Virus record (IMG/VR): IMGVR_UViG_3300042923_000235
Coordinates: 1 to 40,733 of that record
Reading direction: 5' to 3' (one strand)
From: a virus
Length of the DNA stretch: 40,733 bases
Part shown: positions 1 to 40,733 of the stretch, in pieces
Layout: the number at the start of each line of letters is the position of its first letter
Numbering within the stretch: position 1 is the first letter of the stretch
Translations under genes and position numbers: made by a program
Notes under the pieces: model-generated
What the model was told of the DNA's origin: nothing
The model's input: the letters and a program-made list of their open reading frames with translations, nothing else
Database searches by the model: none

Positions 1-29
1 AGTCTCGCATGTTGGCTAGTAGTTCTTAT

Positions 30-69
30 TAACCGCTCTCCTAGCCCGTGAAGACTAAGAGAGTGGTTA
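30..69. repeat. Inverted repeat downstream of the minus-strand operon
   Basis: Arms 30-40 and 59-69 are complementary over 11 positions with one G-T wobble, and the loop is 18 nt. It lies just past the 3' end of the minus-strand gene ending at 89, so it may be an RNA 3'-end structure or terminator. No clear U-run follows on the minus strand, so a terminator role is uncertain. Confidence 0.35.
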
Positions 70-88
70 GGGGAGGAGTTACATAAAA

Positions 89-520
89 TCAGAACCATTC
101 GGTCCGTTCGATAATGATGTTGAGTGTCGTCTCCATACAGGACAGTTGTGACACCATCAGCTGTATTTCCCAATCAGTAACGTGGAAGGTATCCACATCA
201 TTGATCTCTTGTTTCAGTGTCGCGATGTCATGCTCCAGTTGGACCTTCTTGGCGAAGAGCCGTTGTTGCTCTGGAGTGTACGTCCCCATATTCCCCATGT
301 TCAGATAAGCATTTTCATGCTGCTCCTTGGGAGCCCAGGAAATGTAGCCTTGGTGGTCAGGGTGATTTGGTTTACCGCCGTCCAAATACTCGACCAGATA
401 GCCTTCGTCAGCGCCATCCTCATCAGCTGGCAAATCCCAGCCTCTGTAATCGTTATACACCGCTCGTGTCATCGGCTTTGACTTAACGATTTTCGTTCCT
501 ACGAAGTGTTGAAGATCCAT
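89..520 (-). CDS. Hypothetical phage protein, 143 aa
   Basis: I cannot assign a function. The N-terminal half (about residues 15-75) is rich in Gly, Asp and Tyr and includes the stretches YNDYRGWDLPADEDG and GYISWAPKE. This resembles a small domain I remember from many tailed-phage hypothetical proteins, whose role is unknown to me. The C-terminal half (about 80-140) is charged and helical, probably a coiled coil. The start has GGAG about 7 nt upstream. It is the last gene of a four-gene minus-strand operon (3342 to 89), 15 nt after the gene ending at 536. Reality of the gene is well supported by the Shine-Dalgarno sequence and tight packing; function is open. Confidence 0.75.
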   Translation of the reverse strand: MDLQHFVGTKIVKSKPMTRAVYNDYRGWDLPADEDGADEGYLVEYLDGGKPNHPDHQGYISWAPKEQHENAYLNMGNMGTYTPEQQRLFAKKVQLEHDIATLKQEINDVDTFHVTDWEIQLMVSQLSCMETTLNIIIERTEWF

Positions 521-535
521 GAATGGTCTCCGGTG

Positions 536-1102
536 TTAAGGGTTGAGAAGCATCCCAATCTCAGAGCGACCGCCGTTACCAAACTCGTATTGAACATACT
601 TGAAACGAGACATGGCGTCGCCCATCCGATGGGCACGTGTTTCAAACAGCTCGGTGTAGCCTTCCACAAGATCTTCCTCATCCGTTCCTTTCACAAGGAT
701 AACGCCCGCAGGATAAGCGACCCCACCCAGAGATTGCAACATCTCCAGGTTTTCCTTCAAGACAGTCTGGAAGGAATCTACCGTGTAGTCCATCCAACGC
801 ATGTCGTGAATCAACCCGCCTTTGACGAGCACAATCTCACACTCGTCCAGGCAGGGCAGCAAGGTTTCTTTGTAGAACTTTGAACGGGCCTCAAGAAGAG
901 CCACGATCTTTTCCTCGTTGCTCTTGTCGGGGTGTGTAAGCGTCATCCAGAGTTCACGGTCTGCACCCAAGGCATCGGATCCCACCCCGACGTCAGTACA
1001 AATCGCAACCTTCTTGCCCTGTAGGGTAAGTCGATCTTTGATTTGATCAATGGTCGCATTTACGTTCAGCTCGTTTTGACCATCCACGTTAAAGTAATGC
1101 AT
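536..1102 (-). CDS. Hypothetical protein, 188 aa; distant kinase-like layout possible
   Basis: Unrecognised. The start is secure: AAGGAGG sits 5 nt before the ATG. Residues about 27-50 (GKKVAICTDVGVGSDALG) sit where a thymidylate-kinase-like protein would carry its P-loop, and residues near 72-98 (ARSKFYKETLLPCLDECEIVLVKGG) recall the helix-strand layout after the P-loop in such kinases. The essential GxxGxGK[ST] is absent. This is at most a degenerate relative and may be chance. It is the third gene of the minus-strand operon, 9 nt after the stop of the gene ending at 1112. No signal peptide or membrane segment is evident. Confidence 0.7.
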   Translation of the reverse strand: MHYFNVDGQNELNVNATIDQIKDRLTLQGKKVAICTDVGVGSDALGADRELWMTLTHPDKSNEEKIVALLEARSKFYKETLLPCLDECEIVLVKGGLIHDMRWMDYTVDSFQTVLKENLEMLQSLGGVAYPAGVILVKGTDEEDLVEGYTELFETRAHRMGDAMSRFKYVQYEFGNGGRSEIGMLLNP

Positions 1103-1111
1103 TCAACCTCC

Positions 1112-2494
1112 TTACTCAAAATAGTCCTTGCTCAGGATACGCAGCACGATGTACAGACACAGTGCGGTGCGTACCAGTTGCACGGTTTGTTGGGTTTTGA
1201 CCCCAGTACGTTCTTTGACGATTTCGTCACCCAGGGTTCGGATCACCTTAACAGTATCGTTCTTGCTTCGAGGGGCGCCGTAGGCACCGCGCATCTTGAT
1301 CAAGACGTCATATACGTTGGTTTTCTTAATACCATTAGTGTGCAGGTATTCAAACATGTGCTGAAGGACTGCATCAGCGAACTGTTTGTACTCCGGCTTC
1401 TTCGGGTTGTTGTACATCGTCGGGAACTGCTGAATAACATACGCCAACTTATCGCGAGGGCAACCTTCCAGCGCATCCGCAGAGTACTTGATCAACTCGT
1501 CCTTGTAGAACGAGGTCTCCTCAGTGAGGATACGATCCAGGTAGAGACCAAACTGCGTGATCTCTTTGGTCTGCGTCTTCAAAGCCAGTTCGTCACCGAG
1601 GTTAACCTTGGCTCCGTCAATCCGCACGATGTCAGTTTTGTTCTTGACGTCGTGGAAGACTTTGTTGATGTCGTTAATAGCCCGACGCAAACGGTTCTGG
1701 ATATCACCGACCATGTAGACGATTTTCTTGTCGTCATCCATCTTGGAGAAAGCGTCGTAGTGGATACCCGTCTTCGGATTGATAATGAACTCAGCCCGAG
1801 CTTCGATCAGTGCACGCCAGCTACCGTAACGCTTGATGTCGTATTTCAGACTCAAGCGGTTGTAGGTTTCCATCGCCACTTCTTTCCGTGCCATGAACGG
1901 ATAGTCGTTGTGAATGATCGAGGTCAAACACTTGTAGTGGTACATCGCCAGGATGTCGATCATGGCCTGGTGTTTGGTGTCCTTGCTCAGACTTGAGCGA
2001 TTGACCCGATACAGCAGGTACGGAATGGTCAGGTTGAAGGTATCACCCACCACACTCCATTCCTTGTTCACCGCTTTGGCTGCGTGCAGGTTTTCTTTGA
2101 GTTCCTCTTCATCAACGTCGAAGATCTCAGAGAACCACTGGTTACGGTCGGCCGTCGTGAAGGTGATCTTGTGCAAACCCAGATACGGAGAACCGAAGAA
2201 CTCCATATGACTGACCACGCCTACGGTCCGGGTTACGAACGAATAGACATAACGGCGAAGTGTCTTGGCCCACTTCTCGTCAACTACCAGGAAATCACCG
2301 AACGAGTTGCAGATGTCCAGGATCGCATGGTTGCTGTCGAAGTTGATGCCGTTGAGCAAAGCCTCAGCACCCGTGACCGACTGGATCTCTTGAGGCTCGA
2401 TCGGGTACAGGTACAGTCCGCCTTGAGCGAGGATCGAGTGTTCCTCCAGACCTTCAAACAAACTGAAGATCGAGGGTTCAATGAACGATGTCAT
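1112..2494 (-). CDS. Hypothetical protein, 460 aa, probable virion component
   Basis: No family recognised. It is a soluble mixed alpha/beta protein with a hydrophobic C-terminal helix (about residues 440-455, TALCLYIVLRIL) that could be buried packing or a membrane-associated segment. The start has AAGGAG 7 nt upstream, and the ATG shares one base with the preceding stop (TGATG), indicating translational coupling to the gene 2494-3342. Minus-strand gene blocks in phiKZ-type phages often encode late structural proteins, and the promoter-like element at 3370-3384 resembles one before another minus-strand block. The virion assignment is inference from context only. Confidence 0.75.
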   Translation of the reverse strand: MTSFIEPSIFSLFEGLEEHSILAQGGLYLYPIEPQEIQSVTGAEALLNGINFDSNHAILDICNSFGDFLVVDEKWAKTLRRYVYSFVTRTVGVVSHMEFFGSPYLGLHKITFTTADRNQWFSEIFDVDEEELKENLHAAKAVNKEWSVVGDTFNLTIPYLLYRVNRSSLSKDTKHQAMIDILAMYHYKCLTSIIHNDYPFMARKEVAMETYNRLSLKYDIKRYGSWRALIEARAEFIINPKTGIHYDAFSKMDDDKKIVYMVGDIQNRLRRAINDINKVFHDVKNKTDIVRIDGAKVNLGDELALKTQTKEITQFGLYLDRILTEETSFYKDELIKYSADALEGCPRDKLAYVIQQFPTMYNNPKKPEYKQFADAVLQHMFEYLHTNGIKKTNVYDVLIKMRGAYGAPRSKNDTVKVIRTLGDEIVKERTGVKTQQTVQLVRTALCLYIVLRILSKDYFE

Positions 2495-3342
2495 CAGAAT
2501 CTCCTTGGTACGGCACGACGTACGGCATCAGTCACACGCTGACGGTCACTGTAGGCCATCCGCTTGGTCCATTCCGTAGTGAGGTATTCGTGGTAGTCTT
2601 TCCAGGCATCACGATATTCCATGATGTCGTCTTTGATGTCACTCAAAGAAACACCGCTACGGATAATCGCTTCCTGGGTTGGTCGACGGCAGGTCCGGTA
2701 GATGTGTGCCTTAACGGCCAACTCTACCAGGTGAGCAAAGTGTTCATACTGGCGTGTCGAAATACTGCTCAGACCTTCATCGTACTCCAGGATCATCTTG
2801 GCCGACATCGAGTAAGTACCCGAACTCAAACCAAAGATCACGAAGCAGTTGTTACCGGTCATATGGATGTTGTTGTAGGTCACCGGCATCTGACGGTTGG
2901 AGCTGAGGCTGTCCACCAGCGCTTCAGTCATGTCCGAGACGCTACCTTGTCCACACATCTCGCTGCTGTTAACCGTCATACCCAGCATGCCCGTCGACGA
3001 GGTCATCGAACCCAGGTAGATCTCGGTCACGGAAATGATCTTGCGACCACCGGTAACAATGTCCGGTACGTTTACTTCAATACATGCGTTACCCAGGTCC
3101 CGGATACGAGCACCGGTCAGGTCGATGAACTCGGTCTTGCCACCGTTGGCATTACAGGCTGGCAGTACAGTACGGTGAATTACTTTCTCACGGATACCCT
3201 GTTCCACAGTCGTGTGGTTAACCAGGTTGTACCAGTTGCCTGCGAAGTTACCATTGGGGGCTTCGAAAGCAAGTTTAAGCAGGTAGTCATCGATGTCACA
3301 GTTGGTGACCCGATTGATGGCATAATCCACCGCATTACTCAT
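2494..3342 (-). CDS. Hypothetical protein, 282 aa, probable virion component; first gene of operon
   Basis: No family recognised. The protein is beta-rich in its first half, with many Gly, Thr, Ser and Val residues (about 45-180), then has a helical, charged C-terminal part (about 200-275) ending in an Arg-rich tail (RRAVPRRF). That layout is common in neck or tail proteins of large phages, but I cannot match it to one. It opens the four-gene minus-strand operon and is coupled to the next gene by a one-base stop/start overlap. Its ATG faces a 481-bp divergent intergenic region with a TATG-containing promoter candidate. Confidence 0.75.
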   Translation of the reverse strand: MSNAVDYAINRVTNCDIDDYLLKLAFEAPNGNFAGNWYNLVNHTTVEQGIREKVIHRTVLPACNANGGKTEFIDLTGARIRDLGNACIEVNVPDIVTGGRKIISVTEIYLGSMTSSTGMLGMTVNSSEMCGQGSVSDMTEALVDSLSSNRQMPVTYNNIHMTGNNCFVIFGLSSGTYSMSAKMILEYDEGLSSISTRQYEHFAHLVELAVKAHIYRTCRRPTQEAIIRSGVSLSDIKDDIMEYRDAWKDYHEYLTTEWTKRMAYSDRQRVTDAVRRAVPRRF

Positions 3343-3369
3343 GATAGGATTCTCGATGGGATGAAATGA

Positions 3370-3384
3370 GGGAAGTCATAGCAT
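3370..3384 (-). promoter_or_regulatory. Candidate phage (late-type) promoter with TATG core, minus strand
   Basis: Read on the minus strand this is ATGCTATGACTTCCC. A near copy, ATGCTATGATTCCC, occurs at 37940-37953, also on the minus strand and also just upstream of a minus-strand operon. phiKZ late promoters are reported to carry a TATG core, and both copies contain TATG. The distance to the ATG at 3342 is about 28 bp. Promoter function is inferred from the pair. Confidence 0.4.
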
Positions 3385-3532
3385 CGTATATCTTTTTTCA
3401 CTTTTCACTTTTTGGAAGGTATCATTTCAGGTGGGTTATGGGGATACCCTGTAGGGTAGATTACCCTCTGGCTATAAAACGTCTCAAATCGCTTCTCAGG
3501 AGATCGGTGGATAGATATGAAGGTAGGGTAGG

Positions 3533-3554
3533 ATATTCTTAGGTCTACATTATC
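3533..3554 (+). promoter_or_regulatory. Phage promoter-like motif (CTACATTA), Ntn hydrolase unit
   Basis: Sequence ATATTCTTAGGTCTACATTATC matches the motif before phuZ (5475-5493), chmA (13658-13678), the gp68-like gene (22582-22600) and, more weakly, the RNAP beta gene (27607-27624). All copies have an AT-rich ATTT-like block followed by (C/T)CTACATTA and all lie in intergenic DNA on the coding strand. The spacing to the next ATG (3824) is long here. Confidence 0.55.
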
Positions 3555-3742
3555 TGGTTGATAGGAAATAAAGGTATTTTTCTACTCATTTCTCCTAATC
3601 ATATACGGAGAAAAGTGGGGAGGGGGTCTAACAGTAAAACAGCAACAGTTTAGTAAAAGTGTTTAACTCAGTTAGCAACAAAGAAAAGAAACATTACTTA
3701 TTAAAACTCTCTATGACTGAGGTCATGGAGGGGTAAGGGGAT

Positions 3743-3784
3743 ATATGCGGGCTGAAAGGTTATTTCTAACCCTAAGACGCATAT
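3743..3784 (+). ncRNA. Structured 5' leader element
   Basis: A 7-bp outer stem pairs ATATGCG (3743-3749) with CGCATAT (3778-3784), and a 5-bp inner stem pairs GGTTA (3758-3762) with TAACC (3767-3771) around a TTTC loop. The two stems are separated by an asymmetric internal loop. It ends 39 nt before the ATG at 3824. A leader-peptide or protein-binding role is possible but not shown. Confidence 0.4.
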
Positions 3785-3823
3785 TCTAGAAAAACTATTT
3801 AGAAGTAACGTGAGGAGAGACCT

Positions 3824-4366
3824 ATGACAACGATTTGCTGGGATGGGAAGAAACTTGTCAGTGATTCACAGGTGACAGCCGGCATGCAGATCTCACCTGG
3901 GGGACTGCGGAAGATCTACACCCCTGAAGAAGGTGAGTATTGGGATGTGAACGGCCATCGTGTTTTGGCTGCTGGCATTTCGGGGGACGGTAAGTCGATT
4001 GAATACGTCAGGGAACACCTGCGAGTTGGTGTGACCTACAAAACGAGAATTGAGGATGTAGACGAACTCAACTTCTCTGCACTGCTGATCGCTGAAGACG
4101 GCAATTGCTATCGCTGGGGAATGACTAAGCGTCAGGGTCGCCCTCTGATGACAGATATCGTTCCACTGCTGCCTCCTACTGCCGTAGGTTCTGGGCAGAC
4201 CTTTGCATTGGCAGTGATGTCGATTGGCAAACCCGCAGAAGCCGCTGTACGCGCAGCTATCCGTCATGACAAGTGGTCTGGTGGCGATCTGCAAATCTGG
4301 GAAGTCCCACCTAAACCCGCCACCAAGTCCGTTCGACCAGTGGTTACCGAACCTACACCCGCTTGA
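3824..4366 (+). CDS. Proteasome/HslV-like Ntn hydrolase, Thr nucleophile
   Basis: The protein begins MTTICWDGKKLVSDSQVT, the pattern of HslV and proteasome beta subunits, where removal of Met exposes a catalytic Thr. In nascent numbering T2 is the candidate nucleophile, D14 (in SDSQVT) corresponds to the conserved Asp, and K30 (in LRKIY) to the catalytic Lys. Near residue 125, VGSGQTFALAVM resembles the GSG region and following helix of HslV. The C-terminal 20 residues are Pro-rich and probably flexible. At 180 aa it is HslV-sized. AGGAG lies about 9 nt before the ATG. A paralogue follows 15 nt downstream. No HslU-like ATPase is in the window, so it may act without one or with a host partner. 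Substrate is unknown. Confidence 0.75.
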   Translation: MTTICWDGKKLVSDSQVTAGMQISPGGLRKIYTPEEGEYWDVNGHRVLAAGISGDGKSIEYVREHLRVGVTYKTRIEDVDELNFSALLIAEDGNCYRWGMTKRQGRPLMTDIVPLLPPTAVGSGQTFALAVMSIGKPAEAAVRAAIRHDKWSGGDLQIWEVPPKPATKSVRPVVTEPTPA

Positions 4367-4381
4367 TCAGGAAAACACATC

Positions 4382-4993
4382 ATGTCCACAGCCGCATTCG
4401 ACGGTAAACTTCTGGTCACTGACTCGGCCATCCACACCGGCGGGCAAATCAGCCCCAGTGAGTTCCGCAAGATCTATACACCGGAAGAAAATGAGTACTG
4501 GGAGATCTGCGGTGTTAAAGCAATCGCATTTGCTCTGATCGGTACTCCAATTGTCTACCCGCAGTTCCGCAAGGTGTTGCAGGACGGCATGGATCACAGT
4601 TCTGACGCAACGGTATTCGACGGTTCGTTTGAAGCCATTGTGGTGGGTGAAAACGGCGCCGGGTACCAGATCATCTTGTCGGAATCCAACAAGGATGTCA
4701 AGAAGCAAATACTGCAAATCGTTCCAGCCACCGGATTCCTCGCTGTTGGGGACGGCGATCAATTCGCGTTGGCTGTAATGTCTGTCGGTAAGTCTGCTCG
4801 TGTTGGTGTCAAGGCAGCGATCAACCTGTGCATTGAGAGCGGGGGCAATCTCCAGGTGTTCGAAGTACCACCGCCGCCTGAGACACCTTCTGTGCGTCCT
4901 AAGAAGGGGTATCCGACCACGGAAGAATCTTTGGCCAAGTTGCGGGAATTGGTCAAGGAAGAAGAGCGCCAGGAAGCCAAAGCCAAGGCGTAA
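4382..4993 (+). CDS. Proteasome/HslV-like Ntn hydrolase paralogue, Ser at nucleophile position
   Basis: Tandem paralogue of the gene 3824-4366. It shares the N-terminal layout (FDGKLLVTDS), the segment ISPSEFRKIYTPEE, and the C-terminal GDGDQFALAVMSVGK and LQVFEVPPPPETPSVRP stretches. Here residue 2 is Ser instead of Thr, with Thr at position 3, while D14 and K30 are kept. It may thus be a slower protease, use another chemistry, or be a non-catalytic ring partner. The C-terminal extension (about 170-203) is Lys/Glu/Ala-rich and probably helical. AGGA precedes the ATG. The pair suggests a two-subunit assembly, as in proteasome rings, but that is inference. Confidence 0.65.
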   Translation: MSTAAFDGKLLVTDSAIHTGGQISPSEFRKIYTPEENEYWEICGVKAIAFALIGTPIVYPQFRKVLQDGMDHSSDATVFDGSFEAIVVGENGAGYQIILSESNKDVKKQILQIVPATGFLAVGDGDQFALAVMSVGKSARVGVKAAINLCIESGGNLQVFEVPPPPETPSVRPKKGYPTTEESLAKLRELVKEEERQEAKAKA

Positions 4994-5002
4994 TTTTCTA
5001 TG

Positions 5003-5170
5003 CTATGTGAACTCGTGAGTTTGCTCCTGCTTGAAGATAGTTAGCCCTGGCGTACCCGCGGGAATAGTTTGGAGTCCACTACCCGCAACAGTCGGTTGTC
5101 CCCCATTAACGACCGGTTGTCCTGACAAGTTATCGTTGGGAAAAGCTCCACCTGCCAAAGATATTTCCAT
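5003..5170 (-). CDS. Small Gly/Pro/Asn-rich protein, 55 aa
   Basis: Chosen start is the ATG at 5170 (MEISLAGGAFPNDN), which has AGGAGG 10 nt upstream; a longer reading from 5221 lacks a ribosome site. The protein is small and rich in Gly, Pro, Asn, Gln and Thr, with little predicted helix. It may be a small virion or decoration protein, but nothing shows this. It is convergent with the Ntn hydrolase gene, whose stop is 9 nt away, and divergent from phuZ. Confidence 0.45.
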   Translation of the reverse strand: MEISLAGGAFPNDNLSGQPVVNGGQPTVAGSGLQTIPAGTPGLTIFKQEQTHEFT

Positions 5171-5556
5171 CGTGCCCAGTCCTCCTAAACGGGGATTGGG
5201 TGCGGTGGGACTATTTTGCATTTTGTTTTTTCTTACTCAGTAGCTATATTTTATACTTGCACACGCCGTCCGGTTTTTCTCGTAGCTGGGTTATCCGGAG
5301 GGGGTTTATTGGAGGTGGGTCCTACTGTCCTTCGGTTTGCAGGTATTCTCACTCACAAGTGTTTAAGTCTTTTCTGAGGACACCCCCTGTTTGCCTCGTT
5401 TGCGGCAGGGGTTCTTTTTCACTTGTAGTCAGATTCTTAGGTAGTGTTGGCAATGGGTTGACGTCTTGTAAAAAGATTTCAAGCCTACATTACCTGTGTG
5501 TTGACCATAAACGGTCTAACGAATTCTTCCAACTGGTAACTCAAAGAGAACTTCAC
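5171..5556 (+). other. phuZ leader region
   Basis: About 385 bp without a supported gene. An open frame continues upstream of phuZ from 5200, but its sequence (Cys/Phe/Ser-rich) does not look like coding sequence and no ribosome site supports it. The region holds a T-rich stretch (5216-5235), a possible stem between CCCCTGTTTGCC (5386-5397) and GGCAGGGG (5404-5411), and the promoter-like motif at 5475-5493. Confidence 0.5.
5475..5493 (+). promoter_or_regulatory. Phage promoter-like motif upstream of phuZ
   Basis: GATTTCAAGCCTACATTAC, the best match to the shared motif together with the copy before chmA (ATTTCAGGCCTACATTAC). It ends 63 bp before the phuZ ATG. Recurrence before several key genes is the evidence for promoter function; the start site was not mapped. 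Confidence 0.6.
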
Positions 5557-6555
5557 ATGAATGCGAATACTTCTGATCTGGCATATTTCCTCTGCGGTGG
5601 TACCGGGATCAACATCGGCGTGGCTCTGAAAAAGGGTACTCACACCGACAACAACAAAAACGCTTTCTTCGTGGGCCTGGACTCCTCGGACCGCAACAGC
5701 TCCAACGATCTGTTCGAAGTCGTGCAGATGGCCGTTGCCAACGATCCAGACCAGAAAGCCAAGGGCTCGGGTAAAGTCAAAGCGACCAACTACCCACAGG
5801 CTGAGCAGTTCGTGACTCAGTTCCTGACCAAGCACAAGCCTCGCGATTACAACATCATCGTCTGCTCCACCGGCGGCGGTACTGGTTCCATGCTGGCCTT
5901 CGTTCTGGCGCGCATGCTGTTCGAACGCGATCAACTGGTTGTGCTGTGCTTCGTCAACGACAAGACCTCGCAAGTTGAAGAGATCAACGTCGTTAACAGC
6001 TACCGTTCGTACGCGTCGCTGACCACTCCAGGTTCGCTGAACCGCGTCGTTCCGTACATGGAATTCGACAACACCCTGACCAACACTCGCGGTGAAGTCA
6101 ACCAGATGATCATCGACAAGCTCGATGTGGCCAGTCTGTTCCTGACCAACGCGAACAAAGAACAAGACCACACCGACCTGAAGAACCTGCTGAACTTCAG
6201 CAAGCACTACGGCGTTCCACCGTCCATGTCGCGCATCCGCTTCTACGACGAAAACGGCGTGGCAGACTTCAAGGGCAAAGTGCCGGTTGCGGTCTCCTCC
6301 CTGTTCGAAAGCAGCGACGCGGTCATCCCACGTTTCAATGGCACCGTGATTCGTTCCACCGGCGTGTTCGCTGACGGCGTTAAGCGTCCAAGCAACGCCA
6401 ACGAACTGCACATGGTCCTGGACCACGGCGAGGCTCTGAAAGAGCTGGAGAAACACATCGAAGCCATGGAAACCCGCAAGGTCGAAACTCAATCGTCCTT
6501 TACCCAGCAGAAGGATCTCTCTGCCGGCGCGGACGACAAAGGCTTCTTCCTGTAA
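5557..6555 (+). CDS. phuZ: Phage tubulin/FtsZ-like GTPase PhuZ
   Basis: 332 aa from the ATG at 5557. The tubulin signature GGGTGS lies at residues 106-111 (CSTGGGTGSM). The N-terminal nucleotide loop GGTGINIG is at 14-21. These match the GTP-binding T1 and T4 loops of tubulin and FtsZ. PhuZ proteins of phiKZ-type phages polymerise into dynamic filaments that centre the phage nucleus and carry capsids to it. The C-terminal tail (about 305-332) is charged but less acidic than the tail I remember for the 201phi2-1 protein. Codon choice is strongly biased to C-ending codons, suggesting high expression. It is a single-gene unit, bounded by the promoter motif at 5475 and the hairpin at 6575. Its ribosome site is weak (AGAGA). 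Confidence 0.9.
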   Translation: MNANTSDLAYFLCGGTGINIGVALKKGTHTDNNKNAFFVGLDSSDRNSSNDLFEVVQMAVANDPDQKAKGSGKVKATNYPQAEQFVTQFLTKHKPRDYNIIVCSTGGGTGSMLAFVLARMLFERDQLVVLCFVNDKTSQVEEINVVNSYRSYASLTTPGSLNRVVPYMEFDNTLTNTRGEVNQMIIDKLDVASLFLTNANKEQDHTDLKNLLNFSKHYGVPPSMSRIRFYDENGVADFKGKVPVAVSSLFESSDAVIPRFNGTVIRSTGVFADGVKRPSNANELHMVLDHGEALKELEKHIEAMETRKVETQSSFTQQKDLSAGADDKGFFL

Positions 6556-6574
6556 GTCAGCGTAGATAGTGTAG

Positions 6575-6623
6575 GGTACCGGGGAGTGATCCTCGGTACC
6601 TTATAGCTGCTACATTGTTTTTT
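6575..6623 (+). terminator. Hairpin and downstream T-run after phuZ
   Basis: GGTACCGGGGA (6575-6585) pairs with TCCTCGGTACC (6590-6600), with one G-T pair and a GTGA loop. The T-run (6618-6623) comes 17 nt later in GCTGCTACATTGTTTTTT, a sequence nearly repeated after the SSB-like gene at 22539-22558. The gap between stem and T-run is unusual for an intrinsic terminator. Confidence 0.6.
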
Positions 6624-6687
6624 GATATCTTTTTCCACAGCCAAACTCATTACTATGAGGCATGGTTTTTATAAAGGGGTCAAGAAG

Positions 6688-6984
6688 GTGTCTAGAAGCT
6701 TCTCTCTGGATTTAAAATCCTATACCCTGGACGTACCAGTGGGTGGCGATCAAAGTTGCTTAAATCGTGCTGTATCCACGATGGATCTCCATTCCATACT
6801 CGTCGATGAGGGGTTTAATTCATTCGAATGCTCCAGAGCCTATCACCGGATCTGGGGAAATGACATTAACGCGTTACGGGATCAGGTAGCTAACAAGTTG
6901 TTGGGGGTACCTAGAGACGCTGTGGTTAAAATGCAGACTTTCGGTAAACTTCGTAAGCATGTATTGGTTACGCTGAAATACTAA
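6688..6984 (+). CDS. Hypothetical protein, 98 aa, GTG start
   Basis: Unrecognised. The frame is open from 6622, but the GTG at 6688 is the only start with a good ribosome site (AGGGG, 8 nt upstream); an ATG at 6655 has none. The next gene also starts with GTG after AAAGGGG, which supports this choice. The protein is small and mixed, with a basic C-terminus (KLRKHVLVTLKY). It heads a run of seven small, tightly packed genes (6688-9259) after phuZ. In phiKZ-type phages such runs between conserved blocks are variable accessory genes. Confidence 0.6.
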   Translation: MSRSFSLDLKSYTLDVPVGGDQSCLNRAVSTMDLHSILVDEGFNSFECSRAYHRIWGNDINALRDQVANKLLGVPRDAVVKMQTFGKLRKHVLVTLKY

Positions 6985-6995
6985 AGGGGCCAGCA

Positions 6996-7547
6996 GTGAT
7001 CAGATTCGATGTCCTAAACTTAGGCAATAGCTTAGTAATGGAAAAGGACGACGCTCCCGCTGTCAGGGAGTCAATTGCTGTACGAATGCTTGAAGCCGTA
7101 GTAGAGATGATCAATCATCCAGCACGGCAGGATAAACTTCTGGATCAACTGGGGAACGTTTACGAAGAACATTACGACATGCTGACACCAGATCTCGTGA
7201 TGCTCAAAATCAGAGATCAGCTGCAAAAAGAAACAAAGCGTCGGTCATGGGATTCACGCCTTAAGCTGAAGGTTAGCTTTAAGAAAATTTCACACGGCTT
7301 CCACCAAGCTCATATTGAGATGGATCTGGATGCTACGTTGAAAGCAAACGTCAAACCCAAGGTTACCCGTGTTAAGCGTGAGAAGGTAACCGGCGAAACC
7401 ATCAGCGATAATCCAAGTCCGGAGGCGATCAATGAATTCCTTGAAACTGTTGAGCGTCGGAGTATTCGGCGAACTCCGCGGCTTTCAGATCGACAACCGA
7501 CAGCTGTTAGAGAACCTTTTGAGCGAGATCTCTTCGCTCAGCAATGA
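6996..7547 (+). CDS. Hypothetical protein, 183 aa, long 3' overlap with next gene
   Basis: No family recognised. It starts at a GTG with AAAGGGG 6 nt upstream, 11 nt after the previous stop. Residues 1-140 are helical and charged (EEHYDMLTPDLVMLKI, KVSFKKISHGFH). The last 116 nt (7432-7547) overlap the next gene in another frame, and the residues coded there (RRSIRRTPRLSDRQP and so on) are Arg-rich and look like a by-product of that overlap. The functional protein may end near residue 145. Confidence 0.65.
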   Translation: MIRFDVLNLGNSLVMEKDDAPAVRESIAVRMLEAVVEMINHPARQDKLLDQLGNVYEEHYDMLTPDLVMLKIRDQLQKETKRRSWDSRLKLKVSFKKISHGFHQAHIEMDLDATLKANVKPKVTRVKREKVTGETISDNPSPEAINEFLETVERRSIRRTPRLSDRQPTAVREPFERDLFAQQ

Positions 7548-7926
7548 TTACGTGCCCCATCTTTATAAGGAAATGGCTTGGGGTGTACTCGAGATGGGTA
7601 TCCAGCAACTCATGTTCCTCAAGGGCAAGAATCTTTACGACTGTCGCTACAATCAGAAGGCCGCACGTTGTTACCTGTATGAAGACCACCTGGAAGTTGA
7701 ACTGGACAAGATCATGTCCCACATCACCAGCCAGATGGGTAACGCAACCAATAAAACGTCACCGGATCATCCTTTTGTATACCAGATCCTAGCAAACGGC
7801 GATTTGTTGGTGTACATGGACGTCAGAGACTATGAACCCTTGGTAACTGACACCATTGAAGAGGAGTGCGGCGATGAGCAAGACATTTGGCTTGGCCCTG
7901 GGCTGCATTCCGATAGCCTTTGGTAA
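7432..7926 (+). CDS. Hypothetical protein, 164 aa
   Basis: Unrecognised. The ATG at 7432 has a strong GGAGG 6 nt upstream, although it lies 116 nt inside the preceding gene. The protein has a helical N-terminal half (LLENLLSEISSLSNDY) and a central basic/aromatic segment with three Cys residues. Its 3' end overlaps the next gene by 53 nt. The encoded C-terminus is Asp/Glu-rich then Gly/Leu/Ser. Confidence 0.65.
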   Translation: MNSLKLLSVGVFGELRGFQIDNRQLLENLLSEISSLSNDYVPHLYKEMAWGVLEMGIQQLMFLKGKNLYDCRYNQKAARCYLYEDHLEVELDKIMSHITSQMGNATNKTSPDHPFVYQILANGDLLVYMDVRDYEPLVTDTIEEECGDEQDIWLGPGLHSDSLW

Positions 7927-8242
7927 CCGTGGCTTTCACACCAATGAAATCACGAACCTGGTCACACTGTTAATGGGCGTGTGTCGGTTCAATGAAGAAC
8001 CTTATATACCAGGCGTCATTGCGGAGTTCATTCGCACCGAAATGGATTTGGATCCGTTACACGCACAGATCCTTATCCTTGACGCCTTAGGTGAATTGGT
8101 GGAAATAGGCATGCAGTTCAGACGGGTCGCTGCTACTGGCTTCCTGCAACGCTACGTGGTACACCCTCACATTATTTTGCTGGAAGTTGACGATGACTAC
8201 CAAAACCATTACGCACACAGTGATGCTGCCGCCAAACACTGA
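7874..8242 (+). CDS. Hypothetical protein, 122 aa
   Basis: Unrecognised. The start is placed at the ATG at 7874 (MSKTFGLALG) because GAGGAG lies just upstream; a TTG at 7856 is less likely. Residues about 5-17 are hydrophobic, though not a clear signal peptide. The middle is rich in Ile, Leu and Glu. It overlaps its neighbours by 53 nt upstream and 50 nt downstream, so translation of the cluster is probably coupled. Confidence 0.6.
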   Translation: MSKTFGLALGCIPIAFGNRGFHTNEITNLVTLLMGVCRFNEEPYIPGVIAEFIRTEMDLDPLHAQILILDALGELVEIGMQFRRVAATGFLQRYVVHPHIILLEVDDDYQNHYAHSDAAAKH

Positions 8243-8504
8243 TGTTCCGCAGTTCATCGGTGTGCACCGCAACCTTATGGATTCAATGCAAATTCCGCAC
8301 ACGCTGGATTTCTTCGATTCCACGGAAGCCTTCACTCACCCGATCGAGGAATGCCAGAAGCAGCTGACCACGGGATTCTTTGAATTCTTCCGTCAGCTGC
8401 AAGATCTGAAGAACCTCTACGGGTCGGTGCAATGTACCAACGCTACGGTGGGTAACAGCACGGTCACCTTTGTGTTTACCTACCAGGATTTGACCTCTGC
8501 ATAA
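8193..8504 (+). CDS. Hypothetical protein, 103 aa
   Basis: Unrecognised. Start at ATG 8193 with GGAAG upstream inside the preceding gene. The protein has a beta-like N-terminus (TKTITHTVMLPP), an amphipathic helix (QKQLTTGFFEFFRQLQDL) and a beta-like C-terminus (NSTVTFVFTYQDL). The 50-nt overlap with the previous gene and the 10-nt gap to the next fit the compact small-gene cluster. Confidence 0.6.
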   Translation: MTTKTITHTVMLPPNTDVPQFIGVHRNLMDSMQIPHTLDFFDSTEAFTHPIEECQKQLTTGFFEFFRQLQDLKNLYGSVQCTNATVGNSTVTFVFTYQDLTSA

Positions 8505-8514
8505 AGAGAACATC

Positions 8515-8874
8515 ATGTGGAAACGCATCCTGCCTATTGACTACGAAGAATTAGCTGATCACTTGTTGAGCAGCTATGCAATGGATTGCAAGGACTGGCC
8601 TGCTGAACCGTTTGATTTTCAAATGGCCAAGAACGTCCTGATCGATCATGTGGAAGCTATCATGGAAGATGGCGAGTGTTGCGCGGATGACAATCTTACT
8701 GACTTGTTGTTCAAAAACCACATCCATGGCTCGGTCAAGAATATCCATGTTACAAGCTTGCCTGGGACGGTTGTGTTTCGAGACGGACATTCTTTGAAGC
8801 TTCCGTTGGTTATTATTGAACTCGAAATGCAAGGAGACCTCCCATATGGCAACCCCGAATCCTTCACGTGGTGA
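8515..8874 (+). CDS. Hypothetical acidic protein, 119 aa
   Basis: Unrecognised. It is acidic in the first 70 residues, with four Cys (C24, then C54, C55 close together), followed by a beta-rich half ending LPLVIIELEMQGDLP. AGAGA precedes the ATG. The last 29 nt overlap the next gene. Confidence 0.6.
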   Translation: MWKRILPIDYEELADHLLSSYAMDCKDWPAEPFDFQMAKNVLIDHVEAIMEDGECCADDNLTDLLFKNHIHGSVKNIHVTSLPGTVVFRDGHSLKLPLVIIELEMQGDLPYGNPESFTW

Positions 8875-9259
8875 CATTGTTTCATTTCAGCTGGTAAAGA
8901 ACGGTATCAACGGGGGTGATCGCGTCGATGTGAAGGTCGACGGCATCCTCCAGTATGCCACGGCTCGATTGGTTGACCCGCAGTTGGCCATCAAGCACAA
9001 GAACCTGTTCCCGTACTTCAAGGACAAGGTCGGTAACGTCGACGATCCAAACGCCTATGGTTACCTGGCGTTGATCGGGCGTAACGACAAGCTGGAAATC
9101 GTCGGGATCCCTTGGATCAACGATTCGACCTTCCAGTTGATCGACGGCCGCAATGCGAACATGATGATCAACAACTGGCGTGAAGACTTCAGAGCTCCCC
9201 TGGAAACCTTCATGCAGAGCATTGGCGCTACGTACACCCTCACGGTGTTCGATAAGTAA
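8846..9259 (+). CDS. Hypothetical small beta-rich protein, 137 aa, probably highly expressed
   Basis: Start placed at ATG 8846 (MATPNPSRGD), which has AGGAG about 10 nt upstream. The protein looks like a compact beta barrel (DIVSFQLVKNG, RVDVKVDGILQYATARLVD, LEIVGIPWIN), similar in feel to the SH3-like small proteins common in large phages, but I cannot name it. Codon use is much more C-biased than in the genes just upstream, like phuZ and chmA, which suggests an abundant protein. It ends the small-gene cluster and is followed by a hairpin terminator. Confidence 0.65.
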   Translation: MATPNPSRGDIVSFQLVKNGINGGDRVDVKVDGILQYATARLVDPQLAIKHKNLFPYFKDKVGNVDDPNAYGYLALIGRNDKLEIVGIPWINDSTFQLIDGRNANMMINNWREDFRAPLETFMQSIGATYTLTVFDK

Positions 9260-9270
9260 GAATGATCTGT

Positions 9271-9319
9271 CACTACATTCCTCATCAATAGGGGAGTGTA
9301 GTGGCCCATTTTCTTTTTT
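9271..9319 (+). terminator. Intrinsic terminator
   Basis: CACTACA (9271-9277) pairs with TGTAGTG (9297-9303), with extra pairs inside, followed by a T-rich stretch (TTTTCTTTTTT, 9309-9319). It closes the small-gene cluster before the DNA polymerase gene. Confidence 0.65.
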
Positions 9320-9374
9320 GCGATCTGTCTTTTTCTTTTATGTCCAATTTGACTTTTCACCGAGTAATAAACCG

Positions 9375-11459
9375 ATGACTGCTGCGGCTCAACATCTGTC
9401 TCCCTTCTTGGAAGAGGAGTATGTACCTAACCGCAACTTGCTCCAGAACTACCACTACATGGCAGCGGCGTACCTGACGTCGATCTACAAGTGGGATTAC
9501 AAGACAGTACTGGAGCTGGTTGAGAAAGTATTCGTACCGAATCAGAATGGCTATAAGGAAGCCAAGTTCAAGGTATTCAAGAAGAACAAGTACGGCGACC
9601 GTGTTCCGGATATCATGCCGGCTCGTGAGTTCTTCCAGACGGTCAAAGATAACAACTGGCATCTGTCACCTTCGTTTGTTGCGTATACGCACACCAACCA
9701 GGAACAGTCGATTAACTCGATTGGTACTGAAACCTTTATTGAATTCCGTCGTCTTTACAAAGGCAAGATGAAAGGCGCCTTGGCGGTAGGTGATAAAGAA
9801 GCAGCACAAGCGTTTGACGAAATCCAGAAGGCTCTCAAGATCTTTAACAACGCCCAGTCTGGTGCGATGTCGTCTTCGGGTACTCCGCTGAACAACAAGT
9901 CGGGTCACACCACACTGACCTCGATCTGCCGTTCCCTGACCTCCGTCGCCAACCTGATGAACGAGCGACTGATTACAGGTAACCGGTTGCTACTCAGTTA
10001 CAACAAGTCCATGGAACTGTTTATCAGTACCCTGGCATTTGCGAAGCGTGACAAGATCCAGGCGGTCATCGATAAGTACCAGATGAACTACGCCACTGTG
10101 GACCAGGTCATGGACATGGTGAAACGTTGCTCCGCGTATTACTGGAACAACAAGACACAGTTGGGTGCTATCCGTGAGTTCATGAGTGGGCTGTCTCCGC
10201 TGGAACTGACCATCATCCTCTGCACCATGGACCTTCGCGGTCTGTACACCACCAACAAAGAAGTCATCAAGCGATTCTTCGATGAATGGTGCAAAGTTCC
10301 TGAGATGCCTGCGTCGTTTGAAAACGTTACCACCATCAAGGCGGCTAACGACGACTACAAGACGCTCTGTATTACCAAGCTGGGTAAGAAGGCCACACCG
10401 GAGCAATCGGCGTACCTGAACGCCTACCACGTCAGCCTGGAAGTTAAATGGAAGGACTTCATTGAAGCTTTCTTGAAGGCCGACATTCCGCCGTCGGGTG
10501 TATTCAGTGTTAAGGAATTGGTGCGTGAAAACGTAGTGACCTCCGACACTGACTCGATGATCTATTCGGTTGATGCGATCATTGATGACTACATCACCGA
10601 CAAGGAAGATGTACTGGCGTTCAACGGGGTACTGACGTACTTCATTCGCTGTATCGCGGTAGACCAGCATGCGCGCCTCAGTGTCAACATGAACGTGGCC
10701 CGCAAGTACCGCCATCGTCTGAACATGAAGAACGAGTACTTGTTTAGTGCTTACTTCACGACGTCGATGTCCAAGCACTATTACGCATTGCAGCTGATGT
10801 TGGAGGGTATTCTTTACGACGACCCTAAACTGGAACTGAAGGGTGTGCATCTCAGGGGTATCAAGATTGCACTCAAGGTTCGAGAGTTTACCAACAAGCT
10901 TATGCGGGATTCGTTGGATGCGCTCTACAACGGCAAGCAAATGGATGCACCAGCTTTGTTGAAAGCAGTGGGTGATCTGGAACGCTTGTTGTTCGAAGAA
11001 CTGGAGAGCGGTGGTTGGAGCTGGTTGACCAAGAACGGCATCAAGGAAGAAAGCGCATACAGCAACGCTGACTCATCGATCTACTTCTACCACGAGATGT
11101 GGAAGCAGGTGTTTGCCGATACCTATGGCGATGCACCAGAGCTGCCGTATCGTGCGTACAAGGTCAACGTCACACTGGATAACAAGACCAAGGTCAAGAA
11201 GTTTACTGAGACCTACGGCGAGAGTGACGTTGTGAAGAAGATGATGGAGTACATCGAGGCTCGTGGTTCTTTGACTGCGATCTATGTTCCTATTGACATG
11301 ATTGAAAGCATTGGTGGTATCCCGAAAGAGATCCTGCCGATTGTCGATACACGCTCGTTGATTGCACAGAACTATAAGTCCATTTACGCGATCCTCGAAT
11401 CGTTGGGCTTGTACATCATGAACGCTAAAGTGACTCGGTTAGTATCGGACGAGCATTGA
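9375..11459 (+). CDS. Family B DNA polymerase, C-terminal part (motifs B and C)
   Basis: 694 aa from ATG 9375. SDTDSMIY at 390-397 is motif C of family B polymerases (DTDS, two catalytic Asp). Residues about 151-205 hold a motif B-like helix (LKIFNNAQSGAMSSSG) and the following SICRSLTS...NERLITGNRLL region, as in the fingers/palm of this family. Motif A (DxxSLYP) and a 3'-5' exonuclease domain are absent. The spacing between motifs B and C (about 220 aa) is long. The missing half must be another gene outside the window, or the protein is unusual. It would replicate phage DNA, presumably inside the phage nucleus. Ribosome site is weak. Internal ATGs exist but this one starts the conserved-looking sequence. 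Confidence 0.75.
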   Translation: MTAAAQHLSPFLEEEYVPNRNLLQNYHYMAAAYLTSIYKWDYKTVLELVEKVFVPNQNGYKEAKFKVFKKNKYGDRVPDIMPAREFFQTVKDNNWHLSPSFVAYTHTNQEQSINSIGTETFIEFRRLYKGKMKGALAVGDKEAAQAFDEIQKALKIFNNAQSGAMSSSGTPLNNKSGHTTLTSICRSLTSVANLMNERLITGNRLLLSYNKSMELFISTLAFAKRDKIQAVIDKYQMNYATVDQVMDMVKRCSAYYWNNKTQLGAIREFMSGLSPLELTIILCTMDLRGLYTTNKEVIKRFFDEWCKVPEMPASFENVTTIKAANDDYKTLCITKLGKKATPEQSAYLNAYHVSLEVKWKDFIEAFLKADIPPSGVFSVKELVRENVVTSDTDSMIYSVDAIIDDYITDKEDVLAFNGVLTYFIRCIAVDQHARLSVNMNVARKYRHRLNMKNEYLFSAYFTTSMSKHYYALQLMLEGILYDDPKLELKGVHLRGIKIALKVREFTNKLMRDSLDALYNGKQMDAPALLKAVGDLERLLFEELESGGWSWLTKNGIKEESAYSNADSSIYFYHEMWKQVFADTYGDAPELPYRAYKVNVTLDNKTKVKKFTETYGESDVVKKMMEYIEARGSLTAIYVPIDMIESIGGIPKEILPIVDTRSLIAQNYKSIYAILESLGLYIMNAKVTRLVSDEH

Positions 11460-11468
11460 GGAATAATA

Positions 11469-11813
11469 ATGATCACAATCAAAAAAGGCCCGCACGGGTA
11501 CTATACGGACGAACCGAAGTATACCAATGATGGGTTTGGTGATCCTATCATCGACGAAACTTTTGACAGAGCCAGCGTGGTGCTAACCGTCGGGTTTAAC
11601 CAACCAGGTTGTCGATTACCGTTGGTGGGTTACACTGTTATGTACGTAACCGATATCAATGGTCGTGAGTGTCGCGTTGTCTGCAACAAAGACAATGAAA
11701 TCGAGAAGATCAGCGTCGGCAACGAACTGATCACCTCTCTTGATCTGGATGAGAATAACGGTTTCTGGTTTATGGTAAGCGGCATTCCCAAACCGACAGC
11801 GGTTTGTGCTTGA
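11469..11813 (+). CDS. Hypothetical protein, 114 aa
   Basis: Unrecognised. It starts 9 nt after the polymerase stop, with GAGGA upstream of the ATG. It looks like a small beta-rich protein (VVLTVGFNQPG, YTVMYVTDINGRECRVVCN, GFWFMVSGIP). It is co-transcribed with the polymerase gene, so a link to replication is possible but unproven. Its TGA overlaps the ATG of the next gene by one base. Confidence 0.65.
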   Translation: MITIKKGPHGYYTDEPKYTNDGFGDPIIDETFDRASVVLTVGFNQPGCRLPLVGYTVMYVTDINGRECRVVCNKDNEIEKISVGNELITSLDLDENNGFWFMVSGIPKPTAVCA

Positions 11814-12211
11814 TGGGTACGGTACATTACCTAGCAGACGCTAGAAAGAAGTATATGCGACCAGAACACGAAACCAAGAAACTCACAGACACGGCTAAAA
11901 TAGTCGGTGAGTATTTTGCTAAGTATCTGGAATGCGCTCAAGAACTTTCTGACCTTACAACCAAACTCAATGCACATAAGGAGCTTGTAAAAGGATGGCG
12001 TGGTTGGTTCAGAAGTTTCTATAAGAGACCTACAACCAACCAACGGCAACATGCAGTGGACTACACCAGGTTGCGGATGAACTACTGGTACGGCGAGTAC
12101 AAGCAAGCCAAGAGAGCATTTGACTGCGAGAAGGAAAAGCTTGACCGTCGTCTGGAATGGATGGACATGTTCCGTAAGCCAGAGTACCTGCCTGTAGATC
12201 CACCCAAGTAA
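11813..12211 (+). CDS. Hypothetical basic protein, 132 aa, probable coiled coil
   Basis: Start at ATG 11813, overlapping the preceding stop (TGATG), so translation is probably coupled; no strong independent ribosome site is visible. The protein is rich in Lys, Arg, Glu and Tyr, and largely helical (ETKKLTDTAKIVGEYFAKYLE; KQAKRAFDCEKEKLDRRLE). A Trp/Arg-rich patch (GWRGWFRSFYKR) is in the middle. A nucleic-acid or membrane-surface role is possible; nothing specific is recognised. Confidence 0.65.
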   Translation: MGTVHYLADARKKYMRPEHETKKLTDTAKIVGEYFAKYLECAQELSDLTTKLNAHKELVKGWRGWFRSFYKRPTTNQRQHAVDYTRLRMNYWYGEYKQAKRAFDCEKEKLDRRLEWMDMFRKPEYLPVDPPK

Positions 12212-12226
12212 AGATATAACTCGACC

Positions 12227-12271
12227 TACTCCTACCAGCCCCGCAAAGGGCTGGTAGGAGTATAGTCTTTT
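12227..12271. terminator. Strong bidirectional terminator
   Basis: A 15-bp perfect stem (12227-12241 with 12248-12262) with loop CGCAAA, followed by TCTTTTTGCTA. It lies between convergent genes (plus, ending 12211; minus, ending 12354), so it can serve both. Confidence 0.85.
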
Positions 12272-12353
12272 TGCTATTTTTTAAGATTTTTGAATGAAAT
12301 ATGGGAGCACTTCGTCGGTTGGACCGTTAAGTCTCCTCCCGTACAATGAAAAA

Positions 12354-13457
12354 TCAACGAAAGTTGATGTCATTGAGTACTTTCACTTCTTCCAGCAAAT
12401 CACCCAGATGCTTCCTGAAAAACACTTCGGGGATGTTCTTCTGGCGATAGGCGATCTGTCGATACAAGCGGTCGATGTCAGCATTGATGTCCGCACACTT
12501 ATACTTCATGCGGTTACCAATCGACAGGTAGACCGCACACACTTTTAGGTAAGCCGGTTCAAAGGCCCAACCCGTCTGAGCGTACAACGCTTGGTCATGC
12601 GGATCAACGTAGTTCGTGTAGGGCTTGCGGTACAGACTGTCAATCTGCTTAAGCATCATCCACACGTCCTGTAACCGACGACCGGTCAACACATCTATAA
12701 GGAAGAGCATGTAGTTCTTGAACAGCTTCTCTTCATTCAACGTGGTGAACTTCACCGACTCGCTACGCAGCAGGTCATTGAGATCTTGTTCCTTTACGAA
12801 GAACTCGTAAAGGATGTTGATGACTGCTAACTGGTTCTGGTACAGCGTGGCGTGGTACAGTGGGTACATGCAGACGTAGGAGGCAGGACCCGTATTGACT
12901 TCCCGCTTCTCACGCATGAACAACCACCAGCCAACTGCCAGAGCTACCATGTCCAAACCAATGATCGCAACATCCTTAATGTCATTGCTAATGGTCTGGC
13001 TCTTTTCAACAGTATGTTTGTACCCCCGATCCAATACTGTTGAGTATAGCGGGATCACCGCTCGCAGGTCTTCCAGCTTCAGGGTGTTTTCATCTAAGTT
13101 GGTTAAGCCATCCAGTAGAACCCAGTGCTCTCGGACATTGCGACGATAGAACCCATCGGCCTCTGCAAAGCCAATACGGTTGATCGAAGTGATGTGGAAG
13201 ATCGTGCACAGTGAATTAGCACGGAAGCGTGTATTATCTACAACCTCCTGCAAGGTCCATGCGGGATCGATCATCAGGTGGTGGAGAAGACCCACCAGTT
13301 TGTTCTGGTCTTCGAGGTGGAAGGAAGAACGATCCACGTAGGCTCGGTAGTCCTTTCGGTTGAACTCGGTTACACGGTGTAGATTCCCCAAGTCACTGAA
13401 ATTGCTACGGGGATACTTCCGGCTGATATCCTCAGCAGGATACGTAAAGATAGTCAT
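12354..13457 (-). CDS. Hypothetical protein, 367 aa, with a hydrophobic segment
   Basis: Unrecognised. Residues about 165-183 (VAIIGLDMVALAVGWWLFM) form the most hydrophobic segment and could span a membrane or be a buried helix. The rest is helical and soluble-looking, with many Tyr, Leu and Asn. No Shine-Dalgarno is seen before the ATG at 13457 (context CCCCCCTATG), so translation may rely on a short or leaderless transcript. It is a lone minus-strand gene between the polymerase unit and chmA, and could be a late virion protein. Confidence 0.7.
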   Translation of the reverse strand: MTIFTYPAEDISRKYPRSNFSDLGNLHRVTEFNRKDYRAYVDRSSFHLEDQNKLVGLLHHLMIDPAWTLQEVVDNTRFRANSLCTIFHITSINRIGFAEADGFYRRNVREHWVLLDGLTNLDENTLKLEDLRAVIPLYSTVLDRGYKHTVEKSQTISNDIKDVAIIGLDMVALAVGWWLFMREKREVNTGPASYVCMYPLYHATLYQNQLAVINILYEFFVKEQDLNDLLRSESVKFTTLNEEKLFKNYMLFLIDVLTGRRLQDVWMMLKQIDSLYRKPYTNYVDPHDQALYAQTGWAFEPAYLKVCAVYLSIGNRMKYKCADINADIDRLYRQIAYRQKNIPEVFFRKHLGDLLEEVKVLNDINFR

Positions 13458-13763
13458 AGGGGGGCTGTCCGAAACAAATGATGGGGATGTAGAAATAAAG
13501 TGTTACTGTAATTCCCTATCTTATGTGAACAAGTCACATCGGGAGAAGATCTCCCATTGGGGACCATTGCGCAATTCTGGGATTTGTGATGCAGTATTGA
13601 ATACGCTTACTCTATATCATCCCTGCTGAAAAGTGGGGTGATTTTGGTTGGGGTAAGAATATTTCAGGCCTACATTACTTATGGGATTAGTAATACGAAT
13701 GTTCCACATCCGTAAAGATAATCCTGCTATAGCAAACTATCTTCGTACACAAGGAATAAATCC
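13458..13763 (+). other. chmA upstream region, 306 bp
   Basis: No gene seen. It separates divergent genes. It holds the promoter-like motif at 13658-13678, overlapping a small stem-loop (TTACT 13675-13679 / AGTAA 13688-13692). A TTATTTCTACATCCCC stretch on the minus strand (about 13472-13487) weakly resembles the motif facing the minus gene. Confidence 0.5.
13658..13678 (+). promoter_or_regulatory. Phage promoter-like motif upstream of chmA
   Basis: AATATTTCAGGCCTACATTAC, nearly identical to the copy upstream of phuZ over TTTCA(A/G)GCCTACATTAC. It ends 85 bp before the chmA ATG, leaving a leader of roughly 80 nt. Confidence 0.6.
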
Positions 13764-15782
13764 ATGACTCTGAATACCGGTTCCGAAAGCACTTCCTGGA
13801 ACGAAAACGAAAAGCCTACCAACGCTAACCAGGCTCCAGGCGCTCCGGGCACCATGGCTCCTCTGGATGGTCTTGCTGGTCTGCTCCGTCTGCCGTCCAT
13901 GACGTCCGACAACCGTAACCTCAAAGAGGTTGCTGAATGCGTCGAGAAACTCGAGGCCATTTACGAATCCGCCAAGAAGTCGACCACCAACGAACTGCAA
14001 CGCCGCATCGTTCCGACCGTCGAAAGCCTCACCCCGGCCATCTCGGCCCAACTGCCAGGCGTCGGCCTGTACGTTGTCTTCGACGGCACCATGTACGTCA
14101 TGGCTGCGCTGTTCTACAACCGCACCCTGTCCATCGGCGTCGAGCGCATCACCGTCAACGCCAACAACATCATGCAGCAAATGTCGGCGCCGCTGACTCC
14201 AGCCCAGTACCCGAACAACGTGTTCCTGGAAAAGCTGACTTCCCACTACACCAAAGTGGCCGAAGGTCAAGGCGTGAAGAACGTCAGCGTGATCAACATG
14301 ATCGTCGTCGACCTGGAAATGCTGGGCCATCCGGAAGCCGGCGATCCGAAAGACTACGCTCACCGTCAGGCGAACTACATCGCCTCCGAGTGGGAAGAAG
14401 CGATCATGGTCAAGACCGTGCGCGAAATCGTTGCCAAGGGTTATCAGATCCCTGCTCCGTTCGCCACTCCTGATCAGCCGTACGGCAAAGACGGTTGCGC
14501 TGAAGCACGCGTCAACGCCATCAGCTTCCGTACCTCCAAGGCCGGCACTCTGACCGCGGACAACATGGAAGTGATCGTTTCGACGATCAACAACAACAAC
14601 CAGAACAGCGGCAACTTCCAGGCGAACTCGAAAGAGATCATCCGGGCTACCGCAGCTGTCAGCCTGAACGGCGTGTCGTGGGAAGACCACCAGCGTTTCA
14701 TGATGTCGCACCGCTCGCAAGAGCAAATGAACGCGCTGCAACAGTTCCTCGGCAACCAAATGGGCATGGGTGTTTACCCACAGGGCTTCAAACCTCTGCG
14801 TCCAGTGATCACTGTCGGTACCGTTCAAGCCGGCGAGCAACTCTGCAACAACGGCGGTCTGTTCCCGTTCTTCACCGGCCTGTACGCGCTGATGGCGACG
14901 AACAACCAGTACGTCTGGTCCGAAGCTCTGCGCCGTCATAGCGTTGGTGCTCGCGGTAACCTGGCCGACCTGGAAACCCGTGTTGACCAAATGGTTAGCC
15001 AGATCCCTGGTGGCTTCCAGAACCCGCAACGTATCCGTCTCGACGAGAAGAAGATGTCGGACACCGAGCTGGTCAACAACTGGATCCGTCAGAACGTTTC
15101 CCCGCATGCGACTTTCCAGATCAACCTGATCCCGGCCGGTCCGAACGCGTCGATCAACAACTTCTTCTTCCAACTGGCCAAGGTCGGTCAGAACGCAGCA
15201 GAAATCAAAGTTGTTATCTCGCTCATCGACAGCATGACCAAGGGCGCGTTCTCGGAAATCATCCGTGCCAACGCCACCTCGCAACAAGGCTGGGTACCGT
15301 CCAAGCCAGTGCTGATCCCGACTGGCATGATCGCTGTAAACGGCCTGGCCGAATACGCCGGTCGCAAGTTCAACACCCAGGAACTGGACGAGATGATGAT
15401 CTCGCACATCAAGGGCCCGAAAGGTCAGCTCGCAGCCGAAAGCCTGCTGTCGACCATGTACGGCACCATCCAGGGCGAAGAGTTCAAGCAACGTGCTCAG
15501 AAGCTGCGCGTGGAAACCAGCTCGTCGCTGTTCGACGGTCAGGTTCACATCAACGGCTGGGCTCAGCCTCACATCTGGGCGCCTGACTTCATGGCTGCCA
15601 TGTCGAAAGCCATGGACTCCATCGGTCAGCTGAACGTTGCCAACAACCTGGGCAGCTGGCGCAACACCAGCCTGGCTTCGACGCCGGGTATCGGTCTGGC
15701 TACCCTCGTGGGTGCTGGCTCGAACAACGCCACCGGCAACGGTCTCGGCGTTGCTTACAACATGAACATGCCATTCATGTAA
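13764..15782 (+). CDS. chmA: Probable chimallin, phage nucleus shell protein
   Basis: 672 aa. Assigned mainly by synteny: in phiKZ the shell protein (gp54) lies directly upstream of the nvRNAP beta' N subunit (gp55) and downstream of phuZ (gp39), exactly as here. The length is close to, though somewhat longer than, the roughly 600-630 aa chimallins. It has a disordered Ser/Thr/Asn/Pro-rich N-terminus (about 1-30) and a Gly/Asn-rich C-terminal tail (about 635-672), which fits the flexible terminal segments that interlock shell protomers. Codon use is the most biased in the window, as expected for a very abundant protein. It is a single-gene unit with its own promoter motif and terminator. I cannot verify the fold from sequence by eye. 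Alternative: another abundant structural protein. Confidence 0.75.
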   Translation: MTLNTGSESTSWNENEKPTNANQAPGAPGTMAPLDGLAGLLRLPSMTSDNRNLKEVAECVEKLEAIYESAKKSTTNELQRRIVPTVESLTPAISAQLPGVGLYVVFDGTMYVMAALFYNRTLSIGVERITVNANNIMQQMSAPLTPAQYPNNVFLEKLTSHYTKVAEGQGVKNVSVINMIVVDLEMLGHPEAGDPKDYAHRQANYIASEWEEAIMVKTVREIVAKGYQIPAPFATPDQPYGKDGCAEARVNAISFRTSKAGTLTADNMEVIVSTINNNNQNSGNFQANSKEIIRATAAVSLNGVSWEDHQRFMMSHRSQEQMNALQQFLGNQMGMGVYPQGFKPLRPVITVGTVQAGEQLCNNGGLFPFFTGLYALMATNNQYVWSEALRRHSVGARGNLADLETRVDQMVSQIPGGFQNPQRIRLDEKKMSDTELVNNWIRQNVSPHATFQINLIPAGPNASINNFFFQLAKVGQNAAEIKVVISLIDSMTKGAFSEIIRANATSQQGWVPSKPVLIPTGMIAVNGLAEYAGRKFNTQELDEMMISHIKGPKGQLAAESLLSTMYGTIQGEEFKQRAQKLRVETSSSLFDGQVHINGWAQPHIWAPDFMAAMSKAMDSIGQLNVANNLGSWRNTSLASTPGIGLATLVGAGSNNATGNGLGVAYNMNMPFM

Positions 15783-15818
15783 GTGTCGTAAGTGTTGTAG
15801 CCTGCAATGGATTGGTGG

Positions 15819-15860
15819 GCGAGAGGGGTAACACCCTCTCGCTTGCTGATCTCTTTTTTC
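15819..15860 (+). terminator. Intrinsic terminator after chmA
   Basis: GCGAGAGGG (15819-15827) pairs with CCCTCTCGC (15834-15842) around the loop GTAACA, followed by T-rich DNA (15853-15858). The hairpin after the gene ending at 18184 has the same GGG-GTAACA-CCC tip. Confidence 0.75.
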
Positions 15861-15885
15861 TGTTTTATCTTTTTTGGAGTCGGCC

Positions 15886-17520
15886 ATGGGCATGTATCTA
15901 CCGGAACTCACTCCGTCAAATGAGCTGGCTATTAAGAAGCTCACACAGTACAACGAAGAAAAGCTCGACCCAATGCCTTTCTTCAACCGCTATGCCGCAG
16001 CCTTCGGCCGGTCGCTGGAGGATGACCCGCGTTATTCGGAGCCGCTGTATTGGGACTTCGAAGACTACGACTACTTGCACGATACCAGTCGTCTTAAGCC
16101 AATCTATCTGAATGAGTTCGACTTCAACATTCAGGAAGATCGCGAAGCCATCGAGCGTCTGACTCGTATGGAGTTCAACGGCAACTCGTTCGAGACCGTG
16201 GCCAGCTGTAATCCGGCCTGTGGTCACTATCGGGGTAACTATCGCCTGAAGCAGGGTAAGGCCTGTCCTAAGTGCGGAGAGGTCCCAGAACTGTTCCTAG
16301 ACCGCGGTGAAGACACTCGTCTGTGGTTGAAGCTGCCAGAAGGCGTCAATGGGTTTGTTAACTTGGGTTTCTTCTCGACCTTCTTTAACAAAGTCGGCAT
16401 CGGCAGTCCGAAGGTCTGCGTACCAAGGTACTTCATTGACCCGACGTATCGCGGACAGATCAACAAGCAAAAGAACACTACGGTCAACCTGATCCGGAAC
16501 ATGCTCGACGAGCTACAGATCAGCGAAGTCAACATGAACACCTTCCAGGAACGATGCGATGACATTATGCATTGGATGCTGGTAGGCAATGGCAAACGTC
16601 ATTGCACGACCTCTCACGAGGGCGTAGTGTTGATGGAAGTGTACCAGAAGAACAAGCACATCGCGTTCTCCAAGTACATGAAAGTACCGAACCGCTATGC
16701 AACGATCCTGGAGAAGACGGGCAAGGATACTTACGCCTATCCTCACCAACCGGTCACTGCACAGCTGTACACTGCGATCGCTGATACCAAGCGTTCCAAC
16801 TCCGTGGTTAAACTGAGCGCCGCTGATAAGCGCCGTAACGTGGACATCGTGGGTAAGAACCTGGTTAAGCTGGCTGACCAATACCGTAAGGTGAACAACC
16901 CGAAAGCGTTGTTTGGTAAACCGGCTATCAACCGTAAACACGTGGCCTCTGGTGCAGTACCGTTCACTGGCCGCTCGGTTGTAACCTCGGTAACCGGTAT
17001 CCTCAACCCGGACGAGTGGATGGTGCCGTGGAAGATGTGTCTGGCTATTCTGGACTATCACATCACGGGCTTCCTGTATCGTCGTGGTCATACTCCGTAT
17101 CAAGCCATTCAGCGAATCAGTCGAGCTGCTTATTGGATCGACCCGCTGATTGATGAATTCTTCCGCGACATGGAAGATAACAACAAGGCTATCATACAGA
17201 GTGGACGTAACCCGTCGATTGAGTTCCTCAGTCTGCGCAGTGCGTTCCTCCGAGTGAACCGCGATCTCCGAGACGAAAGTATTCGGGTACCGATCCTCGC
17301 AGTTAGCGAATCGAACACCGACTTTGACGGCGACAACCACTACATCGTCCTTATGGCCGATAACGAGTCGAAAGCAAAAGCTTACGGCGCGTGGGGTCAC
17401 CACCAAACGTTGGACCGCAACATTCCGTTTACAGTGGGTGACTACGCTGGGCAAGCGGCGACTAACCTCATGAACCTTAACACGCTCATGGCGCAAACGC
17501 CGATTCTTGATGTAGCCTAA
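15886..17520 (+). CDS. Non-virion RNA polymerase, beta' N-terminal subunit
   Basis: 544 aa from ATG 15886 (GGAG 6 nt upstream). DFDGD at 479-483, within NTDFDGDNH, is the Mg-binding catalytic motif of multisubunit RNAP beta' (NADFDGD), with Ala to Thr. Cys108, 112, 127 and 130 form a likely zinc ribbon, as in the beta' N-terminus. The segment around 345-400 (INRKHVASGAVPFTGRSVVT) resembles the beta' rudder/catalytic loop region. This matches phiKZ gp55, which is directly downstream of the shell gene. It works with the beta C and beta' C subunits at 27672-31843 and a beta N subunit outside the window, transcribing phage middle/late genes in the nucleus. Confidence 0.9.
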   Translation: MGMYLPELTPSNELAIKKLTQYNEEKLDPMPFFNRYAAAFGRSLEDDPRYSEPLYWDFEDYDYLHDTSRLKPIYLNEFDFNIQEDREAIERLTRMEFNGNSFETVASCNPACGHYRGNYRLKQGKACPKCGEVPELFLDRGEDTRLWLKLPEGVNGFVNLGFFSTFFNKVGIGSPKVCVPRYFIDPTYRGQINKQKNTTVNLIRNMLDELQISEVNMNTFQERCDDIMHWMLVGNGKRHCTTSHEGVVLMEVYQKNKHIAFSKYMKVPNRYATILEKTGKDTYAYPHQPVTAQLYTAIADTKRSNSVVKLSAADKRRNVDIVGKNLVKLADQYRKVNNPKALFGKPAINRKHVASGAVPFTGRSVVTSVTGILNPDEWMVPWKMCLAILDYHITGFLYRRGHTPYQAIQRISRAAYWIDPLIDEFFRDMEDNNKAIIQSGRNPSIEFLSLRSAFLRVNRDLRDESIRVPILAVSESNTDFDGDNHYIVLMADNESKAKAYGAWGHHQTLDRNIPFTVGDYAGQAATNLMNLNTLMAQTPILDVA

Positions 17521-17542
17521 CCCAGGCTAAGAGGTAAACACG

Positions 17543-18184
17543 ATGAATAGTGCTCATGCATTCAGTTACGCGGTCTCGGGTAGTTATACCGAGAATCAGA
17601 TGCAGAAGTACGCCGAGTATGTGAACAACTCCACTCAGGCGTTTCAACAAGCCGGTGGTTGGTTGGCGCAGCAAGCTACAAACGCGTTGGAAGGGTTTAA
17701 CAACTACATGACATCGCGTGCATGGGAAATGGGTAAGCGACTGCTGGGCAAGTCGGACGGCGATTACGTCGGTCGGTTTGAAGTCGGTTATCTGGGTTCT
17801 GTAGCCGGTCTGCAAGGTGCACAAGGTTTCATGCGTGACTACATCATGGCGCATGAAGGTCTGCATCAGGATTACCTGGACGACAAGATCAGTGGTTATG
17901 ATGGCGTCTTCAGTCCGCTCAATACCGGTATCGGCGCTGAGAACATTTTCTGGCGTCGGGCAATGAACGGTTTGATGCACATGGAAACCAAAGACGACGT
18001 GACTCGGTTGAAGCACGCTCACTATCTGGAAAGTGCCGGTGGTGGGTTGTCATTCCGTGAACGTGTTGATGTGCAGAAAACCTGGGCTGCTGTGGGTTAT
18101 CATCGGACCAAAGGTCTGTTCGATATCACCAGTGAGACCAACAAGGCGTTGAAGGGTGCTCAGCCGCCCGCAGACGTCGAATAA
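17543..18184 (+). CDS. Hypothetical protein, 213 aa
   Basis: Unrecognised. It starts 22 nt after the beta' subunit stop with GAGG upstream. The N-terminal part is Ala/Gln/Asn-rich and helical (TQAFQQAGGWLAQQATNALEGF). The rest contains several His residues (HEGLHQDY, LKHAHYLES) but no metal-binding pattern I can name. A terminator follows. In phiKZ this position would be gp56, of unknown function to me. Confidence 0.7.
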   Translation: MNSAHAFSYAVSGSYTENQMQKYAEYVNNSTQAFQQAGGWLAQQATNALEGFNNYMTSRAWEMGKRLLGKSDGDYVGRFEVGYLGSVAGLQGAQGFMRDYIMAHEGLHQDYLDDKISGYDGVFSPLNTGIGAENIFWRRAMNGLMHMETKDDVTRLKHAHYLESAGGGLSFRERVDVQKTWAAVGYHRTKGLFDITSETNKALKGAQPPADVE

Positions 18185-18199
18185 AGCCGTTTAGATAAA

Positions 18200-18239
18200 C
18201 AGGAGGGGGTAACACCCTTCCTGCTTTATTTTTTTGCTA
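18200..18239 (+). terminator. Intrinsic terminator
   Basis: CAGGAGGGG (18200-18208) pairs with CCCTTCCTG (18215-18223) around GTAACA, then GCTTTATTTTTTTGCTA (18223-18239). That 17-mer recurs exactly at 35699-35715. Confidence 0.8.
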
Positions 18240-18306
18240 TACGCTATCTTACAGCGTTACCTGTAAGTTTATTCTTATAGAGGGCATTTCTATAAAGGAA
18301 AACGGT

Positions 18307-18714
18307 ATGAGTAGTTTTTGTGTAGGTACTATGTCCACACGCTCTGGCTGGGAGATCAAGTCTCCTCAAGAAGCCATGGCGCTGCATTTCATGTATTGGT
18401 TTACGTCCCGACGTGACCAAGGCAAGGTCATCGGCCAAGTTCCCAGTTTTTATTTTCTCTGGGCAGCCCATGGTACGACGCCAGAAACCATGGTTGATCG
18501 AACGCAACAAGAATTCGACGCCTACATGAAAGAACTGTTCCCACAGTCGGAAGTGTTGGTGCAGAAACAAACCGTAGCAAATGAAAAGAATAACTACCAT
18601 CTATTACTCTCAGCGCGAGCGATTGTAGATGGTGTGTCGTATGACCTGTCCGAAGTGGTATTGGTAACGGGCAGTCTCTATCAAGTATTAGACAAGGCGA
18701 GGTTGGGTAAATGA
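18307..18714 (+). CDS. Hypothetical protein, 135 aa
   Basis: Unrecognised. AAGGA precedes the ATG. It is a mixed protein with aromatic residues early (ALHFMYWFTSRR, SFYFLWAAHG). The stop overlaps the next start by 4 nt (ATGA), so it forms a coupled pair with the gene 18711-19520. It starts a five-gene operon reaching to about 21699. Confidence 0.65.
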   Translation: MSSFCVGTMSTRSGWEIKSPQEAMALHFMYWFTSRRDQGKVIGQVPSFYFLWAAHGTTPETMVDRTQQEFDAYMKELFPQSEVLVQKQTVANEKNNYHLLLSARAIVDGVSYDLSEVVLVTGSLYQVLDKARLGK

Positions 18715-19520
18715 GTCAGATGACCAAGCAGGACCGCGAAGATATTCTCAAGGAAGACTTTGCCTTTCTGGAGAACGTGAAAGTACAGGACATCAACGGC
18801 AAGTTGATGATGAGCGACGGCGAGCTGCCTTTCAGCGTCTCTACCGTGATGTATGAGAAGGATTTCGTACGCGACTGGCTGATGCCCTTCGCCATCGGTA
18901 ACGACCTCGGCAAGAACTACTTCAAGGTCAACGAGTGGTTCCAGATCAGCGCCAACGGCACCCGTGCAGTAATGGTGGTCGACGACAACTACAAGCCGGT
19001 TCTGATCGTTGCCCCGATGATCAACCATGGTCTGACTCAGAAAGAGTATCAGATGATGGAACAGGCCAGCCGGATGATTCACAGTCACAGCGCTGACACC
19101 ATGAAGAAGCACGATCCCAACGCCAACCTCGGCCTGGCTCGTGCACTGACCAAGGCGTTGGACGGTAAGAAGCGCACCACGCTGACTGAAATGATCGCGC
19201 CTGAGTTCTACGTCAAGCACGGTGTTATCCCTGAAGTAGAGAAACAGATCTACTACATCAAGGACTACCTGAACAACAACGAGCGTGACATCAAAGAGAT
19301 CAACGCTATCCGGCCTATTCTCTATGCAAACTATCGCAAAGAGCCGGTGACGCAGGAACAAGTCAGCCAGGTCAATCGCCTGATGACTGGTAATACCGAG
19401 TTCCAGTTCAACGAAGAGTCCATCAAGGGCCACAAGGAAGGTTACGAGCGTATCCTGGGCACAGGCAAGAGTAACATTTCTGGCACCCGGGAAAAGCCGA
19501 CCGACCCGCTGGAGTGCTAA
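18711..19520 (+). CDS. Hypothetical protein, 269 aa
   Basis: Unrecognised. It is soluble and helical, with strong C-ending codon bias, suggesting good expression. No catalytic motif is evident. It is coupled to the gene upstream (ATGA overlap) and lies 21 nt before the SbcD-like gene. Its context suggests a DNA-metabolism or nucleus-associated protein, which is inference. Confidence 0.7.
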   Translation: MSQMTKQDREDILKEDFAFLENVKVQDINGKLMMSDGELPFSVSTVMYEKDFVRDWLMPFAIGNDLGKNYFKVNEWFQISANGTRAVMVVDDNYKPVLIVAPMINHGLTQKEYQMMEQASRMIHSHSADTMKKHDPNANLGLARALTKALDGKKRTTLTEMIAPEFYVKHGVIPEVEKQIYYIKDYLNNNERDIKEINAIRPILYANYRKEPVTQEQVSQVNRLMTGNTEFQFNEESIKGHKEGYERILGTGKSNISGTREKPTDPLEC

Positions 19521-19541
19521 CTATCATTAGGGGATTTATAA

Positions 19542-20663
19542 GTGCGTTTTCTCTGGAGCTCTGATCAACACACGCTACACCAAACAACACCCACGCCACA
19601 TATCCTTTCTAACCTGAGCCGTTTCCTATTAAAAGAAAACGATCTGGCTAAAGTGGATATGGTGGCGTTCGGTGGTGATTTCATGGAACGCATGGTTGAG
19701 TCCCCTAACGAAGACATGTTCAAGGTCAAGGACTGGGGGCGCGACTTTCTGCACTCAGCCCATGACCTCAATGCCGACCTTATCGTCATCTGGCTGGCGG
19801 GCACAGAGTCCCACGACAGTAAACAACCCCGACACTTTGTAAACCTCGCACCCCGAGGCATGGATGTCCGGTACATTGATACACTGTCGATTGAGGTGTT
19901 CCCGCAGTTAGACGATCTGTCCATTATGTTTGTTCCAGACAACATGGGCAAGATGACACCGGATGAGATCTGGGAGCGCGCACTCCAGGTCTTGAAAGCT
20001 AACGAAATGGATAAGGTCGACTTGATCTTCTTCCACGGCGGCTTTACCTTTCAACTGCACGCAATGGCTCAGAAGAATGCACACCTGCTGGAACGTTGGG
20101 AAACCATCGTCAGGTACGCTATCTTTGCAGGTCATATACACAAGCCAGTGCAGAAGGGGAAGCTTTACACCTCTGGTTCGTTTGACCGTACCGCTCACGG
20201 TGAGGAGCATCCCAAGGGCGGTTACGTTGTCGACCTGGATAAGAAGAAGAACTACTTCAACCCAGTGTTCTGGGAGAACAAGAACGCCCTGCCGTACCTC
20301 ACCATGGATGTACCGTCTGATATCACGCCTGAAAAGCTGATCACAGAATTCCACACCTTCATTGCAGCCCGTAAGCTCCCACCTTTCTCGCAGTTGCGTA
20401 TCCGAGGTGGTAAAGCTGAGATCGTTAACCCGATCGTGGAAGTAATGAAGAAAGACTACCCCATGTTTGGGATCAAGGCTGAGAACGAAGTCGATAAAAG
20501 CGTCAGTGTTGACGAGACGTTGTTTGATGCTAAGGTCTACGAAGGGGTTTCATTAACGAAAGAGAACTTAAACGATTCTCTCATGCCAGAAGTTGCTCCC
20601 AGGTTCTTGGAACTGGGGATTGACCTGGAAGAGGCGTTTGAGGTGTTGGAGGAGTTCAAATGA
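19542..20663 (+). CDS. SbcD/Mre11-like metallophosphoesterase (DNA exonuclease subunit)
   Basis: 373 aa, GTG start at 19542. Calcineurin-type phosphoesterase motifs appear in order: D8 and H10 in SSDQH, D46 in GGD, a modified GNHD motif at 87-92 (GTESHD), H165 in FFHGG, and H198/H200 in AGHIHKP. These are the di-metal ligands of SbcD/Mre11 nucleases, which trim DNA ends and hairpins. The Asn of the third motif is not in its usual place, so one metal site or the catalytic His context may differ. The C-terminal part (about 265-373) would be the capping or partner-binding region. An SbcC-like ATPase is not in the window. The stop overlaps the next gene by 4 nt. Confidence 0.8.
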   Translation: MRFLWSSDQHTLHQTTPTPHILSNLSRFLLKENDLAKVDMVAFGGDFMERMVESPNEDMFKVKDWGRDFLHSAHDLNADLIVIWLAGTESHDSKQPRHFVNLAPRGMDVRYIDTLSIEVFPQLDDLSIMFVPDNMGKMTPDEIWERALQVLKANEMDKVDLIFFHGGFTFQLHAMAQKNAHLLERWETIVRYAIFAGHIHKPVQKGKLYTSGSFDRTAHGEEHPKGGYVVDLDKKKNYFNPVFWENKNALPYLTMDVPSDITPEKLITEFHTFIAARKLPPFSQLRIRGGKAEIVNPIVEVMKKDYPMFGIKAENEVDKSVSVDETLFDAKVYEGVSLTKENLNDSLMPEVAPRFLELGIDLEEAFEVLEEFK

Positions 20664-21454
20664 GAGCACTGGGTGCGTTAGGCATGTCGGTGGGAACTTC
20701 ACTGGCATTAGAACTTGGCGGGGATGCAGTCCGATCGGCGGATACCCTGCTGTTTAATCTCAGGACTTTGATCCGTAACGCTCAGGCAGCTTACGAGAAG
20801 GATGATGCAGGAGCTGACGACGTCAAGCAACTGGTCAAGGATGTTGAAGAGGATTTGGTTAAGTTAGGCCAGTATCTGGAACAGCTGCGTAAAGGCAAGC
20901 CTATTCAGATGGTGGTCTACTACCCGTCTTACCGCGGTCTGAAAAGCAAGTACAAACACGCTGACCTGACCGACTTCATCAACAACGGTACTGAGAAACA
21001 GAAGAAGTTTGCCAAGTTGACTAAAGACGTGGCAGAAGGGCTAATGGAGAAACATTCCAAGATCCTCGTGAGCACAGATATCGGCATGCCTGATTTTAAG
21101 GGGAATGGCGTTGTCATGACTCACCACGTAGTCGACCTGGCAGATGCACGCGGTATTGGTCGCCTCTTTCTTCTGGAATCTTACACGGGGGTATTAAAAC
21201 CTTTCACGACTTGGTACACCAAACTGACTGGCGGGGAAGAACTGCACTACATGCCGTTTAACCACCTCACCATTCAGATCTTCGGCGATCGCTCTACCAA
21301 CTTTAAATCGTCTTCCAAGGCGATCAAGGATCTGGTGAAGAAGCTTGCCCTGGACAGTAACTGGACGTCAGCCACGTCTATGAGTCGTGTAAGAAACAGT
21401 ATCGCTGGAATGGACAATCCCGTTGACAAAGCCGGACTCTTGATGATGTTGTAA
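20660..21454 (+). CDS. Hypothetical protein, 264 aa
   Basis: Unrecognised. It starts inside the stop of the SbcD-like gene (ATGA). Residues 1-100 are helical with a coiled-coil-like stretch (VKQLVKDVEEDLVKLGQYLEQL). The remainder is mixed alpha/beta. Coupling to the nuclease gene suggests joint use in DNA processing, but this is only context. Confidence 0.7.
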   Translation: MRALGALGMSVGTSLALELGGDAVRSADTLLFNLRTLIRNAQAAYEKDDAGADDVKQLVKDVEEDLVKLGQYLEQLRKGKPIQMVVYYPSYRGLKSKYKHADLTDFINNGTEKQKKFAKLTKDVAEGLMEKHSKILVSTDIGMPDFKGNGVVMTHHVVDLADARGIGRLFLLESYTGVLKPFTTWYTKLTGGEELHYMPFNHLTIQIFGDRSTNFKSSSKAIKDLVKKLALDSNWTSATSMSRVRNSIAGMDNPVDKAGLLMML

Positions 21455-21465
21455 GGGAACAGACC

Positions 21466-21699
21466 ATGCTCGAGAACACTATTCGCGATTTGACATCTGA
21501 AGTGGATAATCGCATCAGCAGTGCGCAATGTCATGATGTTGATACGGGGCCTTTGGAGGAAGCACTGAAAATGCTGCACCTGATCCCTGAACTGTTTGAA
21601 AAGATCAAGCATGGTGAGCCGGGACATGAAGCGTGGCTTAAGGAAGCTATCGAATGTCATTTCCTCGGTAAACCCATGCCGGAGTACGTCGCCAAGTAA
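21466..21699 (+). CDS. Hypothetical acidic protein, 77 aa
   Basis: Unrecognised small helical, acidic protein (DLTSEVDNRISSAQ; EALKMLHLIPELFEKIKHGEPG). AGGGA lies upstream of the ATG, 11 nt after the previous stop. It ends the operon begun at 18307. No terminator hairpin is obvious in the 80 nt before the next gene. Confidence 0.6.
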   Translation: MLENTIRDLTSEVDNRISSAQCHDVDTGPLEEALKMLHLIPELFEKIKHGEPGHEAWLKEAIECHFLGKPMPEYVAK

Positions 21700-21779
21700 C
21701 TCGTTTAATACCACTGAGTCGCCATTCATATAGACTCAAATCACCAATTTCCCAGTTTGAATAAAAAGGTAGAATCTCT

Positions 21780-22484
21780 ATGCAACCACAACGCAACGGC
21801 GCGCCCTCCGGTCAGAAGCGCAAGAAGACGTTCCTGAACGATTACCGTCAGGCACACCCATCCACGGATGGTCCGATCAACGGTGGTAAGTACCCTGCTC
21901 AGCTGATGTTCGAGCAGAAGATCACCGGGCAGATCGTGTTGAAGATCAACGACGGCGTGTTCTCCGAAGGCAAGTCGACTCACAAAGAAGTCGAGCTCGA
22001 TGCCTACGATCGCGGCCTGCTGTTCGAAGCCCTGAAAGACGCGGCTGATATCGCTGGTAACCCGAACTTCAAAGCGGCCAAGGTTGTACCGGCTCGTCAC
22101 CAGTTCGTGTTTCAGGGCGGTTCGGGCCGTATGTCCGAGAAGCCAGTGGTGCAGTGCAACTTCACCATCACCCGTGAAGACAACGGCGAGATCACCCTGG
22201 GTTACAGCAAGGGCGACTACAAGGCGCTGATCCGCTTCAAGGGTCCTCGCAGCATGAGCGTCATGACCCGTACTCCAACCGGTGAAGTGGTTGAAGACAA
22301 AGGCATCATGTCCCGCTGGGCTGTGCGCCACTGGTGTGGCTTCATGAAGCCGGTGCTGGAACGTATGGAACTGGAAGGCTGGGAACCACCGAAGCCTAAA
22401 GGTGACGCCGCTCCACGCAACAATGATTACAACAGCTCCAACGATTCGAGCAGCTCGACTGACTCCTTCGACGACGACTTCTAA
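21780..22484 (+). CDS. Probable single-stranded DNA-binding protein
   Basis: 234 aa. The C-terminus (about 212-234) is a disordered Asn/Ser/Asp tail ending DSFDDDF, the hallmark of bacterial and phage SSBs, whose acidic tip docks replication partners. The core (about 35-190) is beta-rich with alternating basic and aromatic residues (HQFVFQGGSGR, GYSKGDYKALIRFKG), compatible with an OB-like fold, and the N-terminus is basic and Gln/Arg/Lys-rich. Codon bias is very strong, fitting a protein needed in bulk. It has its own terminator. The usual SSB sequence motifs are not visible, so the call rests on tail, size and expression. It could instead be another acidic-tailed nucleoid protein. Confidence 0.6.
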   Translation: MQPQRNGAPSGQKRKKTFLNDYRQAHPSTDGPINGGKYPAQLMFEQKITGQIVLKINDGVFSEGKSTHKEVELDAYDRGLLFEALKDAADIAGNPNFKAAKVVPARHQFVFQGGSGRMSEKPVVQCNFTITREDNGEITLGYSKGDYKALIRFKGPRSMSVMTRTPTGEVVEDKGIMSRWAVRHWCGFMKPVLERMELEGWEPPKPKGDAAPRNNDYNSSNDSSSSTDSFDDDF

Positions 22485-22501
22485 TCGTCCAAATGCTGAT
22501 A

Positions 22502-22558
22502 AGAGCGGAGGGTAATCCTCCGTTCTGCTTAACCCTATGGCTGCTAATTGTTTTTTTT
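22502..22558 (+). terminator. Hairpin and downstream T-run after SSB-like gene
   Basis: A 10-bp stem (22502-22511 with 22517-22526) with loop GTAAT. An 8-T run follows 24 nt later in GGCTGCTAATTGTTTTTTTT, resembling the post-hairpin sequence after phuZ. Confidence 0.6.
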
Positions 22559-22581
22559 AAGTAATTTCTCTATAGGCAAAA

Positions 22582-22600
22582 AGATTTAAAACCTACATTA
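22582..22600 (+). promoter_or_regulatory. Phage promoter-like motif upstream of gp68-like gene
   Basis: AGATTTAAAACCTACATTA, the shared motif with core CCTACATTA, ending 38 bp before the ATG at 22639. Confidence 0.55.
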
Positions 22601-22638
22601 TTCCCTGGTAGACGACATTACTGTTTGGAGTTAGTAAC

Positions 22639-24198
22639 ATGCTTGAGCTTGCGATACGCCGAACCTCCAGCAAGAAGTTCGAAGGGATTCTGATTACGTT
22701 CAACGATCAGATTATTAAGTTCAACGGCGAAGCGGCCATTAAACTGGAACGCACGATCAAGGATCGCAGCGAAGCCACCTACAACCTGTTCGATTGCTTC
22801 AATGATTACATTGAAGGCACCATGGACCACGATCAGCAGAAGTATCTGTTCGATCTGTACAACAAAGCTTACACCATTGTTGAGAGCGGTAAGTTCCAGG
22901 ATTACAACGACGACCTGGCCCAAATCAAACCCATCACTGATGAGATCCTCGACTTCATCAACGTGCCGAAGTACTGCTCGTTCATCCATTACTCCAAGTA
23001 CATGAAGATCCCCAAAGATCTGAGTGAAGCAGCGAGCAAGGGTGACTATCCAGAACAAACCACCATCCGTGACCACGACTACGTCGAGCAGGTTAAGTTG
23101 GCGTTTGTGGCACGGACTATCTATCCAATCGTCTTCGGTCTGCAAGCACGATTCGAAGTGTTCATGGGCAGTGGTGGTTTCAGCGATCTGGCCTGCGGTA
23201 ACCTGATCAAGGATAACCCGTGGATCACACAACTGCCGGGTTGGCACAAACTGACCGGTTACGTCAAGTTCGCGTTTGACAAGCGTGGTATTCCTACCCA
23301 GCCTGACAGTGTCACCAGTGTTGAGAACTTTGTTGATAAAGTACTTTTTAACACGGTGTTCAATCGTCTATGCTGTGCGGCTATTCCGGAAACGGAAGAA
23401 GGCAAGAACATTGCCACTGCTATTAACGCCTCGGTTAAGCAGCACGAGTCGTTGGGTGGTAACTTCACGCAACGGGATTATCCAAGCGAGTCGGATGACG
23501 ACAAGCGCTCGATGCTGGACAAGCACCAGATCAGTGAGGAAGTGCGCTCGACAGATGACACCGTATCGGCTGAGTTCTTCAGCTTTACGTTGTTTGACGA
23601 AGAAGACAATCCTCGTTACAAAGATCGCTTCAAGTACACCTGTGCGGCATTGGGTGTGCAGAACGTTGAGCTGGTCGAGAAGATCTACGACAACCTGTCG
23701 CCACACTGGGACTTCGAGTTGGAAGATCACATCCTCAAGCTCCTGCAACTGACGTTTGCTTTTGAGGTGTCTCCATTTACCTTTGAAGCAGCCGGCTATG
23801 ATCAACTGATGGCAGCGATCTGCATTGCGCAGGTACGACTGCATGAGCAAGGTTACAAGTACTTGCCGTCGGTGATTGGTGCGATCAAGGATCCGAATGG
23901 TGAACTGTCGCTACCAGATGGATTCAACCTGAGCGAAGAAGATCGTCAGTTCATGTCGTCCATCTGTGAGATTCAAAACCGTAACAACGAAGGCCGCTCG
24001 TTTAACGAAGCAGTCGTCGCCGCCCAATCGTTCCTTGATAAGTTCGGTCGTGGCGTCTGGCAGTCCAATTTGGAATATGGGGTATTGGATACGCCAGAGA
24101 CTTATGCATTGGTGGGTCAGGGCAAACTCTTTGCTCTGGAAATCAGCATTGAAGTCAAGAACGAATTCATGGCGTTGAACCGTAAAGTAAACGCCTAA
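22639..24198 (+). CDS. Probable fifth subunit of the non-virion RNA polymerase (phiKZ gp68-like)
   Basis: 519 aa. No RNAP homology is visible, which is expected: phiKZ gp68 has no clear cellular homologue and has been reported as an essential nvRNAP subunit involved in promoter recognition. The call comes from position, between the beta' N gene and the beta C/beta' C genes, three genes before beta C, and from a length very near what I recall for gp68. The protein is acidic, soluble and largely helical, with a charged disordered stretch about 285-310 (RDYPSESDDDKRS). GGAG precedes the ATG, and the promoter motif lies just upstream. Confidence 0.55.
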   Translation: MLELAIRRTSSKKFEGILITFNDQIIKFNGEAAIKLERTIKDRSEATYNLFDCFNDYIEGTMDHDQQKYLFDLYNKAYTIVESGKFQDYNDDLAQIKPITDEILDFINVPKYCSFIHYSKYMKIPKDLSEAASKGDYPEQTTIRDHDYVEQVKLAFVARTIYPIVFGLQARFEVFMGSGGFSDLACGNLIKDNPWITQLPGWHKLTGYVKFAFDKRGIPTQPDSVTSVENFVDKVLFNTVFNRLCCAAIPETEEGKNIATAINASVKQHESLGGNFTQRDYPSESDDDKRSMLDKHQISEEVRSTDDTVSAEFFSFTLFDEEDNPRYKDRFKYTCAALGVQNVELVEKIYDNLSPHWDFELEDHILKLLQLTFAFEVSPFTFEAAGYDQLMAAICIAQVRLHEQGYKYLPSVIGAIKDPNGELSLPDGFNLSEEDRQFMSSICEIQNRNNEGRSFNEAVVAAQSFLDKFGRGVWQSNLEYGVLDTPETYALVGQGKLFALEISIEVKNEFMALNRKVNA

Positions 24199-24229
24199 GC
24201 AACTGAACTATCTTCGAGGTTAAAGCAAC

Positions 24230-25666
24230 ATGGCAGAAATTACGCTGATCAAAGCAATCTTCGGTATGGGTAACATGAACCATACCCACGTCCATCGGCA
24301 CAACATCCTGGACATGTCGACGATGAACATCGACACCATCAAGATGGAGCAGCATCAAGGTGGTGTAACCCCTAACACACTGAATGCCATTGCTGCTCAG
24401 TCGGGCGGTCTGACCACGCGTCCATCCGGTGCGGTCAACATCGAAGATGACTGGAACATCCGTCGCGGTCTGGGGATGTTTACTTTCCTCATTACCAGCA
24501 ACTCGGTTGAACAAGCCGAACTCGCAGTACTGGGTTACATGACCGGCGGTCAAGCCAGCCATGAAGGTATCGAACCTCAGACCATGTTCGTGCCGGTGCG
24601 TTGCTGGGATACCCGCACTACGCAGAAGTTCGACAACATGGGTCTGCCAATGGCGTCGACTGTTATTGCGTCGTCTCACCAGTTCCTGATGGGTGACCCA
24701 ACCGGCCGTGACGAACTGAAGTCGGTACGTCCGCTGGACATGGCGCAAGAAGTGCTGGGCTACATGGCCAGTTCTGCGGATGGCATGCAAGATGGCTTTG
24801 ACGGCATCCTGGCGGCTGACCTGCGTCAGAACGTAGTCATGTCCAAGACTGACAACCTCAACCCAACACACCACGCTCGTGAGCTGTTGAAGATTGCGGC
24901 AGCCACTACCACCGAAGGCCAGTACACCGGTATCGCAAATGCCATCGGTGATGCAATGGTCGGTCCTGGTATTGGTGAAGCACCTCTGACCAGCAACGAG
25001 TTCTTCAAAACCATGATGGCGGCAGGTGGTAGCTTCTCCATGAGCAACTTCATGGGCTGGAGCATGGCGGAGATCAACTCGGTCTTCACCAACCTGCCAG
25101 ACGTGATGAACATCACGCTGCTTAACCCAAGCGCCACGGTAGCTGTTGACAACACGCTGATCTCTCACGAGCACGGCGGTGCCAACAGCTTTGAAACCAT
25201 CGCGGCTGAGCTGGCTTACCTGACGGTTCACATGCTGATCCGTTGCGGCCTGACTCACCTGGTGTTCTCTGCAACCAACAACCCACATCACTTCAGCGGT
25301 CTGGAAGGTTCGGACTCGGGTGTGGAAGTGGTGACTGGTACGTTCGGTTCGGTACTCGACCACGACGAACACGCGATCAATCGGGTAGAACGCTTCAAGG
25401 AAATGCTGCGGGGCTTGTTCTTCAGCAAGTACTCGACGCAGTTCGTTCACACCTCGACGATCATCAGCGTTCAGGTCAGCTGCCACCTGTTCGGTGAAAC
25501 CGACGTGACGGTGTTCTTCAACGGGGAGGAAGGTCTCCAACGGAAGTACACCAATGCTACGTACGCGGTTAACCGGACCAGTACCAACATCACCAACAGC
25601 CAAGACGGTCTGAATGAGGCTCAAAACTTCATGACGAACATCACCGAATACTTCACAAAGAACTAA
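24230..25666 (+). CDS. Conserved-position protein (phiKZ gp69-like), candidate nuclear import factor
   Basis: 478 aa. By order it is the counterpart of phiKZ gp69. I recall that gp69 was reported as a factor for selective protein import into the phage nucleus (Imp1/PicA), but I cannot confirm the number or the homology here. The sequence has a Met/His/Asn-rich N-terminus (GMGNMNHTHVHRHN) and a large beta-rich body with many Thr, Ser and Asn. No enzyme motif is seen. It follows the gp68-like gene by 31 nt and precedes the next by 9 nt, so the three form one operon with strong codon bias. Confidence 0.5.
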   Translation: MAEITLIKAIFGMGNMNHTHVHRHNILDMSTMNIDTIKMEQHQGGVTPNTLNAIAAQSGGLTTRPSGAVNIEDDWNIRRGLGMFTFLITSNSVEQAELAVLGYMTGGQASHEGIEPQTMFVPVRCWDTRTTQKFDNMGLPMASTVIASSHQFLMGDPTGRDELKSVRPLDMAQEVLGYMASSADGMQDGFDGILAADLRQNVVMSKTDNLNPTHHARELLKIAAATTTEGQYTGIANAIGDAMVGPGIGEAPLTSNEFFKTMMAAGGSFSMSNFMGWSMAEINSVFTNLPDVMNITLLNPSATVAVDNTLISHEHGGANSFETIAAELAYLTVHMLIRCGLTHLVFSATNNPHHFSGLEGSDSGVEVVTGTFGSVLDHDEHAINRVERFKEMLRGLFFSKYSTQFVHTSTIISVQVSCHLFGETDVTVFFNGEEGLQRKYTNATYAVNRTSTNITNSQDGLNEAQNFMTNITEYFTKN

Positions 25667-25675
25667 GGACCTGCC

Positions 25676-27148
25676 ATGAATGAATTGAACAAGTTGTACA
25701 AAGCCATGTTGATGTCATGGGGTTCCGTAATCAAAGATGACGCCCGTATTGTGGTGTCCATCAATGGTGACGAGATTCCGGTCCGCATCGACGACATGGA
25801 CATGCACCTGCCGCTGTCCGAAGTCCTCGACGGCAATTGCATCGACAAGGTGTTCTTCCATCCGGCCTGCGAAAACGTGACCTCCAAGGAAACTGAAGTG
25901 TTCAAGGTGATTCGTCGCCTGTCCACCCTCAAGCTCCTGACCACGTTCACCGAGTACGTGCCGATCATGTTCGGCGTGGCAAGCAAGACCACCAAGCAAG
26001 CCTGGCGTCAGAACATCCTCGACATGCTCGAGCCTCTGAAGTCGGCCAAGCGTACCTTCCGTGATGAGCTGAAGAAACTGTTCAGCCAGATGCAAGTGGA
26101 AGTCAACGACAACGGCGTCGACAACCGTTTCCTGCACATCAAGGTCACCAAGGGTGGTGGTCGTGGCAAGAGCGGTGAGAAGGTCTACTACAAAGCCAAG
26201 CCGGTGTTCCCGTTCTACAACGAGATCATCAAGCGTCTGGCTCGCTCCGAAGGTCAGTCTGACAACCAGACGGTTGAACTGAACGGCTTCAGCGTATCGA
26301 TCGGCGCACTGAAGTTGGCGGCTCACCTGTTCCAGCAGATCCTGCCAATCGTGGAATCGCCGGACGATCTGGAAATCGAATCGACCAGTCAAGTCGGCGC
26401 GCGTCTGTGTGCATACCTGGGTTGCTACTACGAGTTGGCTGAACAGCTGAACCGTATCCAGAACACCTTCCGTGCAGACTTCGACAAGGCCGGTGTCTAC
26501 CCAATCGACACCAACTGGTACGAACACCTGGAAGAGCTGCCGGAAATCTACCGTCAGGTGCCTACGCTGGATTACAACAGCCACAACACCCAGGACGAAG
26601 AAGTCCAGCAGACCACCAACCAGCGCAACAACACCAACCTGTTCTCGGTCAGCGGTAATCGCAACCAGAACAATAACAACAACCAAAACAACAACAGCAA
26701 TAACAACAACAATAACGGCGGTAATAACAATAACCGTGCGAATGTTGTTGGCGGTAATGACGGTAGCTTCGACACCACCGTTCCAGCAATGGAATATGGC
26801 GACAACTACGTCAAGACCGAAATCGATTACATGAACGGCCACGTGATGCACTACGCCGTGAACAACAATGGCAACCAGGTCATCTACCAGTGCACCCGCC
26901 ACGGTAACCTGCTGCGTCGTATCGAAAGCAGCATGATGAACAACATGGGCGCCATGAACATGATGGGCATGGGCGGTATGGGTGGCATGGGCGGTAACAT
27001 GATGGGTGGTCAGCAATTGGCCAACGGCATGATCCTGCTGCCTAACGGTATGACCGTAATGCCGCAACAACTGCAACAAATGATGCGCCCAAGCACAAGC
27101 CAAGGCGCACCGGCTGGCACGTCGGACTATTCGGTTTCGACTTTCTAA
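25676..27148 (+). CDS. Protein with Asn-rich and Met/Gly-rich low-complexity regions (phiKZ gp70 position)
   Basis: 490 aa. Residues 1-300 form a folded-looking domain with a basic Gly-rich loop about 157-168 (VTKGGGRGKSG). Residues about 318-354 are a near-homopolymeric Asn stretch (runs of N with Q, S, G), and about 420-445 repeat Met and Gly (MGMGGMGGMGG). Such prion-like segments promote self-association or condensate formation. AAGGA precedes the ATG; the gene is the last of the gp68-70-like operon and is followed by a perfect palindromic terminator. Codon use is highly biased. Function unknown; a role at the nuclear shell or in RNA handling is conjecture. Confidence 0.65.
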   Translation: MNELNKLYKAMLMSWGSVIKDDARIVVSINGDEIPVRIDDMDMHLPLSEVLDGNCIDKVFFHPACENVTSKETEVFKVIRRLSTLKLLTTFTEYVPIMFGVASKTTKQAWRQNILDMLEPLKSAKRTFRDELKKLFSQMQVEVNDNGVDNRFLHIKVTKGGGRGKSGEKVYYKAKPVFPFYNEIIKRLARSEGQSDNQTVELNGFSVSIGALKLAAHLFQQILPIVESPDDLEIESTSQVGARLCAYLGCYYELAEQLNRIQNTFRADFDKAGVYPIDTNWYEHLEELPEIYRQVPTLDYNSHNTQDEEVQQTTNQRNNTNLFSVSGNRNQNNNNNQNNNSNNNNNNGGNNNNRANVVGGNDGSFDTTVPAMEYGDNYVKTEIDYMNGHVMHYAVNNNGNQVIYQCTRHGNLLRRIESSMMNNMGAMNMMGMGGMGGMGGNMMGGQQLANGMILLPNGMTVMPQQLQQMMRPSTSQGAPAGTSDYSVSTF

Positions 27149-27161
27149 GCAGCCATAAGGC

Positions 27162-27203
27162 TAGCAGGCTGGGGAATTCCCCAGCCTGCTATACCTTTCT
27201 TTT
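27162..27203. terminator. Palindromic bidirectional terminator
   Basis: TAGCAGGCTGGGGAA (27162-27176) is followed directly by its exact complement (27177-27191), then CCTTTCTTTTTT. It sits between the convergent genes ending at 27148 (plus) and 27204 (minus). Confidence 0.85.
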
Positions 27204-27533
27204 TTAGGCTTTAACGGTATTACTGCGGGATATGGCTTTGTTCAAATCGCTCTCGTTGATCATCTGAAACGAATGCATCTCAGACACATCCTGGTTGGGA
27301 TCAGAGATGTCGTTGATAAATGCAGTGGCCCAACGCAAGTGAGCCGGGATGTTCATGACACGCATCACCCGATAGAAGTCGTTACGGAATGCGTACAGCA
27401 TCGCTCGGTCCACAATGGGCATCAACTGAGAACCGCGCAGCAGGATTTCTTTTTCAGAACGAACCAAAGTCTTGAAGGCTTCGGTGTAGTAAATGTCTTT
27501 ACCGTTATCCGATTCGTTGTTTGGAATTGGCAT
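27204..27533 (-). CDS. Hypothetical protein, 109 aa
   Basis: Start placed at ATG 27533 (MPIPNNESDN), with GGAG 6 nt upstream; a TTG four codons earlier is less likely. It is helical and basic in the middle (LVRSEKEILLRGSQ, AFRNDFYRVMRVMNIP). It reminds me of small baseplate or neck proteins of large phages, without a firm match. It is the only minus-strand gene in this block, inserted between the gp70-like and beta C genes. Confidence 0.65.
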   Translation of the reverse strand: MPIPNNESDNGKDIYYTEAFKTLVRSEKEILLRGSQLMPIVDRAMLYAFRNDFYRVMRVMNIPAHLRWATAFINDISDPNQDVSEMHSFQMINESDLNKAISRSNTVKA

Positions 27534-27606
27534 TGTCCTCTCCAAGCTAATTGTTAACTGGCGGCCCTATCCTTTATTGCTATAAGCGATATGGCAACCC
27601 TAATAA

Positions 27607-27624
27607 AACTTAAACCTATATCAT
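27607..27624 (+). promoter_or_regulatory. Degenerate copy of the phage promoter-like motif
   Basis: AACTTAAACCTATATCAT matches the motif less well (CCTATATCA in place of CCTACATTA) but has the same position, 47 bp before the beta C start. Confidence 0.4.
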
Positions 27625-27671
27625 CCTTTTGAGTAGGCAGTACAAAGTTTAAGATAATAGGAGAAAGCATT

Positions 27672-29849
27672 GTGAGTGATAAGAGTAAAGATTCTCCTGA
27701 TGAGGTCAAAGTTCCCGAAGTGGGACTCGGCCGATTTAAGAAATGGGCTTACCTAGGTGAGAACCAACTGCATCCGGCTGTAATGGGTGTGTGTGCAAAC
27801 CTGGTAGTGTTCCCATGGGTATCATCACCTACCCGTATTTACATGGTAGGCAACATGATCCCGAAGTCCGTTGTGACCTCGGGTGCAAGTGAGCGTAAAC
27901 TTAAATCTGGCAACGAATACCAATATGCCAAACGCGCTCGCTGTGTTGAAGCTCCATCCAACATGACGATTGAGGAAATCTTCTACGCCCAAGCTGTTAA
28001 CGGAGGAGAAGGCGACACTGACAAATGGGCGCCGGTGTATGTGGTGTTCCGCAACGAGGAGAAGGGCAAGTACGATATCATGGAGTTTCCACGGTATAAC
28101 GTACAAAACTCCTACGTTGGCTTTGAATATGTGTATGACATGAATGTCATGCGCAAGCTGAAGAAAGGTGCAACGTTCCCTAAAGGTACGATCTTTGCCA
28201 AATCCCCACGCATCAGTAAAGATGGCGAATGGATGTTTGGTATGGACCTCAAGGTAGCGCCGGCATCGTTCCACTATACCGAGGAGGACGGCATCGGCAT
28301 TACCGAGAGCTGTGCTCGTGATAAGCTGCGTTGCATGTTTGAACATGTACGCGCTCACGGTTGGAACGAAGACGAGTGGGTTCCGCTGACGCTGTACGGA
28401 GATAGCCCATTCCCGCAAAGTGGTGAACGTATTCGTGAAGATGGCATTGTGATGGGTTTCCGTCGTCGTGTCTCTGCGAACGCGTTGGTGTCGCTCACCA
28501 AGAAAGCTTTGACCATTCCAGACGAGACACACGACATCCTGTTCAGGGCACCGGTGGACTCTGAGGTCATGTCGGTTGAAGTGATCAGTGAGCGCATGAA
28601 GAACAAGTCGAATAACCGTTCGACTGATTATATCAAACAGGCCCACACGAACATGCTGGAACGCTACGAGCGTCGCCAGAACGACATGTGGAACGAGGTG
28701 ATCCGTTGGCACAGTGGTCGTGTATCGGCTAACCGTGGTAACCCAATCGCCATGACCCGTCCTTTGAATCGGTTTATCCGCTTCGCTAAGGGCAACTACA
28801 CCATCAATGCGAATACCGGTAAACCCAACCCGCTGTTCCGTGCTGTGAAGCGTGTACGTGTTAAAGACTGGAGCATTACGATCCGGTTGCGTGAAATCGT
28901 TTCGGGCCGTGCAAAGTTCAAGATGTCGGGTATGAACGGCGACAAGGGTGTAATCGTTCGGATCATCCCAGACGAAGATGCTCCGCGTTATGACGATGGT
29001 ACTGTGTGTGACGTTGTGGTTAACAACACACCAGCCTTCCGTCGTCAGATCTTCTCGATGCTGATGGAACAGTCGATCAACTTTATCAACGTCAACGTCC
29101 ACAAGGAAGTTGTCAAGTTGCATAAGGAAGGCGACTACATTGGTGCCATGGAAAAACTGATGCTGTTCTACGAGACTGGGTTCCCAGAGTTCGCAGAGCT
29201 GGTACAGCAGACCATGGTGACCCGTGAGGACATCGTCGAGTACGTCAACGACATCGCGGCTACGCAGATCAGTGTGCATGTGCGTAGCGACACCAAGCTC
29301 TACGGCGTTGAGATCATCAAAGCCCTGCGTAAGGTGTACAGCTACAAGCCTGAGCAAATCACCTTCCGAGATTCCCTCGGCGAGATGGTTCGGTCTGTCA
29401 ACCCGGTACTGATCACCAACCAGCACTTCATGCTGTTGGACAAGTTCGGTACCGACATGTCGGCTCAGTCGCTCCCAATGTCTAACCCGTTCGGCATGCC
29501 AGCCAAACTTAACGAGGCCAACAAATATTCCAGTTGGCTGCGGATGGTCTGGAACCGGAACAAGGGTGAAACAGAAGCACGACTTACACTGAGCCAGGCA
29601 GGTGCTAAAGAAACGGTCAAGCAATTGGCCATGGGGTATGCACCTGAGCTCCGTACGCGGATGGCACAGCGTGTGGTGCGGGCTGAGGATGGGTTTAACA
29701 TCAACCAGATCATCAAGCCTGACGAGTATGGGTTGAACCGAGCAGTACAAATGTCGCAGAGCATGCTCAGTGACTCCGGTTACACCCTGCGTCGTGAACT
29801 ACCGTCTGACCGTTCAGATTATGAACCGCCTGTTAAGGAGTCCCTGTAA
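27672..29849 (+). CDS. Non-virion RNA polymerase, beta C-terminal subunit
   Basis: 725 aa, GTG start with AGGAG about 8 nt upstream. Residues 414-450 (KMSGMNGDKGVIVRIIPDEDAP then DDGTVCDVVVN) match the conserved beta block with GRHGNKGVxSxIxPxEDMPxxxDGxPxDIxLNP, including the catalytic-centre Lys region. GIGITESCARD near 207-217 fits the upstream beta region. This is the counterpart of phiKZ gp71-73, which in phiKZ is interrupted by an intron carrying gp72; here the frame is continuous. The stop overlaps the beta' C start by one base (TAATG), giving equal production of the two subunits. Confidence 0.9.
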   Translation: MSDKSKDSPDEVKVPEVGLGRFKKWAYLGENQLHPAVMGVCANLVVFPWVSSPTRIYMVGNMIPKSVVTSGASERKLKSGNEYQYAKRARCVEAPSNMTIEEIFYAQAVNGGEGDTDKWAPVYVVFRNEEKGKYDIMEFPRYNVQNSYVGFEYVYDMNVMRKLKKGATFPKGTIFAKSPRISKDGEWMFGMDLKVAPASFHYTEEDGIGITESCARDKLRCMFEHVRAHGWNEDEWVPLTLYGDSPFPQSGERIREDGIVMGFRRRVSANALVSLTKKALTIPDETHDILFRAPVDSEVMSVEVISERMKNKSNNRSTDYIKQAHTNMLERYERRQNDMWNEVIRWHSGRVSANRGNPIAMTRPLNRFIRFAKGNYTINANTGKPNPLFRAVKRVRVKDWSITIRLREIVSGRAKFKMSGMNGDKGVIVRIIPDEDAPRYDDGTVCDVVVNNTPAFRRQIFSMLMEQSINFINVNVHKEVVKLHKEGDYIGAMEKLMLFYETGFPEFAELVQQTMVTREDIVEYVNDIAATQISVHVRSDTKLYGVEIIKALRKVYSYKPEQITFRDSLGEMVRSVNPVLITNQHFMLLDKFGTDMSAQSLPMSNPFGMPAKLNEANKYSSWLRMVWNRNKGETEARLTLSQAGAKETVKQLAMGYAPELRTRMAQRVVRAEDGFNINQIIKPDEYGLNRAVQMSQSMLSDSGYTLRRELPSDRSDYEPPVKESL

Positions 29850-31843
29850 TGGCCTTGCAAATTAACCTACGGGAGTTTGCTAACCTGCCTGAACACCAGG
29901 TATTGCGTTGGCGTGGTTTCCGTATGGCCGTTGAGGTCACGGATGACCAAGGGGAAAAGGTGCTGAGTGATAGTTATGCCATGCTGCTAACCTGGCAAGG
30001 CATGATGATTCACCGGCAATACAACAACGTACCGTACTCCGTTAAAGAGATCATCCCAACTGGCAAGAGCGTCGTGTATAACAACAAGACGCTCGCTATT
30101 CCAATGAACTGGATCATGGGTGAGATTGGACCCACCATTCATGATCCAGTGGAATGGGATTCGATCAAGATGACCATCCACATGTGGCAGACCAAGCTTA
30201 ACAACTTGATCGTGGTCATGAGTGAGACGTCGGTTATCTCGGCGATGGCGGAATCGGTAGACGACCTGATCGAAGATCCGGGTATCCGCGAGATCCATCG
30301 CAAGGTACTCGATCGGGAAGTTACGATTGACGAAGGGGAAGAGCTGTTCTCTGTTTACCTGAAGACGTCCGAGACATTGGATTACAACACGGTAGCCTTG
30401 CTGGCACGTACGGGTGGTGTGAGTATCAACCAAGCGTATCAAACGGCGATCATTCGAGGTGCAGTATTCGACCTCGATAATACCATCATGCCAAACGCTG
30501 TTATGGCACGGTACGCGGATGGTGTGACCAACCTGGCAGACGCCATTGGTGATAACCGTGGTGCGGGTAAGGCACTCAACAGTAACGGTCGTGCACTGAA
30601 AGACTCGGAATGGTTTCACCGGAAGATTCACTTGTTCACGGCGATTATCCATTCCATCGGTCACATGGAAGACTGCGGCTCGCTCGACACTGTGCCACTG
30701 CGCATTGCGTCGACTGAGATGGCTAAGAGCCTGCTGGGTTCTTATCGTGTCCTGGAAGACGGTGCACTTGATCTGATCACAGCACATAACTTCAAGTTGA
30801 TCAAAGCAGGCGAGATTGTTAACCTGCGTAACGTGGGCTTCTGTAACAGTCCAAGTGGCACACCGTGTGGCGTGTGTTATGGGATGATGAAGTCTGCCAT
30901 CCCGTACAACCGGATGATGAAGAAGGACGCCAACATCGGCATGTTTGCCGGCACCACGATCTGTAACCCATTGGGTCAGAAAATGCTGTCGACCAAACAC
31001 TTCATCCGTAACGCCACGAGCAAGAAGTTTGTACCTCATCACCGGGACAAGGAGATCATCCGTTCCAACGGCGATCAAATCTTCCTGGAGAAAGAGCTCT
31101 GCAAGGAAGGGACACGACTGATTCTTAAGTCAACCATTGTGAAAGATTTGTCTGACCTGCGTTCCTTGGACATCATGGACGAGATCGCGCTCAGCAAGTT
31201 GCCTTACTTTGGTGAAGTCACCTTCCAGTATGAGGTGGAAGACATCATGGTGGGCGGTACCACCACTCAGCAACATCCAGCGCAGACATCTGTATCGTCT
31301 CGCCGTGCCCGCTTTTCTATGGGATTCCTCCAGTATATACTGGACAATGGCTGGACCAACCAGGATAAGAAGTTTATCTCGGTTGATCTGTCCAAATGGA
31401 ACAGTGAAGACCCTATGTTCGTGTTGCCCTATGTCCGTGAGGACTTGGATGCACACCGGGCTCGGGTGGAAAACTTCCTTACGTTCAACAAACGTAACGC
31501 GGCGTGGAAGAAACAAGTTGTTACTCCGAAAGTCTTCGGGGAAGTCCTGGCCGAGTTCTGGTCGTTGATCGATGCTGAAACTAAAGGCATCAACATGATC
31601 TACGTATCCGTGATCTTGGCTTGTGCGCTGACTAAGGATCCAGCGAATCATTCGTATAAGCTGGCAACCGGTCCTGGTGATAAGTACTTCACCAGTTTTG
31701 TAACCTGTGTGGACAACCGCGGTTCGGGTACGATGTCGATCTTTGAACGGCAGCAAAACATCCTGAACCTTCCGAAAACCTTTGCGGTTAAAGACCGTCA
31801 ACCAAGTGTGCTGGAGTGCTTCCTGCAACACGCGGTGTCATAA
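29849..31843 (+). CDS. Non-virion RNA polymerase, beta' C-terminal subunit
   Basis: 664 aa. EDCGS (C276) with C332, C340 and C343 (FCNSPSGTPCGVCYG) reproduces the second beta' zinc site, which in bacteria uses DCGT and Cx6-7CxxC-YG. Immediately after, residues 361-385 (ANIGMFAGTT, PLGQKMLSTKHF) align with the bridge/trigger region [21 protein letters not shown]. The C-terminal part (about 480-664) would cover the remaining beta' clamp and jaw. Counterpart of phiKZ gp74. It is translationally coupled to the beta C gene and followed by a terminator. Confidence 0.9.
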   Translation: MALQINLREFANLPEHQVLRWRGFRMAVEVTDDQGEKVLSDSYAMLLTWQGMMIHRQYNNVPYSVKEIIPTGKSVVYNNKTLAIPMNWIMGEIGPTIHDPVEWDSIKMTIHMWQTKLNNLIVVMSETSVISAMAESVDDLIEDPGIREIHRKVLDREVTIDEGEELFSVYLKTSETLDYNTVALLARTGGVSINQAYQTAIIRGAVFDLDNTIMPNAVMARYADGVTNLADAIGDNRGAGKALNSNGRALKDSEWFHRKIHLFTAIIHSIGHMEDCGSLDTVPLRIASTEMAKSLLGSYRVLEDGALDLITAHNFKLIKAGEIVNLRNVGFCNSPSGTPCGVCYGMMKSAIPYNRMMKKDANIGMFAGTTICNPLGQKMLSTKHFIRNATSKKFVPHHRDKEIIRSNGDQIFLEKELCKEGTRLILKSTIVKDLSDLRSLDIMDEIALSKLPYFGEVTFQYEVEDIMVGGTTTQQHPAQTSVSSRRARFSMGFLQYILDNGWTNQDKKFISVDLSKWNSEDPMFVLPYVREDLDAHRARVENFLTFNKRNAAWKKQVVTPKVFGEVLAEFWSLIDAETKGINMIYVSVILACALTKDPANHSYKLATGPGDKYFTSFVTCVDNRGSGTMSIFERQQNILNLPKTFAVKDRQPSVLECFLQHAVS

Positions 31844-31856
31844 CTCGAAGTCTCCC

Positions 31857-31890
31857 TTAGGGGGGACTTCGGTCCTCCCCTAATGTTTTT
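31857..31890 (+). terminator. Terminator with UUCG tetraloop
   Basis: TTAGGGGGGAC (31857-31867) pairs with GTCCTCCCCTAA (31872-31883), one bulged T, closing a TTCG tetraloop, then GTTTTT. An alternative hairpin (GAAGTC at 31846 with GACTTC at 31865-31870) uses the same bases and would exclude it. Confidence 0.8.
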
Positions 31891-31902
31891 GAGGCTTTTG
31901 GT

Positions 31903-34239
31903 ATGAGGCATTCCGCCACGCTATCCACGGGTCACACTTATCTGCGAATCTTTGGGTACTACGGCGATTTCTGTGCAAAGGTAATCATCCCTTTTTGCCG
32001 CGCTCATCTGTACAAGACTGGTAAGGTTCCACTGCCAGGCACCAATAAACAGGTTTGGAAAGTGACCCACGTGTTCGCTCAGTCTAACCACGACAAAACT
32101 GAGTACCGCATTCCCGTAAGCTTAATGAAGGAATTCATTGAGTTTGCACAATACCGGGGTTACAACACTTCCCGGATTGCTATTCAAACAGAACCAGAGA
32201 TCGAAGGCGCGGATTGCGAGTTTCAACTGCGCCCTGAAATGTCCACTCCCCTGCCTGAACAGGAAGAGTGGATTGAGTACCAGTTAGCGGAAGGTGCCAT
32301 CAAGATCAACAACGCCCCTACGGGCGGTGGTAAGGCGCTGGCCAATGATACACCGGTCAGAACTATCCACGGTTGGCGTCCTATTGGTCAGATCAAGGTT
32401 AATGACCTTGTCATGGCCCCTGACGGCTCCCACACGTACGTTACAGGCGTTTTCCCACAAGGGAGAACACGGACTTACCATCTGACGTTTGAGGACCGCA
32501 GATCGATTGTGGCGTGCCCTGAGCATCAGTGGGAAGTTCGGGCTGAAGGTGAAACCGAATGGCAGGTACTGACCACACAGCAATTGGTGGACAGTGGCAA
32601 GACCTGGTACATTCCGTTAACCGCCAGCGAACGCAATCCTGACCGTGGGGATATCATCGAGCCTTACCTGATTGGCAAGACTGATCGGATTCTCGGTGAG
32701 AAGTATTTGGAAGGTTCTCACTCTCAGCGGATGGCGTTGTTACGCGGTTTGCTGGACAATGGGGGTGAACCACAACGTGACGGTTCGATTGTCTTCAAGA
32801 CCGAATACGGTATCACTGCCAAGATGGTTCGTGATCTGGTTCGGAGCATTGGGGGGATTGCAGAAGCCAAGTTCAAGAAGTTTAAGAACTCGGTTATCCT
32901 GCGGCATCGGACTCCGGAGATCCTCTTCACTGATGAAGCGAAGCAGGACAAGTTGCGGAACTCGGAGAATCGGGATCTGGCATTAAAGATCCTGCAAATC
33001 ACCGAGGGTAATCCAACCGAGACCACCTGCATCGCTGTAGAGCACCCTAGCCACTGTTTCGTGGTAAAGGACTACATTGTTACCCACAACACCTACATGA
33101 GTCTCTACACGGCCGTGCAGCTCGGCAAGCGGATCCTCATTACGGTACAGCCACGTTACATCACCACCTGGATCAATGACATCGAGAAAACGTTGATCAC
33201 GAAGCCAGGCGACATCGTGGTGTGGGAAAACGCTTCGCTACCGTTGCTGGGGGAGAACATCGAGAAGGGGATCCTCAATCCCAAGATCGTTATTGTTCCA
33301 TTCTCTCGGATCTCGGGCTACCTGCGTAACAACCGCAAGGATCCTCATGCAGTGCCGCTTGGCAAGATCTTTGAACAGATCAACCCGGGCCTGCGTATTG
33401 TGGATGAGGGACACGAATCGTTCCACGAGATCTGCCTGTCGCTGTTCCATGGCAACGTTAAGAAGTTGATTACCAACTCGGCTACATTGAGTGGTGATGA
33501 TCCGTTCATGAACCGGATGTACAACTTGATGCTGCCAATCAGTCTCAGGCTTAAGGAACCTGATCCCGAGAACTACATCGACATTGTTGCTTACATGTAT
33601 CACTTGTGTCAGCGCAAGTACTTCTTGAAGACGATGCAGTTTGGTAGTTATAACGACATGGCGTTGGAGGCGTCGATTCTGCGTAGTCCGGTGTTAACGG
33701 AGTTCTACTTCAAGATTGCGGACAAGATGTTCCAGGAGTATTACATCGGGGTAGGTAATCCCGGTGAGTACGGTTACATTCCTCCCATACGGGAAGAGGG
33801 TACCAAAGCGTTGTTCTTCTTCTCACGGATTGAGATGTGTGAAACCATGCTGGCTATGTTCCAGCGGAAGTACCCGCACTTGGACTTCTGTACCTTCCTC
33901 GGTACCAAGGACAAGAAGACACCAACGAAGTACCTGGAGCATGAGATCGTTATTACCACGCCGGGCAGTTGCGGTACAGGTAAGGACATCCCAGGTCTGG
34001 TCAGGACGTTCTGTTTCCACACGGTCTTCTCGACGCAACGGAACAAACAAATGATCGGACGCTTGCGTCAGTTCCGTGGGAAGTTCTCTCACTTCATTGG
34101 TCGGATCACCCCAATGTTTATCTTTGCGTTCTGTAACGACATTGGTAAGCACCAGGAGTGTTTCCAGAAGAGACGCATTGCTTTTGCCAGTAAGGAAAAG
34201 GACTTCAAACTTATTGAATCTAACTGCTCGCTCAATTAA
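31903..34239 (+). CDS. SF2 DNA/RNA helicase interrupted by an intein
   Basis: 778 aa precursor, about 526 aa after splicing. Joining residues 1-144 and 397-778 restores Walker A, PTGGGKTYMS. Motif II is DEGH (501-504), motif III SAT (526-528), and motif VI is QMIGRLRQF (about residues 715-725), typical of UvsW/RecG-like superfamily 2 helicases. It sits directly downstream of the nvRNAP subunits, the place of phiKZ gp75. The intein splits the ATP-binding lysine from the following Thr, so the unspliced protein should be inactive. It likely remodels replication or recombination intermediates. Partner genes are unknown. Start ATG 31903 has GAGG upstream. Confidence 0.85.
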   Translation: MRHSATLSTGHTYLRIFGYYGDFCAKVIIPFCRAHLYKTGKVPLPGTNKQVWKVTHVFAQSNHDKTEYRIPVSLMKEFIEFAQYRGYNTSRIAIQTEPEIEGADCEFQLRPEMSTPLPEQEEWIEYQLAEGAIKINNAPTGGGKALANDTPVRTIHGWRPIGQIKVNDLVMAPDGSHTYVTGVFPQGRTRTYHLTFEDRRSIVACPEHQWEVRAEGETEWQVLTTQQLVDSGKTWYIPLTASERNPDRGDIIEPYLIGKTDRILGEKYLEGSHSQRMALLRGLLDNGGEPQRDGSIVFKTEYGITAKMVRDLVRSIGGIAEAKFKKFKNSVILRHRTPEILFTDEAKQDKLRNSENRDLALKILQITEGNPTETTCIAVEHPSHCFVVKDYIVTHNTYMSLYTAVQLGKRILITVQPRYITTWINDIEKTLITKPGDIVVWENASLPLLGENIEKGILNPKIVIVPFSRISGYLRNNRKDPHAVPLGKIFEQINPGLRIVDEGHESFHEICLSLFHGNVKKLITNSATLSGDDPFMNRMYNLMLPISLRLKEPDPENYIDIVAYMYHLCQRKYFLKTMQFGSYNDMALEASILRSPVLTEFYFKIADKMFQEYYIGVGNPGEYGYIPPIREEGTKALFFFSRIEMCETMLAMFQRKYPHLDFCTFLGTKDKKTPTKYLEHEIVITTPGSCGTGKDIPGLVRTFCFHTVFSTQRNKQMIGRLRQFRGKFSHFIGRITPMFIFAFCNDIGKHQECFQKRRIAFASKEKDFKLIESNCSLN
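32335..33090 (+). mobile_element. Intein, class 3 type, with decayed LAGLIDADG endonuclease
   Basis: Residues A145-N396 of the helicase (252 aa). It starts ALANDTPV, with Ala in place of the usual Cys1/Ser1, and ends THN followed by Thr+1. It carries the W-C-T triplet of class 3 inteins: W210 in block B (H208-x-W210), C376 at the block F position normally Asp, and T394 in block G just before H395-N396. In that class, the block F Cys starts splicing instead of residue 1. Residues 279-288 (LLRGLLDNGG) are a single LAGLIDADG-like motif with the catalytic Asp replaced by Gly and no second motif, so the endonuclease is probably dead. Confidence 0.85.
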
Positions 34240-34271
34240 TATGGGCGAGTATCCCTAAACGGACAGTTGAT

Positions 34272-34712
34272 ATGCACAAATACGCAAGCGGTAAAAAGAC
34301 TGTCACCAAGGCTGTGATACTGGAGTGCCACTGCCTTGGGTTAGCCGGGGATCTGGTGCGTACAGTTGTTGGTGAATCCATTTCTGATTTTCTGCTGAAC
34401 CTAACCGACGTTGATGCTCGCATCGATGACGAGTGGTACTATTCGCTTCTGAGAGATCGTCTTTACAACGACGACGGAGAAGTGATCTCCTGGTGGTATT
34501 CCGAACAGGAGAAGTTGATGTTTGAACGGGACCCACACGGGCACCTGATGCTGTACGGAAACCAGGTAAGTGGGTATCTGGAATCCATCGCGGCTGATAA
34601 CGAGGACACTATTAACATGATCTACGCCAGCATGTCGCTGGAGGAAATCACTGTGAGTAGCATTGCCCTCAAAGATAAGCTTATCCTTCTTGTGAGAGGA
34701 AAACAACCATGA
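34272..34712 (+). CDS. Hypothetical acidic protein, 146 aa
   Basis: Unrecognised. It is acidic and helical with many Tyr and Asp residues in the middle (DDEWYYSLLRDRLYNDDGE). It begins a three-gene chain in the phiKZ gp76-79 position; its stop overlaps the next start (ATGA). The ribosome site is weak. It follows the helicase by 32 nt and may be co-transcribed with it. Confidence 0.65.
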   Translation: MHKYASGKKTVTKAVILECHCLGLAGDLVRTVVGESISDFLLNLTDVDARIDDEWYYSLLRDRLYNDDGEVISWWYSEQEKLMFERDPHGHLMLYGNQVSGYLESIAADNEDTINMIYASMSLEEITVSSIALKDKLILLVRGKQP

Positions 34713-35086
34713 TGACGAAAAGTCACTTCATCCCTACCCCGGGCATTGAGCAACTCCCGCACTACTTCATTATCCAGAAGTTGATCGAAGAACGCATTCG
34801 GTCGATTCTCCAGGGTGACAGTTTTGTGGACAAGTCGCACTTCCTGGTCGGTCACTACACCACGATCCCGACGAACCTGACCACGCCGGAACAGGTGACC
34901 AGCTACACCAACGAGATGGCGAAAACGGTTCTGGATACCTTCAAGGAGTTCGAGAAGAATCCGGAATACCACGACGCCATCCTCCAGCTCAAGCCGTACG
35001 AGAACACGATGTTCCAGATCATCAGCACGACCTACGTGGGCGTTCAGGTTCTGCTGAAATTCGAAGATAAGGACATGGCGAGTTAA
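34709..35086 (+). CDS. Hypothetical protein, 125 aa
   Basis: Unrecognised. Coupled to both neighbours (ATGA upstream, TAATG downstream), with GAGAGG before the ATG. It is a small helical protein (IIQKLIEERIRSILQ, AKTVLDTFKEFEKNPE). Codon use is more biased than in the flanking genes, so it may be made in greater amount than they are. Confidence 0.65.
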   Translation: MMTKSHFIPTPGIEQLPHYFIIQKLIEERIRSILQGDSFVDKSHFLVGHYTTIPTNLTTPEQVTSYTNEMAKTVLDTFKEFEKNPEYHDAILQLKPYENTMFQIISTTYVGVQVLLKFEDKDMAS

Positions 35087-35646
35087 TGCTCTCATTCATC
35101 CTTAAGCTAGACCCTGAAACCCGTGAGGAGCTTTACTCAGATGTTGCAGTAGAGTTCCTCGACTTGATTATGTTGGAGGCAATCTTTGTCATCTTTCAGA
35201 TGGCGAACCCGTACGACTATCCACTGGTAGACGATATCGAATACCTGGCGGATGATCCGGACTCACAGTTCGAGGCTTCAGTAGAGTATCTGCTGGGTGT
35301 CTTGGCGGAAACGAATCCGATGGACGGGGTGCTAACGCCCAACGTGGAAGACCTGGTCGAATATGATCCAGGTTACCGCGATGCCATCATGATCAAGTTG
35401 GGTGCAGCGGTTGATGCGATCAACGCCATGAACGATCCTTCTGAAATGGCAGCCATCAAGAATATCTTGTCGCAGCCTGGTTTCCAGAAGCGATTCAAAT
35501 TCAACTCCCTGCATTTGAACGATCGAGTGGTTTACAGCATTTCTCCTGACGCGCTGGATTCGTTGGGGTTGCCGACCATTCCTCGGATAGGCTCTTTGAT
35601 CGGTGGTGTGACCGCTGATGGATTGCCTGTTTTGCCTTTATGCTGA
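35086..35646 (+). CDS. Hypothetical acidic protein, 186 aa
   Basis: Unrecognised. It starts at ATG 35086, sharing one base with the preceding TAA. Residues 20-85 are acidic and helical with hydrophobic runs (LDLIMLEAIFVIFQM). The C-terminus is Gly/Pro/Leu-rich (IPRIGSLIGGVTADGLP). It ends this plus-strand unit at the 17-bp terminator shared with the convergent RNAP gene. Confidence 0.65.
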   Translation: MLSFILKLDPETREELYSDVAVEFLDLIMLEAIFVIFQMANPYDYPLVDDIEYLADDPDSQFEASVEYLLGVLAETNPMDGVLTPNVEDLVEYDPGYRDAIMIKLGAAVDAINAMNDPSEMAAIKNILSQPGFQKRFKFNSLHLNDRVVYSISPDALDSLGLPTIPRIGSLIGGVTADGLPVLPLC

Positions 35647-35652
35647 TACTGT

Positions 35653-35715
35653 ATAACCCTACCCATCCCCGCTAAGGGATGGGTAGGGTTATATAACAGC
35701 TTTATTTTTTTGCTA
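35653..35715. terminator. 17-bp bidirectional terminator
   Basis: 35653-35669 pairs perfectly with 35676-35692 around CGCTAA, followed by GCTTTATTTTTTTGCTA at 35699-35715, which is identical to 18223-18239. It lies between convergent genes and extends into the final codons of the minus-strand gene ending at 35713. Confidence 0.85.
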
Positions 35716-37014
35716 CTTGATTGCAGTAGCCAGGTTCAACTTGGTACGCTTACGACCCGCCTGGTGGTGAGCCTTCATACGTTGCAACATGAACTCGGTT
35801 GGTACCCGTACCACTTCTGCCGAGAGACGGGAAGCGAACTTCGCCAAGCCTTCACCCAAACAGATCTTGCAGTAGTTACCTTCAGGGGTCATGCAGAACT
35901 GAGGCACACGCATCAGGATTGGTTTACCGATCAGCTTCTCGGCGTCTTCAGGAGTGATAAGGACAGCTTCCTTACCCTTCATGTAGTAACCACCCACCCA
36001 GCTGAAAGCATTCTCTTTAACCAGGGTCATCTCTTCAGTACGAGGAGTACCACAGTCAACACCTTCAACCTTACCACGACCCACAAGACGCAAGGTTTCT
36101 TTTACCTGACTACCACCTTCACCGGTTGCCATGGAACGCGAGTACGCACCGGCTACCGCGGCGTTGGTCTGTACCACGACCTGCTCAGGGTCAAGCCCTT
36201 CATCCAGACTACGAGGCAGTGCAATCCATTCACCGGTCTCTTCGTCTTGCTCAATGCCGAACGCAATGAACATCCGTTTACGTGCAGTGTTGATGAACTT
36301 GTCATTGATGAAGAAGTTCTTGCTCTCTCCTTTGAGCATTTCCTCCCGGTCCATTTGAACCAGTTCTTCAACAGCCGCTGTGAAGGCCACAGGGTCGTTT
36401 ATCTTGCCTTCAGCCCTGAGCTTGGAGAAGAGCTCGTCTTTACGCTTAAGGACCGCTGGAGAGATCGACAGGGCGTCTACGCCACCTGGTTTAACAAAGA
36501 ACGAACCCAACCCTTCCAGGTAGTAGCAGTTCTCGGTGAACTTCAGGCAGTCATCGACAGAAGCCTTGTCATCCGGAATGGTTTCCCCTTCCTTGGGGTT
36601 GTCGACCATCAGACGATTGATGTGACCCTCAATGATCTTCTTGGTGAAGAACTGATTGATGTAGTCCACCTTGCCCATGAACGGTTCCCACCACAGCACG
36701 ATGTTGAACAACATCAGACCGAAGGTAGAGTCAATAGGCTGGCCCTTGAGCATTGGGTGAAAGTCACCTGGGAACGAATACTTATCGTCCATCACCGCAA
36801 AGGGTTGATTCACATCCCCGTCGAGTACAACCGTGTTACCCTCGATAATGGCATGAAACTTACCCTTCTCTACGAAGACCGTCCAGGGAATCTTCTTGAA
36901 GGCTCCAGAGGACTCCTCGTCCTCGAATTGAATCGAGATGATGGACTGTACTGCTGCCTTGTTGGCATAGCCCAGGTTGTTGAACCAGAGCTTCAGAAAC
37001 TCGATCTTATTCAT
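35713..37014 (-). CDS. Second RNA polymerase beta' C-terminal subunit (probably virion RNAP, phiKZ gp80-like)
   Basis: 433 aa. VDCGTPRTEEM (C321) with C374, C382 and C385 (FCMTPEGNYCKICLG) reproduces the beta' DCGT/zinc arrangement, and residues 408-419 (FMLQRMKAHHQA) correspond to the trigger region QLTMRTFH. Upstream, TGEGGSQVKETLRLVG (298-312) resembles the beta' F-loop (SGARGSxxQIRQLAG). It is clearly distinct from the beta' C subunit at 29849-31843. By gene order it matches phiKZ gp80 of the virion RNAP, the enzyme injected with the DNA to transcribe early genes. Minus-strand location fits late expression. The start overlaps the upstream gene's stop by 8 nt. Confidence 0.85.
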   Translation of the reverse strand: MNKIEFLKLWFNNLGYANKAAVQSIISIQFEDEESSGAFKKIPWTVFVEKGKFHAIIEGNTVVLDGDVNQPFAVMDDKYSFPGDFHPMLKGQPIDSTFGLMLFNIVLWWEPFMGKVDYINQFFTKKIIEGHINRLMVDNPKEGETIPDDKASVDDCLKFTENCYYLEGLGSFFVKPGGVDALSISPAVLKRKDELFSKLRAEGKINDPVAFTAAVEELVQMDREEMLKGESKNFFINDKFINTARKRMFIAFGIEQDEETGEWIALPRSLDEGLDPEQVVVQTNAAVAGAYSRSMATGEGGSQVKETLRLVGRGKVEGVDCGTPRTEEMTLVKENAFSWVGGYYMKGKEAVLITPEDAEKLIGKPILMRVPQFCMTPEGNYCKICLGEGLAKFASRLSAEVVRVPTEFMLQRMKAHHQAGRKRTKLNLATAIK

Positions 37015-37912
37015 TGGTCAGGTCCAGTTGCCCGATCATCTTCTCAATGGCCAACAACGCCAAGTGATCCGTAGTGATCTCGTTAACGAGGTCCAGGAGT
37101 TCGTCACGAAGGGTATCGCTGTTCAACTCACTGATGAGATAGAGGGCCATGACCTCCTTACCGTAGAGGATCTGGTTATCCATCGACGGGTAATCGAGGA
37201 GCTTAACCAAGTCCGTCTTAAAGAACGTCAGGTACGTGTCTACAGGGCTGCCTACGGCGCCGTTGTTGATAACGTGCTCATAGGCCAAGGTTCCATCAAT
37301 CAGCGCTCTGTTGGCCCTTACACGCTTGATGATGTTAATGGGAATCCCTTCATCGACGTCGCCAGTCAAGAGGCTATCGCGGATGGCCTTTAAAGTCACC
37401 TCGCTAACATCTTGTAGTAGCAACTCGTAATTGACGAGGGACACATCGTCACCCATGTATTTCTGGAAAATCAGGAGGAAGCGGTCAACAGGGGGAATAT
37501 CAAAAGAGTCCAGAATGTTACCCAGACCAATGACGTCTTCATATTGCTCCATCTCGTGGAAGAATTTGCCAACATGGATAAGTTCCTCCGCTCGCTCGTG
37601 AGTCACTTCGTCGAGGTTGATGATAAACCCTAGACGGGACAACACGTCGATTATATTGTTGGTAATCAACTCGTAGATTTGTTTCTTTTTGAGGGGGGTA
37701 TCAAAAGTCTCATCCACGAGGATTTCGGTAATTACGTTTTGCAGCAATGACTCGGGAACATCAGACAGAATTAAATTGAACCCGTCGGTCAATATTTTAG
37801 CTTGGGGGTCGGGTATAGAGGCCTTGAAGTCAACCCAGATACCACCGATGAGCGTGGCGGCGAGGTCTTCTTCCGCTGGCGTCATCGCCACTTCGTCAGT
37901 CTCAGTAAGCAT
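37007..37912 (-). CDS. Hypothetical protein, 301 aa, cotranscribed with virion RNAP subunit
   Basis: Start placed at ATG 37912 (MLTETDEVAM), with AGGA about 8 nt upstream; an ATG at 37948 has no ribosome site and would add 12 residues. The protein is very acidic, helical, and rich in Asp, Leu, Ile and Val. No motif is recognised. It is the first gene of a two-gene minus operon with the beta' subunit (8-nt overlap), so it may be an assembly factor or virion protein for the same polymerase; this is inference. A TATG promoter candidate lies about 30 bp upstream. Confidence 0.7.
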   Translation of the reverse strand: MLTETDEVAMTPAEEDLAATLIGGIWVDFKASIPDPQAKILTDGFNLILSDVPESLLQNVITEILVDETFDTPLKKKQIYELITNNIIDVLSRLGFIINLDEVTHERAEELIHVGKFFHEMEQYEDVIGLGNILDSFDIPPVDRFLLIFQKYMGDDVSLVNYELLLQDVSEVTLKAIRDSLLTGDVDEGIPINIIKRVRANRALIDGTLAYEHVINNGAVGSPVDTYLTFFKTDLVKLLDYPSMDNQILYGKEVMALYLISELNSDTLRDELLDLVNEITTDHLALLAIEKMIGQLDLTNE

Positions 37913-37939
37913 TGGGACTTTCCTAACGTTAGTTAAACA

Positions 37940-37953
37940 GGGAATCATAGCAT
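37940..37953 (-). promoter_or_regulatory. Candidate phage (late-type) promoter with TATG core, minus strand
   Basis: Minus-strand ATGCTATGATTCCC, near copy of the element at 3370-3384. It lies about 30 bp before the ATG at 37912 and abuts the plus-strand ATG at 37954. Its palindromic CATATG edge may also matter for the divergent gene. Confidence 0.4.
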
Positions 37954-38763
37954 ATGTCTACCAAACAAGCACACAAGAAAGCAAAGCGTGCTGCGGCCTC
38001 GAAACAGAAAAGAAAGCAGGCTAACGTTGAACGCAACACTACCCAGTTCCTGATGGGTCGTCGTGAAACGGCTCGTTTCGAAAAGTCACCTGAAGGCAAG
38101 GAAGCATCCGAAGCGCGCCTGCGCTATGACATCGCTACCAAAGGTGTCGTGCAGACCGCTCTGGACCTGAAGAAAGACATCGACGCAGCCAAGTCGGAAT
38201 TGAACAACATCGAGGTGCTGAAAGGCATCAACGAAATGATCCCGATTCTGGGTAACATTCACGGTGTTCTCGAAGTCGTCACCAAACTGGTCGACATGAA
38301 GAAGACCGAACTGACCGAAGAAGAGATGGCGCTCGTTGTCCACTTCGACCGTCAGATCGTTGCAGTGGCCGAAGACGTTCACGCGATCTTCGAGTTCATC
38401 AACAAAGAACAAGAAGTGGACGAGTACATCTCCATCTTCGTTCACTACACCGACACCCTCGCCGAAATCATGCAGTTCGATATCCCGGCTCTGATGGACG
38501 GTGTACTGCGTCCGCGTGAACTGCTGATCAACGAATACGTTGCTGAGCACAAACACGAAGGCGAAAACAACTACGACTTCGGCATGCGCCTGCACGGCGA
38601 ACGTATCAGCCGCGTGCAAGTCCTGTACCGCACTATCCCAGTCAGCGACGCAGCTCCTGCCGGTGTGCCTGTTGAGCCACCAGACGCTTACGAAGATGTA
38701 GCCGCTGGTGTGTTGCTGGAAAAGGATTCGTTCGAAGACGTCTCCGCCCGGCAAGTTAACTGA
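37954..38763 (+). CDS. Hypothetical protein, 269 aa, basic N-terminus, helical
   Basis: Unrecognised. The first 25 residues are strongly basic (KQAHKKAKRAAASKQKRKQ), a likely nucleic-acid-binding or targeting tail. Residues 60-185 are long helices with coiled-coil character. The C-terminal 50 residues are Pro/Ala/Glu-rich. Codon bias is strong, so it is probably abundant. AGGGA lies upstream of the ATG, within the minus-strand promoter element. It is followed 23 nt later by the gene at 38787. Virion or nucleus-associated roles are both possible. Confidence 0.7.
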   Translation: MSTKQAHKKAKRAAASKQKRKQANVERNTTQFLMGRRETARFEKSPEGKEASEARLRYDIATKGVVQTALDLKKDIDAAKSELNNIEVLKGINEMIPILGNIHGVLEVVTKLVDMKKTELTEEEMALVVHFDRQIVAVAEDVHAIFEFINKEQEVDEYISIFVHYTDTLAEIMQFDIPALMDGVLRPRELLINEYVAEHKHEGENNYDFGMRLHGERISRVQVLYRTIPVSDAAPAGVPVEPPDAYEDVAAGVLLEKDSFEDVSARQVN

Positions 38764-38786
38764 TCCCTTACGCAAGGAAGTAGTAC

Positions 38787-40514
38787 ATGAGTACCGAACC
38801 TCAAGATCCACTCGAGCAACAATCAGCTGCTCAGGCGCCGGTTACTGCTGCTCCAGCGGCACAGGCTCCAACGCACCACGATGTACACACCGCTCAAAAC
38901 ACCACCATGACCAAAATCCTGCCTCCTGAAGATGAAGTCCTTCGTGACCTCACTCAAGAAGAGCAACAGGACGGTGGCTTCCTGACAGTCTTCCTGGGTA
39001 ACCGTAAAGAAGACGTTGTCAAGGCCCAGGGCATTATCGGGCGCTGGCTGACCTACACCGGTTCCAAGGCCATGTTCGATGAAGAGCGCCTGCCTGAATC
39101 GGTCTTCCGTAAGGCTGAGAGCGACTGGCTCGGCTATATCGAAGAGAAGTTCCCCGGCAAGACGTCTGACCAGGTAGCGACCCATGCGGCCGACCTGTAT
39201 GCGTTCATGTCGGAGATTCAGGACGAGCTGAAGATTCGTACCTCGATTCTGAACGAACCGAATATCAGCAACACCTTCGACCGTGGTGGCGTCAATACCG
39301 GTGACATCGTCGGTAAACGCCCGTCTGCATCGACCCAGGGTTTCTCCAACCGTGAGAACATGCGTCGTCGTGCAGCGCGCAAAACCGGTTCGGGTGCTGA
39401 TAAGCTGGCGTTCGATGTACTGTGCCGTGACTCGTTTGCCACGTTCTCCTTCTCGCGTACCAACCATACCGAGATGGGCTCGCTGATGAACGACATCCGT
39501 CGTACCATCACTGGTTACGTTCAGCAGATCGGTAACAACAGTGCTGTGTTGGCGCGTATCGCGTCGATCCGGGTTATCTGGAACTTCATTGCGAAGCGTA
39601 TCAACAACTCCAGCGTTACAGACCTGGCGGACTTCAACCAGTTGGCCAACGTGATCTTGCTGACCGACATGGATACCATTATCACGGCGTTGATCGAATC
39701 GACCAACACCAAGGGTATCAACCTGAACCTGCGTTGCTTCTCCGGTAGCTGTGACTGGGAAGCCTTCAAGCTGGTACAGGCGTCGAAGCTGCTGCGTCAG
39801 CGTCACAACATCACCACCCCGGCCGATGAAGCGATCTACGCCAACCTGATCAACGGTCATGCCAAGTACACCATGGAAGAGACGCGTGCCATGAGCCGTG
39901 CTTCGACCTACGGTCTGGAAAGCAACCGTGTGTATAACGACGAGAAGTCGATGTACCTGGAATGCGCTCCTCCTACTCTGGCCGAAGCTTTCGCTGCGTT
40001 TGACTTCTTCATCGGCGAGATCAACCCAGAGCTGGCTGAGCTGCGTACCAAACTCGTAGACCCTGCTGAGTACCAGACTCAGGTCACGATGGTGCACAAC
40101 AACCTCGGCTCGACTGAGTTCATCCACTGGGTGCAGCGTCAGGTTGACCTGCCGGCAGAGAACACCGATGAAGTTGAAACGGTTTTTGCCCGTAGCGAGA
40201 TGGACCCGAACGACTTCAACGGCGGTATCCTGGATGTTCTGCGCGACCAGGAAGACCTCAACCGTAACCTCGTCAAGTTCGTGCTCAACAAGACGCCGTA
40301 CATGTCGCGTACCTTTATGGGTGTGCGTAACTACGTGTGTCCAAAGTGCCGCAAGAACATGGGTGATCTGGAAGATCCTGAAAACCTGCTGGATCGGAAG
40401 TTGGGTTACACCCCAATTGACCCAGTGATGAGTTTTTTTACCCTCACCCAGTGGTCGATACTCAAGCAGACGGCCGTCCAAAACAAAATCAGGTCCGAAG
40501 CCCTCTCGGAATAA
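38787..40514 (+). CDS. Hypothetical protein, 575 aa as read, likely continued by -1 frameshift
   Basis: No family recognised. The N-terminus is Gln/Pro/Ala-rich (about 1-45) and disordered; the body is helical and mixed. One CPKC pair at about 530 could hold half a zinc site. AAGGAAG precedes the ATG. After ...PVMSFF at about codon 551 (40431-40439) a T TTT TTT heptamer occurs in frame, and the -1 frame is open from 40421 to the window end. The remaining zero-frame tail (about 25 codons, TLTQWSILKQ...) uses rarer codons such as ATA and AGG. The natural product may therefore be a larger fusion, or the T-run may contain an indel. Confidence 0.7.
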   Translation: MSTEPQDPLEQQSAAQAPVTAAPAAQAPTHHDVHTAQNTTMTKILPPEDEVLRDLTQEEQQDGGFLTVFLGNRKEDVVKAQGIIGRWLTYTGSKAMFDEERLPESVFRKAESDWLGYIEEKFPGKTSDQVATHAADLYAFMSEIQDELKIRTSILNEPNISNTFDRGGVNTGDIVGKRPSASTQGFSNRENMRRRAARKTGSGADKLAFDVLCRDSFATFSFSRTNHTEMGSLMNDIRRTITGYVQQIGNNSAVLARIASIRVIWNFIAKRINNSSVTDLADFNQLANVILLTDMDTIITALIESTNTKGINLNLRCFSGSCDWEAFKLVQASKLLRQRHNITTPADEAIYANLINGHAKYTMEETRAMSRASTYGLESNRVYNDEKSMYLECAPPTLAEAFAAFDFFIGEINPELAELRTKLVDPAEYQTQVTMVHNNLGSTEFIHWVQRQVDLPAENTDEVETVFARSEMDPNDFNGGILDVLRDQEDLNRNLVKFVLNKTPYMSRTFMGVRNYVCPKCRKNMGDLEDPENLLDRKLGYTPIDPVMSFFTLTQWSILKQTAVQNKIRSEALSE

Positions 40515-40733
40515 TCCCCCGGGTCGACAATCGGATTGTCTTCAGTCCTACGTTCAATCAGGTTAACAACTCGCTTCTAGGGAAGTCCCTTAAAGATGTC
40601 ACCCCAGAAGCGATGTCGTTTAACGAGTCCATGTTGCATGATTTGAACATGAACTACTACACCCCGGCTACTATGGATCCGTTCTCTTCAGTTGCTTACA
40701 TCCCTGCTGAGAACGAGTTGATTCACGAGTGGT
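40421..40733 (+). CDS. Partial ORF in -1 frame, continuing past window end
   Basis: Frame opens after a TGA at 40418-40420 and is open to the edge. It reads naturally (LGIIPRVDNRIVFSPTFNQ, then LLGKSLKDVTPEAMSFNESM) with the codon habits of the phage. No ATG with a ribosome site exists at its beginning; GTG 40451 is the earliest plausible start and lacks a Shine-Dalgarno. It overlaps the end of the gene 38787-40514 by 94 nt. It is best explained as the downstream part of that gene reached by -1 frameshifting at 40433-40439, or as a separate gene started by reinitiation. Confidence 0.6.

Follow-up and report, generated by a model that had tools for sequence, protein, structure and literature searches.

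A putative class 3 intein interrupting the Walker A loop of a helicase from a phiKZ-type jumbo phage keeps a degenerate half endonuclease

A phage helicase gene in which an in-frame insert separates the lysine of the Walker A motif from its threonine raises the questions of whether the insert is an intein, to which class it would belong, and what has become of the endonuclease in its middle. We analysed the gene within one 40,733-base virus record (the window), where a single open frame spans both exteins and the insert with no stop. The features of the locus are listed below.

31903-34239, plus strand: precursor gene, phage DNA helicase with intein, 778 aa, stop included in the coordinates (ORF; PHROG phrog_16)
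31903-32334, plus strand: N-extein, 144 aa, ending ...NAPTGGGK, that is, Walker A through its Lys (translation; alignment with the empty-site helicases of GXNNE2 and Joad)
32335-33090, plus strand: putative class 3 intein, 252 aa, A1...T250-H251-N252, precursor residues 145-396 (sequence, alignment, model)
32335-32634, plus strand: N-terminal splicing half, intein residues 1-100 (far border approximate), with block B A-C61-P-E-H64-Q-W66
32515-32532, plus strand: block B core CPEHQW, C61 to W66
32635-32970, plus strand: remnant of half a LAGLIDADG endonuclease, intein residues 101-212 (borders approximate), first block missing (alignment, profile, model)
32728-32766, plus strand: degenerate second LAGLIDADG motif, region RMALLRGLLDNGG, with Gly replacing the catalytic acid (sequence)
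32971-33090, plus strand: C-terminal splicing half, intein residues 213-252, with block F including C232 and block G V-T-H-N
33091-34239, plus strand: C-extein, 382 aa and stop, whose first residue is the Walker A Thr (+1 nucleophile) (sequence; phrog_16 match)

The whole frame matched the PHROG family phrog_16 'DNA helicase' (E 1.6e-34, best stretch residues 8-736), as did the C-extein by itself (E 4e-18), and relatives are named UvsW-like in several records. The window also encodes a divergent DNA polymerase of family B (E 5.7e-239) and has ORFs for RNA polymerase subunits and a tubulin/FtsZ-like ORF that scored under the Pfam cut-off (E 1.5e-6). These genes, and the gene order RNA polymerase, helicase and small ORFs, resemble those of phages such as EL and Joad, which are phiKZ-type; the record of another phage with this helicase, AerS_266, describes its own RNA polymerase as 'PhiKZ-like'. 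Because a 224-kb record (L012, the same as G001) is 98.5% identical to the window over 11,147 compared bases, the window is probably a fragment of the same kind of phage. Many records matching 31903-34239 label the gene 'terminase large subunit'. Since PHROG terminase profiles match the intein or its border (phrog_36964 at precursor residues 143-233, phrog_19299 at 124-208), this frequent annotation is probably explained by the insert.

The insert lies between ...NAPTGGGK and TYMSLYT..., and alignment with GXNNE2 and Joad, whose helicases lack the insert, set its borders at Lys/Ala and Asn/Thr, so that the original prediction, which had placed it between the Lys and Thr of Walker A, was exact to the base. 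The host gene occurs without the insert at precisely this junction. The clearest pair is EL and GXNNE2, in which 421/432 and 1082/1107 bases are identical on either side of an exact 744-bp insert (97.7% of 1539). A pattern-based search with the C-extein alone found 68 helicase loci, EL itself (L031) and near-duplicates counted; 19 had class 3-type inserts at the junction, 41 were empty, one had a class 1-type insert upstream, and in seven the junction was unreadable (L039 because it is cut off, L074-L079 because of their distance). These counts, like those from the best-scoring relatives below, are shares of what the searches returned and do not stand for population frequencies. The upstream insert, in L071 (upstream of 5001), is a class 1-type intein (Cys1, TFDH, HN/Ser) two residues before the class 3 junction, preceding SGKT. 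Six empty-site helicases (L033, L034, L035, L036, L038 and L052) have an odd P-loop, GGGKGY or VGKGW, in which Gly replaces Thr/Ser and which is without the +1 nucleophile that an intein needs.

The insert carries blocks A, B, F and G of the HINT fold in frame inside the host protein, as expected of an intein. Class 3 inteins are defined by Trp at B:12, Cys at F:4 and Thr at G:5 (available text of PMC3196547), and W66, C232 and T250 of the insert (precursor W210, C376 and T394) align with these places in the relatives. Residue 1 is Ala, consistent with the class 3 rule of no Cys, Ser or Thr there, and the C-terminus is an intact T250-H251-N252 (H395 and N396 of the precursor) followed by the extein Thr. 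The original prediction had read all of these residues in the same places, and the alignment with known class 3 inteins that it proposed as a check agreed on Ala instead of Cys/Ser at residue 1 and on Cys at block F position 4. It did not mention a third cysteine in block F, C241 (precursor C385). Because the flanking Lys/Thr and the block residues recur in alignments with other phages, the splicing-block residues are not a chance motif.

To see how widely the residues are conserved, we aligned the best 80 of 532 and the best 80 of 163 relatives from viral and genome contigs. Of these, 155/160 loci were entered, the partial matches L124, L133, L228 and L232 and also L125 being left out, and dropping L152 (stop) and L234 (masked letters) gave 153 rows, 141 of them distinct. 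The Trp two residues after the block B His was present in 141/141; this count is the informative one, because the search patterns required parts of block F or G, including the Cys of F and THN of G, and no Trp, and the equally complete conservation of Cys and THN (141/141) is partly due to selection in the search. Among the 18 complete inserts at the helicase site, near-duplicates counted, residue 1 was Ala in 14, Ser in two, Met in one and Cys in one; block B read CxxH in 14, and Ala1, CxxH, W, C and THN occurred together in 14. Eight of the 141 relatives had Cys/Ser at residue 1 beside the WCT residues, although residue 1 was extrapolated from the start of the match and is wrong in a few rows. 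Ser/Cys at the estimated residue 1 together with WCT residues was seen in L025, L026 and L068 at the helicase site, and in L117, L119, L126, L128, L129, L131 and L154 at other sites. Such a mixture is known for mycobacteriophage Catera Gp206.

By analogy with the class 3 scheme (PMC3196547 and PMC7664689, in part), Cys232 at block F position 4, which in class 3 inteins is the branch point of a block F branched intermediate, would attack the Lys-Ala1 bond, the N-extein would then move onto the +1 Thr side chain, and Asn252 would cyclise with the help of His251, joining the exteins into a 526-aa helicase with an intact P-loop. Because the Lys and Thr of Walker A are separated in the precursor, the precursor would be unable to use ATP, which agrees with the earlier suggestion that ATP binding depends on splicing; the argument would apply to any intein at that P-loop junction. 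Taken together, the insert is almost certainly a class 3 intein that interrupts the helicase of a phiKZ-type jumbo phage at its Walker A loop (GGGK/T), and by homology it is expected to splice.

One point of the original prediction did not hold. It had regarded CxxH in place of TxxH, with Cys at C205 (C61 of the intein), as a departure from the norm. The residue three before the block B His is Cys in 85 of the 141 distinct relatives (Gly in 18, Thr in 15, others in 23), and class 3 inteins are described as generally lacking the Thr of TxxH (accessible part of PMC6195587); Cys is thus the commonest state of this place in the family, and we rejected it as a peculiarity. This bears on the idea that splicing is conditional, with redox state or a metal acting through C61, C232 and C241 to give the phage a switch on its helicase. 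In the class 3 intein of Mycobacterium smegmatis (Msm) DnaB1, a close relative of solved structure, a disulfide involving the catalytic Cys acts as a reversible block (PMC6195587, in part), and C61 is kept in 14/18 complete site inteins, but the experimentally identified redox partner in Msm, Cys48, is by alignment a Thr (T47) in the window, Cys at the C61 place is what most of the family has, and the empty-site relatives manage without such a switch. We therefore consider conditional splicing unlikely.

The middle of this intein, on which the original prediction was silent, holds half of a LAGLIDADG endonuclease, recognised from alignment with full-length relatives, a family profile match to PI-SceI and the helix-strand pattern of the model. 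An active LAGLIDADG (DOD) homing endonuclease has two motifs with catalytic acids. In the window the first motif is missing and the second reads LRGLLDNGG, with no acid at its eighth letter, which we take to be the catalytic position; an active homing endonuclease was accordingly rejected. Surveying 148 distinct inteins with a simple pattern, we found the second-motif acid kept in 84/93 inteins of 320 aa or more and in 9/47 of 230-319 aa (26 without the acid, 12 with no motif), and the motif itself in 0/8 of those below 230 aa, one of which (L070) is cut by a contig end.

Six close sequences, the window and five relatives, gave a pN/pS (codon bootstrap; pairs not independent) of 0.108 (0.070-0.156) for the remnant, 0.122 (0.066-0.180) for the N-terminal splicing half, 0.198 (0.086-0.328) for the short C-terminal half and 0.119 (0.089-0.144) for the C-extein. 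In a set of 12 sequences, with dS near or beyond saturation, dN/dS was 0.148 for the remnant, 0.124 and 0.146 for the splicing halves and 0.079 and 0.123 for the N- and C-exteins; here the remnant was not the most constrained part, yet its value was far below 1. The dead endonuclease half is therefore about as constrained as the splicing domain and is under purifying selection. We favour, with some reserve, a structural role, in which the half would probably now be part of the intein fold.

These results also bear on the possibility that the insert is a class 3 intein that has decayed and lost splicing, leaving the helicase dead or dispensable. With no catalytic acid and no first motif in its endonuclease, the intein can probably no longer spread by itself, and a class 3 pseudogene is on record in Arthrobacter FB24, Arth_1007 (PMC3196547, in part). 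However, the residues missing from Arth_1007, the block B His and the block F Cys, are present in the window intein, no stop breaks the frame, purifying selection acts on both exteins and intein, and the set from Ala1 to THN is shared with most of the complete site inserts, all of which makes decay very improbable and favours an intein that splices.

The AlphaFold model, made for 262 residues (the intein and five extein residues on each side) with 49 sequences in the alignment, has an intein fold (pLDDT 92.7, pTM 0.90). The closest compact structure was the class 3 intein 6bs8_C, with 123 residues superposed at an rmsd of 1.5 A and 31% identity (Z 20.4); Z was 19.4-19.5 for other class 3 DnaB structures, and the whole-length matches were PI-SceI crystal structures (Z 20.4-22.1). 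Presumed class 1 inteins gave Z up to 19.1, the value for the Prp8 intein 6mwy_A. The model was also compared by Foldseek and against predicted viral proteins. In sequence, the insert matched 6riz, in which the WCT residues were grafted into gp41-1 (E 4.8e-10), the class 3 inteins of Mycobacterium DnaB (6bs8, 6rix and 6riy; E 4.3e-8 to 1.6e-5) and natural gp41-1 itself, which belongs to class 1 (6qaz, E 2.4e-7); the matches to 6riz, 6bs8 and 6qaz all fell within intein residues 1-69. No curated Pfam intein model passed its cut-off for the precursor (Hom_end_hint, 14.5 bits vs 32.1), nor did any NCBIfam intein model. Because gp41-1 and Prp8 inteins match nearly as well as class 3 inteins, sequence score and fold point to an intein and the class assignment comes from the signature residues. 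A class 1 or hybrid intein that resembles class 3, as the near-equal class 1 fold matches and the eight relatives with Cys/Ser at the estimated residue 1 might suggest, is hardly credible, since Ala1 makes the class 1 (thio)ester impossible and Trp, Cys and Thr are all present.

How the class 3 intein came to this junction was approached with trees. The intein tree had 130 rows and no class 1 outgroup; of its 127 inner branches 38 were starred and 48 open. It placed the window intein in a clade (SH-aLRT 99) made up of 13 helicase-site inteins, and its 21 helicase-site rows required eight label changes, at least five of them by starred branches; judged from this tree, different class 3 lineages have invaded the same helicase junction. 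On the helicase tree (59 distinct rows of 67, some with long branches) occupancy needed ten changes, and the hosts of the 13-intein clade did not group together. For example, L019 groups with the empty L020, L021 and L030, and also with L025, which carries an intein of a different lineage. To account for these trees, past movement or repeated loss of the intein is needed. L013 differs from the window more in the intein (83% identical protein) than in the exteins (93-95%), and at the DNA level identity drops along the intein from 87% to 68%, with 85% downstream of it; an intein allele swapped by recombination fits this pattern, but so does a locally fast region. In EL, the RNA polymerase subunit at L002:2275-5385 contains a full-length WCT-type intein at ...AAGK/S. 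This intein is 63% identical to the helicase-site intein of VB_ZK_P1 and is its sister (SH-aLRT 95), suggesting that inteins have moved from gene to gene. We rejected a second intein in the window: a search of the record with the window intein matched only itself at E <=1, and the window's RNA polymerase gene (29849-31843) is uninterrupted. The window insert is a discrete, once mobile element whose endonuclease is reduced to a half without the catalytic acid.

All 16 of 16 records with site inteins match the intein family in one to six pieces each, pieces of one intein possibly counting twice. The 224-kb record G001 has three class 3-type inteins, in a terminase, the present helicase and an SNF2-like helicase, each between Lys and Thr; the two outside the window are as follows.

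L260:978-4241, plus strand: G001 terminase with intein, ...RQQGK/...THN/TVS (phrog_2, E 1.9e-40)
L261:691-3708, minus strand: G001 SNF2-like helicase with intein, ...GSGK/...THN/TLT (phrog_62 'DNA helicase', E 1.5e-104; Pfam SNF2-rel_dom under its cut-off)

At least the helicase intein in this lineage keeps its dead half under selection. One could imagine that the three ATPase inteins, with their dead-looking endonucleases, are former parasites that now act together as a post-translational control, holding back the use of ATP by replication and packaging enzymes, with the endonuclease half and the conserved cysteines as a splicing scaffold or sensor; we regard this as improbable. The P-loop Lys/Thr junction has been called a classic intein site (PMC5050341, in part).

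The window intein thus appears as a well-supported, ordinary member of a large phage and bacterial family, for which a phage origin has been proposed (PMC3196547, in part). A class 3 intein in a phage helicase has been described before, in the DnaB of mycobacteriophage Bethlehem (PMC3196547, in part), as have inteins between the P-loop Lys and Thr (PMC5050341, in part). Our literature search, which left most subscription papers outside and so does not establish unpublished status, found no description of an intein in this helicase; public records of the gene already carry notes such as 'intein-containing'. What the locus adds to class 3 is a polymorphic site in phiKZ-type jumbo phages, with empty and filled alleles of near-identical genes and several intein lineages. 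Two features deserve attention: the retention of a dead endonuclease half, and the insertion into three P-loops within a single phage lineage.

The nearest counterparts are the helicase inteins of EL, FishSpeaker, VB_ZK_P1, phiKT1028, AhC3_1 and AerS_266, which share with the window the gene, the Lys/Thr junction, W, C and THN. As in the window, the helicase gene in most of these phages is just downstream of an RNA polymerase subunit gene; small ORFs intervene in FishSpeaker and AerS_266, and the upstream gene is named otherwise or not at all in the AhC3_1 and ZK_P1 records. Their inteins are 198-364 aa long, compared with 252 aa in the window, and 34-40% identical, and all lie outside the 13-intein clade of the window intein. 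Where the window intein begins with Ala, that of EL begins with Met and that of AhC3_1 with Glu, and FishSpeaker, ZK_P1 and AerS_266 keep a long endonuclease where the window has only half.

The MjaTFIIB intein, which is archaeal and is not known to be class 3, likewise keeps a degenerated endonuclease domain. That domain is needed for efficient splicing (PMC6801210, in part), and the dead half retained in the window would offer a clean test of whether splicing requires such remnants. The Msm DnaB1 intein (DnaBi1) resembles the window intein in Ala1, the W two residues after the block B His, the block F Cys and the THN end, but has DxxH in block B in place of CxxH and, as described in the accessible part of PMC6195587, a linker and no endonuclease domain where the window has half of one. 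The M. smegmatis and M. chimaera DnaB1 inteins (6bs8, 6rix, 6riy) have the HINT fold in common with the window intein, and the host of the Msm intein is a bacterial replicative helicase rather than a phage helicase. The TerL1-a inteins of mycobacteriophages also lie between the invariant Lys and Thr of a P-loop (PMC5050341, in part), in a terminase and not, as here, in a helicase.
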